The position numbers and the translations under genes were made by a program. Below are positions 1 to 64,000 of a DNA stretch of 64,000 bases, piece after piece; position 1 is the stretch's first letter, and each line of letters starts with the position of its first letter. This stretch comes from Jiangella endophytica (lineage in GTDB: Bacteria > Actinomycetota > Actinomycetes > Jiangellales > Jiangellaceae): positions 124,001 to 188,000 of the forward strand of contig NZ_QVAI01000006.1 of assembly GCF_003427025.1 (NCBI RefSeq). The letters run 5' to 3'. The notes below the pieces were generated by a model. The model searched no databases and was not told where the DNA came from. It saw only the letters and a list, made by a program, of their open reading frames with translations.

Positions 1-410
1 AGGCGGTCCAGCTCCGACCGCGGCGCCTCCAGCAGCGGCAGGCTCCGCTCGGCGGCGATCTTCAGCACCTCGCGGACGCGGTCGTCGCTGTCGATGCGCT
101 CGGCCACGTAGAGCGCCTTGACCGGCACCTCGGCCCGTAGCGCCTCGACGACCGCGTTGCGCCCGGCGACGATCTCGGCGGCGCCCGGCTTCCCCGAGGC
201 TCCGCCGCGGCGAGGCGCGCCGGTCCGATCGGCGGCCTTGCGGGCCGCGGCCGCCTTGCGCGCGGCCGGGTGCGCGGTGCGCTCCTCGGCCTTGGGCGTG
301 GGGCCCTTGCCCTTGAGCGCCTTGCGCCGCTGACCGCCGGACCCGACGACCATGCCCTTCTTCGTGCCCGTCTTGCGCATGGCGCCGCGGCGCTGAGAGT
401 TGCCGGCCAT
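1..410 (-). CDS. rlmB: 23S rRNA (guanosine-2'-O-)-methyltransferase RlmB, TrmH/SpoU family, partial
   Basis: The minus-strand frame opens with ATG at 410 and is still open at base 1, so only about 136 N-terminal residues are present. The first ~75 residues are a Lys/Arg/Ala-rich basic extension, common in actinobacterial TrmH-family proteins. The motif GRNAVVEAL at residues 83-91 then begins the substrate-binding domain of 23S rRNA G2251 2'-O-methyltransferases. The SPOUT catalytic domain lies outside the window. The start codon shares one base with the cysS stop (TGATG), so the two genes are translationally coupled, and cysS-rlmB is the usual order in actinobacteria. A related TrmH-family methyltransferase with another RNA target is possible. 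Confidence 0.85.
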   Translation of the reverse strand, partial: MAGNSQRRGAMRKTGTKKGMVVGSGGQRRKALKGKGPTPKAEERTAHPAARKAAAARKAADRTGAPRRGGASGKPGAAEIVAGRNAVVEALRAEVPVKALYVAERIDSDDRVREVLKIAAERSLPLLEAPRSELDR

Positions 411-1858
411 CAGTGATTTCCTCCGAGGTCGCCCGGTTCATCGGACAGTTGCCAGCGGGTGCCGTCGGGGTTGTCCTCGACGACGATGCCGGCCGCCTTG
501 AGCCGGTCGCGCAGGGCGTCGGCCGTGGCGAAGTCGCGGTTCTCGCGCGCCCGCTGGCGCTGCTCGAGGACCGTCTGGACGAGGACGTCGACGGCGCCAC
601 GCAAGCGATCGCCGCCACTGCCGACCGTCGCCAGGCCCAGCCACGGCTCGGCGAGCGGGTCGAGGCCCAGGACGCCGAGCATGGCCCGCACCGACGCGAG
701 ATTGGCCCGCAGCTCGACCCGCTCGCCCGACGTGAGCAGCGTGTTGCCCTCGCGGACGGTGTCGAACAGCACGGCCAGCGCCTGCGGCACGGAGAGGTCG
801 TCGTCCATGGCCTCCCGGAACGCCGCGGGGACGTCCGCCGCCGGCCTGACGTCGGTGGTCACCTCGGTCGCGCGGACGACGTAGCCCTCGATGCGCCGGA
901 ACGCGGCGGCCGCCTCGGCCAGCGCCTCCTCGGAGAACTCGACGTGGCTGCGGTAGTGCGGCGCGGCGAGGTAGTAGCGCAGCTCGATCGGCCGGATGCG
1001 CTGCACGACGTCGGCGACCAGCAGCGAGTTGCCCAGCGACTTGCTCATCTTCTCGCCGGCGGTGGTGACCCAGCCGTTGTGCATCCACGTGCGGGCGAAC
1101 GCGTGTCCGGCCGCGCGGGACTGGGCCAGCTCGTTCTCGTGGTGCGGGAAGCGCAGGTCGATGCCGCCGCCGTGGATGTCGAACTCGGCGCCGAGGTACT
1201 TACCAGCCATCGCCGAGCACTCCAGGTGCCAGCCGGGCCGGCCGCGGCCGAACGGCGTGGCCCAGGAGGCGGTCTCCGGCTCGCCGGGCTTGTGCCCCTT
1301 CCACAGCGCGAAGTCGCGGGGGTCGCGCTTGCCGCGGGGGTCGGCGTCGGCGGCCGCCTCCATCTCGTCGATCTTCTGGCCGGACAGCTCGCCGTACGAC
1401 GGCCACGAGCGCACGTCGAAGTAGACGTCGCCGGAGCCGTCCTCGGCCGCGTAGGCGTGCCCGCGCTCGATCAGCTCGTCCATCAGCTCGATCATCTCGG
1501 GGATGTGCCCGGTGGCCCGCGGCTGATACGTGGCCGGAAGGCATCCGAGCACCTCGTAGGCGGCGTCGAGCGCGCGCTCGTTCTCGTACGCCCACGCCCA
1601 CCATGGGCGGTCCGCCTCGGCCGACTTGGTGAGGATCTTGTCGTCGATGTCGGTGACATTGGCCACGATGGTGACCTCGTAGCCGTTGTGCTCGAACCAG
1701 CGCCGCAACACGTCGAAGACGACTTCCTTGCGGATGTGGCCGATGTGCGGCGGTCCCTGCACGGTCAGCCCACAGTGGTAGATCCCGACCTGGCCCGGGA
1801 CCACCGGGACGAAGTCGTGGAACTCACTGCTGGCCGTGTCGTACAGGCGAAGACTCAC
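410..1858 (-). CDS. cysS: Cysteinyl-tRNA synthetase
   Basis: Class I aminoacyl-tRNA synthetase charging tRNA-Cys. The 482-residue length is normal for the family. Visible signatures are the zinc-ligand Cys29 within YHCGLTVQ, a HIGH motif (PHIGH, residues 37-41), the second zinc region (HLECSAMAG, then HHENELAQS) and the KMSKS loop (EKMSKSLGN). The C-terminal helical region carries the usual anticodon-stem-binding arginines. The start is GTG at 1858, which gives the canonical actinobacterial N-terminus MSLRLYDTA. MshC, the mycothiol ligase paralogue, is excluded by length and by the intact C-terminal domain. The gene normally follows ispF; here about 15.4 kb separates them. Confidence 0.95.
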
Positions 1859-1949
1859 CGGACAAGGGTAGCCACTCCGGAGCCTCTGTACGGCCCCGCG
1901 GGCGACCTCGCCGTTCCCACATCACCGGTCCGATGGGGAACAATGAACG

Positions 1950-2663
1950 GTGACCATGGTGACCGACGACGCACAGACCCGAGTGTCCACCCGGCGTGAG
2001 TGGCCGTGGTGGGCTCCGTCGGTGTCGGCCGGTCTGATCAGCGCCGCCGTGCTGGGCCTCATGACCTGGCTGGTCCTCGAGCGCGGCTGGTTCATCGCCT
2101 GGGACTGGGACTTTCACGTCTACGTCGACGCCCGTCAGCCCGACGGCACCACGAAGGCCCTGCTCGACGCCCTGGCCAGCCTCGGCGGGCAGCGACTTTA
2201 CACGCTGCCGATCATCGCCGCGGTGGGTCTGTTCGTCGCCTACAAGCAGCGCAGCGTCCGGGTGCCCATCGCCATCGCGTCGGGGCTGGCCACGGTCCTG
2301 TTCATCGGGTACTGGATCAAGTTCGGGCTGGGCCGCACCCCGCCGGCCAGCGGGCAGGACGTCCTGCACAGCGTCGGCCAGGCGTTCCCGTCCGGGCACA
2401 CCGCCAACGCCACGCTCACCTGGTTCCTGCTGGTCGTGGTGCTGTTCGGCGCGAACGGACTGAAACCCGACCCGGTCCGGTTCCGCCGCTACCTCTGGGT
2501 GGCCGCGGCCGGCGTGCTGGTCACCGGGTTCCTCATGACGGCCCTCGACTACCACTGGGTCAGCGACATCCCGGGCGGCATGGCGCTGGGCCTGCTGGCG
2601 CTGATGATCTCGGTGACGGTGCTCAGGGTGCCGCCGTTGCGGTGGCGGCGCCCGCGGCGATGA
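1950..2663 (+). CDS. PAP2-superfamily membrane phosphatase
   Basis: Integral membrane phosphatase of the phosphatidic-acid phosphatase 2 / undecaprenyl-pyrophosphatase type. The three-part active site is visible: KFGLGRTPP, then PSGHT, then the distal DYHWVSD histidine/aspartate motif. About five or six hydrophobic segments surround them. The substrate (lipid phosphate or undecaprenyl pyrophosphate) cannot be told from sequence. Start candidates are GTG at 1950 and ATG at 1956 in the same frame. The 3' end overlaps the convergent aldo-keto reductase gene by 41 bases. Confidence 0.85.
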   Translation: MTMVTDDAQTRVSTRREWPWWAPSVSAGLISAAVLGLMTWLVLERGWFIAWDWDFHVYVDARQPDGTTKALLDALASLGGQRLYTLPIIAAVGLFVAYKQRSVRVPIAIASGLATVLFIGYWIKFGLGRTPPASGQDVLHSVGQAFPSGHTANATLTWFLLVVVLFGANGLKPDPVRFRRYLWVAAAGVLVTGFLMTALDYHWVSDIPGGMALGLLALMISVTVLRVPPLRWRRPRR

Positions 2664-3639
2664 GCCCGCGGTCCTCCAGGGCTGCCCAGAGCTCGTCCGC
2701 GACGGGGGCGTCCAGCCAGGCGGCATTCTGCCGGACCTCGGCCGGACTGCGCATGCCGACGACGACCGACCGGACCAGCGGGTGGCGCAGCGGGAACCGC
2801 AGCGCGGCGTGCGGCAGCACGGCGCCGTGCTCGGCGCAGACGGCGGCGAGGTCGCGGGCGCGGGCCAGCACGGGCGGCGGCACGGCGTCGTACTCGTAGG
2901 TGCCGGCCGGGTCCGGGTCCGGCGCGGCGAGCAGCCCCGAGTTGTACACTCCGGCGGCGACGACGTCGGTGCCGGCGGCGGCGCAGGCGGGGAACAGGTC
3001 GGTGAGCGCGGGCTGTTCGAGCAGCGTGTAGCGGCCGGCCACCATGACGACGTCCAGGCCACCGGCACGGACCAGCCGCGTCAGCGCCGCGGCGTCCTTC
3101 GAGCCGGCGCCGACGGCGGTGACGGCGCCCTCGTCGCGCAGCTCGGCCAGCGCCGGGATCGCGGTGGCCAGCGCCTCGTCCAGCCGGTCCTCCGGATCGT
3201 GCAGGTAGAGGACGTCGACCCGGTCCAGGCCGAGCCGGGTCAGGCTGCCGTCGAGGCTGCGGCGGATGCCGTCACGGCTGAGGTCCCAGACCCGGCGGTG
3301 GGTGGCGGCGACGGCGAAGCCGGCCTCGTCGTCGCTGCCGCCACGGTCGTCGGGCACCAGCAGCCGCCCCGCCTTGGTCGACACCACGAACTCGTCCCGC
3401 GGCCGAGCGGCCAGTGCCGCGCCCAGCCGCTGCTCGGACACGCCGAGCCCATAATGCGGCGCGGTGTCGAAGTAGCGGACCCCGGCCGCCCAGGCGGCGT
3501 CGACGGTGGCGGCTGCGGTGTCCTCGTCGACGGCGGTGTAGAGCCCGGCGATCGGGGCCGCGCCGAACCCGAGCCGGGTGAGCCTGTGCTGCCGCGCCAG
3601 GACCGGCGCGCCGCGGTCAGCGGAGGGTGTCAGCGCCAT
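2623..3639 (-). CDS. Aldo/keto reductase, probable L-fucose (aldose) 1-dehydrogenase
   Basis: A 338-residue NAD(P)-dependent aldo-keto reductase. The catalytic tetrad is visible: Asp and Tyr in the DTAPHYG segment, Lys in STKAGR and His in LYLHDPE. The family includes D-threo-aldose/L-fucose dehydrogenases, which oxidise L-fucose at C1 to the lactone. That assignment rests mainly on the neighbour: the start codon overlaps the end of the fuconate dehydratase gene by 10 bases, so the two are one operon. ATG at 3639 is chosen because the long upstream extension of the frame lies wholly inside the dehydratase gene. No lactonase gene is seen nearby. Confidence 0.85.
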
Positions 3640-4922
3640 ACGTCGCCGTCCGGGTACCGGTGCGCGCGGATCGACGGGACCAGGATCTCCGTTCCCGCGC
3701 CCGGTCGCTCGGGAGCGCGGTAGCGGCCGCTCTCGATGCGGACCGGGTCGGCGAAGTGCTCGTGCAGGTGGTCGACGTACTCGATGACCCGGTCCTGCAT
3801 CGTGCCGGAGATGGCGACGTAGTCGGCCATGGCCAGGTGCTGGACGGCCTCGCACAGCCCGACGCCGCCCGCGTGCGGGCAGACCGGGACGCCGAACTTG
3901 GCCGCGAGCAGCAGGATCGCCAGGTTCTCGTTGACCCCGGCGACCCGGGTCGCGTCGATCTGCACGATCTGGGTCCCGCCGGCCTGGAGCAGCTGCTTGA
4001 ACACGACCCGGTTGGCGACGTGCTCGCCGGTGGCGACCCGGATCGGGGCGATGCGTTGTGCGATGGCGGCGTGGCCGAGAACGTCGTCGGGGCTGGTCGG
4101 CTCCTCCACCCACCACGGGTCGAACGGGGCCAGCTCCTTCACCCAGCGCACCGCCTCGTCGACGTCCCAGCGCTGGTTGGCGTCGACGGCGATGCGGATG
4201 TCGGGGCCGCAGATCTCCCGGGCGATGCCCAGGCGGCGGACGTCGTCGTCGAGGTCGCCGCCGACCTTCAGCTTGATCTGCGTGAACCCGGCGTCGATGG
4301 CCTCGCGGGTGAGCCGGGCCAGTTTGGCGTCGTCGTAGCCGAGCCAGCCGGGCGTGGTCGTGTAGGCCGGGTAGCCCTCGGCCAGCAGCCGCGCCGCCCG
4401 CTCCTCGCGACCCGGCTCAGCGGCCTGCAGCAGGTGCAGCGCCTCGGACGGGTCGAGCGCGTCGGTGAGGTAGCGGAAGTCGACGAGGTCGACGAGGCGC
4501 TCCGGCGAGAGGTCGGACAGCAGCCGCCACAGCGGGACGCCGGCGCGCTTGGCGGCGAGGTCCCACAGCGCGTTCACCACGGCGCCGATCGCCATGTGCA
4601 TGACGCCCTTCTCCGGGCCCAGCCAGCGCAGCTGCGAATCGTGCACCAGCCGCCGCCACGCACCGCCGAGGTCCGCCAGCAGCGCCTCGACGTCCGCGCC
4701 GACCAGCAGCGGCCGGAGCGCGTCGATGGCCGCGACCTGCACGTCGTTGCCACGGCCGATCGTGAACACGAACCCGTGACCGTCGGGACCGTCGTCGTCG
4801 ACCCGCAGGATCACGTAGGCGGCGGAGTAGTCCGGGTCCGGGTTCATCGCGTCCGAACCGTCCAACATCCGCGACGTCGGAAAACGCAGGTCGAATGTGT
4901 CGAGAGCGGTGATCTGGCTCAT
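3630..4922 (-). CDS. L-fuconate dehydratase (enolase superfamily)
   Basis: Predicted to dehydrate L-fuconate to 2-keto-3-deoxy-L-fuconate in the oxidative L-fucose pathway. The 430-residue protein begins [18 protein letters not shown] and continues with [17 protein letters not shown], a signature I associate specifically with fuconate dehydratases. Enolase-superfamily metal and acid/base residues are visible: KLKVGGD (catalytic Lys), [17 protein letters not shown] and CPHAGGVG (catalytic His). ATG at 4922 is preceded by GAGAAGGG. An upstream in-frame extension to 5027 is rejected because it runs through the promoter region. The gene is divergent from the SDR at 5072 that should perform the next step. 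Confidence 0.9.
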
Positions 4923-4958
4923 GGCGACCCTTCTCGTTCGGTGGCTCGGCAACGCAGA

Positions 4959-5034
4959 ACATCGGATGTCTGTCCGCACAGTGTGCCACGGTCGCGGCCG
5001 CATGGTGTGGTCTGACCAGGGTGACATAGGATGT
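4959..5034. promoter_or_regulatory. Candidate operators between the divergent fuconate genes
   Basis: Two related sites lie in the 149-base intergenic region. ACATCGGATGT (4959-4969) is a perfect palindrome around one base. ACATAGGATGT (5024-5034) is an imperfect copy. Both continue into GGATGTCT, so they are also direct repeats 65 bases apart. The second covers a -10-like TAGGAT (5027-5032) facing the SDR gene. A third palindrome of different sequence, GCACAGTGTGC, lies at 4976-4986. Short palindromes of this size suit a GntR/FadR-type repressor; no regulator gene is adjacent. Confidence 0.45.
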
Positions 5035-5071
5035 CTCGCGCGATCGAGCCTCGACGAAACGGGAGCGGACG

Positions 5072-5818
5072 ATGGGTGAACTGGACGGCCTGACAGCGGT
5101 GGTCACCGGCGGTGCGTCGGGCATCGGACTGGCCACGGCACGACTGCTGGCCTCGTCCGGCGCGTCGGTCGGGGTGCTGGACCGTGCCGTCGACGACGCA
5201 CCCGCCGACCTCTACGCCGTCCAGTGCGACGTCACCGACCCCGACGCCGTCGCCACCGCCGTCACCGCCGTCGCCGACCACTTCGGCGGCCTCGACATCG
5301 TCGTCAACAACGCCGGCATCGGCGCCGCCGGCACGGTCGAGGACAACCCCGACGACGAATGGCACCGCGTCTTCGACGTCAACGTCGTCGGCATGGTCCG
5401 CGTCACCCGCGCCGCCCTGCCGTTCCTGCGGCGCTCGCAGCACGCCGCCATCGTCAACGTCTGCTCCATCGCCGCCACCGCCGGGCTGCCCCAGCGCGCG
5501 CTGTACTCCGCCACCAAGGGCGCCGTCCTCTCTCTCACCCAGGCCATGGCGGCCGACCACCTCCCCGACGGCATCCGCGTCAACGCCGTCAACCCCGGCA
5601 CCGCCGACACCCCCTGGGTCACCCGCCTCCTCGACGCCGCCCCCGACCCCGCCGCCGAACGCGCCGCGCTCGAGGCCCGCCAGCCCACCGGCCGCCTCGT
5701 CCCGCCCGACGACATCGCGGCCGCCATCGCCTACCTCGCCGGCCCGACGGCCGGCTCCGTCACCGGCACGACCATCGCCGTCGACGGAGGCATGCAAGCC
5801 CTGCGCCTGCGCAAGTGA
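5072..5818 (+). CDS. Short-chain dehydrogenase, probable 2-keto-3-deoxy-L-fuconate dehydrogenase
   Basis: A 248-residue classical SDR. It has the nucleotide motif TGGASGIG (residues ~12-19), NNAG, a catalytic Ser in the VCSIA region and YSATK (Tyr-x3-Lys). The C-terminus [10 protein letters not shown] is typical of sugar-acid and acetoin-type SDRs. The fuconate role is inferred from its divergent position beside fuconate dehydratase; such SDRs oxidise the 4-hydroxyl of 2-keto-3-deoxy-L-fuconate. ATG at 5072 has GGGAGC upstream. Without the neighbour it would only be called a generic SDR. Confidence 0.85.
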
Positions 5819-5893
5819 CCGCGCCGCGCGGTTGCGCGGCCGTAGACTGTCGGGCTGGTGTGCCGGGGTGATGGTCGACGTGGGGGACGACGA

Positions 5894-8746
5894 GTGGAGT
5901 TCGGGGTGCTGGGGCCGGTGCGGGTCCTGGACGATTCCGGCGTCGAGGTCACGCCCGTGGCGGCGAAGCAGGTGTTGTTGCTGACGGTGTTGTTGTGCCA
6001 TCGCGACGAGGCGGTGCCGGCCGATCGGCTGGCCGATCTGTTGTGGGACGACGCGCCGGTGTCGGCGCGGGCGAACCTGCAGGTGTACGTGCATCGGCTG
6101 CGGCACCGGCTGGGGCCGGACCGGATCGTTCTCGGCCCGGCCGGGTACCGGCTGCGGGTCGCCGCGGCCGAGGCCGACGACACCCGGTTCGCACACGCGA
6201 TCGTGGCCGGGCACCGCCAGCTCGGCGCCGGTGACGCGCGGGCCGCGCACGACACGCTGAGCGCCGCGCTCGACCTGTGGCGTGGCGTCCCCTACGCCGG
6301 GCACGAGGACGTCGAACCGGTGCGGGTGCAGGTGGCGCGGCTGAGCGAGCTGCGGCTGGTCGCGCTGGCCGACCGGTTGCGCGCCGACCTCGCCCTGGGC
6401 CGGCACGGCGCCGCGGTGGGCGAGCTGGCGGCGCTGGTCGCCGAGCACCCGCTGCGTGAGGAACTGCGCGGGCTGCTGATGCTCGCCCTACACCGCTCCG
6501 GACGCTCCGCCGAAGCGCTGCAGACCTACCGCGACGCCCGCCGCACCGCCGTCGACGAACTCGGCCTCGAACCCGGCGCGGACCTACGCGACCTGCACCA
6601 GACGATCCTCGCCGACACCGACGCCCCAGCCACCCCCGCCGCCGCCTCGGGCACCTCGGGCGCCCCCTCGGGCGTCGCCTCGGCATCCTCGTCGCCGGGG
6701 GTGGTGGCGCCGTCGCAGCTGCCGGCCGCGGAGAGCTCGTTCGTCGGCCGCGACACCCAGCTGCACGAACTGGTCGACCGGCTGCGCGACCGGCCCGGCC
6801 CGGACACCCCGGCGGTGGTCGCGATCAGCGGCCTGGGCGGGGTCGGCAAGTCCGCGCTGGCCCGGCAGGCCGCCAACATGGTGGCCGACACGTTCCCCGA
6901 CGGCCAGCTGTATCTGAATCTGCAGGGGTCGACGCCGGGCGCGGAACCGCTGCCGCCGCGCGACGCGCTGAGCCGGCTGCTGCGCTCGCTGCGTGTCCCC
7001 GACCTCGACATCCCCGCCACCACCGACGAAGCCGCCGCCCTGTTCCGCTCCGTCACCGCCGACCGCCACCTGCTGATCGTGCTGGACAACGCCGCCGACA
7101 CCGCACAGGTCCGGCCACTGCTGCCCGGCCGGTCATCCGGATCGGCCGTCCTCATCACCAGCCGCGCCGTGCTCGGCACCCTCGACGTCGCCTCCCACCT
7201 ACGGCTCGACGCACTCACCGACACCGACGCCGTCGCGCTCCTGGGCCGGTTGGCCGGCGCCGGCCGCGTCCACGCCGAACCCGACGCCGCCACCGAGATC
7301 GCCCACATGTGCGACCGGCTGCCCCTGGCACTGCGCATCGCCGGCGCCCGCCTGCTCGCCCGCCCGGACTGGGCCCTCACCACCCTGCGCGACCGGCTGC
7401 ACCACAGCACCGCCCGCCTCGACGAACTCGAACACGGCGACCTCGCCGTCCGCGCCAGCTGCGCGGTCGGCTACCTCGCCCTGCCCAAAGACACCGCCCA
7501 CACCTTCACCACCCTCGGCGCGCTGCACCTGCCCGACGCCACCGCCCCCGTCATCGCCGCCCTCACCGCCCAACCCGTCACCACCACCACCACCCAACTC
7601 GACCGCCTCGTCGAGGCCCGCCTCCTCGACACCACCGCACCCGACCGCTACGTCCTGCACGACCTACTGCGCCTCTACGCCCAAGAACGCGCCACCGAGA
7701 CCCTCACCCCCGCCGAACGCCGCACCGCCCGCCTGCGCGTCGTCCACCACCAACTCGCCACCGCCCGCGCGGCCATGCTGGTACTGGCACCCGGACGGCC
7801 GTGGCGACTGGAGACCGGCACCCCCGCCGACGAGGTCACCGAGGCCCCCCTCGATCTCGCCGACAGCGGGGCCGCCGGAGCCTGGGTGCGGGCCGAAGCG
7901 ACCGCCCTGGTCACCTCCGTCCGCTACGCCGCGACCCTGCCCGACCACGGCCCCGCCCTGGTCACCGGCCTCTCCGCGGTACTCGTCCAGCTCTTCCACA
8001 CCCAGACCCTCTGGGCCGAGCTCGACACCGTCACCACCATCGCCCTCGACGCCGCCGCACGAGCCGGCCACCCCGCCTGGACCGCCACCGCCCACCACGA
8101 CGTCGGCATCGCCGCGGCCATCCACGGCCGGCTCGACGACGCCGAGACCCACCTCCAAACCGCACTGCACATCTACGAAGACCTCGCCGACCCCCGCGGC
8201 CAGGCACTGGTCGCGGACTCCTTCGGCAACATGTGCTGTCTGGCCGGGCGGTACGCCGACGGCGTCAGGTATCACCGCCGAGCGCTCGCGAACTACCTGG
8301 ACGCGGGCGACGACCCCCTGGCGGCCCGCACTCGCGGGAACCTCGCCTGGTCGCTGTACCTCCAGGGCGACCACGCCGCCGCCGTCGACGCCTACCAGGA
8401 CGCTTTGCGAGCCTTCCAGGCGAATGGCGACGAGATCGGCAGGGCCGGGGTCCTGCTCAACCTCAGCCAGCTCCACCTCGACCAGGAACGCCCCGCCGAC
8501 GCACTCACGACGGCAGGGCAGGCCGCCGAGATCTACGTGCGGTCCGGACACATGCGCCGGCACGTCATGGCCCTCTGGCGACTCGCCACCGCACAACACC
8601 GACTCGGCGACGTCGACGCCGCCCGCGCCGGCTGGCGACACGCCCTCGAACTCCTCCGCGAAAGCGGCGCACTCACCGACGACACGATCGACGAGATCAT
8701 GGCCGCACCCGTCCCCGAACCACCTTCGGTCCTGCGCGAGACCTGA
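5894..8746 (+). CDS. AfsR/SARP-type transcriptional regulator with NB-ARC ATPase and TPR domains
   Basis: A 950-residue regulator. Residues ~1-90 form an OmpR-like winged-helix DNA-binding domain (FGVLGPVRV start, NLQVYVHRLRHRL). Residues ~95-240 form the bacterial transcriptional activation domain (ending AVDELGLEPGADLRDLH). A low-complexity Ala/Ser/Pro linker follows, then an NB-ARC STAND ATPase with a P-loop GLGGVGKSALA at about residues 312-322 and a LIVLDNA Walker B. The C-terminal ~250 residues are TPR repeats (GNMCCLAGRYADGVRYHRRAL and similar). GTG at 5894 follows GGGGGA and gives the canonical N-terminus. AfsR-like proteins often control secondary metabolism; whether this one acts on the 10-17 kb cassette is unknown. 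Confidence 0.9.
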   Translation: MEFGVLGPVRVLDDSGVEVTPVAAKQVLLLTVLLCHRDEAVPADRLADLLWDDAPVSARANLQVYVHRLRHRLGPDRIVLGPAGYRLRVAAAEADDTRFAHAIVAGHRQLGAGDARAAHDTLSAALDLWRGVPYAGHEDVEPVRVQVARLSELRLVALADRLRADLALGRHGAAVGELAALVAEHPLREELRGLLMLALHRSGRSAEALQTYRDARRTAVDELGLEPGADLRDLHQTILADTDAPATPAAASGTSGAPSGVASASSSPGVVAPSQLPAAESSFVGRDTQLHELVDRLRDRPGPDTPAVVAISGLGGVGKSALARQAANMVADTFPDGQLYLNLQGSTPGAEPLPPRDALSRLLRSLRVPDLDIPATTDEAAALFRSVTADRHLLIVLDNAADTAQVRPLLPGRSSGSAVLITSRAVLGTLDVASHLRLDALTDTDAVALLGRLAGAGRVHAEPDAATEIAHMCDRLPLALRIAGARLLARPDWALTTLRDRLHHSTARLDELEHGDLAVRASCAVGYLALPKDTAHTFTTLGALHLPDATAPVIAALTAQPVTTTTTQLDRLVEARLLDTTAPDRYVLHDLLRLYAQERATETLTPAERRTARLRVVHHQLATARAAMLVLAPGRPWRLETGTPADEVTEAPLDLADSGAAGAWVRAEATALVTSVRYAATLPDHGPALVTGLSAVLVQLFHTQTLWAELDTVTTIALDAAARAGHPAWTATAHHDVGIAAAIHGRLDDAETHLQTALHIYEDLADPRGQALVADSFGNMCCLAGRYADGVRYHRRALANYLDAGDDPLAARTRGNLAWSLYLQGDHAAAVDAYQDALRAFQANGDEIGRAGVLLNLSQLHLDQERPADALTTAGQAAEIYVRSGHMRRHVMALWRLATAQHRLGDVDAARAGWRHALELLRESGALTDDTIDEIMAAPVPEPPSVLRET

Positions 8747-8800
8747 CCATCGCCCCCGGCGGCCCTAGATTGGGGCATACGGAGCACAGGGGGGTGGGCC

Positions 8801-10009
8801 GTGACCAGCGAGTCGTCGGTGATGCTGACCGTGGTGCTCGCGGCCGCCGTGCTGGCCCCGATCATCGCCGACCGGCTCGCGCGCGTCGTCCTGGTGCCGT
8901 CGGTCGTCCTGCAGATCGGGCTCGGCATCCTCATCGGGCCGGCCGTCCTGAACTGGGTGCGCGCAACCGGCGTGGTCGACGCGCTGTCCGATCTCGGGCT
9001 GGCGTTCCTCATGCTGCTCGCCGGCTACGAACTGGAGTACGCGCGCATCCGCGGCGCACCGCTGCGCGCTGCCGTGTCGGCCTGGTTCGCCTCGCTGGTG
9101 CTCGGCATCGGGGTGGGCCTGCTGATCGCCGGCGCCGATGCCGGTCTGGTGATCGCGCTGGCCCTGACCACGACGACGCTCGGTGCGATCCTGCCGGTCA
9201 TCCGCGACCGCGGACTGCTGCGCACCGAGTTCGGGACCCGTTTCCTCGCCGTCGGCGCGACCGGCGAGTTCCTGCCGATCGTCGCGGTCGCCTTCGCCCT
9301 GAGCGGTGAGCGCCCGGCGCACACGACCGCGGTGCTGGTGGTGTTCGCGCTGGTCGCGGCTGGAGCGGCGGCATTGGCCAGGCGCCCGCGGCACCCTGCC
9401 GTGGCCCGGCTGGTAACCGTGACGCTCGGGACCAGCGCACAGGTGGCGGTCCGCTTCTGCGTGCTGGTCTCCGTCGCGATGGTGGCGCTGGCCGAGACCC
9501 TCGACCTCGATCCCGTGATGGGCGCCTTCGCCTCCGGCGTCGTGATCCATCTGTTCCTGGACACCGGCGTCCCGAGCGAGTCCGACGAGGTGCTGTCGCG
9601 ACTCGAGGGCATCGGGTTCGGCTTCCTCATCCCGATCTTCTTCATCGTCAGCGGCGTGCGCTTCGACGTCGACGCACTGGCCGACCCGTCGACCCTGGCG
9701 CTGGTCCCGGTGTTCCTGGTGCTCTTCCTGGTCGTGCGCGGCGGCCCGACGGCGCTGCTGCAGGCCCGCACCCTCGGCGTACGTCACGCCGCGGCGATGG
9801 GCCTGCTGGCGGCGACGGCGCTGCCACTGCTCGTCGTCATCACCCGAATCGCACAGGACGAGGGCGTCCTGTCGTCGGGCATGGCGAGTGCGCTGGTCGG
9901 CGCCGGGATGCTGTCGGTCCTGGTCTTCCCCGCGGTCGCCCTGCGACTGCTCGACGGCCGCGCCGCCCGGGACTCACTGGGTCGGTCAGACCCTCACCCG
10001 GGCCCCTGA
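8801..10009 (+). CDS. CPA2-family cation/proton antiporter (NhaP/KefB-like)
   Basis: A 402-residue polytopic membrane protein with about 12 hydrophobic segments and no cytosolic TrkA-type domain. Features of the sodium/hydrogen exchanger family are VVLQIGLGILIGPAVL, LAFLMLLAGYELEY, ALTTTTLGAILPVI and the MGAFASGVV segment in the second half. The transported cation cannot be told. GTG at 8801 follows a G-rich ribosome-binding site (AGGGGGGTGGG). The 54-base gap from the AfsR-type gene allows co-transcription. Confidence 0.88.
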   Translation: MTSESSVMLTVVLAAAVLAPIIADRLARVVLVPSVVLQIGLGILIGPAVLNWVRATGVVDALSDLGLAFLMLLAGYELEYARIRGAPLRAAVSAWFASLVLGIGVGLLIAGADAGLVIALALTTTTLGAILPVIRDRGLLRTEFGTRFLAVGATGEFLPIVAVAFALSGERPAHTTAVLVVFALVAAGAAALARRPRHPAVARLVTVTLGTSAQVAVRFCVLVSVAMVALAETLDLDPVMGAFASGVVIHLFLDTGVPSESDEVLSRLEGIGFGFLIPIFFIVSGVRFDVDALADPSTLALVPVFLVLFLVVRGGPTALLQARTLGVRHAAAMGLLAATALPLLVVITRIAQDEGVLSSGMASALVGAGMLSVLVFPAVALRLLDGRAARDSLGRSDPHPGP

Positions 10010-10050
10010 GCGCCGGGCTACATCCTGTGCCTCTCACCTGAGCATCTCGC

Positions 10051-11040
10051 TCACGCTGCTGCCCTCCGAGCGAGCTCTTGCTCGATCTCGACCACGGCCG
10101 CATGCCACGGAACCGGCAGCGGTGTCATCGTCGTCCAGTAGCGGTGTGCGGACCGGACCGCGGAGCTGATGCCCAAAGGCGCCGAGCCAGGCGCCAGGGT
10201 CCCCAGAACGCGTCGGATCGCCGCGCCCGCTCCGCGTCCTGAAGGACGGATGCCACTGCCTACCAACAGCGTGGCGGTCCGAAGCGCATCGAGGACGGTG
10301 GCCGGCGCCGCGCCGGACAGCTCGCCGAACACGAGCCCAGTCCAATCCTGCGGGTTCCTCGCCCAGGCAAGGCGCTCAAGCCCCGTGCCCAGATCCACTG
10401 CGATGGCGTCCGGGTTGTCGACGTTCCAGAGCAGGACGATGTCACCGAGCTCAACGCCTCCATGCCCGAACATGAGGGTGATCCCTGCAACCTCGCGTCG
10501 GCGCCATACGTCAAGGCGGCCGGCGAAGCTCAGGTGACGTGCATGGAATCCGAGCCGGGACAGCACGAAGAGCCAGTCGTCGAGGATCGCGCCGTACTCC
10601 TCGATCCCCCTGATCGGCTCGATTCGCGACACGTTGACGAACGAGGTGAGATAGCCGTCGACGAGGGCTCCACGGCAGTCTCGCTCGCCTGTGAAGCGCA
10701 CCACAGGCTGGGTGAGGAAACCCTCGCGATGCGTCACCGGACGTCCGTCCTTGAGCAGCGGATCGAGCGATTGCACAGCCGAGACCATGAGGTCGGTGTC
10801 CCGTCCCCAGCGGAGCGGGGCGCAATGGTCGCGCCGCACCCCACGCATCGCGAAAGCGGACTCCAACGTGGCGATGAGTTCCGGCCACGCCAGACGTCGC
10901 CGAGGCGGGCAGTAGGTCGTGCCCAGAGCGCGATAGCGGATCTCGAGCCGACCCTCGGCGACGGCGAAGTCCCATCGCGAACCGAGCGAGCGGCGGATCC
11001 CCGATAGCAGCCGCTGGGCGATGGCCGCGTCGGGCGTCAT
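10051..11040 (-). CDS. Alanyl-tRNA-synthetase-like protein (compact class II core, no editing domain)
   Basis: A 329-residue protein aligning by eye with the N-terminal half of alanyl-tRNA synthetase. SAVQSLDPLLKDG (87-99) and LTQPVVRFTG (109-118) match the AlaRS segment around AGM-QFKP and QKCIR. GYLTSFVNVS (129-138) matches the FEMLGNFS region, GVELGDIVLLWN (195-206) the EIWNLVF strand, and VDLGTGLERLAW (215-226) class II motif 3. GIRPSGRGAGAAIRRVLG (263-280) matches the AlaRS element PSN-GRGYVLRRI. The editing domain, C-Ala and most of the tRNA-binding region are absent; true AlaRS has about 870-890 residues. It is the last gene of a five-gene operon and overlaps the glycosyltransferase by four bases. 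Substrate and acceptor are unknown; amino-acid activation is inferred. Confidence 0.75.
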   Translation of the reverse strand: MTPDAAIAQRLLSGIRRSLGSRWDFAVAEGRLEIRYRALGTTYCPPRRRLAWPELIATLESAFAMRGVRRDHCAPLRWGRDTDLMVSAVQSLDPLLKDGRPVTHREGFLTQPVVRFTGERDCRGALVDGYLTSFVNVSRIEPIRGIEEYGAILDDWLFVLSRLGFHARHLSFAGRLDVWRRREVAGITLMFGHGGVELGDIVLLWNVDNPDAIAVDLGTGLERLAWARNPQDWTGLVFGELSGAAPATVLDALRTATLLVGSGIRPSGRGAGAAIRRVLGTLAPGSAPLGISSAVRSAHRYWTTMTPLPVPWHAAVVEIEQELARRAAA

Positions 11041-12047
11041 CGGAGCATGGACTCGAAGTGACGCCGAGAGTCGAACCGCTTCTGCCCGAGGTCTTGGACC
11101 ACGACCGGCTCGAGCCCGGCCGCCTCCTCGATGGCCTCCGCCAGAACCCTCGCCGCCGTCTCGTCGTCAACCTCAGGCGCGCAGACCCGCGTGACACCGG
11201 TGCGCTCGCAGAGAGCGGCCTGGGCACAAGTTCCGTCCCGCCAGGTCAATGCGGCCACAGGCGTTCCCGCCCGTACTGACTCGCCGAAGACCGCGGCGCC
11301 GGCCTCCACGTAGTCACGTGCCTGGGTATAGACGAATACGGATGTCTGGTGGAGTGCGGCCGCCTTCCGGCGGCCCCCTAGCTCACCGGCCCATTCCACA
11401 TGGTCCGCGGCAAAGAGGCTTCCGTGCGCACGCACGTAGTCGTCGTCGAAGACCGGGCCCACGATGCGTATTCGCCGTCCGAGCAGTTGTGCCGCCCGTA
11501 CAGCGAGATGCGGAGCCTTCTGCTCGTCCACGCGGCCGAGCCACACGAGGTCGTCGCCCGCGACCGCAGGTGGCTCATGCTCGTCGAGACCGAGGTGCAC
11601 GGCCAACTCGGCTATCGGCCGGTGGTCCGCATAGCGCTCCATCATCTCCGGCGAGTAGCAGTACAGCCGTGACCTCGCGCCGTCGAAGGTACCCGGCTCG
11701 TGCTTGAAGTCCGGCGAGTGCTGGAAGGTGACGACATCGCAGTCGAGCTCCTGCCACGTTCGCATCCATGCCGGGTGGGACGGATATTCGTGACCGACGA
11801 TCAGGAGGTCGTAGCCAGCCGATCGCAGTGTCCGCAGTTCGGGCCCGTTCGGCGCGAGGGCCTCCAGCCGGATCGGCTGCCGTGTCCAACCCGGCAGGTC
11901 CGAACGCCAGCCGGGTCCGATGAGATGGACGTCGGCACCTGCCGCTCGGGCGCCGATGGCCACGGCCCACAGCCAGCGTTCGATACCGCCGTAGGCGACC
12001 GGCGGGAAACCGTAGTCGCCAGGAAAGTCGCAGATGCCGACACGCAC
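11037..12047 (-). CDS. GT4-like glycosyltransferase
   Basis: A 336-residue GT-B fold glycosyltransferase, cytosolic, with no membrane segment. The N-terminal domain has PPVAYGGIERWLW, typical of the acceptor domain in family 4. The C-terminal domain has LVWLGRVDEQKAPHLAVRAA and the E-x7-E-like stretch EAGAAVFGESVRAGTPV that contacts the nucleotide sugar. Acceptor and donor are unknown. GTG at 12047 lies two bases after the serS stop, with a TGGAG site inside the serS end, so expression is coupled. As part of the aminoacyl-tRNA-synthetase-like cassette it may glycosylate the product. Confidence 0.85.
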   Translation of the reverse strand: MRVGICDFPGDYGFPPVAYGGIERWLWAVAIGARAAGADVHLIGPGWRSDLPGWTRQPIRLEALAPNGPELRTLRSAGYDLLIVGHEYPSHPAWMRTWQELDCDVVTFQHSPDFKHEPGTFDGARSRLYCYSPEMMERYADHRPIAELAVHLGLDEHEPPAVAGDDLVWLGRVDEQKAPHLAVRAAQLLGRRIRIVGPVFDDDYVRAHGSLFAADHVEWAGELGGRRKAAALHQTSVFVYTQARDYVEAGAAVFGESVRAGTPVAALTWRDGTCAQAALCERTGVTRVCAPEVDDETAARVLAEAIEEAAGLEPVVVQDLGQKRFDSRRHFESMLR

Positions 12048-12049
12048 GA

Positions 12050-13339
12050 TTACTCCAGTTCTCCGCTGGGTGAGATCCGGCGGGCGCCGAGGTACGGAAC
12101 GAGGGCTTCGGGCAGCAGGATCGATCCGTCGGCTTGTTGCCCCTGCTCCATCAGCGCGGCCATCGTCCTGCCGATCGGCAGACCGGAGCCGTTGAGCGTG
12201 GCCGCCAACGTGACCTTCTTGTCAGTGCCACGTGTGCGGATGTTGGCGCGACGGGATTGGAAGGTGCCGAAGTCCGACACCGAGGAGATCTCCCGGTACG
12301 TGTTCTGGCTGGGGAACCACACCTCAAGGTCGTACGTGAGCTGGGCGGCGAAACCGAGGTCGCCTGCGGCGAGAACGACGACGCGATAGGCCAGGCCGAG
12401 CTCCTGGAGGCACGTCTCGGCGTGACCGACCAGCGCGTCGAGCTCCGCCTGCGCATTGTTCGCCTCGCAGATCCGGACCATCTCGACCTTGTCGAACTGA
12501 TGCTGCCGGATGAGCCCCCGGGTGTCGCGGCCGTAGGACCCCGCCTCGGACCGGAAGCACGGTGTGTGGGCGGTCACGGCGATGGGGAGATCTCGCGCCG
12601 GAATCATCTCATCGGCGTAGAGGTTGGTCAGCGGAACCTCGGCTGTGGGGATCAGGAACAGATCACGATCGGCGACGCCGGTCCTGAACAGATCCTGCTC
12701 GAACTTCGGCAGCTGTCCTGTGCCGGTCATCGTCTTGGGAGTGACCAGGTACGGCACCGAGTGCTCGACGTAGCCGTGCCGACGGGTGTGCAGATCCAGG
12801 AGAAAGGCCGAGATCGCGCGTTCCATGGCGGCCCCAGCACCTCGTGCGACACGGAACCGCGGGCCGGACAGCTTCGTCGCTCGCGCGAAGTCGAGTATGC
12901 CCATGGTCTCCCCCAGTTCGACGTGGTCCCTCGCCTCGAAGGCGAATACCGGAGGGGTCCCGACCTTGCGGATCTCGACGGCGAAGTCGCCGGAATCGCC
13001 GTCGGGCGCCCGGTCGTCAGGAATGTTGGGAATGCTCAGCAACAGCTCACGCAGCTGCGCCTGGACGTCGTCGCGTTCCGTCTCGAACTGCCGGATCTGG
13101 TCCTTCACCTCACGTGCCCGCTCCTTGAGCTTGGAGATCTCCTCGCCGGCCCGTGCAGCGCTCTGGACCTCGCTCGCCAGCCGCTTGCTCTCCGCCCGCA
13201 GATCGTCGACGGAGTGAATGGACCTGTTCCGGCGGCTGTGGAGGGACTCGAGAGCTCGAAGGTCGAGGTCGAATCCGCGACGTGCCAAGCGTCGAACGGC
13301 GTCGTCACCCATGTCGATCAGAGTGCGGGCGTCATGCAT
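12050..13339 (-). CDS. serS: Seryl-tRNA synthetase, probably a cassette-borne second copy
   Basis: A 429-residue class II synthetase with an N-terminal tRNA-binding coiled coil (residues ~35-105) and an intact catalytic core. TAEVPLTNL (232-240) is the serine-binding loop, FRSEAGSYGRDTRG (262-275) is motif 2 and GSGLPIGR (384-391) is motif 3. It should therefore make seryl-adenylate and Ser-tRNA. Its N-terminus (MHDARTLIDMGDD) departs from the usual MIDLRLLREDP type and it sits in a biosynthesis-like operon, which suggests an accessory paralogue; whether another serS exists outside the window cannot be seen. The ATG at 13339 overlaps the phosphatase stop by eight bases. Accessory SerRS enzymes supply Ser-tRNA in valanimycin synthesis (VlmL), a possible parallel. 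Confidence 0.92.
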   Translation of the reverse strand: MHDARTLIDMGDDAVRRLARRGFDLDLRALESLHSRRNRSIHSVDDLRAESKRLASEVQSAARAGEEISKLKERAREVKDQIRQFETERDDVQAQLRELLLSIPNIPDDRAPDGDSGDFAVEIRKVGTPPVFAFEARDHVELGETMGILDFARATKLSGPRFRVARGAGAAMERAISAFLLDLHTRRHGYVEHSVPYLVTPKTMTGTGQLPKFEQDLFRTGVADRDLFLIPTAEVPLTNLYADEMIPARDLPIAVTAHTPCFRSEAGSYGRDTRGLIRQHQFDKVEMVRICEANNAQAELDALVGHAETCLQELGLAYRVVVLAAGDLGFAAQLTYDLEVWFPSQNTYREISSVSDFGTFQSRRANIRTRGTDKKVTLAATLNGSGLPIGRTMAALMEQGQQADGSILLPEALVPYLGARRISPSGELE

Positions 13340-14042
13340 GAGAGGTGTCCTTCGTCTCCGTCGGCTGGATTGCTCGGTCGACGCTAGCAAGCTGAGGGGC
13401 CCCGTCAGGGCCGGAGACGACCAAGGTTGCTGATCTTGACCGGGCGCCGGCGGGATCGTCATTCAGCCGCTGCCGCAGTTGCCCGAGCAACACCTTCATG
13501 ACGTTGTCCGGCACGGCGAGCGCCTCGACGTATGGCGCCTCGGCGTAGAAGAGTGGCAGGGACTCAGCCGCCGGGCGCGGCCGCATCGTCCAACCGATCA
13601 ACGAGAACAACAGCCCGTGGCAGACAACGACCCGCGGCGCGGGCCTGAGGAGCGCCGCGGCGGCGCCGCCGACCATTCGCCGCATGGCTTCCCTCTGGGA
13701 CTCCGACGATCCAGGCGGACGACGATCGCAGCCGTGTTCGCGCAGCCAATGAGCGTACTCCGTGAACGGGTGTCCTTCGAAGTCGCCGTAGTCGAGCTCG
13801 TTCAGCCGCCAGTCGATGGCCACGTCCGCCAGCGCATCGGCGAGCAGGGACGCCGTCTGACGAGCTCTGGGGAACTCGCTCGACAGCCATGTCCTCACCA
13901 AGCCCGGCGGGAACTGCAGTGCCGCCTGCCTGCACGCTTCGACCCCGTGTTCGTCGAGCGGAAGGGATACCGCCGGGTCACCATTGACGAGGTAGCGGCG
14001 GCTGGTGGCCGTCGGCCCGTGGCGCAATACATAAGTGGTCAT
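13332..14042 (-). CDS. Histidine phosphatase superfamily protein (phosphoglycerate-mutase-like)
   Basis: A 236-residue protein of the branch-1 histidine phosphatase superfamily. The phosphorylated histidine is in LRHGPT (His8). SSEFPRARQTA carries the second phosphate-pocket arginine, ELDYGDFEG the acid and VVVCHGLL the second histidine. It is a phosphatase rather than the glycolytic mutase, since it is shorter and lacks the mutase RHGESEWN pattern seen in gpmA at 39821. The substrate is unknown; within the operon it may dephosphorylate a pathway intermediate. ATG at 14042 has a strong AGGAGG site seven bases upstream. Confidence 0.85.
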   Translation of the reverse strand: MTTYVLRHGPTATSRRYLVNGDPAVSLPLDEHGVEACRQAALQFPPGLVRTWLSSEFPRARQTASLLADALADVAIDWRLNELDYGDFEGHPFTEYAHWLREHGCDRRPPGSSESQREAMRRMVGGAAAALLRPAPRVVVCHGLLFSLIGWTMRPRPAAESLPLFYAEAPYVEALAVPDNVMKVLLGQLRQRLNDDPAGARSRSATLVVSGPDGAPQLASVDRAIQPTETKDTSHA

Positions 14043-14067
14043 CGGTGCACCTCCTCGGGTCATCCGG

Positions 14068-15318
14068 TCAGCTGAGGTGCATACCCTGGGAAACGAGTTC
14101 GTCTGTGAGCGACGGGAACTCGGCCAGGGTCTCGGCAACCACCGATTCGACCTTGCCTGGATCGGGCTCGGCGGACGACAGCCGGACCAGGATGCGCCAG
14201 GGGCGATCGAGCCGCTTTCCCGTTCGGCTCACGAGGTGCACCTCGGCGTGGCCGCCGGTGAGGTCAAAGAGTCGCGCAGCCAGGCGCCGGGCGGCGATGT
14301 TGTACAGCTTGCCCACGTGGTAGACGGGGTTCTTGCCGCTGGCACCCTCAAGATTCATCGGTCGCAGCGGCGTGATGAGGCCGTTGACGCGGTTGCCACG
14401 GCCGACCACCCCTTCGTCGCCCGACTCGATGGAGCTCCCGGTGAACGTCAAATAGAGCTCGTCCTTCTGGGGTACGTCTCGAGCGTTGAGGGTGAATCCG
14501 ACCCGCGTGCCGGGAAGGTCCCTGGCCGCGAGACGGTGACATTCGGCCAGTACGTGGTCGAGGTTCTCCACGTACGCGCGCCGGCCACCGACATGGCTGG
14601 ACTTCTGCGGGACGCAAAGCACGACATCCGCGGCTTCGCCATCCCAGTAGCCCATGAGTTTGACGTCCGATCCGCACCACGCGTGTGCTCGGGTGAACTC
14701 GCTGGGCGCGGAGAAGTGGTCGACGAGTTGGCGCACGAACGACTCGAACTGGTTCTCCGGTGCCCAGCCGGTCCCGAGAGACGTGTCGTTCGCCAGCTTC
14801 ACGCGACGCTCACGCAGATCGTCGACCGACCGAGGGTTGAACCAGCGCTGACGGTCGGGAACGTCACTGCCCGTGAGGACGGCCCCAGGGCTCGAATTGG
14901 TGGTGACGTTGAAGGAGATGTCCAGGTGATCCGAGACCTCCGGGAGCCGTTCGGCGAAGAACGCACGGACCTCCGCCTCGACGATGTCGCGCACCGGTAT
15001 CAGCTGTTCCCCGCAGGCTGTCGCGGCACGACCGTTGACGAGCACCCGCACGGGTGCCGTCATCCGTCCGCCTCCGTAGCGGACCTCGGAGGACCCGCCG
15101 AGCAGGGCTAGCTTGTCGAAGTTGTGGTGCAGGACGGCGCCGAACTCGCGCAGGGTGTAGGCGCTGTACACGCGCGAGAGACGCTCGGCCAGGTGATCGG
15201 CCAGGGTGTCCGGATGCCCGAAACCCTTGCGTTCCACGATCGTGGTCGCGTCCGGCCGAGGTACGCCGGTGACGATGACGAGGTGGCTGTCGTCGACTAC
15301 GGTCGTCGTCCTGGTCAT
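14068..15318 (-). CDS. S-adenosylmethionine synthetase, archaeal-type family
   Basis: A 416-residue protein of the archaeal-type methionine adenosyltransferase family, distinct from bacterial MetK. Family signatures are VERKGFGHPDT (28-38), LHHNFDK (63-69) and GGSSEVRYGGG (74-84), and later DISFNVTTNSSPG and the basic VSRTGKRLDRPW near the C-terminus. It should make S-adenosylmethionine from methionine and ATP. It is the first gene of the minus-strand cassette operon; ATG at 15318 has GGAG six bases upstream. A dedicated SAM source suggests a SAM-consuming step, yet no methyltransferase is seen in the cassette. Alternatively the enzyme may act on a methionine analogue. Confidence 0.88.
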   Translation of the reverse strand: MTRTTTVVDDSHLVIVTGVPRPDATTIVERKGFGHPDTLADHLAERLSRVYSAYTLREFGAVLHHNFDKLALLGGSSEVRYGGGRMTAPVRVLVNGRAATACGEQLIPVRDIVEAEVRAFFAERLPEVSDHLDISFNVTTNSSPGAVLTGSDVPDRQRWFNPRSVDDLRERRVKLANDTSLGTGWAPENQFESFVRQLVDHFSAPSEFTRAHAWCGSDVKLMGYWDGEAADVVLCVPQKSSHVGGRRAYVENLDHVLAECHRLAARDLPGTRVGFTLNARDVPQKDELYLTFTGSSIESGDEGVVGRGNRVNGLITPLRPMNLEGASGKNPVYHVGKLYNIAARRLAARLFDLTGGHAEVHLVSRTGKRLDRPWRILVRLSSAEPDPGKVESVVAETLAEFPSLTDELVSQGMHLS

Positions 15319-15540
15319 GGCAAGCTCCGTCCGATTGTCGGGCACGAGATTCGAGACCGCCGGCCGGCTGAGAACGCCGCTCGGCGAGGCGGTGACATCC
15401 CGTCGATGCGTCGAGTGTGTCCTCGGCCCCGCTTGGTCCGGAACGCACTTCCCCGGCACTAGTACCGAACTTCCACCGAACCGCGGTCGCGTCCGAGGCG
15501 CGATGACGCCGAGCTCGCACGCCGGTGCGATGCTTGCGGC
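15319..15540. promoter_or_regulatory. Divergent promoter region of the cassette
   Basis: This 222-base region separates the divergent synthetase operon and aminotransferase gene and must hold promoters for both. ACCGAAC occurs twice, at 15464-15470 and 15475-15481, exactly 11 bases apart and so on the same helical face, as for an activator or repressor site. The aminotransferase ATG at 15541 has no visible ribosome-binding site, so its mRNA may be leaderless. The minus-strand gene has a clear GGACGGAGC site. The HTH protein encoded at 16384 is an obvious candidate binder, but this is not shown. Confidence 0.35.
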
Positions 15541-16317
15541 ATGGCCCAGTTGAACGGGAAACCGATCGGAGTCGATCAGCTCGCGACGCTGGCTCTGGTC
15601 CCGTACGGACACTTCACGTCGATGCTGGTCGATCACGGTCGGGTCCGCGGACTCTCCCTGCATCTCCAGCGACTGATCAAGGACTGCCGCGCACTCTTCG
15701 GCACCGACCTGGATCCTCAGAATGTGCGCGAGTTCGTCCGGCGGGTCGCGCCGCCCGATCGCGCCTGCGTGGTGCGGGTGACCATCTTCGATCCGGACCT
15801 GGAGCTCGGGCATCCGGCGGCAGCATCGGACCCTCAGGTCCTGGTGACCACGCGGCCGGCGAGCGTCGGCAGGTTGCCCGGCCTACGGGTCCGGTCCAGG
15901 GTCTACGTCAGAGACCTGCCCCAGGTGAAGAGCGTCGGCTTGTTCGCGACGTTGGTCCACCGCCGCGAAGCGCAACGGTCGGGGTTCGATGACGCGCTGT
16001 TCGTCGACTCTCACGGCGTCGTGCTCGAAGGCGGCACTTGGAACCTCGGCTTCGTCGGTGCCGACGACCGGCTGATCTGGCCGGATGGCCCATCACTGAC
16101 GGGTGTGACGATGCAGTTGCTCAAGGAGGCGGCTGACCACGAAGAACGCGCGGTACGACTTGCCGACGTCCCGTCGATGCGGGCTGCCTTCGCCACCAAC
16201 GCTGCCATCGGAGTTCGGCCGATTACGGCCATCGACGGTATGGAACTCGCGACCTCTCACCCGGCGATGACGAAGCTCCAGGATACGTATGCCGCCCTGG
16301 GCGAAGAACCGTTGTAG
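15541..16317 (+). CDS. Class IV aminotransferase (fold-type IV PLP enzyme)
   Basis: A 258-residue PLP-dependent enzyme of the branched-chain/D-amino-acid aminotransferase and aminodeoxychorismate lyase family. The PLP lysine is Lys130 in LPQVKSVG, followed at the usual spacing by RREAQRSGFDDALFVD and the EGGTWNLGFV segment whose Glu contacts the PLP ring nitrogen. ITAIDG near the C-terminus is also typical. The reaction cannot be chosen from sequence. It is divergent from the synthetase operon and 66 bases before the HTH-SUMF1 gene, on the same strand. Within the cassette it could supply or consume an unusual amino acid for one of the synthetase-like proteins. Confidence 0.87.
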   Translation: MAQLNGKPIGVDQLATLALVPYGHFTSMLVDHGRVRGLSLHLQRLIKDCRALFGTDLDPQNVREFVRRVAPPDRACVVRVTIFDPDLELGHPAAASDPQVLVTTRPASVGRLPGLRVRSRVYVRDLPQVKSVGLFATLVHRREAQRSGFDDALFVDSHGVVLEGGTWNLGFVGADDRLIWPDGPSLTGVTMQLLKEAADHEERAVRLADVPSMRAAFATNAAIGVRPITAIDGMELATSHPAMTKLQDTYAALGEEPL

Positions 16318-16383
16318 TGGACACCTCAACTCAGCCATGAGATTCTTTTGGGTTACCCTCATCCACCCCTGGGGAGTCATCCC

Positions 16384-17481
16384 ATGGCGACAGTCGAACG
16401 ATGGACGGGACTCGAGACGCGCGCTCTACGTGAAGCGCAGCGAATGAGCATCGAGGCGTTCGCGGCGCATCTGGGCGTCAGCGACCGAATGGTTTCGAAA
16501 TGGGAGGCGCGGGGCGGCACGATCAACCTCAGACCGGTCAATCAAGCCGCATTGGACACCGCCCTCGCGAGTTCCCCTCCAGACGCCCGTGCCCGATTTC
16601 TCAGACTGACGGACTCGCTCGGCTCGGTGTTCCAGCCCGGTCGCACGCCACATCTGACCGCCCCGAACCGTCCCCGCTGGCGCCACCCCACCGACGCCAA
16701 GCAGATGACCCTCGTCGGCGACGGTTACTACCTCTCCGGAACCGGCGACGTCCCGACGCACCTCATTGCCTTCTACATCGATGTTCATCCGGTCACCAAC
16801 GCCGAGTACGAGCGGTTCGTGCGCGCGACTGGGCACCGAGCGCCCGATCACTGGCGCCTGAGCCAGCCACCCGCCGACCATCCCGTCGTCTACGTGTCCT
16901 GGCGGGATGCGGCGGCCTACGCAGCCTGGGCAGGCAAGTCGCTGCCGACGGGACGACAGTGGGAGAAGGCCGCCAGAGGACCGAACGGCCAGGCGTATCC
17001 GTGGGGTGAGCAGCCGACGCCGGCGAAATGCAATACGCGTGAGACCCGCATCGGCACGACGACGCCCGTCGACCGGTTCCACAGCGGCGTGAGCCCGTAC
17101 GACGTCTACGACCTGTGCGGCAATGCATGGGAGTGGACCTCGACGGAGTCCGAGCCGGCCAGGTACGAGTTGAAGGGCGGAGCGTGGACGAGTCCCTTCG
17201 CCCGGGCACTCCCCTCAGCGTTCAATGACGCGTCGGCCGACATGCGCGACGACGACACCGGCTTTCGATGTGTGGCCCCAGCGGCGGGCGACGCGTGGGT
17301 GTCAGCCGACGAGCAGGGCGGTGGCGACGGCGGCCAGGCCCTCGCCGCGGCCGGTGAGGCCGAGGCCGTCGGTGGTGGTGCCGCTGACACTGACCGGTGC
17401 GCCGATCGCCGCGGAGAGCGCCGCCTGCGCTTCGTCGCGACGGGTGCCGATGCGCGGGCGGATGCCGATGACCTGAACTGA
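16384..17481 (+). CDS. HTH-SUMF1 fusion (formylglycine-generating-enzyme-like), running into ispF antisense
   Basis: A 365-residue predicted protein. Residues ~10-40 form an XRE-like helix-turn-helix ([21 protein letters not shown]). Residues ~95-300 form an FGE-sulfatase/EgtB-type domain ([65 protein letters not shown]). The Cys pair that binds copper in true formylglycine-generating enzymes is not present, so that activity is unlikely. ATG at 16384 has GGGGAG upstream; a T-rich stretch with TACCCT lies further up. The recognisable domain ends near residue 300 (about 17283). The frame then runs 180 bases antisense through the ispF end, giving a Gly/Ala/Asp-rich tail that probably has no function. 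It may be a sensor-regulator for the cassette. Confidence 0.8.
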
Positions 17482-17772
17482 CGCGTTGCCGATCGTGAAC
17501 GACGCGGCGCGGACGAGCCGTGCGGTCTCGCCGAGCAGCGCGACGCCGGAGGCGCCGGCCCATTCCGGGCGGTCGGTGCCGAAGACGGCGCCGAGGTCGC
17601 CCAGGCCCGCGGCGGACAACAGCGCGTCGCAGACGGCGTGAGCGGCGACGTCGCCGTCGGAGTGGCCGACCGGGCCGGCCGGCTCGTCCGGCCAGTGCAG
17701 CCCGGCCACCCAGCAGGGGCGCCCGGGCTCGATGCGGTGGACGTCGACGCCCAGCCCGACCCGCGGAGTCAT
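17302..17772 (-). CDS. ispF: 2-C-methyl-D-erythritol 2,4-cyclodiphosphate synthase
   Basis: Fifth enzyme of the MEP isoprenoid pathway, cyclising CDP-methylerythritol 2-phosphate with release of CMP. The 156-residue length is normal. The metal-binding DVHRI (Asp10, His12) and [16 protein letters not shown] segments are visible, followed by [12 protein letters not shown] and the C-terminal [13 protein letters not shown]. Its ATG overlaps the ispD end by four bases. The last 180 bases are covered on the other strand by the HTH-SUMF1 reading frame. Confidence 0.95.
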
Positions 17773-18449
17773 ACCGCGGCCTCCCGCCGGGCCAGCACGG
17801 TCTCAGCCAGCAGCAGGTCCTGCGGGCGGGTGACCTTGAACGCGTCGGTGTGACCGGCGACGACGAAGACGGGCAGGCCGATGCGCTCGACCAGCGCGCC
17901 GTCGTCGGGAGCGTCGGTGTCGCCGCGTTCGACGGCGGCGGCGTGCGCGCGCTCGAGCACGGCGCGGCGGAAGCCCTGCGGGGTCTGGACGGCCCGCAGC
18001 GCGGCGCGGTCCGGCGTGGCCGTGACCCGGCCGGCGTGGTCGACCACCTTGAGGGTGTCGACCACCGGCAGGCCCGGGATGACGGCGTCGTGCCCGGCCA
18101 GGACGTCGGCCGCGACGGCGTCGAACAGTTCGGACGGAGCCAGGCAGCGGGCGGCGTCGTGCACCAGCACGACCTCGGTGTCGTCGGGCAGCGCGGCCAG
18201 CCCGTTCGCGACCGAGTGCTGCCGCGTCGCACCACCGGGGACGACCGCGACCGCGCCGGCCAGGGCGGGATCGTCGTCCATGCCGTCCGGCGCCACGACG
18301 ACGACGTGCGCCACCCGGGCGGCGCCGGAGGCGGCCCGCAACGCATGCCAGATCAGGGGACGTCCGCCGACCTCGACGAACGCCTTCGGGCGACCTTCGC
18401 CCAGCCGCTCACCACGACCGGCGGCGACCACGATGCACGCAACGCTCAC
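17769..18449 (-). CDS. ispD: 2-C-methyl-D-erythritol 4-phosphate cytidylyltransferase
   Basis: Third enzyme of the MEP pathway, joining CTP and methylerythritol 4-phosphate. The 226-residue protein has the nucleotidyltransferase signature [18 protein letters not shown] at residues ~7-24, the family motif VLVHDAARC, and VQTPQGFRR and [11 protein letters not shown]. It is 32 bases downstream of carD and overlaps ispF, the conserved actinobacterial carD-ispD-ispF order. Confidence 0.95.
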
Positions 18450-18481
18450 GACGGGATCATGCCCCGTTCGATGCGCGCGTG

Positions 18482-18964
18482 TCAGCCCGCGAGGACCTCG
18501 TCGAGCAGGGTCTCGGCCTTGTCCTCGTTCGTGTTCTCGGCCAGAGCCAGCTCGGAGACGAGCACCTGACGGGCCTTGGCCAGCATGCGCTTCTCGCCCG
18601 CGGACAGCCCGCGGTCGCGCTCGCGCCGCCAGAGATCGCGGACGACCTCGGCGACCTTGATGACATCACCGGATGCCAGCTTCTCGAGGTTCGCCTTGTA
18701 CCGGCGCGACCAGTTGGTGGGCTCTTCGGTGTGCGGCATGCGCAGCACCTCGAAGACTCGATCGAGCCCTTCCTGGTTCACGACATCGCGTACGCCGACG
18801 AGGTCGACGTTGTCAGCCGGGACGCGAACGGTCAGGTCACCTTGCGTGACCTTCAGGACGAGGTACTGGCGTTCCTCTCCTTTGATGACCCGGGACTCGA
18901 TCGCCTCGATGAGCGCGGCCCCGTGATGGGGGTAGACAACCGTTTCGCCGACCTTGAAAGTCAT
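18482..18964 (-). CDS. carD: CarD-family RNA-polymerase-binding transcription regulator
   Basis: A 160-residue essential-type regulator that binds the RNA polymerase beta subunit and stabilises open complexes, notably at rRNA promoters. The N-terminal Tudor-like domain begins [20 protein letters not shown]; the C-terminal helical DNA-binding part contains [13 protein letters not shown] and the basic [22 protein letters not shown] at 18964 gives the canonical start; the in-frame extension to 19024 contains the promoter and is rejected. Confidence 0.96.
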
Positions 18965-18990
18965 GTGTTCCTGTCCCCTTTCCCCCACCG

Positions 18991-19020
18991 ATGATAGCAC
19001 GATTTTCACGACTCGGATAA
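18991..19020 (-). promoter_or_regulatory. Probable carD promoter
   Basis: On the minus strand TTATCC (19015-19020) and TATCAT (18991-18996) stand 18 bases apart, 27 bases upstream of the carD start codon. The AT-rich stretch is conspicuous in this GC-rich sequence. The -35 match is weak. Confidence 0.4.
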
Positions 19021-19258
19021 GCATTTGCGCTGGTCAGCGCCAGTGGTAGGGGTTGACAAATCGCCATTCGGCGTGCTGCGGTCACTCGTCATACACCTTC
19101 GGCACTCGTTCCGGAGTGTCCGCTTCACCCTTTTCCAAGGTCGTCGATCTTGTCGTCCCACCAGGTAGGAGCGGGTGCCGGTGACCAGGCGCCGAGACGC
19201 CGCCGGTACGCTGGTCCGCGGTCTGTCCACTGTGAGCGCGCTTTTCGAGGAGCACGTG

Positions 19259-19840
19259 GTGAAGGTTGCTGTCCGGCGTCTGGTTCTCGCCGCCACCCCC
19301 GTCCTGGTGCTGGGCGCGGCCGGCTGCAGCATCCACGAGCAGACCCAGCGGTGGTACCCGGCCGACAACGGCGCCAACGCCGAGGCAGGCGACATCGGCC
19401 TGCGCAACGTCCAGGTGGTGTCCGACGGCGAGGGCACGGCCACCGTCATCGCCACGCTGACCAACCGCGGCGCCAGCGACGACGAACTGGTCGAGGTGGT
19501 CATCGGCGAGGTGAACGCCGAGCTCGCCGACGGCCCGGTCGACGTCCCGGTCCGCGGCGTCGCCGACCTCGGGCCCGACGCCGACCGTGTCGACGGCTTC
19601 GATGTCGAGGCCGACCCCGGCCACACCATCACCGTCGAGTTCCGCTTCGGCAACGCGCCCCGCACCACCGTCGAGGCGCTCGTGCGGCCGGCCGAGGGCG
19701 CCTACGCCGAGGCGCTGCCGGACGCTCCGGCCGAGGAGCCCACGAACGAGCCCACCGGCGAGGTCACGGCGACGCCCGCCGGCGAGCCGACCGACCAGCC
19801 GACCGAGGAGCCGACGGGCACCGAGACGCCGTCGGAGTGA
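19259..19840 (+). CDS. Putative secreted lipoprotein of unknown function
   Basis: A 193-residue protein with a basic N-terminus, a hydrophobic segment and a lipobox-like LGAAGC ending at about Cys22. The middle ~120 residues are beta-rich (GDIGLRNVQVVSDGEGTATVIATLTNRG) and resemble small copper-chaperone-like or CARDB-like domains. The C-terminus is a Glu/Pro/Thr-rich tail (EEPTNEPTGEV and similar), probably an extended cell-wall spacer. GTG at 19259 follows AGGAG. A lipoprotein divergent from carD is common in actinomycetes. Function unknown. Confidence 0.75.
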   Translation: MKVAVRRLVLAATPVLVLGAAGCSIHEQTQRWYPADNGANAEAGDIGLRNVQVVSDGEGTATVIATLTNRGASDDELVEVVIGEVNAELADGPVDVPVRGVADLGPDADRVDGFDVEADPGHTITVEFRFGNAPRTTVEALVRPAEGAYAEALPDAPAEEPTNEPTGEVTATPAGEPTDQPTEEPTGTETPSE

Positions 19841-19846
19841 CCGGCC

Positions 19847-20908
19847 TCAGCCGAACCTGAGGCCCAGCCCCGGCGCCGTCGCCGCGGTCAGCCGGGCGTT
19901 CTCGATGACGACGCCGCTCGGCTCGGCGAGGCAGCCCAGCGCGGCGAACGAGGCGTCCTCGACGTCCTCGACCAGTGTGGCCTCGGGCAGCGTCAGCGCC
20001 AGCTGACCGGACAGCTCCGGCAGCAGGTGCGGCGCGACGCTCACTCCGTACGTCCGGGCCAGCGCGACGATGCGCAGGAACGGCGTGATGCCGCCGACCC
20101 GCACGACGTTGGGCTGCACGACGTCGCAGGCGCCGGCGTCGAGCAGGTCCCGGAAGCGGTGGACGGTGTGCGCGTTCTCGCCGAGCGCGATCGGCACGTC
20201 CACCGCACGACGCAGTTGCGCGTAGGCCCAGGTCGCGTCCGCCAGCAGCGGCTCCTCGACCCAGAACAGGTCGTACGGCGCCAGGGCCGCGATCGCCCGC
20301 CGGGCCGTGGGCAGGTCCCAGCGCTGGTTCGCATCGACCATGAGCCGCCGCCGCGGCCCGATGACCTCGCGGACCGCCGCCACCCGCTCGACGTCCTCGT
20401 CCAGGTCCGGGCGGCCGACCTTCATCTTGACCGCGTCGTGTCCGGCCGCCACCCACCGCTCGGCCTGAGCGACCAGCTCGTCCAGCGGGTAGTGCCGGTT
20501 GACGCCGCTGCCGTACACCTCGACCGACTCGTGGCGTCGGCCGAGCAGGTCGGCCAGACCGAGTCCGGCCCTGCGGCCGCGCAGGTCCCAGAGCGCGAGG
20601 TCGACGCCCGCCATGGCGATGGTCGTGACGCCACCGCTGCCGGCCTCGTGCAGGTGCCGCCACAGCCCGTCCCAGACGACCTCCGGCTCGGCCGGCCGCC
20701 CCACCAGCCATGCCGCGATGTCCTGCGTGAGCAGTGCGTGCACGGCACCGGCGCCGATGGTGGGCGTCCAGCCGAACCCGCGTCCCTCCACGCCGTCGGA
20801 CGTCGTCAGCACGACCTCGACGACGTGCAGGCACGGCACGTCGGGGCCCCACGGCCGGCGCAGCGGCAGCCGGATCACCCGCGCGGTGAGTGCGGCGATC
20901 GCGCTCAT
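19847..20908 (-). CDS. Mandelate racemase/muconate lactonizing-type enolase superfamily enzyme, probable sugar-acid dehydratase
   Basis: A 353-residue enolase-superfamily enzyme. Catalytic elements are KMKVG (Lys of the second beta strand), DANQRW, EEP and GEN as metal ligands, and APHLLPELS supplying the barrel-end His. The protein is unlike the fuconate dehydratase at 3630 outside these motifs. An aldonate or uronate dehydratase role is inferred from its place as the last gene of an eight-gene carbohydrate operon, overlapping the SDR gene by four bases. The substrate is unknown. Confidence 0.83.
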   Translation of the reverse strand: MSAIAALTARVIRLPLRRPWGPDVPCLHVVEVVLTTSDGVEGRGFGWTPTIGAGAVHALLTQDIAAWLVGRPAEPEVVWDGLWRHLHEAGSGGVTTIAMAGVDLALWDLRGRRAGLGLADLLGRRHESVEVYGSGVNRHYPLDELVAQAERWVAAGHDAVKMKVGRPDLDEDVERVAAVREVIGPRRRLMVDANQRWDLPTARRAIAALAPYDLFWVEEPLLADATWAYAQLRRAVDVPIALGENAHTVHRFRDLLDAGACDVVQPNVVRVGGITPFLRIVALARTYGVSVAPHLLPELSGQLALTLPEATLVEDVEDASFAALGCLAEPSGVVIENARLTAATAPGLGLRFG

Positions 20909-21786
20909 CGCAGCTCCGTGCGCCAGCTGCGCTCCGGTTTCCAGCCGAGCAGGCGTTCGGCGGCGGCGTTGCGGAACGCCGACTCCGTGCCGGCCAGGAC
21001 GTCCGCGCCGCCGGCGGTGCCGGGGTGGAAGCGCGGCAGCAGCTCGGCCAGCGGCTCACGGGCCAGCGCGTCGGCGGCTCCGACGAAGAACGTCTCGCCG
21101 TTCGGCACGTCCTCGGCGCGGCGCAGCAGCACCTCGACGAACTCGGCGGCGTCGCGGGCGTCGACGTAGTTGAACAGCGACCCCGCCGCCAGAGCCGGGT
21201 CGTCCAGCCGCTCGCGGACGGTGTGCCCCTGCTGCGTCGGTGCGCCGGCCCACTCGTCCTCGGCGATCACGTAGCAGGGCCGGATCGCGCTGAGCCGCAT
21301 GCGGTCGCCGGCCTGGGCGGTGAACATCCGCATCACGTGCTCGGCCATCAGCTTGGACAGCCCGTAGGCGTTCCATGGCCGCACCGGGTGCGCCTCGTCG
21401 ATCGGCAGGTACGCCGGCGCCCAGCCGGTCGGCGCGCCGTACCCGACCACCGTCGGGCTGCTGGCGACGACGACGTTCCGGGCACCGGCGTCGAGCGCGG
21501 ACCGGCAGACGTTGTAGGCCAGCGCGGTGTTGGTGCGAAGGATCTCCCGCTCGGGCCGGCTGAACGGGACGGCGATCGCGGCCAGGTGGACGACCGCCTC
21601 CGGCCGCACCCGCGCGAGCGCCCAGCTGGCCTCGTCGACCACGGTGAGGTCGGCGGCGAACCAGTGCTCGCGATGCTGGCTCGGCGCGCGCAGGTCGACG
21701 CTGACGACGTCGTGCCCAGCCTCCAGCAGTCCCTGGACGACGCTCTCGCCGAGTCGCCCGGAACCGCCCGTGACCAGGACCCTCAT
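20905..21786 (-). CDS. NAD-dependent epimerase/dehydratase (extended SDR)
   Basis: A 293-residue extended SDR with VTGGSGRLGESV at the N-terminus and a catalytic YGLSK (Tyr-x3-Lys) in PWNAYGLSKLMAEHV. Uronate dehydrogenases and sugar epimerases share this layout. Four-base overlaps join it to the oxidoreductase before it and the enolase-family gene after it. An oxidation of a sugar released by the glycosidase at 24556 is plausible, but the substrate cannot be told. Confidence 0.83.
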   Translation of the reverse strand: MRVLVTGGSGRLGESVVQGLLEAGHDVVSVDLRAPSQHREHWFAADLTVVDEASWALARVRPEAVVHLAAIAVPFSRPEREILRTNTALAYNVCRSALDAGARNVVVASSPTVVGYGAPTGWAPAYLPIDEAHPVRPWNAYGLSKLMAEHVMRMFTAQAGDRMRLSAIRPCYVIAEDEWAGAPTQQGHTVRERLDDPALAAGSLFNYVDARDAAEFVEVLLRRAEDVPNGETFFVGAADALAREPLAELLPRFHPGTAGGADVLAGTESAFRNAAAERLLGWKPERSWRTELR

Positions 21787-23150
21787 GGCGTGCTCGCAGG
21801 ACGCGGCCGCAGCTCGTCGGTGCGCAGCGGCAGGCCGAGGCTCGCCACGGCCACCGGTCCCCCGGTGGCCAGCGACTCGTTGCCGGCCAGCCCGACGGCG
21901 ACACTGCGGAAGCCGTCGACGGTGCCCGCGGGCCGGCCGAGCGGATCGTCGCCGGGACCGCGGAACACGTCGTCCAGCAGCAGCCGGTCACCGCCGCCAT
22001 GTCCATGAGCACCGTGCGGGCTGTCCGGCACCGGCACCTCGACGGCCGGCTCCCAGTGCCGCTGCAGCACGATCCGGGTGCCCTTGCGACGGACCCGCTC
22101 GGCGTCGTCACCCGCGTCGCGCGCCTTGTGCGCCGACTCGACCACCTCGATCTCGAGCCGCCCGGCGGTGCCGTTGAAGGCGACCCGATACCCCTCCCAC
22201 GGCGAGTGCGCGTTCAGCGTGTAGCTCAGGCTGGCACCGCGCTCGTACCCGACGAGGACGTTGAGGTTGTCCTCGATGGTGATGCCCTCGCCGAACACGT
22301 CCTGGTCGCGGACGTAGCCGTCGTCGGCCTCGGCCTCCAGGTACAGCCGCCGCAGGGTGTCGTCGGCGGCGAGGTCGAGAGCGAACGGGTCGGCGGCCCG
22401 GCCGGCGTCGTCGCGGCTGCGCACCGGCCGGTCGCCGAGACCGCGTGCCTTCGCGTTCTCGGCCCCGTAGAACCGCAGCCCGCCGAGCGCGAACACCGTG
22501 GCGGGCACGTCGTCGAGCCACCAGTTCACCAGGTCGAAGTGGTGCGTCGCCTTGTGCACCAGCAGTCCGCCGGAGCGGTCCTTCTCGCGGTGCCACCGGC
22601 GGAAGTAGTCGGCGCCGTGCGAGGTGTCGAGCACCCATTCGAAGTGCACCGACGTGACGTCGCCGATCGCGCCGTCGAGGATCAGCTGCTTCACCGTCGA
22701 GTTGCGCGGGGAGTAGCGGTAGTTGAACGTCATGACGAGTCCGGCCGGCGACTCGCGGGCGGCGTCGGCGATGGCTCGTGCCTTGTCGACGTCGACGGTC
22801 AGCGGCTTCTCGACCACGACGTCGCTGCCGTGCTCGAGCGCCGCGACCACGTAGCGGTCGTGGGTCCAGTCCGGCGATGTGACGATGACGCCGTCGGGCC
22901 GCACCTCCTCGAGCAGCGCGCCGAAGTCGTCGGGACCGTAGCGCCTCGGAAGCGGCGCGTCGGGACCGTTCGCGGCGCGCACCCGCTCGTCGTAGTACGA
23001 CATCCGGGTCGCGTTGACGTCGCACCAGGCGACCGGAGCTCCGACGTCGGCATGGGTGGTGAGCAGGGCGTCGACGTACATCTGCGCCCTGCTGCCGGTG
23101 CCGACGACGGCGTAGCGCCGCGGGCCGCCGCCGGGGATCGTTGCGTTCAC
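21783..23150 (-). CDS. Gfo/Idh/MocA-family oxidoreductase
   Basis: A 455-residue NAD(P)-dependent sugar oxidoreductase. The N-terminal Rossmann fold has YAVVGTGSRAQMY, EKP is in VVVEKPLTVD, and the C-terminal substrate domain contains GGLLVHKATHHFDLVNWW, typical of the long subgroup of this family. GTG at 23150 is chosen because TGGAG lies just upstream; the frame can be extended to 23195 without gain. It lies 47 bases after the binding-protein gene in the eight-gene operon. Confidence 0.83.
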   Translation of the reverse strand: MNATIPGGGPRRYAVVGTGSRAQMYVDALLTTHADVGAPVAWCDVNATRMSYYDERVRAANGPDAPLPRRYGPDDFGALLEEVRPDGVIVTSPDWTHDRYVVAALEHGSDVVVEKPLTVDVDKARAIADAARESPAGLVMTFNYRYSPRNSTVKQLILDGAIGDVTSVHFEWVLDTSHGADYFRRWHREKDRSGGLLVHKATHHFDLVNWWLDDVPATVFALGGLRFYGAENAKARGLGDRPVRSRDDAGRAADPFALDLAADDTLRRLYLEAEADDGYVRDQDVFGEGITIEDNLNVLVGYERGASLSYTLNAHSPWEGYRVAFNGTAGRLEIEVVESAHKARDAGDDAERVRRKGTRIVLQRHWEPAVEVPVPDSPHGAHGHGGGDRLLLDDVFRGPGDDPLGRPAGTVDGFRSVAVGLAGNESLATGGPVAVASLGLPLRTDELRPRPASTP

Positions 23151-23197
23151 TGCCACTCCATCTGCTGGTGGGTACGAACGACGAGGACGGGGCACCG

Positions 23198-24517
23198 TCA
23201 GCCGGTGGCCGCCTCGACCTCGCTGATGAACTGCTCGGCCGCCTCGTCGGGGCTGAGCCGGTCGAAGAGGACCTCGATGTTGAGGCGCTTGATGATGTCG
23301 ACGACCTGGCCGGCGCCGATCGGCGGAGCGGGCGGTGCGTCGACGACGTCCTCCTGGATCTCGTCCAGGTACTCGGCCTCGGCCACCTGGTGCTCGTCCA
23401 GGTCGGCGAGGATCCGCTCGCGCTGCTCGAGGTTGGCCGGCAGACCCCGGTCGGAGCGGATGGCATCGATCGCCGCGGGGTCGTTGAGCAGGAAGTCGAC
23501 CAGCATGGCGGCCTCCTCCGGGTGCGCGGTGCGGGCGGACACGGAGTAGTGCATGGCGGGCTTGTAGTAGTTGCCGGTGCGCTCGCGCTCGTGCTCACCG
23601 GGCGGCCGCAGCAGTTGCAGCTCGGTGCCGGACGCGCCGGACAGCGCCGCCAGCGTGTTGCTCCAGTACCAGGCCATGGCGGCCCGGTTGGTGCCCAGCA
23701 GCGTCTGCTCCGGAGAACCGGTGTCCTGTTGCTCGGCCGACATCGTGGCCTGCGGCGCGCCGCCGCCGTCGCGCAACTGCAGGGAGTACTCCCACCACTG
23801 CGCCAGCGTCGCGGGGTCGAAGGCCAGCTCGCCGTTCGCGTCGTACATCTCCTGGCCGTGCTGCCGGGCCAGGATCTTCAGGCCGGCCTCGTTGCCGCCG
23901 TAGTCCATGGCGCCGAAGACCTCACCGGCGGTCGCCGCGGTGATCTCGTTCGCGATGCGGATGTAGTCGTCCCAGGTCCAGGTGGTGTCGTCGGGCAGGT
24001 CGACGCCGGCCTGCGCGAACAGCTCCGGGTTGGCGTACACGACGTAGGCGTTGACGCCGCTCGGCACGCCGAACAGCCCGCCGTCGACCTCGCCGCTACC
24101 GGTGACCAGCGGATCCAGCTGCGAGAGATCGATGGTGTCCTCGTACTCGGAGAGGTCCAGCAGCGCGCCGCGTCCGGCGTACTCGCGCAGGAACCGTTCC
24201 TCCTGGGTGATGACGTCCGGCGCGTCGCCCGCCGCGACCTGCGTCGCCAGCCGGTCCCAGTAGCCGCTCCACTCGATGTACTCGCCCTGCACGTCGATGT
24301 CGGGGTGCTGCTCCTCGAACGCCGCGATCGCGGCCTCGGTCAGCTCGCGCCGCTCGTCGCTGCCCCACCACGCGAACCGCAGGGTCACCTGCTCGTCCGA
24401 GCCGGCCGCGTCGCCGTCGCCACCGCCGTCGCCGCCGCCACCGCAGCTGGCAGCCAGCAACGCCACGGCGAGCACGCCGGCCAGGGAGGTCCTTCTCGGT
24501 CTGCCGCTCATCTCCAT
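23198..24517 (-). CDS. ABC transporter solute-binding lipoprotein (family 1), copy 1
   Basis: A 439-residue extracellular sugar-binding lipoprotein. The signal peptide ends in the lipobox LLAASC, followed by a Gly/Asp-rich linker. The mature part has VTLRFAWWGSDERRELT, the DTTWTWDDY hinge and SPEQTLLGTNRAAMAWYW, all shared with the two other binding proteins in this locus (26658 and 33082). ATG at 24517 follows GAAGGAG; a second in-frame ATG at 24511 is possible. The long upstream extension of the frame lies antisense to nothing useful and overlaps the glycosidase gene, so it is rejected. Confidence 0.88.
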   Translation of the reverse strand: MEMSGRPRRTSLAGVLAVALLAASCGGGGDGGGDGDAAGSDEQVTLRFAWWGSDERRELTEAAIAAFEEQHPDIDVQGEYIEWSGYWDRLATQVAAGDAPDVITQEERFLREYAGRGALLDLSEYEDTIDLSQLDPLVTGSGEVDGGLFGVPSGVNAYVVYANPELFAQAGVDLPDDTTWTWDDYIRIANEITAATAGEVFGAMDYGGNEAGLKILARQHGQEMYDANGELAFDPATLAQWWEYSLQLRDGGGAPQATMSAEQQDTGSPEQTLLGTNRAAMAWYWSNTLAALSGASGTELQLLRPPGEHERERTGNYYKPAMHYSVSARTAHPEEAAMLVDFLLNDPAAIDAIRSDRGLPANLEQRERILADLDEHQVAEAEYLDEIQEDVVDAPPAPPIGAGQVVDIIKRLNIEVLFDRLSPDEAAEQFISEVEAATG

Positions 24518-24555
24518 CCCACTCCTTCGGGGTCTGGTCGGTCCTGGTCCTTCGG

Positions 24556-26661
24556 TCAGGGAGCGGGGACGAGGCCCTCGGCCTCGACCGTCCACCGCCC
24601 GTCGTCCGGGAATCCCGGCGCCGGCCCACCGGCCGCGCCGTCCCAGCCCGCGGCCATCAGCGCGACGGCCGCCAGCACTCCCCCGTTGCCCGGCAGGTAC
24701 AGCGGCAGCGACGACGTCTGCCGGTTGTGCCCGTTCGGGAGGAACTCGTTCTTCGTCGCCGGCATGGTCAGCGCCGCCACCGCCAGCTCCGGCTCGCCGA
24801 CTCGCGCGGCCGTCATCGCGATGACCGGGTAGTCCCATCCCCACGTGCTGTCCCAGTGCCAGTCGTCGAGCACGTCGTGCAGCGTGGCCCGCATGATCCG
24901 CGGGTCGATCAGCGGCGTCTCGGGCAGGACGCCCAACGCGCAGAGCATCGACGGGTGGTCGGTGCGAATGGTGTACGGCTCGACGTCGATGGCCGTGTAG
25001 ACGCCGTCCCGCACGTGCGGACGGACCAGTCCGCGGGCCACCGCGCCCCACCGCTCGTCCCGGGGCAGCCCGGCCCGCTCGCGCCAGCGCTGCGCCGTCT
25101 CCAGCGCCCAGTGCCAGTACGCCAGCTCGAACGTCGGGTTGGTCGCGCGGGCCCGGATCGATCCGTACGACTCCTGCGCCGGCACCAGCGGCGGGCCGAG
25201 CTGGAACCCGCGCTCGGTCCGCACCGCGTAGGACGCCATGAACTCCGCCGTCTCGAACACGATGCCGGCGAACTCGTCGATCACCTCGCGGCTCGGAGCG
25301 GCCCGGTAGAACAGCTCGGCCAGGTGGATCGGGTGCGGCTGCTGCCAGATGAGGAACGCGCCGATGGGGCTCGGGCTCTCCCTCGCGTCGGGTCCGACCT
25401 GCTTCGGCCAGCGAGCCCCGGAGTGGCCCTGTGCCTTGGCCGTCGCCCGGGCCGCGTCCAGCGCCGTGTGGTACCAGCGCAGGCTTCGCCCCAGCAGCTC
25501 CGGCCGGCCCCAGAGGGGGAAGTGCGCCGCGTGCCACCAGTGCATCTCCAGGTGGAACCGGCCCCGCCAGGAGTTGCAGACCAGGCCGGTCTCCTGCGGT
25601 GGCAGCGACCCCGCGCAGTTGATCGCCGTGAGGTATTGGGACAGGACGGTGCGCCGCTCGATCTCGGCGGCCCGCGGGTCGGCGCTGCCGGCCAGGTCGA
25701 CGGCGCCGCCGCTGGACCAGAACGCCGGCCAGTGCGCCTCGGCCGCGGCCCGCACCGCGTCGAAGCTCGACACCGCCGGCAGCCGGTCGGCCGAGGGCGC
25801 GAAGCCGGCCACGAGGTCGAGCGTCCCGGTGCCGGCGGTGGCCCGGAGCACATGCGCACCGGTCCGGGTCACCGCCAGGCCGGCGGTGGCGGCGATGGCG
25901 ACGGCGTAGCCGTCGGCGTCCAGTTCGCGGTCCACCCGCCAGCCGTCGCCGGTGCGCTCCAGCGCCGTGCGGTGCGCCTCCGGACGGCTCCAGTCCGCGG
26001 CGTCGTGCCAGCTCTGCGAGCCGTACGGGAACGCCAGCCGGACCGCGAGCCGGCCGGACCGGACCGCGTCGGAGACGATCCGGACCGCGAGGACGTCGGC
26101 GTCCGGATGGCACGCCGTCACGACCCGGACGGGCTCGCCGCGCAGCTCGAACGTGGTGTCGACGACGCCGCGCCAGAGGTCGAGCACCTGGCGCACTCCG
26201 GCGACGTCGTCCGGCGCGACCGGCCGGGCCCCGCCGTCGTCGTCGACCAGCTCCAGCCCGATGCGGCCGAGGTCGAGGCGGTGCGGGTTGGCCCGCAGCC
26301 ACAGCTCGGCCGCGGAGTCGGTGCGGTCGCCGCCGGCGCCGATGCTGCCGGTCATGTCGGCGTACGGCGCCGGACCGTGCGGAGTGTCGTACGTGATCAA
26401 CGTGTCCTCGAGCCGGTACCCGGCGCCGTCGTCGCCGGCCGGCTCCGTGTGCCAGCCCCACTGCGCCTGGGTGCCCAGCAGGGTCGCGTCGGCCGTGCCG
26501 TCACGCGACGCCACCGGATAGCGGTCCGGGAACGTCTGCAGACCGGTGACGTCGACGGTGAAGCAGAACTCACCGTTGCCGACCGACAGCGGCGACCGCC
26601 CGTCGATCTCCGTCACGACGACGGAGTGCCGGGACACCAACGCGCGACGGTCGATGCTCAT
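24556..26661 (-). CDS. Six-hairpin glycosidase superfamily enzyme
   Basis: A 701-residue protein without signal peptide. The N-terminal ~270 residues are beta-rich; from about residue 330 the repeated helical-hairpin pattern of (alpha/alpha)6 glycosidases appears. Marker stretches are FHLEMHWWHAAHFPLWGRPELL, WPKQVGPDARESP and a conserved-looking ATKNEFLPNGHNRQ. The catalytic acids cannot be assigned with certainty, and the exact GH family (GH65-, GH78- or GH95-like) is unresolved. It overlaps the preceding binding-protein gene by four bases, so imported oligosaccharides are probably cut in the cytosol. Confidence 0.75.
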   Translation of the reverse strand: MSIDRRALVSRHSVVVTEIDGRSPLSVGNGEFCFTVDVTGLQTFPDRYPVASRDGTADATLLGTQAQWGWHTEPAGDDGAGYRLEDTLITYDTPHGPAPYADMTGSIGAGGDRTDSAAELWLRANPHRLDLGRIGLELVDDDGGARPVAPDDVAGVRQVLDLWRGVVDTTFELRGEPVRVVTACHPDADVLAVRIVSDAVRSGRLAVRLAFPYGSQSWHDAADWSRPEAHRTALERTGDGWRVDRELDADGYAVAIAATAGLAVTRTGAHVLRATAGTGTLDLVAGFAPSADRLPAVSSFDAVRAAAEAHWPAFWSSGGAVDLAGSADPRAAEIERRTVLSQYLTAINCAGSLPPQETGLVCNSWRGRFHLEMHWWHAAHFPLWGRPELLGRSLRWYHTALDAARATAKAQGHSGARWPKQVGPDARESPSPIGAFLIWQQPHPIHLAELFYRAAPSREVIDEFAGIVFETAEFMASYAVRTERGFQLGPPLVPAQESYGSIRARATNPTFELAYWHWALETAQRWRERAGLPRDERWGAVARGLVRPHVRDGVYTAIDVEPYTIRTDHPSMLCALGVLPETPLIDPRIMRATLHDVLDDWHWDSTWGWDYPVIAMTAARVGEPELAVAALTMPATKNEFLPNGHNRQTSSLPLYLPGNGGVLAAVALMAAGWDGAAGGPAPGFPDDGRWTVEAEGLVPAP

Positions 26662-27938
26662 GGCCGCAGCGCCGCCTCGACCTCGGAGACGAACCGCCCG
26701 GCGGCGTCCTGCGGCGTCGTGCGGTCGAACAGCACCTCGCTGTTCAGCCGGGTGACGATGCCGGCCGTCTCGGTGGAGCCCACCGGCGCCGGAGGCACGG
26801 GCGCGCCCGCGGCCTCCTCCAGCCGGTTGAGGTACTCGGCCTCGGCCTGCTGCACCGGGGTCAGCTGGTCCATGATCGCTTCACGGACGTCGGTGTTGAC
26901 GGGCAGGCCGCGATCGGTGAGGAACGACTCCGCGGCCGCGGGCTCGTTGAGCATGAAGTCGACCAGCCGGGCCGCCTCCTCGGTGTGCTCCGAGCGGGCC
27001 GAGATCGTGTAGTACATCGACGGCCCCAGCCACGAGCCCGGGTCGCCGCCCTCCACGCCCGGCGGGATGAGCAGCCGCAACTGCTCACCCGACGCGGTGC
27101 TGAGCGCCTCGAGGACGTTCGACCAGATCAGTGACATGCCGCCGGCGTTGGTGCCGATCAGGGTCTGCTCCGGCGCACTCTGGCTGGCCAGTTCCTCGCT
27201 CAGGGTGGCAGGCGGGGTGCAGCCGGAGTCGCGCAGCTCGAGCGCGAACTGCCACCACTCGGCGAGGGTCTCGGCCGAGAGGTCCAGCTCGCCGTCCTCG
27301 CCGTAGAGCTGCTCGCCGTGCTGACGGGCCCACAGCGACAGCGTGTTGTGGTTGGTGAGGTCCTGAGCGCCGTAACCGTCGTCGCCCAGCGCGGTGCCGA
27401 TCTGGGTGCACAGCTGGGCGAAATCGTCCCACGTCCAGGTGGTGTCGTCGGGGATCTCCAGACCGGCCTGGGCGAACACCGCCGGGTTGGCCACCATGGC
27501 GTAGCCGTTGACGCCGGTCGGGATGGCGTAGAGCGAGCCGTCGATGGTGCCGTGGGCGAGGACGTCCTCGGAGATCTCGTCGGTGCGGATGATGTCGCCG
27601 ACCTCGGCCAGGTCGAGCAGCGCACCCCGTCCGGCGTACTCGCTGTGGTAGGCGCCGCCCATGGTCATGATGTCCGGCGCGTCGCCTGCGGCCACGCTCG
27701 TGGCCAGCTTGTCGAAGTAGGCGCCGAAGTCGGCGTAGTCGACCTCGACCCGGATGTCGGGGTTCTCGGCCTCGAACGCGTCGATCATCTCCTGCGTCGT
27801 CTGCGCGCGGTCGTCGCTGCCCCAGAACGCGTAGCGCAGCTCGACCACACCGCCGTCGCCGGTGGTGTCGTCACCACCGCAGGCCGCGAGCAGCATCGCG
27901 GCGGGCACGACGAGGGCGAGGGAACGGAGGGGTCGCAT
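26658..27938 (-). CDS. ABC transporter solute-binding lipoprotein (family 1), copy 2
   Basis: A 426-residue sugar-binding lipoprotein with lipobox LLAAC and the same core motifs as its neighbours (VELRYAFWGSDDR, DDTTWTWDDF, WARQHGEQLYG, SAPEQTLIGTNAGGMS, DRGLPVNTD, LNSEVLFDR). It follows the permease pair by 20 bases and so is the most likely cognate receptor. ATG at 27938 starts a normal signal peptide (MRPLRSLALVVPAAML). Confidence 0.9.
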   Translation of the reverse strand: MRPLRSLALVVPAAMLLAACGGDDTTGDGGVVELRYAFWGSDDRAQTTQEMIDAFEAENPDIRVEVDYADFGAYFDKLATSVAAGDAPDIMTMGGAYHSEYAGRGALLDLAEVGDIIRTDEISEDVLAHGTIDGSLYAIPTGVNGYAMVANPAVFAQAGLEIPDDTTWTWDDFAQLCTQIGTALGDDGYGAQDLTNHNTLSLWARQHGEQLYGEDGELDLSAETLAEWWQFALELRDSGCTPPATLSEELASQSAPEQTLIGTNAGGMSLIWSNVLEALSTASGEQLRLLIPPGVEGGDPGSWLGPSMYYTISARSEHTEEAARLVDFMLNEPAAAESFLTDRGLPVNTDVREAIMDQLTPVQQAEAEYLNRLEEAAGAPVPPAPVGSTETAGIVTRLNSEVLFDRTTPQDAAGRFVSEVEAALRP

Positions 27939-27958
27939 CGATGGGGGTCCTCTCGGGG

Positions 27959-28852
27959 TTACTTGATGCCGGTCGTGGCGATGCCGCGCATGAGATAGCG
28001 CTGCCCGGCCAGGAAGAAGCCGAAGATCGGTCCCAGAGCCACCAGGGACATGGCGAACAGCGGGCCCCAGGCGGACTCGCCCTGCGAGTCGACGAAGGTG
28101 CGCAGCGCCACCGGCACCGTGTACAGATCGGGGTCGGTCACGAAGATCAGCTGGCTGTAGAAGTCGTTCCACACCGAGATGAAGGTGAAGATGGCCGTCG
28201 TCGCGAGGGCCGGCAGGCACAGCGGCATGATGATGCGCCAGAAGATCCGGAAGTGGCCGCAGCCGTCGATGCGCGCCGCGTCGTCCAGCTCGCGTGGCAG
28301 TCCGCGGATGAACTGCACCATGAGGAAGATGAAGAAGGCGTCGGTGGCCAGGAACTTCGGAACGATCAGCGGGTAGTAGGTGTTGATCCAGTCCAGCTCG
28401 GAGAACAGGATGTACTGCGGGACGATCACCACGTGGATCGGCAGCATGATGGTGCCGAGCATGGCGGCGAAGAACAGCCGCCGGCCGCGGAACTGCAGCC
28501 GGGCGAAGGCGTAGGCCGCGAGCGCGCAGCTGAGCAGGTTCCCCACCACGGAGAAGAAGACGATGATCGCCGAGTTGAACAGGTAGTGGTGGAACGGGCG
28601 CGCCAGGGCGGTCCAGCCCTCGGTGTAGTTGCTGAAGTCGAACTGGCTCGGGATGAGCGACGCGTCGCGGAAGATCAGATCCGACGGCTTGAACGAGCTC
28701 GACACCATCCACAGCAGCGGATAGAGCATCGCGAAGCCGAACACGATGAGAACGACGTGCTTGAGCAGCCGCCGCTTCCGGCCGTCGCGCCGGCGCCGCG
28801 CGGCCAGTGCCGCGGGATCGGGCGCGGCGATCGATTCGAGGTCAGTCGCCAT
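27959..28852 (-). CDS. Carbohydrate ABC transporter permease, MalG type
   Basis: A 297-residue inner-membrane permease with six predicted transmembrane segments. The EAA loop that contacts the ATPase is visible as ELDDAARIDGCGHFRIFWRIIMPL. No ATPase gene is found in this locus, so a shared MsmK/MalK-type ATPase from elsewhere is expected. Its start overlaps the end of the other permease gene by 11 bases. Confidence 0.93.
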   Translation of the reverse strand: MATDLESIAAPDPAALAARRRRDGRKRRLLKHVVLIVFGFAMLYPLLWMVSSSFKPSDLIFRDASLIPSQFDFSNYTEGWTALARPFHHYLFNSAIIVFFSVVGNLLSCALAAYAFARLQFRGRRLFFAAMLGTIMLPIHVVIVPQYILFSELDWINTYYPLIVPKFLATDAFFIFLMVQFIRGLPRELDDAARIDGCGHFRIFWRIIMPLCLPALATTAIFTFISVWNDFYSQLIFVTDPDLYTVPVALRTFVDSQGESAWGPLFAMSLVALGPIFGFFLAGQRYLMRGIATTGIK

Positions 28853-29819
28853 AGTGCACCCACCGCTTCGCCGCGAGGAAGTTGACCGCCGTGAACCCGG
28901 CGATGATGATCAGCAGGACCCAGGCCAGCGCCGACGCGTAGCCCATCTCGAACGAGCCGAAGCCGCGCTGGTAGGTGTAGAGCGTGTAGAAGAGCGTGGA
29001 GTCGGCCGGGCCGCCGGTGCCGCCGCTGACGATGAACGCCTGCGTGAACGTCTGGAACGACCCGATGATCTGCAGCACGAGGTTGAAGAAGATGATCGGC
29101 GTGAGCAGCGGCACGGTGATGCGCCAGAACTTGGTGAACCCGCCGGCGCCGTCGACCTCGGCCGCCTCGTAGTACATGGCCGGGATCTGCCGCAGGCCGG
29201 CCAGGAAGATCACCATCGGCGCGCCGAAGGTCCACACGTTGAGCACGATCAGGGTGGACAACGCGTGGTCGGGGTGCGACACCCACCCCTGGCCCTCGAT
29301 GCCGACCAGGCCGAGCAACTGGTTGATGAGCCCTTCGGTCCCGAAGATCTGCCGCCAGAGGATGGCGATCGCCACGCTGCCACCGAGCAGGGAGGGCAGG
29401 TAGTAGACCGACCGGTACACGGAGAGCCCGCGCACCCCGCGGTCGAGGAAGAACGCCAGGGCGAGGGCCAGCGCCAGCTGCAGGGGCACCGACACGAGCA
29501 CGTAGGTGAACGTCACCCGCAGCGCCGTGTGCAGCCGTTCGTCCTCGAGCATGCGGCGGTAGTTCTCGAGCCCGAGCCACTCGGGTGGCTGGAGCAGGCT
29601 GTACTCGGTGAACGACAGGTACAGCGACGCCAGGATCGGGCCGATGGTGACCACCACCATGCCGATGAACCAGGGCGCGAGGAACAGATAGGCCACCCGG
29701 CCCTCGCGTTTGGCGAGCGGGCTGCGCCGGCCGCGGCCCGGTTCGGGCGGCTGCTCCGGCGCCTCGGGCGGTGGTTCACCCGGTGCCTGGTCGCGCGAGG
29801 ACGTCGGAACGGTGGTCAT
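28842..29819 (-). CDS. Carbohydrate ABC transporter permease, MalF type
   Basis: A 325-residue permease with a Pro/Glu-rich cytosolic N-terminus of about 45 residues, then six transmembrane segments. The EAA loop is YYEAAEVDGAGGFTKFWRITVPLL. It is the first gene of the eight-gene operon. ATG at 29819 has an excellent AGGAGGAGG site; the frame upstream of it enters the promoter. Confidence 0.93.
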   Translation of the reverse strand: MTTVPTSSRDQAPGEPPPEAPEQPPEPGRGRRSPLAKREGRVAYLFLAPWFIGMVVVTIGPILASLYLSFTEYSLLQPPEWLGLENYRRMLEDERLHTALRVTFTYVLVSVPLQLALALALAFFLDRGVRGLSVYRSVYYLPSLLGGSVAIAILWRQIFGTEGLINQLLGLVGIEGQGWVSHPDHALSTLIVLNVWTFGAPMVIFLAGLRQIPAMYYEAAEVDGAGGFTKFWRITVPLLTPIIFFNLVLQIIGSFQTFTQAFIVSGGTGGPADSTLFYTLYTYQRGFGSFEMGYASALAWVLLIIIAGFTAVNFLAAKRWVHYGD

Positions 29820-29885
29820 CGGTGACCTCCTCCTGATCTCTCGTCGACGGCCACCTGACTGGCGGGGGAAAGCGTTGTCCGTCGA

Positions 29886-29921
29886 GATACCGATTTCTAG
29901 CAAGCGTAGGGTAGCTGTCAA
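29886..29921 (-). promoter_or_regulatory. Promoter of the sugar-uptake operon with overlapping LacI-type operator
   Basis: On the minus strand a consensus -35 TTGACA (29916-29921) and -10 TAGAAA (29894-29899) stand 16 bases apart, 75 bases before the permease start. The palindrome-like GATACCGATTTC (29886-29897) overlaps the -10 box, so a bound LacI-type repressor would block transcription. It resembles three other sites in the locus. Confidence 0.6.
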
Positions 29922-29985
29922 TCGGCGGCAAGAGCCGGAGCCAAGTGCCAGCAGAAGCGCAGGTAGAGACGGTACGCTAGCCTGA

Positions 29986-29997
29986 GATACCGGTTAC
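29986..29997 (+). promoter_or_regulatory. LacI-type operator upstream of the oxidoreductase-lacI operon
   Basis: GATACCGGTTAC (29986-29997) has the ACCGGT core of a LacI-family operator. A -10-like TAGCCT (29978-29983) lies just upstream, in the shared string GCTAGCCTG that also precedes the operator at 34537. The site is 33 bases before the oxidoreductase start. Confidence 0.55.
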
Positions 29998-30030
29998 TCG
30001 CTTTTGCCCGCTGAGAGGGAGAGCTCGACG

Positions 30031-31182
30031 ATGCGTCGTTCGATGCCCGCACGTGTGGTGCTCGCCGGCGCCCACGGCTACGGAGCCACCTACCTGCGTC
30101 GCCTGGTCCAGTTGAAGGCCGACGGCGTGGCGCGGCTGGCCGGCGTCTGCGACCCGCGACCTCCGTCACCGGACCACGACGGCCTCCCGCCCGGCACCCC
30201 CTGGACGGACGATCTGGCCGACCTGCTCGGCCGTGTCGACGCCGACGTCGTCGTGGTGGCCGCGCCGATCCACCGGCACCACGACCTCGCCGAGACGGCG
30301 CTGCGGGCCGGCGCCGACGTCATGCTCGAGAAGCCGCCCACCCCGACACTCGCCGGCTTCGACGCGCTGAGCGACCTCAGCGCCCGGCTGGGCCGGGTCT
30401 GCCAGGTCGGTTTCCAGAGCTTCGGCACCGACGCCGTCGAGCATGTCCGGAGCCTGGTCGCCGACGGCGCCATCGGCGACGTCCGCGGGGTGGGCGCCGC
30501 CGGGGCCTGGGTACGCACCAGGGCTTACTGGAGCCGGTCCGCGTGGGCCGGGCGCCGCGAGCTCGACGGCCGGCCCGTGGTCGACGGCGTGGTCACCAAC
30601 CCGCTGGCACACGCCCTGGCCACCGCGCTGCGCATCGAGGGCAGTGACCGGCGCGGCGAGCTGACCTCCGTGCACACCGAGCTGTTCCGGGCGAACGACA
30701 TCGAGGCCGACGACACCTCGTGCATCCGCGTCACCACCGCCGGCGGCGGCACCGTCGTCGCCGCGCTCACGCTCTGCGCCCAGGAACAGCGCGAGCCCTA
30801 CGTCGTCGTCACGGGCAGCCGCGGCCGCGTCGTCCTCTGGTACAAGACCGGACGGGTCGACGTCACCGGGCCGGCCGGCACCGACACCCGGACGTTCCCG
30901 TTCACGGACCTCCTCGAGAACCTGCTGCGGCACCGCGCCGACCCGGCCGTGCGGCTGATCTCGCCGCTGGCCCGGTCCGGGGCGTTCACCGAGGTGCTCG
31001 AGGCGGTGCGCACCGCGCCGCCGCCGACGCGCATCACCGCACCGCACCGCGTCGTGCTCGGCGCCGGGCTCGACGAGCGGCCGGTGGTGGCCGGTGTCGA
31101 CGACGCCGTCGACGACGCCGCCACCACCCTGAGGACGTTCCGCGAGCTGGACCTCCCGTGGGCCGGGACGGTGGCGGCGTGA
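30031..31182 (+). CDS. Gfo/Idh/MocA-family oxidoreductase
   Basis: A 383-residue NAD(P)-dependent oxidoreductase with an N-terminal Rossmann motif (VVLAGAHGYGATYL) and a LEKPPTPT motif. In the middle the sequence has NPLAHALATALRIEG in place of the usual H-x-x-D pair, so the catalytic His is less clear than in the 21783 protein. ATG at 30031 follows GAGAGGGAGAGC. It is the first gene of a plus-strand operon with lacI and a PmoA-like gene. Confidence 0.82.
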   Translation: MRRSMPARVVLAGAHGYGATYLRRLVQLKADGVARLAGVCDPRPPSPDHDGLPPGTPWTDDLADLLGRVDADVVVVAAPIHRHHDLAETALRAGADVMLEKPPTPTLAGFDALSDLSARLGRVCQVGFQSFGTDAVEHVRSLVADGAIGDVRGVGAAGAWVRTRAYWSRSAWAGRRELDGRPVVDGVVTNPLAHALATALRIEGSDRRGELTSVHTELFRANDIEADDTSCIRVTTAGGGTVVAALTLCAQEQREPYVVVTGSRGRVVLWYKTGRVDVTGPAGTDTRTFPFTDLLENLLRHRADPAVRLISPLARSGAFTEVLEAVRTAPPPTRITAPHRVVLGAGLDERPVVAGVDDAVDDAATTLRTFRELDLPWAGTVAA

Positions 31183-31235
31183 GCGATACGATCAGTGCCT
31201 CGTCCCGCTCGGCGGGGGACGACGGGGAGGGGAAC

Positions 31236-32246
31236 ATGACGGCCGAGACCCACGACGAGACCCGACCGGCCACCATCAGCCGGGTGGCCGAGCTGGCCGG
31301 GGTCTCCAGGGCCACGGTGTCACGCGTCATGAACGGCAGCTCGACCGTCGCCCCGCAGCTGGCCGAACGAGTCCGGGCGGCGGCGGCCACGCTCAACTAC
31401 CAGCCCAGCGTCCTGGCCCGCAGCCTGGCGGTGGGCCGGACGTCCACCATCGCGCTGGTGGTGCCCGATCTCGGCAACCCGATGTTCCAGGACGTCCTGC
31501 GCAGCCTCAGTCACGCCGCCGCCACCCGCGGGCACCGGCTGCTGGTCGCCGACTCCGAGGAGAACGTCGCCGAGGAAGGCCTGATCGCGCTCGAGGCACG
31601 CCGGCGCTGCGACGGCCTGGTGCTCTGCGCCCCGCGCATGCCCGACGACGAGCTGGCCGCCCTCGCACCGCAACTGGCACCGTTCGTGCTGGTCAACCGC
31701 GACTCCTCCGGCCTCTCGGTGCCGTCGGTCAACGTCGACTACGCCGCCGGCATGCGCGACCTCGTGTCGCACCTCATGGGGCTCGGCCACCGCCGGTTCG
31801 CCTACCTCGCCGGTCCGCCCACCAGTTCGTCCAACCGGCTCCGCCTGAGCACGCTGCGCGGGTTCGCCGCGGCCGGCCGGCTCGAGCTGGCCGAGCTCGA
31901 GTGCGGCGCCACGTTCAGCGACGGACACGCCGTCGCGGGGCGGCTCATCGACGGCCTCTGCACGGCGGTCATCGCCTACAACGACCTCGTCGCCTTCGGC
32001 GCCCTGTCCGGACTGCACGAGCTCGGCGTCTCGGTGCCGCAGCAGATCTCCATCGCCGGCTTCGACGACATCCCGTTCGCCCGCTACACCACGCCGCCGC
32101 TGACCACGGCGTCGGTGCCACCGAGCGAGATCGGGCAGGAGGCCTGGCAGCGCCTGTGGGCGCTGCTCGGCGGCCAGCCGCCTGAGGCGGACATCCAGTT
32201 CCGGCCGCGCCTGGTGGTCCGCGGCAGCACGGGTGCCGCCGCATGA
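31236..32246 (+). CDS. LacI-family transcriptional regulator
   Basis: A 336-residue repressor. The N-terminal HTH is ISRVAELAGVSRATVSRVMNG, followed by the hinge helix LNYQPSVLARSLAVGRT. The periplasmic-binding-like sensor domain covers the rest (IALVVPDLGNPMFQ, VIAYNDLVAFG, IAGFDDIPFARYTTPPLTT). ATG at 31236 follows GGGGAGGGG. An in-frame GTG at 31179, overlapping the preceding stop as GTGA, would add 19 residues. The gene sits among four LacI-type palindromes and almost certainly controls the surrounding sugar genes. Confidence 0.93.
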   Translation: MTAETHDETRPATISRVAELAGVSRATVSRVMNGSSTVAPQLAERVRAAAATLNYQPSVLARSLAVGRTSTIALVVPDLGNPMFQDVLRSLSHAAATRGHRLLVADSEENVAEEGLIALEARRRCDGLVLCAPRMPDDELAALAPQLAPFVLVNRDSSGLSVPSVNVDYAAGMRDLVSHLMGLGHRRFAYLAGPPTSSSNRLRLSTLRGFAAAGRLELAELECGATFSDGHAVAGRLIDGLCTAVIAYNDLVAFGALSGLHELGVSVPQQISIAGFDDIPFARYTTPPLTTASVPPSEIGQEAWQRLWALLGGQPPEADIQFRPRLVVRGSTGAAA

Positions 32247-33076
32247 GGCGCCCCGGCGCCGCCGACACGATCACCCAGACGCTCGAGGTCGGCGGCATCG
32301 CGGTGGCCGAGTACGTCATCGACCCGTCGATCGAGCGCACGCTGTCGCCGCGGCCCTACCTGCATCCGGTGCGCACCCTCGGCGGTGTCGTCGTCACCGA
32401 CCTGGTGCCCGACGACCACCGCCATCATCTGGGGCTCTCGCTGGCCGTCGCCGACCTCGACGGCACCACGTTCTGGGGCGGGCGGACGTTCGTCGCCGGC
32501 CGAGGACCGACGCCGCTGGACAATCACGGCACCCAGCGCCACGACGGCTTCTCGTCAGAGTCCCCGTCGGGCATCACCGACGACCTGACGTGGCTCACGC
32601 GCGCGGGCGAGCCGCTGGTCCGGGAGACCCGGAGCGTGCGGGCCACGGACGGCGCACGGCCCGGCGCGTGGTCGCTCACGTGGACCAGCGCCCTGACCAA
32701 CGTCGCGGGCCGCGACCTCCGCGTCGCCAGCCCGGCGGTGAACGGCCGGCCCGGCGCCGGGTACGGCGGCATCTTCTGGCGGGTGGCCACCGAAGCGGGC
32801 ACCCACACCGTCAAGGTCGCCGAGGGCAGTGGTGAGCAGGTCGCCCACGGATCGACGTCGCCGTGGCTGCTCCTCAGCGGCCGCTCCGCCGCGGACCGGC
32901 CCTGGTCGCTGTGGTTCAGCCAGGAGGGAACCCCCGAACCGTGGTTCGTCCGGATGTCCGGCTACGTCGGCGCAGGACCGGCGCTGGCCTGGTCGCAGCC
33001 GCTCGTGCTGGCCGCGGGGGCGGTGCTGGAGCGTCAGCTCACCGTCGTGGTCGCCGACGGTGAGCTGACGCCCTGA
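32243..33076 (+). CDS. PmoA-like family protein
   Basis: A 277-residue protein of the PmoA-like family (Pfam methane-oxygenase-PmoA name, although members are not methane monooxygenases). The typical YLHPVRTLGG and the histidine-rich DDHRHHLGLSLAV segment are present, as are WGGRTF and GGIFWR. Members commonly sit in sugar-degradation loci beside Gfo/Idh oxidoreductases; their reaction is not established. It overlaps lacI by four bases (ATGA). Confidence 0.8.
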   Translation: MRRPGAADTITQTLEVGGIAVAEYVIDPSIERTLSPRPYLHPVRTLGGVVVTDLVPDDHRHHLGLSLAVADLDGTTFWGGRTFVAGRGPTPLDNHGTQRHDGFSSESPSGITDDLTWLTRAGEPLVRETRSVRATDGARPGAWSLTWTSALTNVAGRDLRVASPAVNGRPGAGYGGIFWRVATEAGTHTVKVAEGSGEQVAHGSTSPWLLLSGRSAADRPWSLWFSQEGTPEPWFVRMSGYVGAGPALAWSQPLVLAAGAVLERQLTVVVADGELTP

Positions 33077-33081
33077 CGTCC

Positions 33082-34404
33082 TCACTGGATGGCGGTCGTC
33101 ACCTGGTCGACGGCCGACGCGGCGGCGTCCGCGATGGACATCCGGTCGAACAGCACCTCGTCGTTGATCCGCTGGACGATCGAGCGCGTCTCCGTCGACC
33201 CGGTCGGGCCGATGATCAGCTCCTCGCTCACGTGGTCGCGGATCGCGGCGATGAACGCCGCCTGCGCCGCCGTGTTCTCGTCCAGCTGCGGGGTGATCGC
33301 CTCCAGCACCTCGGCGTTCGCCGGCAGCCCGCGGTCGGCCAGGATGAACGACGCGGCCTCCTCGCTGTTGACCAGGAAGTCGATCAGCAGGGCCGCCTCC
33401 TCCGGGTGCTCGCTGCCGGAGTAGATCGCGTACGACTGCGACGCCTGCAGCCACATGCCCGGCTCGGACCCGCTGGTCTCGCCGGGCGCCCGCAGCAGCT
33501 CCAGCGGCGCGCCCGACGCCGTGCGCAGGGCGGTCAGCTGGTTGCTCCACTCGAACTGCATGCCGGCGAGGCCCCGGCCCATCAGGGTCTGCTCGGGCGA
33601 CGGCTGGCCGCCGACCTCGGCGGTGACGGTGGCCGGCGGCGTCGCGCCGGACTCACTCATCGCCTTGGTCATGGTCCACCAGTCCTCCAGCGTTCCGGCC
33701 TCGACGGCCAGGCCGCCGTCCTCGGAGTAGAGGCCGTCGCCGGTGTGCTGGCGGGCATAGAGGTCGAGGGTGTCGGCGCTGGTCGGGTCCGCGGCGCCGT
33801 AGGTGCCCTCCGGCGAGGCGTCCGAGATCTGCTGCGCGATGGCGACGAAGTCGTCCCACGTCCAGGCCGAGTCGTCGGGCAGCGGCACGCCGGCGGCCTC
33901 GAACACGGCCGGGTTCACGATGACGGCGTAGGTGTTGACGCCGGTCGGGACGCTGTACTGGACGCCACTGAAGAAGCCGTTGCTCAACGCGGCCGCGTCG
34001 ATGCCGTCGGTGGGCAGCTGCTCGGCGACGGTGGACAGGTCGAGCAGCGCGCCGCGGTCGCCGTACTCGCGCGGGTAGGCGCCGCCCAGGGTGATGACGT
34101 CGGGCGCGTCGCGGGCCGCGACGCTGGTCGCCAGCCGGTCGAAGTAGCCCTCGAAGTCCAGCGGCTCGCCCTCGACGGTGATGTTCGGGTGCTCCGCCTC
34201 GAACGCGTCGATCGCCTGCTGGGTGATCCGGGCGCGGTCGTCGTTGCCCCACCACGAGAAGCGCAGGGCGACGTCGCCGCCGCCGTCGTCCGTGCCGGTG
34301 CTGTCGTCGCCGCCACCGCACGCCGCCAGCGTCAGCAGGGCCGCGGCCGACGCGGCGATCGCGGCGCGGCGCCGGGCCGGGCCACGTCCTGTTGGGTGCC
34401 TCAT
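33082..34404 (-). CDS. ABC transporter solute-binding lipoprotein (family 1), copy 3
   Basis: A 440-residue sugar-binding lipoprotein with an Arg-rich n-region, lipobox LTLAAC and the same core motifs as copies 1 and 2 (VALRFSWWGNDDR, DSAWTWDDF, SPEQTLMGRG, DRGLPANAE, INDEVLFDR). It has no permease of its own nearby and probably shares the pair at 27959-29819. ATG at 34404 is chosen; it is convergent with the PmoA-like gene, five bases apart. Confidence 0.88.
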   Translation of the reverse strand: MRHPTGRGPARRRAAIAASAAALLTLAACGGGDDSTGTDDGGGDVALRFSWWGNDDRARITQQAIDAFEAEHPNITVEGEPLDFEGYFDRLATSVAARDAPDVITLGGAYPREYGDRGALLDLSTVAEQLPTDGIDAAALSNGFFSGVQYSVPTGVNTYAVIVNPAVFEAAGVPLPDDSAWTWDDFVAIAQQISDASPEGTYGAADPTSADTLDLYARQHTGDGLYSEDGGLAVEAGTLEDWWTMTKAMSESGATPPATVTAEVGGQPSPEQTLMGRGLAGMQFEWSNQLTALRTASGAPLELLRAPGETSGSEPGMWLQASQSYAIYSGSEHPEEAALLIDFLVNSEEAASFILADRGLPANAEVLEAITPQLDENTAAQAAFIAAIRDHVSEELIIGPTGSTETRSIVQRINDEVLFDRMSIADAAASAVDQVTTAIQ

Positions 34405-34467
34405 GGTCGTCCTCTCTCCCGGACACACGGCTGTGAGTGCCCGGTTTCCCGGCCTGGAACCAGGGCC

Positions 34468-34483
34468 TTGAAACGGTTTACAA
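34468..34483 (-). promoter_or_regulatory. LacI-type operator upstream of binding-protein copy 3
   Basis: TTGAAACGGTTTACAA (34468-34483) is a near-perfect inverted repeat with TTG/CAA ends and AAAC/GTTT arms, the classic LacI/CcpA-like shape. It lies 64 bases before the start of the divergent binding-protein gene. Confidence 0.6.
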
Positions 34484-34500
34484 GGGCTGGTGCGTCATAG

Positions 34501-34548
34501 TTGCACGCGTTCGAGGCTCTTGGCTAGCCTGCTCGGGAACCGGTTTCT
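34501..34548 (+). promoter_or_regulatory. Promoter of the GH5 gene with LacI-type operator
   Basis: TTGCAC (34501-34506) and TAGCCT (34525-34530) stand 18 bases apart. The palindrome GAACCGGTTTCT (34537-34548) follows at the expected transcription start. The string GCTAGCCTG plus operator is nearly the same as upstream of the 30031 gene. Confidence 0.6.
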
Positions 34549-34584
34549 AACCCGTGACCCGCCCGCTCGGGCGCTGGAGGACGC

Positions 34585-35976
34585 ATGACGACGCTGCCGT
34601 GGCTCCGGGTCGACGGCTCCCGGCTCAGCGACGACGAGGGCCGGCCGGTCCGGCTGCGCGGTGTCGGCCTGGGCGGCTGGATGAACATGGAGAACTTCAT
34701 CACCGGCTACGCGGGGACGGAGTCACAGCACCGCGCCGCGCTGCGGTCGGCGCTCGGTCCGGACGGCTACCGGCGGTTCTTCGACCGGTTCCTCGACGAC
34801 TTCTTCGCCGACGCCGACGCCGCGTTCCTCGCCGGGCTGGGTGTCAACGCCGTCCGCATCCCGTTCGGCTACCGGCACTTCGAGGACGACGACCGGCCGT
34901 TCGAGCTGAAGGAGTCCGGCTTCCGCCGACTCGACCAGGCAGTGCGGGCGTGTGCGCGGCACGGTCTGTACGCGATCCTCGACCTGCACGCCGCACCCGG
35001 CTACCAGAACCAGAACTGGCACAGCGACAACCCCACCCACCAGGCGTTCTTCTGGCAGCACCGGCATTTTCAGGACCGCGTGGTGCACCTGTGGGAGGCT
35101 CTGGCCGACCGCTACCGCGACGAGCCCGCCGTCGCCGGCTACAACCCGCTCAACGAGCCGGCCGACCCCAGCGGCGCGGCCATCGGCCCGTTCTACGCAC
35201 GCCTCGAGGCGGCCATCCGCGCGGTCGACCCCCGGCACGTGCTGTTCCTCGACGGCAACCGCTACTCCACCGACTTCTCGATGTTCACCGAGCCGTCCCC
35301 CGGCACCGTCTACACCGCGCACGACTACGCGCTGCCCGGCATCGCCCGCGACGGCTCCTACCCGGGCGTGACCCGCGGCGAGTGGTTCGACCGCGACGTA
35401 CTGGAGCAGACGTTCCTGCGCCGCACCGAGTTCATGCGGCGCACCGGCACCCCCATCTGGATCGGCGAGTTCGGCCCCGTCTACACCGGCGACCGCGAGC
35501 GCGACGCCGCCTGCCTGCGCATGCTCGCCGACCAGCTGGCGATCTACGACGAGCACGAGGCCAGCTGGTCGCTGTGGACGTACAAGGACGTCGGGTTGCA
35601 GGGGCTGGTGCACGCCCGCGCCGACTCGCCGTACCTGCGCCGCATCGCGCCGGAGCTGGAGCGCAAGGACCGCCTGGGCACCGACTCGTGGGGTGGCACC
35701 GACCGTCACATCCGGGCCGTCACCCAGCCGATCGAGGAGTTGTTCGAGCTCGAGTTCCCCGATTTCGCGCCGTACCCCTGGGGCCGGCGCGCCTGGCTCG
35801 GGCTGCTGGTCCGCAACATCATGCTGGCCGAGCCCCTGGCCGAGCGGTTCGGTGGCTGCTTCGACGGCGTCACGCCGGACGAGGCCGCCGAGCTGGCCGC
35901 GTCGTTCGCGTTCGACGCCTGCGCCGTGCGGGACGAGCTGGCCGACGTCCTGCGCACGAGCCTCGCCCCGGAGTGA
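34585..35976 (+). CDS. Glycoside hydrolase family 5-like enzyme, cytosolic
   Basis: A 463-residue protein with a TIM-barrel glycosidase domain in residues ~20-360. The acid/base is Glu191 in NPLNEP and the nucleophile Glu295 in WIGEFGP. RIPFGY, LDLHAAPG and YTAHDY are further family-5 landmarks. No signal peptide is present, so it acts inside the cell on imported material. The last ~90 residues are a helical extension outside the barrel. ATG at 34585 follows GGAGGACGC. The substrate (beta-glucan, mannan or other beta-glycoside) is not determined. Confidence 0.85.
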   Translation: MTTLPWLRVDGSRLSDDEGRPVRLRGVGLGGWMNMENFITGYAGTESQHRAALRSALGPDGYRRFFDRFLDDFFADADAAFLAGLGVNAVRIPFGYRHFEDDDRPFELKESGFRRLDQAVRACARHGLYAILDLHAAPGYQNQNWHSDNPTHQAFFWQHRHFQDRVVHLWEALADRYRDEPAVAGYNPLNEPADPSGAAIGPFYARLEAAIRAVDPRHVLFLDGNRYSTDFSMFTEPSPGTVYTAHDYALPGIARDGSYPGVTRGEWFDRDVLEQTFLRRTEFMRRTGTPIWIGEFGPVYTGDRERDAACLRMLADQLAIYDEHEASWSLWTYKDVGLQGLVHARADSPYLRRIAPELERKDRLGTDSWGGTDRHIRAVTQPIEELFELEFPDFAPYPWGRRAWLGLLVRNIMLAEPLAERFGGCFDGVTPDEAAELAASFAFDACAVRDELADVLRTSLAPE

Positions 35977-35993
35977 CGCCGGTCCAGTCCGAT

Positions 35994-36055
35994 CACGAGG
36001 CGTTCTCCCGGCTCACCAGGCATGCGGGCCTGGTGTAGCGGGAGGACGCCTGGTG
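35994..36055. repeat. Intergenic palindromic repeat, copy A (terminator-like)
   Basis: A near-perfect palindrome of about 62 bases between the convergent GH5 and regX3 genes. The outer arms are CACGAGGCGTTCTCCCG and CGGGAGGACGCCTGGTG, the inner arms CACCAGG and CCTGGTG, and the loop is around CATGCGGG. A second copy with the same core lies at 39720-39780. It may act as a bidirectional terminator or be a dispersed repeat. Confidence 0.7.
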
Positions 36056-36089
36056 CCGTCCGGCACCCGGCAGCGTGATCGTTCAGGGG

Positions 36090-36770
36090 TCAGGCCTCGA
36101 GCTTGTAGCCCAGGCCGCGCACCGTCAGCAGGTAGCTCGGCGCCGCCGGGTCCGGCTCGATCTTCGCCCGCAGCCGCTTGACGTGCACGTCCAGCGTCTT
36201 GGTGTCGCCCACGTAGTCGGCGCCCCAGATGCGGTCGATCAGCTGGGCGCGGGTCAGCACCCGGCCGGCGTTGCGCAGCAGCAGCTCGAGCAGCTCGAAC
36301 TCCTTCAACGGCAGCCGGACGGTGTCGCCGTTGACGGTGACCACATGGCGGTCGACGTCCATGCGGACCGGGCCCGCCCCCAGGACCGCCTGGCTGGCCT
36401 CGGTGGGCTCGGTGCCGCGGCGCAGCACCGCCCGGATGCGCGCGACCAGCTCGCGCGAGGAGAACGGCTTGGTGACGTAGTCGTCCGCACCCAGCTCGAG
36501 GCCGACGACCTTGTCGACCTCGGAGTCCTTGGCGGTCAGCATGATGACCGGGACGTTGGAGCGCTGCCGCAGCTGGCGGCACACCTCGGTCCCGGACAGG
36601 CCCGGCAGCATGAGGTCGAGCAGTACGAGGTCCGCTCCGCCCCGGTCGAACTCGTCGAGGGCGTCGTCGCCGGTCACGGAGACCGCCACCTCGAAGCCCT
36701 CCTTCCGGAGCATGTACGACAGGGCGTCGCTGAACGAATCCTCATCCTCGACGACGAGCACGCGGGTCAC
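36090..36770 (-). CDS. regX3: Two-component response regulator RegX3 (OmpR/PhoB type)
   Basis: A 226-residue response regulator of phosphate-starvation signalling. The receiver domain has VVEDED, the phosphoacceptor Asp52 in LLDLMLPG, and YVTKPF. The C-terminal winged helix has LLRNAGRVLTRAQLIDRIWG and TLDVHVKRLRAKIEPDP. It overlaps senX3 by four bases and lies close to phoU, as in other actinobacteria (PhoP/RegX3). Confidence 0.94.
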   Translation of the reverse strand: MTRVLVVEDEDSFSDALSYMLRKEGFEVAVSVTGDDALDEFDRGGADLVLLDLMLPGLSGTEVCRQLRQRSNVPVIMLTAKDSEVDKVVGLELGADDYVTKPFSSRELVARIRAVLRRGTEPTEASQAVLGAGPVRMDVDRHVVTVNGDTVRLPLKEFELLELLLRNAGRVLTRAQLIDRIWGADYVGDTKTLDVHVKRLRAKIEPDPAAPSYLLTVRGLGYKLEA

Positions 36771-37948
36771 GGCGTCTCCTTACCAACTGGCGTCTCGAAC
36801 GCGGACGGTTGCCCGGTTCGGTGCGGGTGCAGCGGCAGTCGCAGGGTGAAGGTGGACCCTGCTCCCTGCACGCTCCACACGCCTACCTCGCCGCCGTGGC
36901 TGGCGGCGATGTGCTTGACGATGGACAGTCCCAGGCCGGTGCCTCCGGTGGCCCTGGAACGGGCCGGGTCGACGCGGTAGAACCGCTCGAAGATGCGGTC
37001 CAGCTCGCTCTCGGCGATGCCGAACCCCTGGTCGGTGACACTGATCTCGACCAGGTCGTCGCGGCGGCGGACGCCGATCGCGACACGGGTGTTGGGCGGG
37101 CTGTAGTTCACCGCGTTCTCGACGAGGTTGCCCAGCGCGATGACCAGCTGCTCGACGTTGCCCAGGACCTGCAGCCCCGGTGTGCCGCCGGCGGTGAGCC
37201 GGATCTTGTGCTTCTCCGCGTCGACGCGGCTGCGGTCGAGCGCCGCCTCGACGACGCTGTCGACGTCGACCGACATCGGCGACGCGACCGGGTCGTCGTA
37301 CTGCAGCCGGGACAGGTCGATGATCTCCTGCACCAGCCGGGTGAGCCGGGCGCCCTCACGCTGCATGCGCTCGGCGAACCGCTGCACCGCCTCGGGGTCG
37401 TCCTTGGCGTCCTCGACCGCCTCGGCGAGCAGCAACAGCGCGCCCACCGGCGTCTTCAGCTCGTGCGACACGTTGGCGACGAAGTCGCGGCGGACCTCGT
37501 CGACGCGGATCTCGTGGGTACGGTCCTCGACGAGCGCCAGCAGCAGCTTGCTGTTGAGCGGCGCGACGCGGGCCGAGACGTAGAGCGTCTGCGTGGTGTC
37601 GCGCGACCGCGGGATCTCCAGCTGGACCTCGCGGATCTGACCGTCGCGGCGGACCCGCTCGGTCAGTTCGACCAGCTCGGGCACGGCCACGCGGTCGTGC
37701 CGGACCAGGCCGAACGCATAGGCGGACGGGCTGGCCTTCACGACGTCGAGGGCGCTGTCGAGGACGATGGCGCTGGACCGCAGCACCGACAGCACCTCGT
37801 CGACGCCTTCGGGCACGCGTGACGTCCGTGGCGGCTCCGGCGGGTGCTGTGCGCGTTCACTGGCCTTGAACGCCAGACCCGCCGCAAGGCCGACCGCTGC
37901 GCCGACACACGCGGCCAGCGCTCCGGCTGTCACGGCATCCACATCCAC
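36767..37948 (-). CDS. senX3: Two-component sensor histidine kinase SenX3
   Basis: A 393-residue kinase with one N-terminal membrane segment, a PAS-like region (residues ~55-145), the phosphoacceptor box FVANVSHELKTPVGALLLL (His at about 161) and an ATPase domain with NLVENAVNYS, DQGFGI and GGTGLGLSIVKH. It should respond to phosphate limitation together with PhoU. GTG at 37948 has no strong ribosome-binding site, so the start is moderately certain. Confidence 0.93.
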   Translation of the reverse strand: MDVDAVTAGALAACVGAAVGLAAGLAFKASERAQHPPEPPRTSRVPEGVDEVLSVLRSSAIVLDSALDVVKASPSAYAFGLVRHDRVAVPELVELTERVRRDGQIREVQLEIPRSRDTTQTLYVSARVAPLNSKLLLALVEDRTHEIRVDEVRRDFVANVSHELKTPVGALLLLAEAVEDAKDDPEAVQRFAERMQREGARLTRLVQEIIDLSRLQYDDPVASPMSVDVDSVVEAALDRSRVDAEKHKIRLTAGGTPGLQVLGNVEQLVIALGNLVENAVNYSPPNTRVAIGVRRRDDLVEISVTDQGFGIAESELDRIFERFYRVDPARSRATGGTGLGLSIVKHIAASHGGEVGVWSVQGAGSTFTLRLPLHPHRTGQPSAFETPVGKETP

Positions 37949-37970
37949 CGATGGTATGTGCCACGGCGGA

Positions 37971-38049
37971 GTTCATCTCCACTTCAAGACACTTCACGGC
38001 GCGATTTCGGGCGCATGTTCACCGAGACTTCGCGGGCCATTCACCTAGC
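37971..38049. promoter_or_regulatory. PHO-box-like direct repeats between senX3 and phoU
   Basis: Three 11-base units GTTCACCGAGA, CTTCGCGGGCC and ATTCACCTAGC lie head to tail at 38017-38049. A second group, GTTCATC, CTTCAAG and CTTCACG at 11- and 10-base spacing, lies at 37971-38001. This matches the GTTCACC-type direct-repeat units bound by PhoP/RegX3 in Streptomyces. A -10-like TACGCT for phoU is at 38076-38081. The pair probably autoregulates. Confidence 0.6.
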
Positions 38050-38122
38050 CGCTCTGACCGTCCACCAATTGCACCTACGCTGATCAGACAGGAGCAACCT
38101 GCCTACCCACAGGATGACAGGG

Positions 38123-38803
38123 ATGACGAAGCCAATGCGCGAGGCGTACCACGAGCAGCTCGACGAGGTCAACGGCCGGCTGATCGGGATGATCCGCAAG
38201 ACCGGTGAGCTGATGGGGCTGGCCACCAAGGCCCTGCTCGAGGCCGACCTCGACGCCGCCGAGCAGGCCATGGCGTCGGACTCCAGCATCAACCGCGACC
38301 AGCTCGAGATCGACGAGCAGGTCCTCGAGCTGATGGCCACCCAGGGTCCGGTCGCCTCCGAGCTGCGCATCGTCACCTCCGCCCTGCGCAGCACCTCCGA
38401 CGCCGAGCGCATGGGCGACCTCGCCGTCCACGTCGCCAAGGTCGCGCGCATGCGCTACCCCGACCACGCCGTGCCCGACGAGCTGCGCGACACGTTCGCC
38501 GCCATGGGCAAGGCCGCCTGCGAGATGTCCAACAAGGCCGTCGAGGTGCTGCGCACCCGCGACCTCGACGCCGCCGCGGAACTCGCCCACGACGACAACG
38601 AGATGGACCACCTGCACCGGTCCCTCTTCCACGTCCTCCTCGACGACGACGAGTGGGACCGCGGCGTCGAGGCGGCCATCGACATCGCCCTGCTGGGCCG
38701 CTACTACGAGCGCTTCGCCGACCACGCCGTCCACATCGCCACCAACGTGCGCTATCTGGTGACCGGCGAGATCGAGTGGGCCGACAGCGCCGCCGGCCAC
38801 TGA
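38123..38803 (+). CDS. phoU: Phosphate transport system regulatory protein PhoU
   Basis: A 226-residue (from 38123) all-helical protein with two PhoU repeats, each containing a metal-site E/D motif (TSDAERMGDLAVHVAK in the first, GRYYERFADHAVHIA in the second). It modulates SenX3-RegX3 activity in response to phosphate uptake. In-frame ATGs occur at 38114, 38123 and 38135; 38123 has AGGA eight bases upstream, while 38135 would give the common N-terminus MREAYHEQLD. Confidence 0.92.
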   Translation: MTKPMREAYHEQLDEVNGRLIGMIRKTGELMGLATKALLEADLDAAEQAMASDSSINRDQLEIDEQVLELMATQGPVASELRIVTSALRSTSDAERMGDLAVHVAKVARMRYPDHAVPDELRDTFAAMGKAACEMSNKAVEVLRTRDLDAAAELAHDDNEMDHLHRSLFHVLLDDDEWDRGVEAAIDIALLGRYYERFADHAVHIATNVRYLVTGEIEWADSAAGH

Positions 38804-38804
38804 T

Positions 38805-39506
38805 CTACGGAGTGTCGCCCCCGGCGTTCGCCGGGGTCAGCGCGTCGCGCAGCCACTGCTCGACGCCGGCGACGTGGACCGTGGCCCAGGAGCGGGCGAC
38901 GTCGGGCTGGCGGGCCTTGATCGCCGCGACGATGGCATGGTGCTCGGCGAGCGTCCGGGCCACCGCCGCCTCCTGGGTCAGCCCCCGCCAGACCCGGGCC
39001 CGATGCGTGGGCCCGGACAGGCTCTCGACCAGCGAGCAGAGCACCGGGTTGCCGGAGCCCTCGGCGATCAGCCGGTGGAACTCCAGGTCGCTGCTGACCA
39101 GCTCCTCGACGCCGGTGTCCGCGCCCAGCGGCGCCATGATCTCCTCGAGCTTCGCGATGGCGTCGTCGGTCATCCGCACGGCCGCCATGGCCGCGGCGGC
39201 CGGCTCGATGATGCGGCGCACCTCGAGGAAGTGCAGGACGGTGTCGTCGCGGTGGAAGTCGACGACGAAGGCCATCGCGTCGAGCAGCAGGTGGGGCGAC
39301 AGGCTGGTCACGTAGGTCCCGTCGCCCTGCCGGACGTCGAGTACGTGGATCAGCGACAGCGCGCGCACCGCCTCGCGCAGGGAGCTGCGCGACAGCCCCA
39401 GCCGCTCGGCGAGGTCGGCCTCGCGCGGCAGGCGGTCGCCGGGGCTCAGCTCCCCGCTGACGATCATCTGCTTGATCTTCTCGATGGCGACGTCGGTCAC
39501 TGCCAT
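38805..39506 (-). CDS. FadR-subfamily GntR transcriptional regulator
   Basis: A 233-residue regulator. The winged HTH at residues ~3-70 contains SPGDRLPREADLAERLGLSRSSLREAV. The helical FCD sensor domain has EVRRIIEPAAAAMAA, DLEFHRLIAEGSGN and LAEHHAIVAAI with the metal-binding Asp/His set. Such proteins usually sense organic acids. ATG at 39506 follows AAGGGGGAACG. Upstream a -10-like TATTGT (minus strand, 39539-39544) lies within a short inverted repeat GCGT/ACGC (39532-39547). The regulated genes are not evident. It is convergent with phoU with a one-base gap. Confidence 0.87.
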   Translation of the reverse strand: MAVTDVAIEKIKQMIVSGELSPGDRLPREADLAERLGLSRSSLREAVRALSLIHVLDVRQGDGTYVTSLSPHLLLDAMAFVVDFHRDDTVLHFLEVRRIIEPAAAAMAAVRMTDDAIAKLEEIMAPLGADTGVEELVSSDLEFHRLIAEGSGNPVLCSLVESLSGPTHRARVWRGLTQEAAVARTLAEHHAIVAAIKARQPDVARSWATVHVAGVEQWLRDALTPANAGGDTP

Positions 39507-39820
39507 GCGGACGTTCCCCCTTGCGACCCTTGCGTGTGACAATACGCGGCTCGACCCGGCGGACGGCCGAACACCTGCGCCTCTGCCAGCGACGACGGAA
39601 GGCCCCCGGAGGAGTGCTGGACCCGGACGCGACGGCCGGTCACGTCGACCGGGAGACGGGTGGTCCGGCCCGGTCCCACAGCGCGATCTCGCCGAGCGGA
39701 CGGCTCTCGCACGGGCCATCACGACGTTTCTCCCGCCTCGCCAGGCATGCGGTCCTGGTGAAGCGGGAGAACGCCTCGTGACGTACGCCTACGACCTGCG
39801 ATTCGGGCAGGGAGCGGACC
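39507..39820. other. Intergenic region between the FadR-type gene and gpmA
   Basis: This 314-base stretch holds the FadR-type promoter at its left end and the second palindromic repeat (39720-39780) at its right end. Open frames here are short, of high-GC shadow type and without recognisable motifs. Nothing else is seen. Confidence 0.5.
39720..39780. repeat. Intergenic palindromic repeat, copy B (terminator-like)
   Basis: A 61-base palindrome downstream of gpmA. The outer arms CACGACGTTTCTCCCGC and GCGGGAGAACGCCTCGTG pair almost completely; the inner arms are CCAGG and CCTGG around CATGCGGT. Its core (CTCCCG..TC.CCAGGCATGCGG.CCTGGTG..GCGGGAG.ACGCC) is shared with copy A at 35994. Confidence 0.7.
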
Positions 39821-40567
39821 CTAGCGGCCCTGGTTCTTGACCGCCTCGATGGCCGCCGCGGCGGCGTCCGGGTCGAGGTACTCGCCGCCCGCGGTGACCG
39901 GGCGCAGCGACTCGTCGAGCTCGTAGAGCAGCGGCACGCCGGTGGGGATGTTCAGCCCGGCGATGGCGTCGTCGGAGACACCGTCGAGGTGCTTCACCAG
40001 CGCCCGCAGCGAGTTGCCGTGCGCGACGACGGCGACCGTCCGGCCGAGGCGGAGGTCGGGCACGATGGCGTCGTACCAGTACGGCAGGAACCGCTCGAGC
40101 ACGTCCTTCAGGCACTCGGTGGCCGGCAGCAGCTCGGGCGGCAGGTCGGCGTAGCGCGGGTCGCCGGTCTGCGCGAACTCGTCGCCCGGATCGATGGGCG
40201 GCGGCGGGGTGTCGTAGGAGCGGCGCCAGAGCATGAACTGCTCTTCACCGAACTCGGCCAGCGTCTGCTTCTTGTCCTTGCCCTGCAGCGCGCCGTAGTG
40301 GCGCTCGTTGAGCCGCCAGTGCCGGCGCACCGGGATCCAGTGCCGGTCGGCGACGTCGAGGGTGATGTTGGCGGTGCGGATGGCCCTGCGCAACACGCTG
40401 GTGTGCAGGACGTCGGGCAGCACGCCGCGTGCCTTCAGCAGCTCGCCGCCACGCCGGGCCTCGGACTCGCCTTTCGCGGTGAGGTCGACGTCGACCCACC
40501 CGGTGAACAGGTTCTTCGCGTTCCACTCGCTCTCGCCGTGACGGAGCAGCACCAGGCGATACGTCAT
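39821..40567 (-). CDS. gpmA: 2,3-bisphosphoglycerate-dependent phosphoglycerate mutase
   Basis: A 248-residue glycolytic enzyme interconverting 3- and 2-phosphoglycerate. Phospho-histidine is His10 in [44 protein letters not shown] and [10 protein letters not shown] complete the family pattern. Length is normal. Confidence 0.95.
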
Positions 40568-40577
40568 GGGCCGAAGC

Positions 40578-41072
40578 TTACGGGGCGGGCCTCAGGTGCT
40601 CGAAGGCGGCCAGGTTGCGGGTGGACTCGCCGCGGGCCAGCCGCCACTCCCACTCGCGCCGGATCGACGTGGCGAACCCCAGCTCCAGGATGGTGTTGAA
40701 GGAGGAGTCGGCGGTGTCGAGCACGATGCCGAGCAGGCGGTCGATCTCGGCGGCGGTGACGGCGTGCAGCGGCAGCCGGCCGACCAGGTAGACGTCGCCC
40801 GCGTGGTCGACGGCGAACGCGATGCCGGACAGCCGGGCGTTGCGCTCGAGCAGCCAGCGGTAGACCGCCTCGTGGTTCTCGTCCGGCCTGCGGGCGACGA
40901 ACGCGTTGACGACCAGGCTGTGGTCGCGGACGGCGAGACTGCAGGACGTCTTCAGCTTGCGCTCGCCGGGCAGCTCGACGGCGAACTCGCCGGTCGCGGG
41001 CTCGTCCCACGGCTGCCCGGAGTCGGCCAGGTAGGCGCGGACGACCGCGGCGGGACCGTCGTCGGTGGTCAT
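40578..41072 (-). CDS. YbjN-domain protein
   Basis: A 164-residue protein with the YbjN/type III secretion chaperone-like fold ([56 protein letters not shown]). In actinobacteria it is almost always placed between mshA and gpmA, as here. The biochemical function is unknown. Its start overlaps the mshA end by four bases. Confidence 0.88.
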
Positions 41073-42334
41073 GCCGTCATCACCTGCCGGTGCTGCATCG
41101 CTCGCGTATAGACGTCGAGCATACGGGCCGCGGTGGCGTCCCAGCCGAACTCCGCCGCGTGTGCCACGGCACCTGCGCCGAGCCTGCGCAGCCGGTCCGG
41201 GTCGCCGATCAGCCCGGCGACGGCGTCGGCCCAGTCAGCCGGGTCGTGGCCGTCGACCAGCAGGCCGGAGTAGCCGTGGGCGACGGCGGTGCGCAGCCCG
41301 CCCACCGCGGCCGCGACGACCGGTGTGCCACAGGCCTGCGACTCCAGTGCCACCAGTCCGAACGACTCGCTGTAGGACGGGACGGCGGTGACGTCGGCCG
41401 CGCGGTACCAGTCGGCCAGCGCCCGCTGACCGACCGGCGGCTCGAACCGGACCACGTCGGCGACGTCGAGACAGTCCGCCAGCCGGGTCAGCGCATGAGG
41501 CTCGGCCAGCCCGGATCCCGACGGCCCGCCCACGACCGCGACGACCAGCCGCTCGCGCAGCGCCGGGTCGCGGGCCAGCAGCGACGCCGCCCGCACCAGC
41601 ACGTCCGGCGCCTTGAGCGGCTGGATGCGCCCGGCGAACAGCAGCACGACGGCGTCGGCGGGCAGCCCCAGCCGGGCGCGCGCCGCGGCCATCGGGCCGG
41701 GGGCGAACACGTCGAGGTCGACGCCCGGCGGGACCGTCGCGACCCGGGCGGGGTCGGCGCCGTACAGCCCGACCAGCTGCGCGGCCTCGTCGTCGGTGCT
41801 GGCCACCAGCAGGTCGGCGGCCGCGACGACCTGCTCCTCACCGAGCTCCCGCTCGTGCGGCTCCGGCCGCTCACCCTCGGCCAGCGACAGGTTCTTCACC
41901 TTGGACATGGTGTGCATCGAGTGCACCAGCGGCACACCCCAGCGGCTGGTCGCCAGCCAGCCGACGTGGCCCGAGAGCCAGTAGTGCGAGTGGACGAGGT
42001 CGTACCAGCCGGGTGGGTGCCGCGCCTCGGCGCGCAGCACGCCGGACGTGAACGCGCACAGCTGGGCCGGCACCTCGGCGACCGGCAGCAGCTCGTAGGG
42101 CCCTGCGGCGACGTGCCGGACGAGCACGCCCGGCGCGGTCTCGACGACCGGCGGCTGGTCGGACGACGTGGCGCGGGTGAACACCTCCACCTCGACGCCG
42201 AGCCCGGCCAGCCGGCGGGCCAGCTCGACGACGTACACGTTCATGCCGCCGGCGTTGCCGCCACCGGGCTGGTCGAGCGGTGAGGTGTGGACGCTCAGCA
42301 TCATCACCCTGCGCGGTCCGCGCGTGCCCGACAT
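41069..42334 (-). CDS. mshA: D-inositol-3-phosphate glycosyltransferase (mycothiol biosynthesis)
   Basis: A 421-residue GT4 enzyme that transfers GlcNAc from UDP-GlcNAc to 1-L-myo-inositol 3-phosphate, the first step of mycothiol synthesis. Diagnostic stretches are [71 protein letters not shown] and [23 protein letters not shown] at 42334 is chosen to give [19 protein letters not shown]; earlier in-frame starts up to 42379 are possible. A 234-base non-coding region separates it from the divergent transpeptidase gene. Confidence 0.94.
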
Positions 42335-42568
42335 CACAGTTCGCACAACCGGCTGCGGACCCGGCGGATTCCCTGGCACAGTGAACGCCCTCGTTCGATT
42401 ACCACCGATTCAGCTGGATAAATGCGAAAGACCCGAGACATCCCTGTCCTCGATACCGAGTCGTAATGGAGATTGCCGCGTCGATACGGCAACCTGGACC
42501 CGGTTTCGTGAGTCTTTGAGGGTGGGAGCGGCGTCGAGGGGACGCCGTCACAAGGGGGAGGAACGATC

Positions 42569-43717
42569 GTGACGCGTGGCAGGAAGGCCGGCATGGGTGC
42601 GCTCATCGCCGTGCTCGCCGTCGCCGTGGTGTCGGCCGTGCTCATCGGCCTGAACCAGTTCGGCCGCGATGAGCCGGCGTCGGCCAGCCCACAACGGTCC
42701 GGCCAGACCGCGACGCAGCCGGCCGAGGAGACGCCTTCGGACACCCCGACCCCGACGGCGACGCCCACACCGACTCCGACGGCCACCCCGACGCCGACTC
42801 CCACCACGACGCCCACGCCGGAGGCCCTGATGGCCGCCGGCACCAGCGGCGACCAGGTGCGCGAGCTGCAGGCGCGGCTCAAGCAGCTGCAGTGGTACGC
42901 GAACGACGTCACCGGCGAGTTCGACGACGTCACCGCCGCCGCGGTCTCCGGCTTCCAGGGCAAGCGCGAGCTCCCGGCCACCGGCTCCGTCGACCAGGCC
43001 ACCTGGGACTCCCTCGTCGACATGACCCGCACGCCCACCGACGACGAGCTGCACAACCGACTCACGCCCGGCCCGACGATCCTCGGCCCCGGCGACACCG
43101 GCGACCAGGTCCGCGAGCTGCAGGCCCGGCTCAAGCAGATCGACTGGTTCAGCGGCGAGGTCACCGACACCTACGGCGACACCACCACGGCGTCGGTCAA
43201 GGGCTTCCAGGACAAGCGCGGCTTCCCCGCCACCGGCGAGGTCGACCAGCGCACCTGGGACAAGGTGGTCGAGATGACCCGCACCCCCACCGACGACGAG
43301 CTGCACAACCGCGAGCCCGAGAACAACGGCGGCAACGCCGACGGCCTCGACCCGCGCTGCCTCACCGGCCGGGTGCTGTGCATCGACAAGTCGACCAACA
43401 CGCTGCGCTGGGTCGTCGACGGCGAGGTCCACATGACGCTCGACGTCCGGTTCGGCACCGACGAGATGCCCACCCGCGAGGGCGCGTTCCAGGTGAACTC
43501 CAAGTCGCGCGAGCACGTGTCGTCGATCTACGACACCCCGATGCCGTTCGCGATGTTCTTCAGCGGTGGCCAGGCGGTGCACTACTCGCCCGACTTCGCG
43601 GCCAACGGCTACAACGGCGGCTCGCACGGCTGCGTGAACGTCCGCGACCGCGACGCCATCAAGTCGCTGTTCGACCAGGTGAACATCGGCGACAAGGTCA
43701 TCGTCTACTGGTCCTGA
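42569..43717 (+). CDS. Peptidoglycan-binding L,D-transpeptidase
   Basis: A 382-residue membrane-anchored cell-wall enzyme. Residues ~8-30 are an uncleaved-looking signal anchor, followed by a Thr/Pro-rich spacer (TPTPTATPTPTPTATPTP type). Two nearly identical PG_binding_1 domains follow (residues ~90-155 and ~172-238), each ending MTRTPTDDELHNR. The C-terminal YkuD domain carries the SHGCVNVRD catalytic motif with the active Cys. It should form 3-3 cross-links or attach proteins to the wall. GTG at 42569 follows AGGGGGAGGA; a small hairpin (42530-42546) lies just before that site. Confidence 0.9.
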   Translation: MTRGRKAGMGALIAVLAVAVVSAVLIGLNQFGRDEPASASPQRSGQTATQPAEETPSDTPTPTATPTPTPTATPTPTPTTTPTPEALMAAGTSGDQVRELQARLKQLQWYANDVTGEFDDVTAAAVSGFQGKRELPATGSVDQATWDSLVDMTRTPTDDELHNRLTPGPTILGPGDTGDQVRELQARLKQIDWFSGEVTDTYGDTTTASVKGFQDKRGFPATGEVDQRTWDKVVEMTRTPTDDELHNREPENNGGNADGLDPRCLTGRVLCIDKSTNTLRWVVDGEVHMTLDVRFGTDEMPTREGAFQVNSKSREHVSSIYDTPMPFAMFFSGGQAVHYSPDFAANGYNGGSHGCVNVRDRDAIKSLFDQVNIGDKVIVYWS

Positions 43718-43731
43718 CGGGCTGTCGTCCC

Positions 43732-43759
43732 ACGGCGGCCGGGTGATCCCGGCCGCCGT
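43732..43759. terminator. Bidirectional hairpin terminator
   Basis: A perfect 12-bp stem, ACGGCGGCCGGG with CCCGGCCGCCGT, closed by the loop TGAT, between the convergent transpeptidase and sortase genes. There is no U-tract, as is common in high-GC actinobacteria. Confidence 0.7.
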
Positions 43760-43825
43760 CGGCATGTCCGGGGTCGGAGCCCGCTCAGGTTCCGCTCGTC
43801 GCCGGATCGCCGGGACCGCACCGGG

Positions 43826-44446
43826 TCAGGCGGTCGCGGTCGCGAAGACGACGAGGTTGTCGACGTAGTGGCCGGCGGCCTCGTCGAACGTGTGGCAGGT
43901 GATCAGCCGGAGCTGGCGGTCCGGCACCGGGCCGTAGACCTCGTCGGTCGGGAAGTCCGCCTGTGGCACCGTCCGGCTGCCGTCGACCTCGAACACGGCG
44001 ACCTCGCCGTCGCTGAGCTCGACCTCCACCCGGTCTCCGGTGCGGAGCCGGGCCAGGTCCGCGAAGACCGCGGGGCCGTCCGGCGAGTCCACGTGACCGG
44101 CGATCACCGCCGGGCCGGGCGCGCCGGGCACCGGACCGTCGGCGAACCAGCCGGCCGCCTGCCAGTCGTCCGGTGCGGCCAGCCGGCCGTCGTCCGCACG
44201 GTGCAGGGTCTCGAGCGCGCTGTCGACCCCGATCGCCGGGATCCGCACCCGCACGGGCACGGTGTCGTCGACGGGGATCGGCCGCGGCCCGGTGGTCGAG
44301 GCCGGGGCCGACGCCGATGCGGCGGCCGGAACCGACGCCCGGACGCCGGCCCCGCCTGCCGCGGACACCGTCCCGTCGCCGCCCGCACACCCGCCGGCGG
44401 CCGCGGTCAGGACGGCCGCGACCAGCAGCGCCGCCGTCCGCCTCAT
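43826..44446 (-). CDS. Class E/F-type sortase
   Basis: A 206-residue secreted or anchored sortase with a signal-like N-terminus (LLVAAVLTAAAGGC may also be a lipobox) and an Ala/Ser/Pro linker. Catalytic His is in AGHVDS and Cys in LITCHTFD. The usual Arg just after the Cys loop, in the Y-R-D-N position, appears as Val (HYVDN), which is unusual. The gene overlaps the DUF4397 gene by four bases, so they are expressed together; that protein may be a partner or substrate, though no LPXTG-like signal is present in it. Confidence 0.8.
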   Translation of the reverse strand: MRRTAALLVAAVLTAAAGGCAGGDGTVSAAGGAGVRASVPAAASASAPASTTGPRPIPVDDTVPVRVRIPAIGVDSALETLHRADDGRLAAPDDWQAAGWFADGPVPGAPGPAVIAGHVDSPDGPAVFADLARLRTGDRVEVELSDGEVAVFEVDGSRTVPQADFPTDEVYGPVPDRQLRLITCHTFDEAAGHYVDNLVVFATATA

Positions 44447-45285
44447 GCCACCCGTCGGCGGCGGGCCAGCGCCCCGGTGACGACGGCGAGCCCGCACACC
44501 AGCGCCACGGCCCCGAGCGGCGCCGTCCAGTCCGGCGACGACGGCGGCGACGCGAGCCCGCGGCCGCCCGTCCGCACGCCCCCGGCCGGGGCCTGCGAGG
44601 TGCCGGTGCTGTCGACGACCCCGACGACGTTCAGCTCGCCGTCGACGTCGAGGACGAAGAGCGTGTTGACGCTGCCCGCGGCGAGGTCGACGTCGGTGCT
44701 GCCGGTGCCGGCGTCGCTGCTGATGGCCAGCGTCCAGCGGCCGCCGGGCACCTCGCTGTAGTCCGTCGCCGTCCCGAACGCGGCGTCGTCGGCCAGCACC
44801 GTGCCGGTGTCGGTCGTGACGGTCACCGCCGGCGACGAGACGGCGGCCGAGACGAGCCGGACCCGCGCCTGACCGGCGGCCGGCGCCGTCAGGTCGTCGA
44901 CGAGGATGCGGCCGGACAGCTCGGCGTTCATGCCGACGGCGGCGACCGTGATCGCGACGCCGTCCTGGATCTCCACCGCCGCGGTGATCACCGGCTCGGA
45001 GCCGGCCGGCGCGCCGGCCGGGCGCATCGCCGCGGTGTACGTCCCCGCGGGCAGCCGGGCGTAGCCGGACACGTCGCCGTAGCCGACGTCCTGCAGCTCC
45101 AGCACGGACCGGCCGTCGAGGCCGGTCAGGCTGACGTCGACCTCGGGGGTGTCCGGCGACAGGTGCGCCAGCCGGGCCCAGCCCGCGGCCGCCGGCTCCT
45201 CGGTCCCCTGGGCGCCGGTGGCGGTCGCGGCGGCCAGGGCGACGACTCCCACGGCCATGGCCAGGGACATGACGATGCGTTTCAT
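44443..45285 (-). CDS. DUF4397-domain surface protein
   Basis: A 280-residue protein with signal peptide (VMSLAMAVGVVALAAATATGA), one or two DUF4397 beta-sandwich units (WARLAHLSPDTPEVDVSLTGLDG; ARVRLVSAAVSSPAVTV), a Gly/Ser/Pro linker and a C-terminal hydrophobic segment ending in ARRRR. This tail resembles a surface-protein anchor, but no classic sortase motif is seen. It is the middle gene of a three-gene operon. Function unknown. Confidence 0.82.
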   Translation of the reverse strand: MKRIVMSLAMAVGVVALAAATATGAQGTEEPAAAGWARLAHLSPDTPEVDVSLTGLDGRSVLELQDVGYGDVSGYARLPAGTYTAAMRPAGAPAGSEPVITAAVEIQDGVAITVAAVGMNAELSGRILVDDLTAPAAGQARVRLVSAAVSSPAVTVTTDTGTVLADDAAFGTATDYSEVPGGRWTLAISSDAGTGSTDVDLAAGSVNTLFVLDVDGELNVVGVVDSTGTSQAPAGGVRTGGRGLASPPSSPDWTAPLGAVALVCGLAVVTGALARRRRVA

Positions 45286-45294
45286 CGGGGACTC

Positions 45295-47223
45295 CTAGGG
45301 ACGGTCGTGCCGCGGCGGATCGGGAAGCAGACCGCGCGGAGCGGTCAGCGAGTAGGTGGCGATGACGGTGGTCCCGTCGGCGTCGACCTGCGAGGGCGTG
45401 AACGGCGGCGGCTGCCCGAGCAGCCAGAGCGCCAGCCGGGCCGCCTCGTCCCGCGTCGGCAGGGCGCTGAGGACGAGTTGCCGGCGCACGCCGTCGTCCT
45501 CGCCGGGCAGCGCCGGCAGCGACACGTCCAGGTCCTGCGTGGCGGACAGCTTGCCGAGGACGATCACCAGCCGCGGGTCGACGAGCCCGGCGGCAGCGAC
45601 GGAGCGTGCGGCCGGGTCGAACGTCAGGGACTCGTTGCGCAGCAACTGGCCGGTCGCATGGCGCACGGTGCGCCGGTCCCCGGCGGCGACGGCCTCGGTG
45701 ACGGCCCGGCCGAGCGGGTGGATCGCCCGGACCTCGACCCGGTCCTCACCGCCGCCGAACGCCGCGACGACGGTCGACTCGGCCAGTGCGGTCCGGACGT
45801 CGGGCCGGTCGGTGTCGTCGGAGCGCAGCGCCGCGGTCGACACGATGTAGTCGTAGTGGATCCAGCCCGGCGGGTGCGGCTCGAACGGCTCGTCCACCGA
45901 GACGGCGACGTCCAGCGGCAGCAGCGGCTCCGGCGACGCCGCGGCCGGGAAGCTGGTGAACGGGAGCAGCCCGCCGCCGGCGAAGCCGGAGCGCAGCAGG
46001 TCCGCCCGCAGGGTGTGGTCGACCATCAGCCGGGCGTCGCGCGGCACGTTGGCCTCGAGCCAGCGCTCAGCCTGCTCGACCGGCGCGACCGGGTCGCCGC
46101 GCAGCAGCGGGCGCAGCTCGCCGGGCCACGTCGCCGTCACCGCGACGACCAGGGCCGCGGCCGCGGTGGTCGTCATGATGGTCAGCGGCAGGGCTTCCGG
46201 CCGGCCGCGCACCGAGAGCAGCCGCACGATCAGCCGGTGCGCGGTCGCGGGCACCAGCAACGCCGCGATCGGCAGCGCCGCGATCGGCAGCGCGACCGGC
46301 GGCGTACCCCCGGGCACGACGATCAGCAGCACCAGTGTGAGCAGCGCGGCGGCCGCCGGACGCAGCGGCCGGAACACCAGCGCCGCGCCCGCCGCGACCG
46401 GCCCGACGACCATCAGCACCGGGTCCAGCGCCCACCACCGCTCCGGCGCCACGACCTCCGGGCCGCCCAGCGAGAGCAGCACGTACACGTACGCGCCGGC
46501 CGCCGTCGCGGCGGACACCCCGGCCAGCGCGAGCCGCCACGCCCGCGCCGTCACCTGCTGCCACATCGTCCAGGCGACGAACGGCGCGACCACGAGGAAC
46601 GTGGTCTGTGTCAGGACGGCCAGCAGCACCGCGACCCCGGCGGCCGGGAACGCGACCGACTGCCGGCGACGCGCCGTCGCCAGCACCAACGCGAGCAGCA
46701 TCCACAGCACGGCGAGGTTCTCGACCAGCACCATCCGGTGCAGGTGCAGGGCCGGCGGAGAGACGGCGAACACGACGACGGCGACCGCGGCGGCCGGACG
46801 GGCCACGCCCAGGCGACGCGCCAGCACCCACAGCAGGACCACGCCCAGCAGCAGGACGACCAGCAGCGCCTCGCGCCCGCCCGCCACGGCGTGCGTCGCG
46901 CGGTCCAGCGCGCCCGACGGCCCGGTCCACGCAGCCAGCTGGGCCAGGCCGAGGTCACCGGGGAGCGACCATGCGCCGTCGGCGATCCGGGCCACGGCCC
47001 GGCCCTCGGCCTCGGTGAACGCGGGCGCGCGGGCCATCCCGGCGGCGTGCACGAAGCCGGTCAGCGTCAGCAACGGAGTGAGCCAGGCGAGGTCCGGGCC
47101 GTGACGCCGGAACCAGGTGCGCACCGGGCGGGGCCGCGGCGGCCGCGGCTGCACCGGGATCGGCAGGTGCAGCTCGTCGAGATCCTGCGGCAACGCAGGC
47201 AGGGCCGACATGGTGTCGCGCAA
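45295..47223 (-). CDS. Polytopic membrane protein, GT39/GT87-like topology, unknown function
   Basis: A 642-residue protein. After a Pro/Arg-rich N-terminus it has about ten hydrophobic segments to residue ~375, then a soluble C-terminal domain (~265 residues, containing WLEANVPRDARLMVDHTLRADLL and WIHYDYIVST). Membrane glycosyltransferases of the ArnT/PMT type have this layout, and the WLEANVP...YDYIV pattern is often seen in them, but the catalytic DE motif of the first loop is unclear. TTG at 47223 has GGGGGGAGG eight bases upstream; ATG at 47211 lacks a site, so the rare TTG start is favoured. It heads the DUF4397-sortase operon. Confidence 0.7.
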   Translation of the reverse strand: MRDTMSALPALPQDLDELHLPIPVQPRPPRPRPVRTWFRRHGPDLAWLTPLLTLTGFVHAAGMARAPAFTEAEGRAVARIADGAWSLPGDLGLAQLAAWTGPSGALDRATHAVAGGREALLVVLLLGVVLLWVLARRLGVARPAAAVAVVVFAVSPPALHLHRMVLVENLAVLWMLLALVLATARRRQSVAFPAAGVAVLLAVLTQTTFLVVAPFVAWTMWQQVTARAWRLALAGVSAATAAGAYVYVLLSLGGPEVVAPERWWALDPVLMVVGPVAAGAALVFRPLRPAAAALLTLVLLIVVPGGTPPVALPIAALPIAALLVPATAHRLIVRLLSVRGRPEALPLTIMTTTAAAALVVAVTATWPGELRPLLRGDPVAPVEQAERWLEANVPRDARLMVDHTLRADLLRSGFAGGGLLPFTSFPAAASPEPLLPLDVAVSVDEPFEPHPPGWIHYDYIVSTAALRSDDTDRPDVRTALAESTVVAAFGGGEDRVEVRAIHPLGRAVTEAVAAGDRRTVRHATGQLLRNESLTFDPAARSVAAAGLVDPRLVIVLGKLSATQDLDVSLPALPGEDDGVRRQLVLSALPTRDEAARLALWLLGQPPPFTPSQVDADGTTVIATYSLTAPRGLLPDPPRHDRP

Positions 47224-47400
47224 CGCCGACGCCTCCCCCCGAGGTGTCGCACAGACCTGCGCGCCGGCTCGTGGCCGGCCGGTGCCGAGCCACGATCGCC
47301 TGGCAGGTCAGGCTCGCGGTTCCTGACCAGAAGTCTTCGGCCGGAGTGTATACCTGAAACCGACTATATGGACCGAATTGTCATGATCTATCTGACGAAC

Positions 47401-48141
47401 TCACGCCGGCAGGTCGATCAGCATGACGGGGTCCGTGGTCGGCTGCGGCGACCCGCCGTCCGGCTCGACGGTGACGCCGAGCCGATCGACGCCCGTGAGC
47501 CCGCGGGCGGTCACCGGTCCGACATGGCCGTCCGGCGGACTGCCCAGCACCCCGGCCGACACCATGCCGCCGTCGTCGTGCATGAGCCACAGCTGGTACG
47601 TGTGCCCGTCCGGCGCCGGCGGCATGCCGTCGCCGATGAACACCGCGACGTCCAGCGACCGCGCCACCAGCACGGTCCCCTGGCTGTCGCCCTCGCCCAC
47701 CCGCACCATGCGCATGTCGTCGGCCTCCACCAGCTGGCGCATCTGCGCGCCGATCTGCTGCGACCGGTCCAGCTCGTCCTGCACGTCGTTCAGGCGGATG
47801 CCCAGCACGACGATGCCGGCCAGCGACGCCGCGACCAGGCCGGTCGCGACCCGCGGCCACCAGCGGCGCAGCACCGGCGCGCGGCCGGCGGCCACCCGCG
47901 GGGGCAGCGGCCGCACCTCGGCGACCCGGGCCAGCACCTGCTCGCGCATGCGCGGCGGCGGCGTGACGGCGGTCGCCGCGCCCAACCGAGCCGCGGTCTC
48001 GCGCAGCTCGTCGACCTCGACGCGGCAGTCCGCACACCGCTCCAGGTGCTGCTCGAACCGTCGCGCCTCCTCGGGCGGCAGGGCGTGCAGCGCGTACGGC
48101 GCGGCCAGCGTGTGGATGCCGGCGTCCACGGGCTTGCTCAT
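47401..48141 (-). CDS. rskA: Anti-sigma-K factor RskA
   Basis: A 246-residue membrane anti-sigma factor. The cytosolic zinc-type anti-sigma domain has H-x3-C-x2-C (HLERCADC). One transmembrane segment (VATGLVAASLAGIVVLGI, about residues 97-114) leads to the extracytoplasmic RskA domain (YQLWLMHDDGG, DRLGVTVEPDGGSPQPTTDPV). In mycobacteria RskA releases SigK after regulated proteolysis. It overlaps sigK by four bases. Confidence 0.93.
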   Translation of the reverse strand: MSKPVDAGIHTLAAPYALHALPPEEARRFEQHLERCADCRVEVDELRETAARLGAATAVTPPPRMREQVLARVAEVRPLPPRVAAGRAPVLRRWWPRVATGLVAASLAGIVVLGIRLNDVQDELDRSQQIGAQMRQLVEADDMRMVRVGEGDSQGTVLVARSLDVAVFIGDGMPPAPDGHTYQLWLMHDDGGMVSAGVLGSPPDGHVGPVTARGLTGVDRLGVTVEPDGGSPQPTTDPVMLIDLPA

Positions 48142-48731
48142 CGCCCCACCCCCATGCAGTCGCGCAGCCGCACCAGGCCGTCGCGCAGCCGCGTCTTGAC
48201 CGTACCGAGAGGAGCATGCAACAACTGCGCGACCTCGCGGTACGTGTAGCCGTCGTAGTAGGCCAGGGCGACCGACTCGCGCTGCAGGTCGGTGAGCGAG
48301 TCGAGACAGCGCCGCACCTGCTCGCGCTCCAGGGTCGTCTCCACCTCGTCGGCGACATGGTCGTACGGCCGCTCGTCGTCACGCCGCGCCACGCGGTCCT
48401 CGCGGTCGCTGTCGGCCTGTTCACGGCGGACGCGGTCGACGGCGCGACGGTGCGCGATCGTCATGATCCAGCCGCGCGCGCTGCCCCGCTCGGGCTGGTA
48501 GCGCGACGCTGTCCGCCAGACCTCGACGAGCACCTCTTGCGCGACCTCCTCGGCCAGCGCGCGGTTGCGGACCACCGTCGTGGCGATGCCCAGCACCGGC
48601 CCGGCCATGGCGTCGTAGACCTGCTCGAACGCGGCGTTGTCGCCCCGGGCGCAATGGTCGAGCAGCCGCCCGAGCCGGTCCGCCGGCTCGGGCTCCGGCT
48701 CGCCGGCCGGCACCGATCGCAACGTCACCAT
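48138..48731 (-). CDS. sigK: ECF RNA polymerase sigma factor SigK
   Basis: A 197-residue extracytoplasmic-function sigma factor. Region 2 contains NAAFEQVYDAMAGPV, EEVAQEVLVEVWRTASRYQPERGSARGWIMTIAHRRAVDRVRR; region 4 contains LTDLQRESVALAYYDGYTYREVAQLLHAPLGTVKTRLRDGLV. Pairing with rskA and divergence from the FAD-oxidoreductase operon identify it as SigK. ATG at 48731 follows GGAGGACGC. A SigK-type promoter at 48772-48799 implies autoregulation. Confidence 0.94.
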   Translation of the reverse strand: MVTLRSVPAGEPEPEPADRLGRLLDHCARGDNAAFEQVYDAMAGPVLGIATTVVRNRALAEEVAQEVLVEVWRTASRYQPERGSARGWIMTIAHRRAVDRVRREQADSDREDRVARRDDERPYDHVADEVETTLEREQVRRCLDSLTDLQRESVALAYYDGYTYREVAQLLHAPLGTVKTRLRDGLVRLRDCMGVGR

Positions 48732-48771
48732 CAAGCGTCCTCCACCGTCATCGTCCACCCGACTGCCCGGT

Positions 48772-48799
48772 GTTCGTCACCGGACGGCCGCCGGATTGG
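48772..48799 (-). promoter_or_regulatory. SigK-type promoter of sigK-rskA
   Basis: On the minus strand CCAATCC (48793-48799), 16 bases, then CGAAC (48772-48776), followed by ACCGGGC. The start codon is 40 bases further on. One of six matching sites in this region. Confidence 0.75.
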
Positions 48800-48811
48800 T
48801 CGCCGTCCGGA

Positions 48812-48839
48812 CCAATCCGGACGCCCGGCGGCCGCGAAC
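48812..48839 (+). promoter_or_regulatory. SigK-type promoter of the FAD-oxidoreductase operon
   Basis: CCAATCC (48812-48818), 16 bases, then CGAAC (48835-48839). The ATG at 48847 is only seven bases after the -10 element, so the mRNA is predicted to be leaderless. Confidence 0.75.
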
Positions 48840-48846
48840 CCGGGCC

Positions 48847-50127
48847 ATGGAGTCCAGTCGATCCTCCGTGGCGGTCATCGGATCCGGCGTCGCCGGCCTC
48901 ACCGCCGCGTACCTGCTGCAGCGCCGCTATGACGTGCATCTGTTCGAGGCGGACGACCGGCTCGGCGGGCACGCGCACACGCACGACGTACCCGGCGCGG
49001 GCCCGCCGATCGCGGTGGACAGCGGGTTCCTGGTGCACAACGAGCGAACCTATCCGCGGCTGACCCGGCTGTTCGGCGAACTGGGAATCAGGACCACCGA
49101 GACCGACATGTCGATGAGCGTGAGCTGCTCGTCGTGCGGGCTGGAGTACGCCGGCGCGCTCGGGCCGAACGGCGTGTTCGCGCAGCGCCGGTCCGTGGCC
49201 CGGCCGCGGTTCCTGCGGATGCTCGGCGAGATCGCGGCGTTCCACCGGCGGGCGCGGGCGCTGCTCGCGGCGCCGGCCGGGGCCGAGGAGCCGCTCGGCG
49301 CCTTCCTCGTCCGGCACCGGCACACCGCCTACTTCACCGACCACTTCATGGTGCCGCTGGTGTCGGCGGTCTGGTCGGCCGGGCGCGCCGACGTGCTGCG
49401 GTACCCGGCCCGGTTCCTGTTCCGGTTCCTCGACAACCACGGCATGCTCGCCGTCGGCGGGTCGCCGCGCTGGCGGACGGTCACCGGCGGATCGCGGACG
49501 TACGTCGAACGGGCCGCGAAGGACCTCTCGTCGGTGCGCACGGCCACCCCCGTGCGCGGGCTGCGGCGCACCGGCGACGGCGTGCTGGTCCGCGAGGCGA
49601 CGGACACGGTGCACCGGTTCGACCACGTCGTCGTGGCGACGCATGCCGACCAGGCCCTGCGGCTGCTCGAGGACCCGACGCCGGCCGAGCGGGACGTGCT
49701 GGGGACGTTCGGGTTCTCGAGCAACGCGGCGGTCCTGCACACCGACGCGACCCTGCTGCCCCGTCAGCGGCGGGCGTGGGCGTCCTGGAACCACGTGGTG
49801 CCGGCGTGCGGTGCGGGCGCCGGGTCCGGGCCCGTGGCCATCTCGTATCACCTGAACCGGTTGCATCGGCTGGACGGTGCGGCGGGTGGGCGGGAGTACG
49901 TCGTGACGCTGGGGGCGACCGGCCGGATCGACCCGGACACCGTCGTCGCGCGGATGCACTACGAGCACCCCATCCACACCGTCGAGACGGTCGCCGCCCA
50001 GCGGCGGCTGCCCGACCTCGCCACCGCGCGGACGGTGTACGCGGGCGCCTGGCAGGGCTGGGGCTTCCACGAGGACGGCTGCGCGTCCGGCGTCCGGGCT
50101 GCCGAGCACCTGGGGGTCCGCTGGTGA
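48847..50127 (+). CDS. bfaA: FAD-dependent oxidoreductase of the BfaA (Rv0449c) type
   Basis: A 426-residue amine-oxidase-fold flavoprotein. The dinucleotide motif is VAVIGSGVAGLTAAYLL (residues ~7-23), then FEADDRLGGHAHTH. The family signature VDSGFLVHNERTYPRLTRLF and C-terminal GAWQGWGFHEDG fit the NAD(P)/FAD group linked to cyclopropane-synthase-like genes. In mycobacteria the orthologue reduces the 10-methylene intermediate to 10-methyl (tuberculostearic) fatty acyl chains. First gene of a five-gene operon with overlapping ends. Confidence 0.85.
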   Translation: MESSRSSVAVIGSGVAGLTAAYLLQRRYDVHLFEADDRLGGHAHTHDVPGAGPPIAVDSGFLVHNERTYPRLTRLFGELGIRTTETDMSMSVSCSSCGLEYAGALGPNGVFAQRRSVARPRFLRMLGEIAAFHRRARALLAAPAGAEEPLGAFLVRHRHTAYFTDHFMVPLVSAVWSAGRADVLRYPARFLFRFLDNHGMLAVGGSPRWRTVTGGSRTYVERAAKDLSSVRTATPVRGLRRTGDGVLVREATDTVHRFDHVVVATHADQALRLLEDPTPAERDVLGTFGFSSNAAVLHTDATLLPRQRRAWASWNHVVPACGAGAGSGPVAISYHLNRLHRLDGAAGGREYVVTLGATGRIDPDTVVARMHYEHPIHTVETVAAQRRLPDLATARTVYAGAWQGWGFHEDGCASGVRAAEHLGVRW

Positions 50128-50855
50128 CGGCGCCGGTCCTGTACGCGGCGACCGTGACGCACACACGGTACGAACGGGCGCGCCGGACGTTCCGCTACGG
50201 CACGTTCCTGTGGCTGGTCGACCTCGACGATCTCCCCCGGCTGCCGCGTCCGTTGCGGGCACTGGCCGCGTTCCGGGCCCGCGACCACTTCGCCGGCGAC
50301 GGGCCGACGATCCGGGCGGGGCTGGCATCCTGGCTGGCCGAGAGGGGTATGTCTCTGGACGGCGGCCGCGTGCTCATGCTCACCAACGCGGCCGTGCTCG
50401 GATACGTGTTCAACCCGATCACGGTGTTCTGGTGCCACGACGAGGACGGCGCGCCGCGCTGGGTCGTCGCCGAGGTGCACAACACCTACGGAGGCCGGCA
50501 CGCCTATGTCCTGCGACCCGATGAGCAGGACCGGGCGACGACCGCGAAGGAGCTCTACGTGTCGCCGTTCTTCCCCGTCGACGGCAGGTACGCCATGTCC
50601 GTCCCCCGTCCGGACCGCCGGCTGCGGCTGTCGGTCACACTGTTCCGTCCTGGACCCGGCGGCGCGGACGTCCCGGCCTTCGCCGCGGGGCTCACCGGCT
50701 ACCGCCGTCCGGCCACCGCCGGGCAACTGGTCCGGCTGCTGCTGCGTTATCCGTGGCCGCCGCTGCGGGTCAGTACATTGATCCGCTGGCAGGGCATCCG
50801 GCTCTGGCTGCGCGGGCTGCCGGTCGTGCCTCGTCGACGAGGCGGCGCGGCATGA
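50124..50855 (+). CDS. DUF1365-family protein
   Basis: A 243-residue protein of the DUF1365 family (Rv0448c-like). Marker stretches are YAATVTHTRYERARRTFRYG, LTNAAVLGYVFNPITVFWCH, VAEVHNTYGGRHAYVL and KELYVSPFFPVDGRY. It is genetically tied to the FAD oxidoreductase and cyclopropane-synthase-like methyltransferases, so a role in lipid methyl-branching is inferred; no activity is established. GTG at 50124 overlaps the preceding stop (GTGA). Confidence 0.87.
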   Translation: MTAPVLYAATVTHTRYERARRTFRYGTFLWLVDLDDLPRLPRPLRALAAFRARDHFAGDGPTIRAGLASWLAERGMSLDGGRVLMLTNAAVLGYVFNPITVFWCHDEDGAPRWVVAEVHNTYGGRHAYVLRPDEQDRATTAKELYVSPFFPVDGRYAMSVPRPDRRLRLSVTLFRPGPGGADVPAFAAGLTGYRRPATAGQLVRLLLRYPWPPLRVSTLIRWQGIRLWLRGLPVVPRRRGGAA

Positions 50856-52084
50856 GTGCCGTCACCAGCATCGACGCCGGGCTCTGGCCGGACGTCGCCA
50901 CCTCACCCGCGGCCGGACCAGCACGGCTACGGGCCGCCCGGACGGCCGTCGCGTACGCCGCGCGGGTGGCCGGGGTCCGGGTCGTGACGGCGGACGGCCC
51001 GCTCGGCGCGGCTCCCGGTGCCCCGGTGCTCGAGGTGCGCCGGGCGCGCGAATTCTTCGCCCGCATCGGCCGCGACGGGCTGATCGGGTTCGGCGAGGGG
51101 TTCATGAGCGGCGCGTGGACGGCACCGGACCTCGCCGGTGTGCTGACGGCGTTCGCCGACCGGCTGACCACCCTGGTGCCGCCGCCGCTGCAGAAGCTGC
51201 GCCGGCTGATGCAGCCGTCGTCGCCGGCGACCGAGTTCGCCGACCGTGCCGGTGCCCGGCGCAACGTCAGCCGCCACTACGACCTCTCCAACGAGCTGTT
51301 CGGGCTGTTCCTGGACCCGACGATGACCTACTCGTCGGCGCTGTTCGCGCCGGGCGACGACCTCGAACGGGCCCAGCTGCGCAAGATCGACGCCATGCTG
51401 GACGCGGCCGCCGTCCGGCCCGGTTCGCGGGTGCTCGAGATCGGCACCGGCTGGGGCGCGCTGGCGGTCCACGCGGCGACCGCGCGCGGCGCCCACGTCA
51501 CCACCGTCACGCTGTCCGAGGAGCAGGCCCGCGCGGCCCGCGAGCGCGTGCGGGCGGCCGGCGTCGCGGACCTGGTCGACGTGCAGGTGCGCGACTACCG
51601 CGACGTCCAGGGCCGGTACGACGCCGTGGTCAGCGTCGAGATGATCGAGGCGGTCGGTGAGCGGCACTGGCCGGACTATTTCGCGACGCTGGGCCGGTCG
51701 CTGGCGACCGGCGGCCGGATCGGACTGCAGTCGATCACGATGCCGCACGAGCACCTGCTAGCGACCCGGCACTCGTGGACCTGGATCCACAAGTACGTCT
51801 TCCCCGGCGGCCTGATCCCGTCGGAGGTGGCGATCCGGGCGCACGCGCGACGCGACGGCGGGCTGACGGTGCTGCAGCGGCGGTCGTTCGGCGCGCACTA
51901 CGCCGAGACGTTGCGGCAGTGGCGCGAGCGGTTCCTGGCCGCCGCGGACGCCGTCGGCGCCCTCGGTTTCGACCCGGTGTTCCGGCGGATGTGGGAGTTC
52001 TACCTGGCCTACTGCGAGGCCGGGTTCCGCACCGGCCGGCTGGACGTCGAGCAGTACACGCTCGGAGCGGGAGGGGTTCGATGA
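50852..52084 (+). CDS. ufaA1: Cyclopropane-fatty-acid-synthase-family methyltransferase, UfaA1/BfaB type
   Basis: A 410-residue SAM-dependent methyltransferase of the Rv0447c type. It has HYDLSNELFGLFLDPTMTYS, the SAM motif VLEIGTGWGALAVHAA, VVSVEMIEAVG, ITMPHEHLLATRHSWTWIHKYVFPGG and a C-terminal FYLAYCEAGFRTG. Orthologues add a methylene at C10 of oleoyl chains in phospholipids, the first half of tuberculostearate synthesis. ATG overlaps the preceding stop by four bases. Confidence 0.9.
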   Translation: MSAVTSIDAGLWPDVATSPAAGPARLRAARTAVAYAARVAGVRVVTADGPLGAAPGAPVLEVRRAREFFARIGRDGLIGFGEGFMSGAWTAPDLAGVLTAFADRLTTLVPPPLQKLRRLMQPSSPATEFADRAGARRNVSRHYDLSNELFGLFLDPTMTYSSALFAPGDDLERAQLRKIDAMLDAAAVRPGSRVLEIGTGWGALAVHAATARGAHVTTVTLSEEQARAARERVRAAGVADLVDVQVRDYRDVQGRYDAVVSVEMIEAVGERHWPDYFATLGRSLATGGRIGLQSITMPHEHLLATRHSWTWIHKYVFPGGLIPSEVAIRAHARRDGGLTVLQRRSFGAHYAETLRQWRERFLAAADAVGALGFDPVFRRMWEFYLAYCEAGFRTGRLDVEQYTLGAGGVR

Positions 52085-53313
52085 CGACGACGGTTCAGCC
52101 CACGACGACCGCGGCCCGGTTGCACGGGTTGCTCGGTGGCGTGCTGGGCGCCGAGCCGCCGGTGCGGATCCGCGCCTGGGACGGCAGCCTGGCCGGCCCG
52201 GCGGACGCGCCGGTCGTGGTGCTCCGGTCGCCGATGGCGCTGCGCCGGATGCTGTGGCGGCCCGGTGAGCTGGGGCTGGCCCGGGCCTATGTCGCCGGCG
52301 AGCTGGACGTCGAGGGCGACCTCGGCGCGGCGTTCTCGCACGCCCGCCGCTCGTTCGCGTCGCAGCGCGCGCGGCCGCGCCCGAGCGCCGTCCGCGCGGC
52401 GTGGCGGGCGGCCCGCGACTGGCGGCTGCTCGGCGCACCGCCGCCGGCGCCGCCGGAGGAGGCCCGGCTGCGCGGCCGCCGGCACACGCACCAGCGCGAC
52501 CGCGCGGCGATCAGCCACCACTACGACCTCGGCAACGACTTCTACGAACTGCTGCTGGACGAGACCATGGCGTACTCGTGCGGCTACTGGTCGCCGGAGG
52601 TGTCCGACGGCGACGGCACGGCGGCGTCGCGGGCCAAGCTGGACCTCGTCTGCCGCAAGCTGCGGCTGGGCCCCGGCGACCGGCTGGTCGACGTCGGCTG
52701 CGGCTGGGGCTCGCTGGTGGTGCACGCGGCCCGCGAGTACGGCGTCCACGTCACCGGCTACACCATCTCGCGGGCGCAGGCGGAGTTCGTCGGCGACCGC
52801 ATCGCGCGGGCCGGCCTGGCCGGCCGCGCCGCGGTCGAGCTGCGCGACTACCGCGACATCGACGTGACCGGGGCCGACGCCGTGGCCTCGATCGAGATGG
52901 GCGAGCACGTCGGCGCGGAACGCTACCCGGAGTACGCGGCCGTGCTGCACCGCGCCGTCCGGCCCGGCGGCCGGCTGCTGCTGCAGCAGATGTCGCGGGG
53001 ACGACGCGCGGCCGGCGGCGGCGCGTTCATCGAGTCCTACATCGCGCCGGACATGCACATGCGGCCGCTGCCGGAGACGCTGCGGATGGTCGCGGCGGCC
53101 GGCTTCGAACTACGGCACGTCGAGGCTCTGCGCGAGCACTACGTGCGCACGATCCGGTTCTGGGCCGACCGTCTGGAGGAGCACTGGGCCGACGTCGTCG
53201 CGCTGGCCGGCGAACGGACCGCCCGGGTCTGGCGGCTCTACCTCGCCGGCGGCGCGGCCGCGTTCGACGAGGGCCGCATGGGCGTCGACCAGGTGCTGGC
53301 GGTGCGTCGCTGA
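52081..53313 (+). CDS. Cyclopropane-fatty-acid-synthase-family methyltransferase, second paralogue
   Basis: A second 410-residue member of the family, clearly diverged from the previous gene. It has HYDLGNDFYELLLDETMAYSCGYW, LVDVGCGWGSLVVHAA, SIEMGEHVG and FIESYIAPDMHMRPL, more like classical cyclopropane or mycolic-type synthases. Tandem placement with a four-base overlap suggests a different position or product (cyclopropane versus methyl) on the same membrane lipids. The M. tuberculosis SigK locus has only one such gene. Confidence 0.88.
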   Translation: MTTTVQPTTTAARLHGLLGGVLGAEPPVRIRAWDGSLAGPADAPVVVLRSPMALRRMLWRPGELGLARAYVAGELDVEGDLGAAFSHARRSFASQRARPRPSAVRAAWRAARDWRLLGAPPPAPPEEARLRGRRHTHQRDRAAISHHYDLGNDFYELLLDETMAYSCGYWSPEVSDGDGTAASRAKLDLVCRKLRLGPGDRLVDVGCGWGSLVVHAAREYGVHVTGYTISRAQAEFVGDRIARAGLAGRAAVELRDYRDIDVTGADAVASIEMGEHVGAERYPEYAAVLHRAVRPGGRLLLQQMSRGRRAAGGGAFIESYIAPDMHMRPLPETLRMVAAAGFELRHVEALREHYVRTIRFWADRLEEHWADVVALAGERTARVWRLYLAGGAAAFDEGRMGVDQVLAVRR

Positions 53314-54134
53314 TGGGCGGCGTCGCGTGGGCCGGGCTCGGCGCGAACCTCGGGCTGACGGCGGCGGCGGTCGCCGTGCTGATGGCCGGCGTCGTGCTGT
53401 GGGTGGCCCGCGGCGGCCCCGCCGTCGTCATCGACACCGTCTGGGGCGCCGGGTTCGCACTGGTCGCCGTCGTCGGGTGGGTCGCCTCGGCCGGCGACGG
53501 CGACGGCGCGCTGCGTGCGGTGGTCACCGTCCTCACCGTCGTGTGGGGCCTGCGGCTCGCCGTCCACCTGCACCGGCGCAACCACGGCAAGGGCGAGGAC
53601 CCGCGGTACGAGGACCTGTTCGCCCGGCACGACGGCGGCCGGGTACGGGTTACGGCGCTCTGGGTCTGCCTGCCGCAGGCGGTCATCCTCTGGTTCGTCT
53701 CGCTGCCGGTACAGGTGGCGCAGTACGTGACGATCGAGCCGGCGTGGTGGCTGGTCGGGCTGGGCGTGGCGGTGTGGGCGGTCGGGCTGGTCTTCGAGGC
53801 CGTCGGCGACTGGCAGCTGGCCCGGTTCAAGGCCGACCCCGGCAACCGCGGCCGGATCATGGACCGCGGGCTGTGGCGCTACACCCGCCACCCCAACTAC
53901 TTCGGCGACGCGTGCGTCTGGTGGGGGCTGTGGCTGTGCGCGTGCGTCACCTGGCCGGGCGCGGCCACCGTGCTGTCGCCGCTGCTCATGACGTTCTTCC
54001 TGGCCCGCGGGACGGGGAAGCCGCTGACCGAGAAGCGCATGGCGGACCGGCCCGGCTACGCCGAGTACGTCGAGCGGACCAGCGGCTTCGTCCCCTTGCC
54101 GCCGCGTCAGAGGTCGATCAGCGGGTCCGGGTAG
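53313..54134 (+). CDS. DUF1295 membrane protein (steroid 5-alpha-reductase/ICMT-like)
   Basis: A 273-residue integral membrane protein with six or seven hydrophobic segments. The C-terminal DRGLWRYTRHPNYFGD and PLTEKRMADRPGYAEYVERTSGFVP are diagnostic of the family. The counterpart in M. tuberculosis is Rv0446c. A lipid reductase or methyltransferase role is inferred only from fold and context. The start shares one base with the preceding stop (TGATG). The last 28 bases overlap the convergent photolyase gene. Confidence 0.88.
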   Translation: MGGVAWAGLGANLGLTAAAVAVLMAGVVLWVARGGPAVVIDTVWGAGFALVAVVGWVASAGDGDGALRAVVTVLTVVWGLRLAVHLHRRNHGKGEDPRYEDLFARHDGGRVRVTALWVCLPQAVILWFVSLPVQVAQYVTIEPAWWLVGLGVAVWAVGLVFEAVGDWQLARFKADPGNRGRIMDRGLWRYTRHPNYFGDACVWWGLWLCACVTWPGAATVLSPLLMTFFLARGTGKPLTEKRMADRPGYAEYVERTSGFVPLPPRQRSISGSG

Positions 54135-55429
54135 TCCAGCTCCTTGCGTTGGTCGTCCGGCAGCGTCCACGGCGTATGCACGGCCGCGCCGTCGACGCCG
54201 GCCAGCTCGGGGACGTAGCGGCGCACGTACACGCCGTCGGCGTCGAACCGCTTGGCCTGCCGCAGCGGGTTGAGCACCCGGTTGGGACGGGTGTCGTTGC
54301 CGGTGCCGGCCACCCACTGCCAGTTGCCGGCGTTGTTCGCGACATCGCCGTCGACCAGCCAGCGGAAGAAGTGCGCGGCGCCGTCGCGCCAGTCGATGCG
54401 CAGCGTCTTCGTCAGGAACGACGCCGTGACCAGGCGGGCCCGGTTGTGCATCCAGCCCTCGCGCAGCAACTGGCGCATGCCGGCGTCGACGATCGGCACA
54501 CCGGTCTCGCCGTCGCGCCAGGCCCGCAGCGCGTCGGCGTCGTCGCGCCATTCGACGTCACGGCGCCGGTAGTCCTTCCTCGCGATGCCCGGGACCGCCG
54601 CCGTCACCTGATGGTGGAAGTCGCGCCAGGCCAGCTGACGGACCTGCCCCGGCGCCCGGTCGGCCAGCCGGTTCGCGACCTCCAGCGGCGAGACACAGCC
54701 GAAGTGCAGGTACGGGCTGAGCCGCGACGTGTGGTCCCCGGCGAGGTCGTTGTGGTCCGGCTCGCCGTCGGCGGCCCGGCGCACGGCCGCATCGAGGACG
54801 GTCCGCCCGGCCGTCTCGCCGCCGTCCGGGAGGTCGGGCGAGGTCGCGCCGTCGGCGAGATCGGCTGCGGACGGCAGCCGGCCGACCCGGTCGAGATCAC
54901 CACTCGGCACGGCCGCCGGGGCCGGCAGCTGGTCCCGCCAAGGCGACGCGTCCCAGGCCCGCCAGTACGGCGTGAAGACCCGGTAGTGGTCGCCGCCGGC
55001 CGGGAGCAGCGCGCCGGGCGGGACCACCGTCACGCCGGGGTAGGTCCGGAACCGCACGCCCTGCTGCGCGCACGCCTCGGCCAGCCGGTGCTCCCGGCGC
55101 TGCGCATAGCCACTGACGTCGGCACTGCACACGACCGCCGTCGCGCCGGTCTCCGTCACCACCGCCATGGTCTCCTCGACCACGTCGCCGCGGCGCAGCA
55201 CCAGGTCGCCGCCCCGCTCGCGCAACCGCCCGCGCAGGTCGTCCAACGCCTGGACGAGGAACGCGGCCCGGTTGGGCGCGGCGTTCCGGCCGGTCAGGAT
55301 CGCGTCATCGAGCACGAACAGCGGTACCACCCGCTCGGCGTGCTCGACCGCGGCGGCCAGCGCCGGGTGGTCGTGCACGCGCAGGTCGCGGGTGAACAGC
55401 ACCACAGCCGTCCGGCGGTCGTCGGTCAC
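54107..55429 (-). CDS. phr: Deoxyribodipyrimidine photolyase (class I)
   Basis: A 440-residue light-dependent DNA-repair flavoprotein. The N-terminal antenna domain begins VVLFTRDLRVHDHPALAAA. FAD-domain landmarks are TSRLSPYLHFGCVSP, GMRQLLREGWMHNRARLVTASFL and GDVANNAGNWQWVAGTG. GTG at 55429 follows GAGGAGGA. A SigK-type promoter (55470-55496) lies 40 bases upstream, joining light/singlet-oxygen damage repair with the lipid-modification operon. Confidence 0.95.
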   Translation of the reverse strand: MTDDRRTAVVLFTRDLRVHDHPALAAAVEHAERVVPLFVLDDAILTGRNAAPNRAAFLVQALDDLRGRLRERGGDLVLRRGDVVEETMAVVTETGATAVVCSADVSGYAQRREHRLAEACAQQGVRFRTYPGVTVVPPGALLPAGGDHYRVFTPYWRAWDASPWRDQLPAPAAVPSGDLDRVGRLPSAADLADGATSPDLPDGGETAGRTVLDAAVRRAADGEPDHNDLAGDHTSRLSPYLHFGCVSPLEVANRLADRAPGQVRQLAWRDFHHQVTAAVPGIARKDYRRRDVEWRDDADALRAWRDGETGVPIVDAGMRQLLREGWMHNRARLVTASFLTKTLRIDWRDGAAHFFRWLVDGDVANNAGNWQWVAGTGNDTRPNRVLNPLRQAKRFDADGVYVRRYVPELAGVDGAAVHTPWTLPDDQRKELDYPDPLIDL

Positions 55430-55469
55430 GTCGGTCCTCCTCGTTCGCTCTCTGAATCCCGTACCCGTG

Positions 55470-55496
55470 ATTCGAGGCCAATCCGCGCGCGGATGG
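55470..55496 (-). promoter_or_regulatory. SigK-type promoter of the photolyase gene
   Basis: On the minus strand CCATCC (55491-55496), 16 bases, then CGAAT (55470-55474). This is the closest match to the mycobacterial SigK consensus as I remember it (CCATCC / CCGAAT). It overlaps the opposing promoter at 55478-55505. Confidence 0.75.
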
Positions 55497-55505
55497 GGTA
55501 CGAAT
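55478..55505 (+). promoter_or_regulatory. SigK-type promoter of the NmrA-type gene
   Basis: CCAATCC (55478-55484), 16 bases, then CGAAT (55501-55505). The ATG at 55513 follows seven bases later, again predicting a leaderless mRNA. It is interleaved with the photolyase promoter on the other strand. Confidence 0.75.
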
Positions 55506-55512
55506 CCCGACC

Positions 55513-56961
55513 ATGAGGGTTCTCGTCGCCGGCGCCACCGGCTACGTCGGCAGCCGGCTGGTCCCCCGGCTGCTCGCCGCCGGGCACACCGTCCGCTGCC
55601 TGGCCCGCGACCCGGGCAAGCTGCGCGACCAACCCTGGGCCGGCGACGTCGAGGTGGTACGCGGCGACGTGCTCGACCGGGCGAGCCTCGACCCTGCCAT
55701 GGCCGGTGCCGGCGTCGTGCACTATCTGGTGCATTCGCTGGCGTCGCGCGGGTTCGCGGTGACGGACCGGCGCGCCGCGAGCCAGGTGGCGGCGGCCGCC
55801 GCGGACGCCGGTGTGGGCCGCATCGTCTACCTGGGCGGGCTGCACCCGCCGGACACCGCCGGGCTGTCGGACCACCTGGCGTCGCGGACCGAGGTGGGCC
55901 GGGTCTTCCTCGACGCGCCGGTGCCGGCGGTCGTGCTGCAGGCCGGGGTCATCATCGGGTCCGGCTCGGCCAGCTTCGAGATGCTGCGCTACCTCACCGA
56001 GCGGCTCCCGGTCAGCGTCACGCCGCGCTGGGTGCACACACGGACGCAGCCGATCGCGATCCGCGACGTGCTGACGTATCTGGTCGCGGCCACGAGCCTG
56101 CCTGGCGAGCCGAACCGGACGTTCGACGTCGGCGGGCCGGACGTGCTGACGTACGGGGACATGATGCGCGGCTACGCCCGGGTCGCCGGGCTGCCGCGGC
56201 GGCTGATCGTGCCGGTGCCGCTGCTGACGCCTCGGCTGTCCGGGCAGTGGGTCAACCTCGTCACGCCGGTGCCGCGGTCGATCGCGATGCCGCTGATCGA
56301 GTCGCTGGAGCACGAGGCGATCTGCACCGAGGACGACCTGCGCACGCTGCTGCCGGGACCGGTCGACCCCACGCCGTACGAGCGGGCCGTGGAACTGGCG
56401 CTGGCGCGCATCCGCGACGCCGAGGTCGAGAGCCACTGGTCCGCGGCGACGCCGGCCGGCGCCCCGTCGGACCCACTGCCCAGCGACCCGTCGTGGTCCG
56501 GCGGTTCGGTGCGGACGGACGAGCGGTCGGCGTGGTGCGCCGTCCCGCCGGAGCGGCTCTGGCGCGTGGTCGAGGGCATCGGCGGCCGGAACGGCTGGTA
56601 CTCGTTCCCGCTGGCCTGGGCGGTCCGCGGCTGGGCCGACCGCCTCGCCGGCGGCGTCGGCCTGCGCCGGGGCCGCCGCGACCCGGCCCGGCTGCACCTC
56701 GGCGAGGCGCTGGACTGGTGGCGGGTCGAGGCGATCGAGCGCGGCCGGCTGCTGCGGCTGCGCGCGGAGATGCAAGTGCCCGGCAGCGCCTGGCTGGAAC
56801 TGTCCGTCGAACCCGACGGCGACGGCGCCGTCTACCGGCAGCGGGCCGTGTTCGTCCCCCGAGGGCTGGCCGGCCAGCTCTACTGGTGGGCGCTCTGGCC
56901 GTTCCACGGCGTGATCTTCGGCGGCATGGCCCGCAACATCATCCGCACCGCCTCGCGCTGA
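55513..56961 (+). CDS. NmrA-type NAD(P)-binding protein with C-terminal DUF2867 domain
   Basis: A 482-residue protein. Residues 1-~300 form an atypical extended SDR (VLVAGATGYVGSRLVPRLL; HYLVHSLAS; VYLGGLHP) without a clear Tyr-x3-Lys. The rest is a DUF2867 domain (WWRVEAIERGRLLRLRAEMQVPG; YWWALWPFHGVIFGGMARNI). A similar epimerase-like gene belongs to the singlet-oxygen stress regulon of alphaproteobacteria (from memory), which agrees with its SigK-type promoter here. Reaction unknown. Confidence 0.87.
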   Translation: MRVLVAGATGYVGSRLVPRLLAAGHTVRCLARDPGKLRDQPWAGDVEVVRGDVLDRASLDPAMAGAGVVHYLVHSLASRGFAVTDRRAASQVAAAAADAGVGRIVYLGGLHPPDTAGLSDHLASRTEVGRVFLDAPVPAVVLQAGVIIGSGSASFEMLRYLTERLPVSVTPRWVHTRTQPIAIRDVLTYLVAATSLPGEPNRTFDVGGPDVLTYGDMMRGYARVAGLPRRLIVPVPLLTPRLSGQWVNLVTPVPRSIAMPLIESLEHEAICTEDDLRTLLPGPVDPTPYERAVELALARIRDAEVESHWSAATPAGAPSDPLPSDPSWSGGSVRTDERSAWCAVPPERLWRVVEGIGGRNGWYSFPLAWAVRGWADRLAGGVGLRRGRRDPARLHLGEALDWWRVEAIERGRLLRLRAEMQVPGSAWLELSVEPDGDGAVYRQRAVFVPRGLAGQLYWWALWPFHGVIFGGMARNIIRTASR

Positions 56962-57098
56962 GAGCGGCGGAGCTGACGGAGGCCCGAGGGGCCGGAGGAT
57001 GCGGAGCCGGCGTCAAGAGCGCCCGCGGCATGCTTCACCGCCGCGTAGCGGAGCCGGCGGAGTATCCTCCGCCCGCCCGCCCCGTGATCACCGACCCG

Positions 57099-59144
57099 CT
57101 AGCGATCCGCCCGGCCGAGGCGGCGATTCGGCCACCACACACGCGGCCCGATGTCGTAGGCCAGCGCCGGCACCAGCAGCGACCGCACGACGAAGGTGTC
57201 GAGCAGCACGCCGAACGCCACCAGGAAGGCGATCTGCGCGAGGAACAGGATCGGGATCACCGCCAGCGCCGAGAACGTCGCCGCGAGCACCAGTCCTGCC
57301 GACGTGATGACGCCGCCGGTCACCGCGAGTCCGCGCAGCACGCCGGGGCGGGTGCCGATGCGGCCGGACTCCTCGCGCACGCGGCTCATCAGGAAGATGT
57401 TGTAGTCGATGCCGAGTGCCACGAGGAACACGAACGCGAACAGCGGCACGCCGGGATCGGCGCCGGGCCAGCCGAGGACGTGGTCGAAGATCAGCCCGGC
57501 CACGCCGAGCGTCGCCGCGAAGCTCAGCACGACGGTGAGCACCAGCAGCACCGGCGCCAGCACGGAACGCAACAGGCCGATCAGCACCAGCAGGATCACC
57601 ACCAGCACGACCGGGATGATCAGCGTCCGGTCGCGGGCGGAGATGTCGTTGGTGTCGAGCAGCTCCGCCGTGCGGCCGCCCACCAGCACGTCCTCGCCGA
57701 CGTCGTCGAGGGCGGTGCGCAGCTCCCGGACGGTGCCGACGGCGGCGTCGCTGTCGGCGGAGTCGGCGAGGGTCAGCTCGAGCAGCGCGCGGTCGCCGGC
57801 CAGCTGCGGCTCGGGGGCGTTCGCCGCCGGGCTGACACCGTCGACACTCGCGGCCACCTCGGCGACGCGGTCAGCGTCAGCCGCGGGAGCGAGCACCAGC
57901 ACCGGTGAGCCGGACCCGCCCGGGAAGTGCCGGCTCAGCGCCTCCTGCCCCTCGACGGCCTCGACGCGGTCGAGGAACAACTCGCTCTCGCTGACGCCGT
58001 CGGCGCGGAACATCGGCACGAACGCCGCCAGGGCCAGCAGCACGACGCCGGTCCCGGCCCACAGCGCCCGCGGACGCCGTCCGACCAGTCGCGCGACGCG
58101 GTCCCACACGCCGGCGTGCTCCGGCGCCGCGGACCCGAATCGCGGCCGGAACGGCCAGAACGCCGCGCGGCCGAGCAGCACCAGCACCGCGGGCAGGAAC
58201 GTCAGCGCCACCAGCAAGGACGCGCCGATGCCGATGGCGGCAACCGGCCCGAGGCTGCGGTTGGAGTTGAGGTTCGACAGCAGCAGGCACAGCACACCGG
58301 CGATGACGGTGCCGCCGGACGCCACGATCGGGCCGGCCGCCCGGCGCAGCGCCGTCGCCATGGCCTCGAACCGGCCGCGGTGTTCGCGCAGCTCCTCGCG
58401 ATAGCGGGCGACCAGCAGCAGCGCGTAGTCGGTCGCGGCGCCGACGACGAGGATCGACATGATCCCCTGGCTCTGCCCGTTCAACGTCAGCGTGCCTGCG
58501 TCGGCCAGCAGGTACACCACCCATGACGCCAGCCCGAGCCCGAACACCGACGACACCAGCACGGCGACCGGCAGGATCGGGCTGCGGTAGACGACCAGCA
58601 GGATCACCAGGACCACCGCCAGCGCGACGACGAGCAGCACGCCGTCGATGCCGGCGAACGCCGACCCGAGGTCGGCGGCGAACCCGGCCGGGCCTGTCAC
58701 GTGGACGGCGGCACCGGCCGCGTCGCCCAGTGTGGCGCGGATCTCCTCGACGACGGCGTCGATCTCGGCCTCGCCGGACGTGTCGAGCTGGACGACGGCG
58801 GTGAGCGCCCGACCGTCCTCCGACGGGATCGGCGGGCTCACCGGCGGTGTGACGCCGTCGAGGGCGGCCACCCGCTCGAGCTGCGCCGCGGCCTCGCCGG
58901 CGGCGTCCGGCGCCAGCCCGTCGGAGTCCTCCCAGACGACGACGGCGGGCAGCACGTCGGCGTCCTGGAAGTCCGCCCGGGCGTCGGCGACCTCGGTCGA
59001 CTCGGCGTCGGACGGCAGGAACGCGGCGTTGTCGTTCTCGGCGACCTCGCCGAGCCGGCCCGCGAAGGGTCCGCCGACGGCGCCGACCGCCAGCCAGCCG
59101 AGCAGCAGGAGGACGGGGACGATCCAGCGCAGCCGGGTGGCCAT
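57099..59144 (-). CDS. MMPL-family RND transporter
   Basis: A 681-residue membrane transporter with the duplicated layout of MmpL proteins: one N-terminal transmembrane helix, a ~140-residue extracytoplasmic domain, then five helices, and the same again (about 12 in all). FLPSDAESTEVADA begins the first external domain. GQSQGIMSILVVGAATDYALLLVARYREEL and FLVALGIDYNIFLMSRVREES carry the conserved proton-relay Asp-Tyr pairs. The substrate is unknown, probably a lipid or drug. It is downstream of a MarR gene, with an operator between them. Confidence 0.92.
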   Translation of the reverse strand: MATRLRWIVPVLLLLGWLAVGAVGGPFAGRLGEVAENDNAAFLPSDAESTEVADARADFQDADVLPAVVVWEDSDGLAPDAAGEAAAQLERVAALDGVTPPVSPPIPSEDGRALTAVVQLDTSGEAEIDAVVEEIRATLGDAAGAAVHVTGPAGFAADLGSAFAGIDGVLLVVALAVVLVILLVVYRSPILPVAVLVSSVFGLGLASWVVYLLADAGTLTLNGQSQGIMSILVVGAATDYALLLVARYREELREHRGRFEAMATALRRAAGPIVASGGTVIAGVLCLLLSNLNSNRSLGPVAAIGIGASLLVALTFLPAVLVLLGRAAFWPFRPRFGSAAPEHAGVWDRVARLVGRRPRALWAGTGVVLLALAAFVPMFRADGVSESELFLDRVEAVEGQEALSRHFPGGSGSPVLVLAPAADADRVAEVAASVDGVSPAANAPEPQLAGDRALLELTLADSADSDAAVGTVRELRTALDDVGEDVLVGGRTAELLDTNDISARDRTLIIPVVLVVILLVLIGLLRSVLAPVLLVLTVVLSFAATLGVAGLIFDHVLGWPGADPGVPLFAFVFLVALGIDYNIFLMSRVREESGRIGTRPGVLRGLAVTGGVITSAGLVLAATFSALAVIPILFLAQIAFLVAFGVLLDTFVVRSLLVPALAYDIGPRVWWPNRRLGRADR

Positions 59145-59172
59145 GGGCCGCCTTTCTCTCGATGGTCGAAAT

Positions 59173-59187
59173 TCTCGATCGTCGAGA
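59173..59187. promoter_or_regulatory. Probable MarR operator upstream of the MMPL gene
   Basis: TCTCGATCGTCGAGA (59173-59187) is a perfect inverted repeat with six-base arms and a three-base centre, in an AT-richer stretch between the MarR stop (59190) and the MMPL start (59144). Its place suits repression of the transporter by the adjacent MarR protein. Confidence 0.55.
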
Positions 59188-59189
59188 TA

Positions 59190-59690
59190 TTACCCGCGAG
59201 CGGCCTCGTCGCGCTCCCGGTGTGCGATGACCGCCTCGAGCGCCGTCGACAGGAACCGTCCGACCGCGTCCAGCTCGCGCTCGTCGAAGCCCTCCAGCCG
59301 GGTCGCCATGTCCGTGGCGAGCGGCCCGAAGTAGGCCGGCCCCAACGCGACGGCCGACGGTTCGAGGCGCACGAGCACACGGCGGCGATCGTGCGGGTCG
59401 GGCTCGCGGCGCAGGTGACCGGACGCGACCAGCCGGTCCACCAGCGCCGTCACCGACGCCGACGAGAGCCCCAGCTCGCGCCCGATGGTCCCCGCCGTGA
59501 CATCGCGCCCCTCGCGCGCAGCCGCGACCAGCACCAGCAGCGCCCGGGCGGCGGAGTGGTCGAGGTCGTGGGCGGCGCCGAACCGGCGGGCGAGATCGGC
59601 CATCTCCGCGCCCAGCGCCTGGAGCTGCCGGACGACGGCGTCAGTGCGCGCGTCCCTCGGTCCTGCCTCGCCGGGTGTCTGCGTCGCCAT
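59190..59690 (-). CDS. MarR-family transcriptional regulator
   Basis: A 166-residue winged-helix regulator with RALLVLVAAAREGRDVTAGTIGRELGLSSASVTALVDRLVASGHLRREPDPHDRRRVLVRLEPSA, the full DNA-binding wing of the family given here in outline, at residues ~45-110. It precedes the MMPL transporter gene on the same strand and probably represses it in response to a small molecule. ATG at 59690 is chosen. Confidence 0.9.
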   Translation of the reverse strand: MATQTPGEAGPRDARTDAVVRQLQALGAEMADLARRFGAAHDLDHSAARALLVLVAAAREGRDVTAGTIGRELGLSSASVTALVDRLVASGHLRREPDPHDRRRVLVRLEPSAVALGPAYFGPLATDMATRLEGFDERELDAVGRFLSTALEAVIAHRERDEAARG

Positions 59691-59728
59691 GCGGTCATGG
59701 TCGCAGACATCGCCGAGCGCACTCGGAC

Positions 59729-59755
59729 CCATCCGCCGGCCGCGCCGCCTCGAAC
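59729..59755 (+). promoter_or_regulatory. SigK-type promoter of the small membrane protein gene
   Basis: CCATCC (59729-59734), 16 bases, then CGAAC (59751-59755), 37 bases before the ATG at 59793. Sixth member of the set. Confidence 0.7.
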
Positions 59756-59792
59756 ACTCCGAGACTCGGATCCGTTCTGGAGGGACGTTCTC

Positions 59793-60170
59793 ATGATCTG
59801 GCCCGCTCGCGTGATGGGGGGACTGACCGCCGCCTACGGTGTCGCGGTCGCCGTGTCTCCCGCCGTGCTCGCCAAGCCCTGCGAGCTGGTGGAGCCGGAC
59901 GGCTCGCTGGCGCCGTCGACGCGGATCCTGTGCCGCGCCATCGGCCTGCGCGACGCCGCCTCCGGTGCCGCCATGCTGACCGCCCCGGCCGGCCCGGCGC
60001 TGACCTGGGCGACCGCCGTCCGCGTGGCTGCCGACGCCGCCGATGCCGCCGGACTGGGTGTCACCCTGCCGTCGGCGCGGGCGCGACGCAATGCCGCGCT
60101 GGTCGCCGGCGGCTGGAGACTGCTCACCGCCGCGGCCGGGCTGCTGGCCGCACGGTCGTCGCCCCACTGA
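59793..60170 (+). CDS. Small membrane protein (DUF4267-like)
   Basis: A 125-residue protein with three or four hydrophobic segments (VMGGLTAAYGVAVAVSPAVLA; AIGLRDAASGAAMLTAP; NAALVAGGWRLLTAAAGLLA). The central RAIGLRDAASG resembles the DUF4267 pattern. Function unknown. ATG at 59793 follows TGGAGGGA. Its SigK-type promoter makes it a probable stress-response gene. Confidence 0.75.
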   Translation: MIWPARVMGGLTAAYGVAVAVSPAVLAKPCELVEPDGSLAPSTRILCRAIGLRDAASGAAMLTAPAGPALTWATAVRVAADAADAAGLGVTLPSARARRNAALVAGGWRLLTAAAGLLAARSSPH

Positions 60171-60341
60171 CCACTGCAGCCGCGACCCGGCGCCATGCCG
60201 CACCGGTCGGCTGTCCGTCCGACCATCGATCACCGCGACCGGGTCGACCAGCCATCGCAGCCGGAGCGTCGCCGTCACGCCGTGCTCCGGCCCACCGCGG
60301 CCGGCGCGCACCGGTCGCGCCGCGAGCCCGTCCCCCCACAC

Positions 60342-60377
60342 GACCGCCGGCCTCCGCATGTGCGGAGGCCGGCGGTC
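60342..60377. terminator. Bidirectional hairpin terminator
   Basis: A perfect 17-bp stem, GACCGCCGGCCTCCGCA with TGCGGAGGCCGGCGGTC, around a two-base centre, between the convergent small membrane protein and fasciclin genes. The rest of the 227-base intergenic stretch shows nothing recognisable. Confidence 0.75.
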
Positions 60378-60397
60378 CGTCCCGTCCCCGGTGCGGG

Positions 60398-61096
60398 TCA
60401 CATCGGCGGCATCAGCACGCCGTCGATCAGGTAGACGGTGGCGTTGGCCGTCGTCACGCCACCACAGATGACGTTCGCGTCGTTGACCGTCATCGCATCC
60501 GGCGTGCCGGCCACGGTCACCGGAGCGCCCTGGACCGTGGTCTGCTCACCGATCACCTGGTCGGGCGAGAGCTGGCCCGGCACCACGTGATACGTCAGCA
60601 CCGTCGTCAACAGGTCCGCGTCCGTGCCCAGCGTCTGCAGCGTCGCCGGGTCCACCGCGGCGAACGCGTCGTCCACCGGCGCGAACACGGTGAACTCGCC
60701 ACCGTTGAGCGTGTCGACCAGGTTCACCTGCGGGTTCAGCTCGCCGGACACCGCCGCGACCAGCGTCGTCAGGATCGGGTTGTTCGACGCCGCCACCGCG
60801 ACCGGATCGTCGGACATCCCCTCGACCGATCCCTCGCCGTCGGGCACCTGCGACGCGTAGTCCGCACAGCCCGGACCCACAGGCCCGGCCATCGGCTCCT
60901 CCGTCATCTCATCGGCCGGGGTGCTCTCCTCGTCCTCGGGCGTCTCCATCGAGGAGTCGTCCTCGGGCGCGGCCGTGCTGTCGCCGTTGCCGCCGGCCGT
61001 CGAGTCGTCGCCGTCGTCACCACAGGCGGACAACGTCAGGGTCAGAGCGGCGGCCGTCGCCAGCAGGACGGGGACTCGTCTGGTCAGAAGCTTCAT
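60398..61096 (-). CDS. Fasciclin-domain (FAS1) lipoprotein, MPT70/MPT83-like
   Basis: A 232-residue lipoprotein with lipobox LTLSAC, an acidic Ser/Glu/Asp-rich linker and one FAS1 domain ([48 protein letters not shown]). GPGCADYA precedes the domain as in mycobacterial MPT70/MPT83, the best-known SigK-controlled proteins. It lies 49 bases after the molybdenum oxidoreductase gene and probably shares its SigK-type promoter. ATG at 61096 follows GAGAGGAAC. Confidence 0.9.
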
Positions 61097-61145
61097 GATC
61101 GGGTTCCTCTCGGGTCGTCGATGGGTGTGCTGGTGATGCCGGGAC

Positions 61146-62777
61146 TCAGACCACGCGCACCACCACCGAATGCCAGCCGCTGGACCCGTCTGGGAACGGC
61201 GGCGCCTGCTCGTCGGTCTGCCGGTCGCCGGCTCCGTCGGTGGCCCGGACGCGCAGCGTGTGGTTGCCCGGCTCGGCATCCCACTCCCAGAGCCACTGGC
61301 GCCAGATGTCGGCGGACGCCTCGTCGGCCAGCCGCGTGGGCCGCCAGTCGCCGTCGCCCACCTGCACCTCGACGGCGGAGATACCGCGGTGCTGCGCCCA
61401 CGCCACCCCGGCGACGATGTTCCGGCCCGCGGGAAGTTCGGCGAACGATCCCGGGACGTCGATGCGCGAGGCGGTCTTGATCGGGGCCTTCGCCGCCCAG
61501 CCACGGTCGGTCCAGTAGGCGGTGGCGCGGTCGAAGCGGGTCAGCTCCAGTTCCGTCACCCACTTCGTGGCCGAGACGTAGCCGTACAAGCCGGGCACGA
61601 CCAGCCGGGCCGGGAAGCCGTGCTCCACCGGCAGCGGTTCGCCGTTCATGCCGATCGCCAGCAACGCGTCCCGCCCGTCCCTCACGACGTCCAGCGGCGT
61701 GCCGGCCGTGAATCCGTCGACGCTGGTGGACAGCACCATGTCCGCGTCGGGGCTGGGGTCGGCGCGGTCCAGCAGGTCGGCCAGCGGGTAGCCGAGCCAG
61801 ACGGCGTTGCCGGCCAGTTCGCCGCCGACCTCGTTGGAGACGCAGGTGAGCGTGATCATCCGCTCCACCAGGTCCAGCTCGAGGACGTCGGCGAAGTCGA
61901 GCTCCACCTCCTGTCCGACCATCCCGTGGATGCGCAGCCGCCAGTCGGCCGGCACCACTCGCGGTAGATCGAGCGCGGTGTCGACGCGATAGAAGTCGCG
62001 GTTCGACGTGGTGAACGGCGTCATCCCGTCGACATCGAGCGCGGTGCCGGCGGAGACCGCGGGCGCCGCGTCGCTCGGCGCCGGCAGCCGCAGCGCGTCC
62101 CGTGCCTCGCGGACGTCGGCCAGGGTCCGCCCGAACCGCCGGCCGCCGACCGCCGTGAGGACGGCCAACCCGGCCACGGCAGCGGTCAGCAGCAGCACCT
62201 GCCGCCGTGACGGCCGCCCGGCGTCGGGGGTGGCGTCAGGACCGGCCTCCGCGCCACGTCCATCGCTGCCGGGTCCGGCCGGGCCCGCATCGCTCGTCGA
62301 TAGGTCTGTTCCCGCACCGGCCGCCGCGGCCCGGAGCCGCGCCACCAGCAGAGTGAGCCCGGCAGCCCCCACGGCGACGCCGGCGAGCGTCGGCACCACC
62401 CACCCCGCCGTCGCCGTCGGCCGTCCCACCGCGGCGACGACCGCCACCGCCCCCAGCGCCAGGAGCACTGCCACACCGGCCCGGCGCCGCCACAGCTCCA
62501 GCAGCCCGCCCGCCGCCGAGAGCACCAGCAGCACCCCGGCCATCCCGGCCAGCAGCACCTGCTTGTCGTTCTCGCCGAACGTGCGGATGGCGAAGCTCTT
62601 CAACCACTCCGGCGTCAGGTCGACGAAGGTGTTGCCGACGGCCAGGAACGGTGCCGCGGCCGGCTCCACCACCAGCGCCGCGACCAGCTCGCCGACGCCC
62701 AGAGTGAGACCGCCGGCCGCGATCCCGGCCAGTACGGCCAGGCCTCGGGTCCCCCACCGGTGCGTCGTCGCGCTCAT
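61146..62777 (-). CDS. Membrane-anchored molybdopterin-dependent oxidoreductase (sulfite-oxidase/YedY fold)
   Basis: A 543-residue protein. The first ~200 residues hold about five transmembrane segments and a linker. A catalytic SUOX-fold domain follows ([23 protein letters not shown]; the molybdenum-ligand Cys is in [33 protein letters not shown]). The C-terminal dimerisation domain contains [19 protein letters not shown]. The substrate is unknown (sulfite, methionine sulfoxide or other). A SigK-type promoter ends only seven bases before the ATG at 62777. Confidence 0.92.
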
Positions 62778-62784
62778 GCCCGGT

Positions 62785-62812
62785 GTTCGGCACGGTCCCG
62801 GGCACGGATTGG
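62785..62812 (-). promoter_or_regulatory. SigK-type promoter of the molybdenum oxidoreductase-fasciclin operon
   Basis: On the minus strand CCAATCC (62806-62812), 16 bases, then CGAAC (62785-62789), followed by ACCGGGC and the ATG. The string CGAACACCGGGC is shared with the sigK promoter. A leaderless mRNA is predicted. Confidence 0.75.
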
Positions 62813-62956
62813 TCGCGGTTCGGGAATCAGCCGTTCGGCCCGTCGTCCACAGGGCCATCGGGATCCGCCGGTTGTCCACATTTCCCGATCTCCCGATGGC
62901 GCTCGGCGACGCCGTCAGCAAGAGTGGACGCATGCCGAACAACTGTGCGAAACTGA

Positions 62957-63115
62957 GTTACCAGAAGGACACTTATAGCGACGGTCGAGATGCTGTCGCC
63001 GGGCTCGATGCTCGCCGACCGCACCCTCCAGCCGGTCGAGTACGGCGCGGCGGCCATCCCGCACTTCTGGCTGGTCGAGTTGTGCCCAGAGCTCAGTCCG
63101 GCGGCGCACGCCCCG
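62957..63115 (+). pseudogene. Uma2-family endonuclease-like remnant
   Basis: The frame after a TGA at 62954 reads IATVEMLSPGSMLADRT then LQPVEYGAAAIPHFWLVEL, matching the C-terminal half of Uma2/DUF820 proteins (E-x-SPGS...D...K...Y...GIP-YWLV). The N-terminal half is absent and the C-terminal strand degenerates after residue ~50, so this is a broken gene. Many Uma2 genes are scattered in actinomycete genomes. Confidence 0.65.
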
Positions 63116-63487
63116 CCCGGCGGGACCCGACGGCGACGGCGCATCGGAAGCCGGAGACCCATCAGAAGCGGCCGGCCGGGCAAGCCGTGGCACGGGCGGC
63201 GCGACCGACGGCACCCGCCGCGCCACGGCGACGCGGCCGCCGCTGCGAGCCCGGCGGCACCGGCAGCGCGGGCCATCCCAGCCACACGAGCCACCCCCAG
63301 CGACACGGGCCGCGGCAACGCACCCCCGGGCGCCCGCAACGCGCTGAACAGCTCCGATACCCGGGAACGCGACCACAGCAGGGCGTTCGCCGACACCGAG
63401 GTCGGCACATGAACGGCCGGCCAAACGGCCGCGATCAAGGGCGCGGTTCCGGGCCGACATCGAGGTCGCGGAGCTGGCTCCGAACCG

Positions 63488-63517
63488 TTGATCCCGCCGA
63501 CCGGGCGGGCGTAGGCT
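63488..63517 (+). promoter_or_regulatory. Possible promoter of the ABC exporter gene
   Basis: TTGATC (63488-63493) and TAGGCT (63512-63517) stand 18 bases apart, 58 bases before the GTG start. Confidence 0.35.
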
Positions 63518-63574
63518 TTTCCGCGACCCCCAGTCGGGGTGATCACAATCCAACCGCTGCTACGGGAGCTCCCT

Positions 63575-64000
63575 GTGCCCAGCCGCACCGCGTCCGCGCG
63601 TCCCTCAGCCCAGACCTCCAAGCCGTCAACGCCGTCGCTGGCCGCCGCGTCAGCCGAACCCTCACAGCCGCCCGGCACCTTCCGCCGGCTCGCTCCCTAT
63701 CTCCTCCGCCATCGCGGCACCTTGATCGTCTCTGTCGTCGTGGCCTTGGCCTGGGCGGTCGCCGTCGCCGCCGTCCCGGTGACCCAGGGCCGGGTGGTCG
63801 ACGACGCCATCGACACCCGGTCCGCGCCGCTGATGCCGTTGATCCTGCTGCTCATCGGCCTGGCGGTGGCCCGTTTCATCCTGTCCAGCTGGTGGCGCTA
63901 CGTCGGTGGCGTGACCGCCTTCCGCATCCAGGACGACCTGCGCCACGACGTGTACGACACGTTGCAGCGCCTCGACTTCACCGGCCACGCACAGTTGCAA
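63575..64000 (+). CDS. ABC transporter ATP-binding/permease protein, N-terminal part
   Basis: The frame from GTG at 63575 is open to the window end (142 residues). After a Ser/Pro/Ala-rich N-terminus of ~35 residues come two hydrophobic segments (LIVSVVVALAWAVAVAAVPV; LMPLILLLIGLAVARFIL) and the exporter motif RIQDDLRHDVYDTLQRLDF, typical of the transmembrane domain of type I exporters fused to an ATPase. The ATPase domain lies beyond the window. CGGGAGCTCCC precedes the start. Confidence 0.82.
   Translation, partial: MPSRTASARPSAQTSKPSTPSLAAASAEPSQPPGTFRRLAPYLLRHRGTLIVSVVVALAWAVAVAAVPVTQGRVVDDAIDTRSAPLMPLILLLIGLAVARFILSSWWRYVGGVTAFRIQDDLRHDVYDTLQRLDFTGHAQLQ

Follow-up and report, generated by a model that had tools for sequence, protein, structure and literature searches.

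An actinobacterial genomic island pairing an extra seryl-tRNA synthetase with a shortened alanyl-tRNA synthetase-like protein, and its candidate role in aminoacylating a small metabolite

A genomic island in Jiangella endophytica carries an operon in which an extra, intact seryl-tRNA synthetase (SerRS) is encoded together with a shortened protein resembling alanyl-tRNA synthetase (AlaRS), here called AlaL, an archaeal-type S-adenosylmethionine synthetase (SAMS), a GT4 family glycosyltransferase and a histidine phosphatase. By analogy with the AbmK/AbmF and AcmD/AcmF pairs, we judge it somewhat probable that this is a mobile biosynthetic operon making a small aminoacylated, glycosylated metabolite, with seryl transfer by SerRS and AlaL as one step. 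Such transfer onto a small glycosylated molecule, as proposed in the initial annotation, is still the best reading of these genes, although we infer the product and every catalytic step leading to it. If correct, the operon would represent a further class of short clusters, one lacking NRPS and PKS genes and so liable to escape searches based on them, and its duplicated synthetase would offer a testable hook, indicating which amino acid is used and perhaps also what the target is.

Operon layout and genomic island

The features of the window, the whole stretch of 64,000 nucleotides that was analysed, are as follows.

10051-11040, minus strand: AlaL, AlaRS-like protein of 329 aa, putative aminoacyl transferase or ligase (alignment, predicted fold)
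11037-12047, minus strand: GT4 family glycosyltransferase (PF00534 match, structure match)
12050-13339, minus strand: SerRS, extra intact copy of 429 aa with an N-terminal tRNA-binding arm (TIGR00414)
13332-14042, minus strand: histidine phosphatase, branch 1 (PF00300)
14068-15318, minus strand: archaeal-type SAMS (PF01941)
15541-16317, plus strand: class IV aminotransferase, exchangeable upstream cassette (PF01063 / NF006734)
16384-17301, plus strand: HTH plus SUMF1/FGE-like protein, presumed regulator, exchangeable cassette (HTH, FGE-sulfatase PF03781)
9950-17301, no strand: genomic island with all seven genes (comparison with same-genus genomes)

The reading frames bear out the order and spacing first given for the five minus-strand genes, and the family matches listed agree with the identities assigned to their products and to the two divergent proteins. 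The AlaL and GT4 genes overlap by 4 bases, 2 bases separate GT4 from SerRS (ATG at 13339), SerRS shares 8 bases with the phosphatase gene (ATG at 14042), and 25 bases lie between the phosphatase and SAMS (ATG at 15318). Together with the two divergent genes, the operon forms an island of ~7.3 kb, with genes of 65.7-68.1% GC, that is missing at the same site in 4/4 same-genus genomes compared (G001, G004, G008 and G010). The HTH-SUMF1 gene probably starts at the ATG at 16384, and its frame continues through 17302-17481, antisense to ispF; presumably the original stop codon disappeared where the island joins the flanking DNA. A scripted search for attachment repeats found none of at least 10 bases between both junction stretches, and a repeat search gave short or diverged pairs only. 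In G003, a partial second ispF/ispD copy adjoins the island.

Conservation and spread of the core

The search for AlaL yielded 68 named actinobacterial loci, these being the 68 of 88 pattern matches confirmed with a four-row AlaL alignment and, as two peptide patterns only were used, a sample; a scan of genome contigs with a single AlaL sequence gave no match. The genes for SAMS, a kinase, histidine phosphatase, SerRS, GT4 and AlaL lie in one order on one strand in 58/68 loci, a proportion conditional on the presence of AlaL, through which the loci were collected. Median gaps between core neighbours are -8 to 0 bases (42-56 loci measured), and dN/dS values of 0.04-0.36 for the six genes in eight close pairs indicate purifying selection. 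Hence the operon, with six genes in order and under constraint, is not a chance arrangement. The core proteins also co-diverge (r 0.79-0.90 over 49-55 rows, calculated without an unrelated-gene control).

The original description of one cassette with two class II synthetase-type proteins at its centre is upheld, but its membership has to be redrawn. The co-occurrence across actinobacteria expected of all seven genes extends to the six-gene core, but not to the aminotransferase or the HTH-SUMF1 protein, found by tblastn in 5/68 and 6/68 loci respectively; both are exchangeable, and two APH-type kinase genes of the fuller system, K1 and K2, had been overlooked. K1 is the kinase of the six-gene core in the 58 loci, and K2 precedes SAMS in 33/58. 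Neither is present at the locus in the window copy or in G003, meaning the kinases are not essential in every version. Locus L146 keeps GT4, AlaL, K1 and SerRS in a different order, in L166 an AlaL homologue (33% identity) immediately follows a SerRS from a different lineage, and G009 has a related SerRS with only a short AlaL-like stretch.

AlaL was present in 29/392 sampled Streptomyces-genus genomes, a count in which decayed copies are included, as are a fragment in G228 and a divergent copy in G583, and SAMS in 37/392 of the same set. The two occurred together in 26 genomes, each time on one contig and within ~10 kb. Three genomes had AlaL without SAMS, and 11/37 had SAMS without AlaL, mostly representing other SAMS families (reverse check, with the G523 locus left out). 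There was no constant tRNA neighbour: 48/60 scanned loci (of the 68) had no tRNA, ruling out a dedicated tRNA as part of the core, and the remaining 12/60 had one call each (6 Thr, 2 Pro, and one each of Leu, Lys, Arg and Ser). The six tRNA-Thr calls were mostly far downstream, and are perhaps integration sites.

Such spread might alternatively reflect resistance cargo, with no product made: SAMS and SerRS would be insensitive replacements for housekeeping enzymes, while the kinases and other genes would inactivate an outside toxin or antibiotic. SAMS and SerRS are related to essential enzymes, K1 matches the antibiotic-kinase family PF04655, and a relaxase-like family was found in 22/70 gene-called stretches, with restriction-modification genes, recognised by eye, close to some loci. 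However, a GT4, a phosphatase and a shortened AlaRS-like protein do not belong to a resistance set, purifying selection acts on the core genes, PADLOC matched 0/9 proteins, and AlaL had no match among plasmid or phage records, making this explanation quite unlikely. The last two results do not favour phage defence either. Genes at these loci were called with a codon-position heuristic, and many of the functions given to neighbours (among them relaxase, integrase, restriction-modification, P450, acyl-AMP ligase, epimerase, radical SAM and TyrRS) were named by eye.

The synthetase-type proteins and the proposed chemistry

Judged from its sequence, the operon SerRS is an extra, intact seryl-tRNA synthetase. 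The window copy scores 445.8 bits against TIGR00414 (cut-off 301.65), its N-terminal arm scores 65.7 bits against PF02403, and it retains the SerRS motifs, whose stretches are conserved in at least 95% of the 63 operon SerRS. It shares 38-41% identity with 7 housekeeping SerRS, and at least two SerRS above the cut-off were found in 26/26 genomes checked, comprising 24 of the 29 AlaL-bearing Streptomyces-genus genomes (including G583), G003 and G009. These additional copies, and the lack of the island in all four same-genus genomes, rule out a housekeeping role for each gene.

Although neither Pfam nor NCBIfam gave a single family match for AlaL at E 0.01, the initial annotation was correct in calling it AlaRS-like. 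A profile search reached PDB AlaRS at E 2.3e-4, its AF2 model (pLDDT 92.2) matched AlaRS 2ztg (VIA) with Z 26.8 and rmsd 3.3 over 313 aligned residues, and Foldseek matched the model to 3wqy at E 2.9e-13. Coverage is limited to residues 1-422 of 2ztg, the N-terminal part of the AlaRS fold, and AlaRS frames in the searched genomes are mostly ~892 aa, compared with the 329 aa of AlaL. On this model, AlaL has the AlaRS catalytic fold without the editing and C-terminal domains. Motif 2 Arg115, motif 3 Arg223 and the amino-binding Asp216 are invariant in 63/63 AlaL sequences, and the position of the AlaRS Asn seems to be taken by an invariant Asp200. In the MAFFT alignment, AlaL and AlaRS coincided over motif 3 and the helix after it but not over motif 2, so the motif 2 and Asn equivalences were set by eye; the roles of these residues are presumed from AlaRS, except at positions reported for AcmF. 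Having kept both arginines and the amino-binding Asp, AlaL may be able to activate an amino acid by itself, with no need of SerRS.

Among the remaining core enzymes, GT4 is similar to glycosyltransferases that act on small molecules, namely AviGT4 (structure match Z 29.4), tetrahydrobiopterin glucosyltransferase, BshA and MshA, and has two Glu seven residues apart, invariant in 35 rows, which we take to be the EX7E motif. SAMS scores 302.6 bits against PF01941 (cut-off 27), and falls below the NCBIfam cut-offs (best 307.6 bits vs 435, subfamily PRK04439.1-5), including those of all four equivalog methionine adenosyltransferase models. Its motifs GHPD, NDTS, GDEG, GRGNR and GKNPVYHVGK are conserved in at least 95% of the 59 operon SAMS.

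In the biosynthetic reading we favour, GT4 would join a sugar to a small acceptor, with the kinase or kinases, where present, adding a phosphate and the histidine phosphatase removing it. The dedicated SerRS would produce seryl-adenylate or Ser-tRNA(Ser), and AlaL would bind the activated amino acid, most likely serine, with alanine also possible given its AlaRS ancestry. AlaL would then move this amino acid onto an amine of the acceptor, as described for AbmF with AbmK and AcmF with AcmD. SAMS would provide S-adenosylmethionine; as the core has no methyltransferase, this would more probably be built into the product or donate its adenosyl group than be used in methylation. The operon SerRS may double as a resistant copy shielding the producer, should the product mimic seryl-AMP.

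No account of this operon was found in titles or abstracts among the matches listed, in a search with subscription journals mostly outside its reach. Hence the gene set appears undescribed, as first suggested by its fitting no known cluster class, but its chemistry would follow the known pattern of a full-length synthetase with a synthetase-like transferase. In the account of albomycin biosynthesis in PMC9032320, AbmF couples the amine of a nucleoside to seryl-adenylate, and this activated serine "appears to be supplied" by AbmK. AbmK is also reported to confer self-resistance. There too an extra SerRS is encoded with a synthetase-like protein in Streptomyces; in the operon core one gene lies between SerRS and AlaL, and in L166 the two are adjacent. 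By contrast, family searches found no transaldolase, epimerase, radical SAM, NRPS or siderophore genes among the seven of the island, and SAMS, GT4, phosphatase and kinases are absent from the albomycin account (PMC9032320).

Ascamycin offers a second precedent, in which AcmF is described as a shortened AlaRS-like transferase partnered with AcmD, an AlaRS, with Ser-tRNA(Ala) also accepted, and N219Q and D232E are reported as loss of ATP/alanine-activation residues (PMC12945691). The pairing of a shortened AlaRS-like protein with a full-length synthetase is shared, whereas the partner is AlaRS there and SerRS here, the amino-binding residue is E in AcmF and Asp216 in AlaL, and the seven island genes include none for a nucleoside sulfamate. 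AlaL is likened to both AbmF and AcmF by their descriptions rather than by sequence. The comparison originally drawn with valanimycin holds for VlmL, a dedicated SerRS that furnishes Ser-tRNA for the synthesis of a small molecule (PMC2922099, PMC9032320). It is otherwise weaker, because VlmA is a GNAT/MprF-fold transferase and no such family was matched among the seven island proteins. SbzA of SB-203208, reportedly an IleRS-like protein that passes a tRNA-borne amino acid on to a secondary metabolite, is likewise a synthetase-like mover of amino acids, but with a class I fold, another amino acid and another scaffold.

The mycothiol pathway combines a GT4 (MshA), a phosphatase and a synthetase-derived amino-acid ligase (MshC), a logic the island shares. 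It could therefore be argued that AlaL is an MshC-like, ATP-dependent amino-acid ligase acting without tRNA or SerRS, the GT4, phosphatase and ligase forming a route to a pseudo-disaccharide like that of mycothiol but with a different amino acid, and SerRS serving as a resistant spare of the product's target. The closeness of the GT4 fold to BshA and MshA fits this proposal, as does the invariance of Arg115, Arg223 and Asp216, where Q and E are reported at two key positions of AcmF; second SerRS copies are also reported in albomycin self-resistance. We nevertheless regard it as doubtful. The AlaL-SerRS pairing persists even with a SerRS of another lineage, and the counterpart of AlaL in the glutamate-type operon described below has lost its ATP motifs, pointing to a shared two-protein mechanism; the AlaRS Asn is also apparently replaced by Asp200 (by eye). 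MshC itself is class I and CysRS-like, whereas AlaL is class II and AlaRS-like, and no deacetylase or acetyltransferase was matched among the island's seven proteins.

Exchangeable cassettes and a parallel operon

A parallel operon was found in 3/3 genomes, comprising SAMS, a sulfatase-like protein, a GluRS-like protein that lacks KLSKR and whose HIGH stretch is altered, and a second full GluRS. This glutamate sister operon suggests a general principle. Tentatively, there may be a mobile actinobacterial class with archaeal-type SAMS, a duplicate synthetase and a degenerate synthetase-like transferase as its constant core, in at least serine (SerRS and AlaL) and glutamate (GluRS and GluRS-like) versions with a common set of cassettes. 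Its S-adenosylmethionine would be a scaffold, not a methyl donor, and its products aminoacylated adenosyl- or sugar-type synthetase inhibitors or hormones.

The aminotransferase and HTH-SUMF1 genes make up one cassette among about nine that replace one another, each with an HTH protein plus an enzyme, and these would act as exchangeable control modules. Along the tree of the core (quick LG+G4), cassette type switches 20 times or more (9 types, least possible 8), counted over the 47/55 rows labelled, with 8 rows left out. Near-identical cores carry different cassettes in two cases (L098/L105 and L110/L114), an unusual mode of evolution. These exchanges, a core without a transporter, and the XRE+NUDIX and HTH-AAA+DUF1932+HAD cassettes adjoining two of the three GluRS-type operons as well, would suit an internal signal or hormone, for which the core would build a shared scaffold and the exchangeable enzyme modify it, with the neighbouring HTH protein as receptor. 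This is unlikely, however, as cassettes are clustered on the tree (shuffled labels gave a mean of 32.3 changes, and a value as low in 0/200), and so are partly inherited with the core. Furthermore, XRE+NUDIX pairs lay away from any such core in 6/7 neighbourhoods examined, and hence may be ordinary local regulators. Cassettes were labelled by hand in 51/68 named loci; L142, with genes of two types, was labelled c19, and type c28 has its APH partner in 3/5 loci.

A conserved operon in actinobacteria

The operon lies within the window G000:C56:124001-188000, part of a 7.85 Mb actinobacterial assembly, and comprises one feature:

15318 (SAMS start) to 10051 (AlaL end), minus strand: five genes, in the order archaeal-type S-adenosylmethionine synthetase (SAMS), histidine phosphatase, seryl-tRNA synthetase (SerRS), GT4 glycosyltransferase and AlaL, a 329-aa AlaRS-like protein

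These genes overlap by 4 and 8 bases or are separated by gaps of 2 and 25 bases, and two divergently oriented genes, for a class IV aminotransferase and an HTH-SUMF1 protein, lie beyond SAMS. The initial annotation had seen a seven-gene cassette here, and, AlaL apart, its family assignments were borne out by Pfam and NCBIfam searches. The operon is real, conserved and mobile, and presumably biosynthetic. No description of its gene set was found in the literature searched, the general principle of pairing a synthetase with a synthetase-like transferase being already known.

Searching genome contigs with an alignment of four AlaL sequences identified 68 loci, assigned by treekit to Streptomyces (53), Nocardiopsis (4), Kitasatospora (3), Actinacidiphila (2), and Thermobifida, Streptomonospora, Kribbella and Sinosporangium (one each), with two lacking a genus. 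In 58 of these, tblastn showed the same-strand gene order SAMS, APH-type kinase K1, histidine phosphatase, SerRS, GT4, AlaL, spanning at most 7.5 kb; the other ten lack one to five core genes, reflecting contig ends, apparent decay or a different order. A second APH-type kinase, K2, directly precedes SAMS in 33 of the 58 full-core loci. K1 matches PF04655 and K2 matches PF01636, and both are absent at the locus in the window and in its congener G003. The core proteins co-diverge, with pairwise distance correlations of 0.79-0.90 (49-55 rows, without an unrelated-gene control), and dN/dS ranged from 0.04 to 0.36 for six genes in eight close pairs.

The association was also tested in reverse across 392 Streptomyces-genus genomes, 29 of which contain AlaL (E up to 1e-8), and 37 a PF01941 SAMS. 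Comparing the two lists, both occur in 26 genomes, always on one contig and within about 10 kb. The three genomes with AlaL alone (G640, G757, G228) resemble decayed copies. All of the eleven with SAMS alone except G523 were examined (ten loci: L049, L155-L159, L162-L165): G643 (L157) resembles a decayed core, and the others carry different SAMS families or gave no clear assignment. Besides its core, G486 contains a second, decayed one (L161). Other archaeal-type SAMS genes (L040, L158, L160, L159, L156, L048, L162, L164, L165) neighbour myo-inositol-phosphate-synthase-like, SDR, PHP phosphatase, TIM-barrel or Gfo/Idh/MocA genes, named mostly by eye, with Pfam used for L159, L160 and L164. SAMS therefore appears to be a component of several small cluster families.

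Mobility and exchange of upstream cassettes

The insertion site was compared in four of the eleven same-genus genomes. In G001, G004 and G010, the sodium/proton exchanger gene is followed at its 3' end, within about 20-60 bases, by ispF, as is the SDR gene in G008, leaving no space for seven genes; hence those in the window form an island, at about 9.95-17.30 kb. Island genes have a GC content of 65.7-68.1%, whereas the exchanger has 72.2%, and ispD and ispF 76-77%, although low GC is not proof by itself, as carD has 63.5%. The HTH-SUMF1 frame continues antisense across the end of ispF, its own stop presumably having been lost at the island junction. Among the eleven congeners, full-length AlaL occurs only in G003 (67% identity), where the island occupies the same site; a related SerRS, accompanied by a short AlaL-like stretch, lies elsewhere in G009. 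A partial second copy of ispF/ispD sequence adjoins the G003 island (L038, 6982-7493).

Of 70 gene-called stretches (the 68 loci, L038 and the window), 22 contain a relaxase-like family, ten DUF317 and seven an integrase-like family, DUF317 being assigned by Pfam and the other two by eye. Hence the core seems often to be carried on integrative elements; AlaL had no match in the plasmid or phage records searched.

Upstream of the core, nine cassette types were assigned by hand in 51 of the 68 loci, each containing one HTH-type protein, mostly with one or two metabolic enzymes: SUMF1+aminotransferase, XRE+NUDIX, XRE+flavoprotein, HTH+HAD, HTH-TPR+creatininase-like, HTH+beta-lactamase-like, HTH-AAA+DUF1932 (with HAD), another HTH+DUF1932, and HTH (+APH). 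Pfam was run on one representative of most genes, and several HTH proteins, matching no HTH model, were named by eye. Cassette type changes at least 20 times on the core tree, against a possible minimum of eight (55 rows, 47 labelled); shuffled labels gave a mean of 32.3 changes, with none of 200 as low as observed. Hence cassette types are partly inherited, but often exchanged. Two pairs of loci (L098/L105 and L110/L114) have near-identical cores within the pair and different cassettes. XRE+NUDIX pairs lay away from such cores in six of seven fetched neighbourhoods, suggesting they are general devices. In the Kribbella locus (L141), the upstream gene at 1043-1978 has a weak match (E 1e-4, below cut-off) to a SLOG family, STALD, and adjoins RibD_C and a deaminase-like gene (by eye), in place of a recognised HTH pair.

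A synthetase paired with a synthetase-like protein

At least two SerRS exceeded the family cut-off in all 26 genomes searched (G003, G009 and, from the Streptomyces-genus set, 24 of the 29 with AlaL), and the window's own genome has one further SerRS, at C12. In a quick tree that gave long-branch warnings, a branch with support 100 set the operon SerRS apart, with those of G009 and L246 on their side; the L246 protein is 57% identical to the window SerRS, which is 38-41% identical to seven housekeeping SerRS. The operon SerRS is a dedicated extra copy. Its serine-site and motif stretches are conserved, so that it has most likely retained the ability to charge tRNA(Ser).

AlaL matches nothing in Pfam or NCBIfam. 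However, a 63-row profile matches PDB AlaRS at E 2.3e-4, and its AF2 model (pLDDT 92.2) matches AlaRS at a Foldseek E of 2.9e-13. Aligning this model with Archaeoglobus AlaRS (VIA-align: Z 26.8, rmsd 3.3, 313 residues) covered residues 1-422 of that chain, everything beyond being missing. Judged partly by eye, AlaL keeps the motif 2 Arg, motif 3 Arg and amino-binding Asp, with an apparent Asp at an AlaRS Asn position also altered in AcmF. AlaL accompanies SerRS; it may take seryl-AMP or Ser-tRNA, or else make its own adenylate.

The operon is a variant of a known principle, and two described systems share its proposed key step. Firstly, in albomycin synthesis, synthetase-like AbmF condenses a nucleoside amine with seryl-adenylate, for which the SerRS AbmK appears to be the source (PMC9032320); AbmK also confers self-resistance. 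Secondly, in ascamycin synthesis, AlaRS AcmD provides Ala-tRNA, from which the truncated AlaRS-like AcmF moves the alanyl group to a sulfamate, AcmF also accepting Ser-tRNA(Ala) (PMC12945691). The nearest folds to GT4 are AviGT4, a cyanobacterial alpha-1,2-glucosyltransferase, tetrahydrobiopterin glucosyltransferases, BshA and MshA, which would suit a small-molecule acceptor. As the core contains no methyltransferase, our guess is that SAM would serve as a scaffold.

Related and parallel systems

The pairing recurs in a larger cluster in genome G583:

L166, about 1-19 kb: cluster with SerRS near its end, directly followed by an AlaL homologue (33%)

This SerRS belongs to a different lineage, being 34% identical to that of the window. 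Pfam identified a GMC oxidoreductase, GT4 and SerRS, and a SAMS search found SAMS; two acyl-AMP-ligase-like proteins, a P450, a radical SAM protein, an epimerase and a related histidine phosphatase were recognised by eye. Its product is perhaps a lipidated relative of that of the operon. The homologue and seven AlaL share QPxVR, SFVN, an Asp ahead of the motif 3 stretch, and ER. GT4, AlaL, K1 and SerRS are present in a different order in L146, from a Micromonosporaceae MAG.

A glutamate counterpart occurs in three genomes from a different family (G250, G188, G383; L043, L044, L045), whose operons combine archaeal-type SAMS with a sulfatase-like protein, a GluRS-like protein and a full GluRS (Pfam assignments from L044 only), each genome having a second full GluRS elsewhere. 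The L044 GluRS-like protein is 27% identical to GluRS in alignment; none of the three has the KLSKR stretch, and at the position of FHVG in the GluRS they read FRVG, FRAG or LRAG. Hence the same arrangement of a full synthetase, a degenerate relative and SAMS seems to draw on two unrelated synthetase folds. Cassettes of types known from the serine operons also occur here: XRE+NUDIX adjoins L045 and HTH-AAA+DUF1932+HAD adjoins L044, with no cassette recognised alongside L043.

Truncated AlaRS-like frames of about 390-480 aa are many, and apparently common in Streptomyces. Two such proteins, each some 400 aa long and retaining intact motifs (L252, 4231-5427; L253, 4736-5983), had no SerRS in their fetched neighbourhoods. 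A third SerRS in L246 (9331-10743) lies in a cluster with FabI-like, ketosynthase and ACP genes (by eye). Another third SerRS, in L247 (1009-6632), accompanies an AspRS/AsnRS-like gene, an APH kinase, an HD protein and a NUDIX protein (by eye), perhaps constituting another synthetase-based system.
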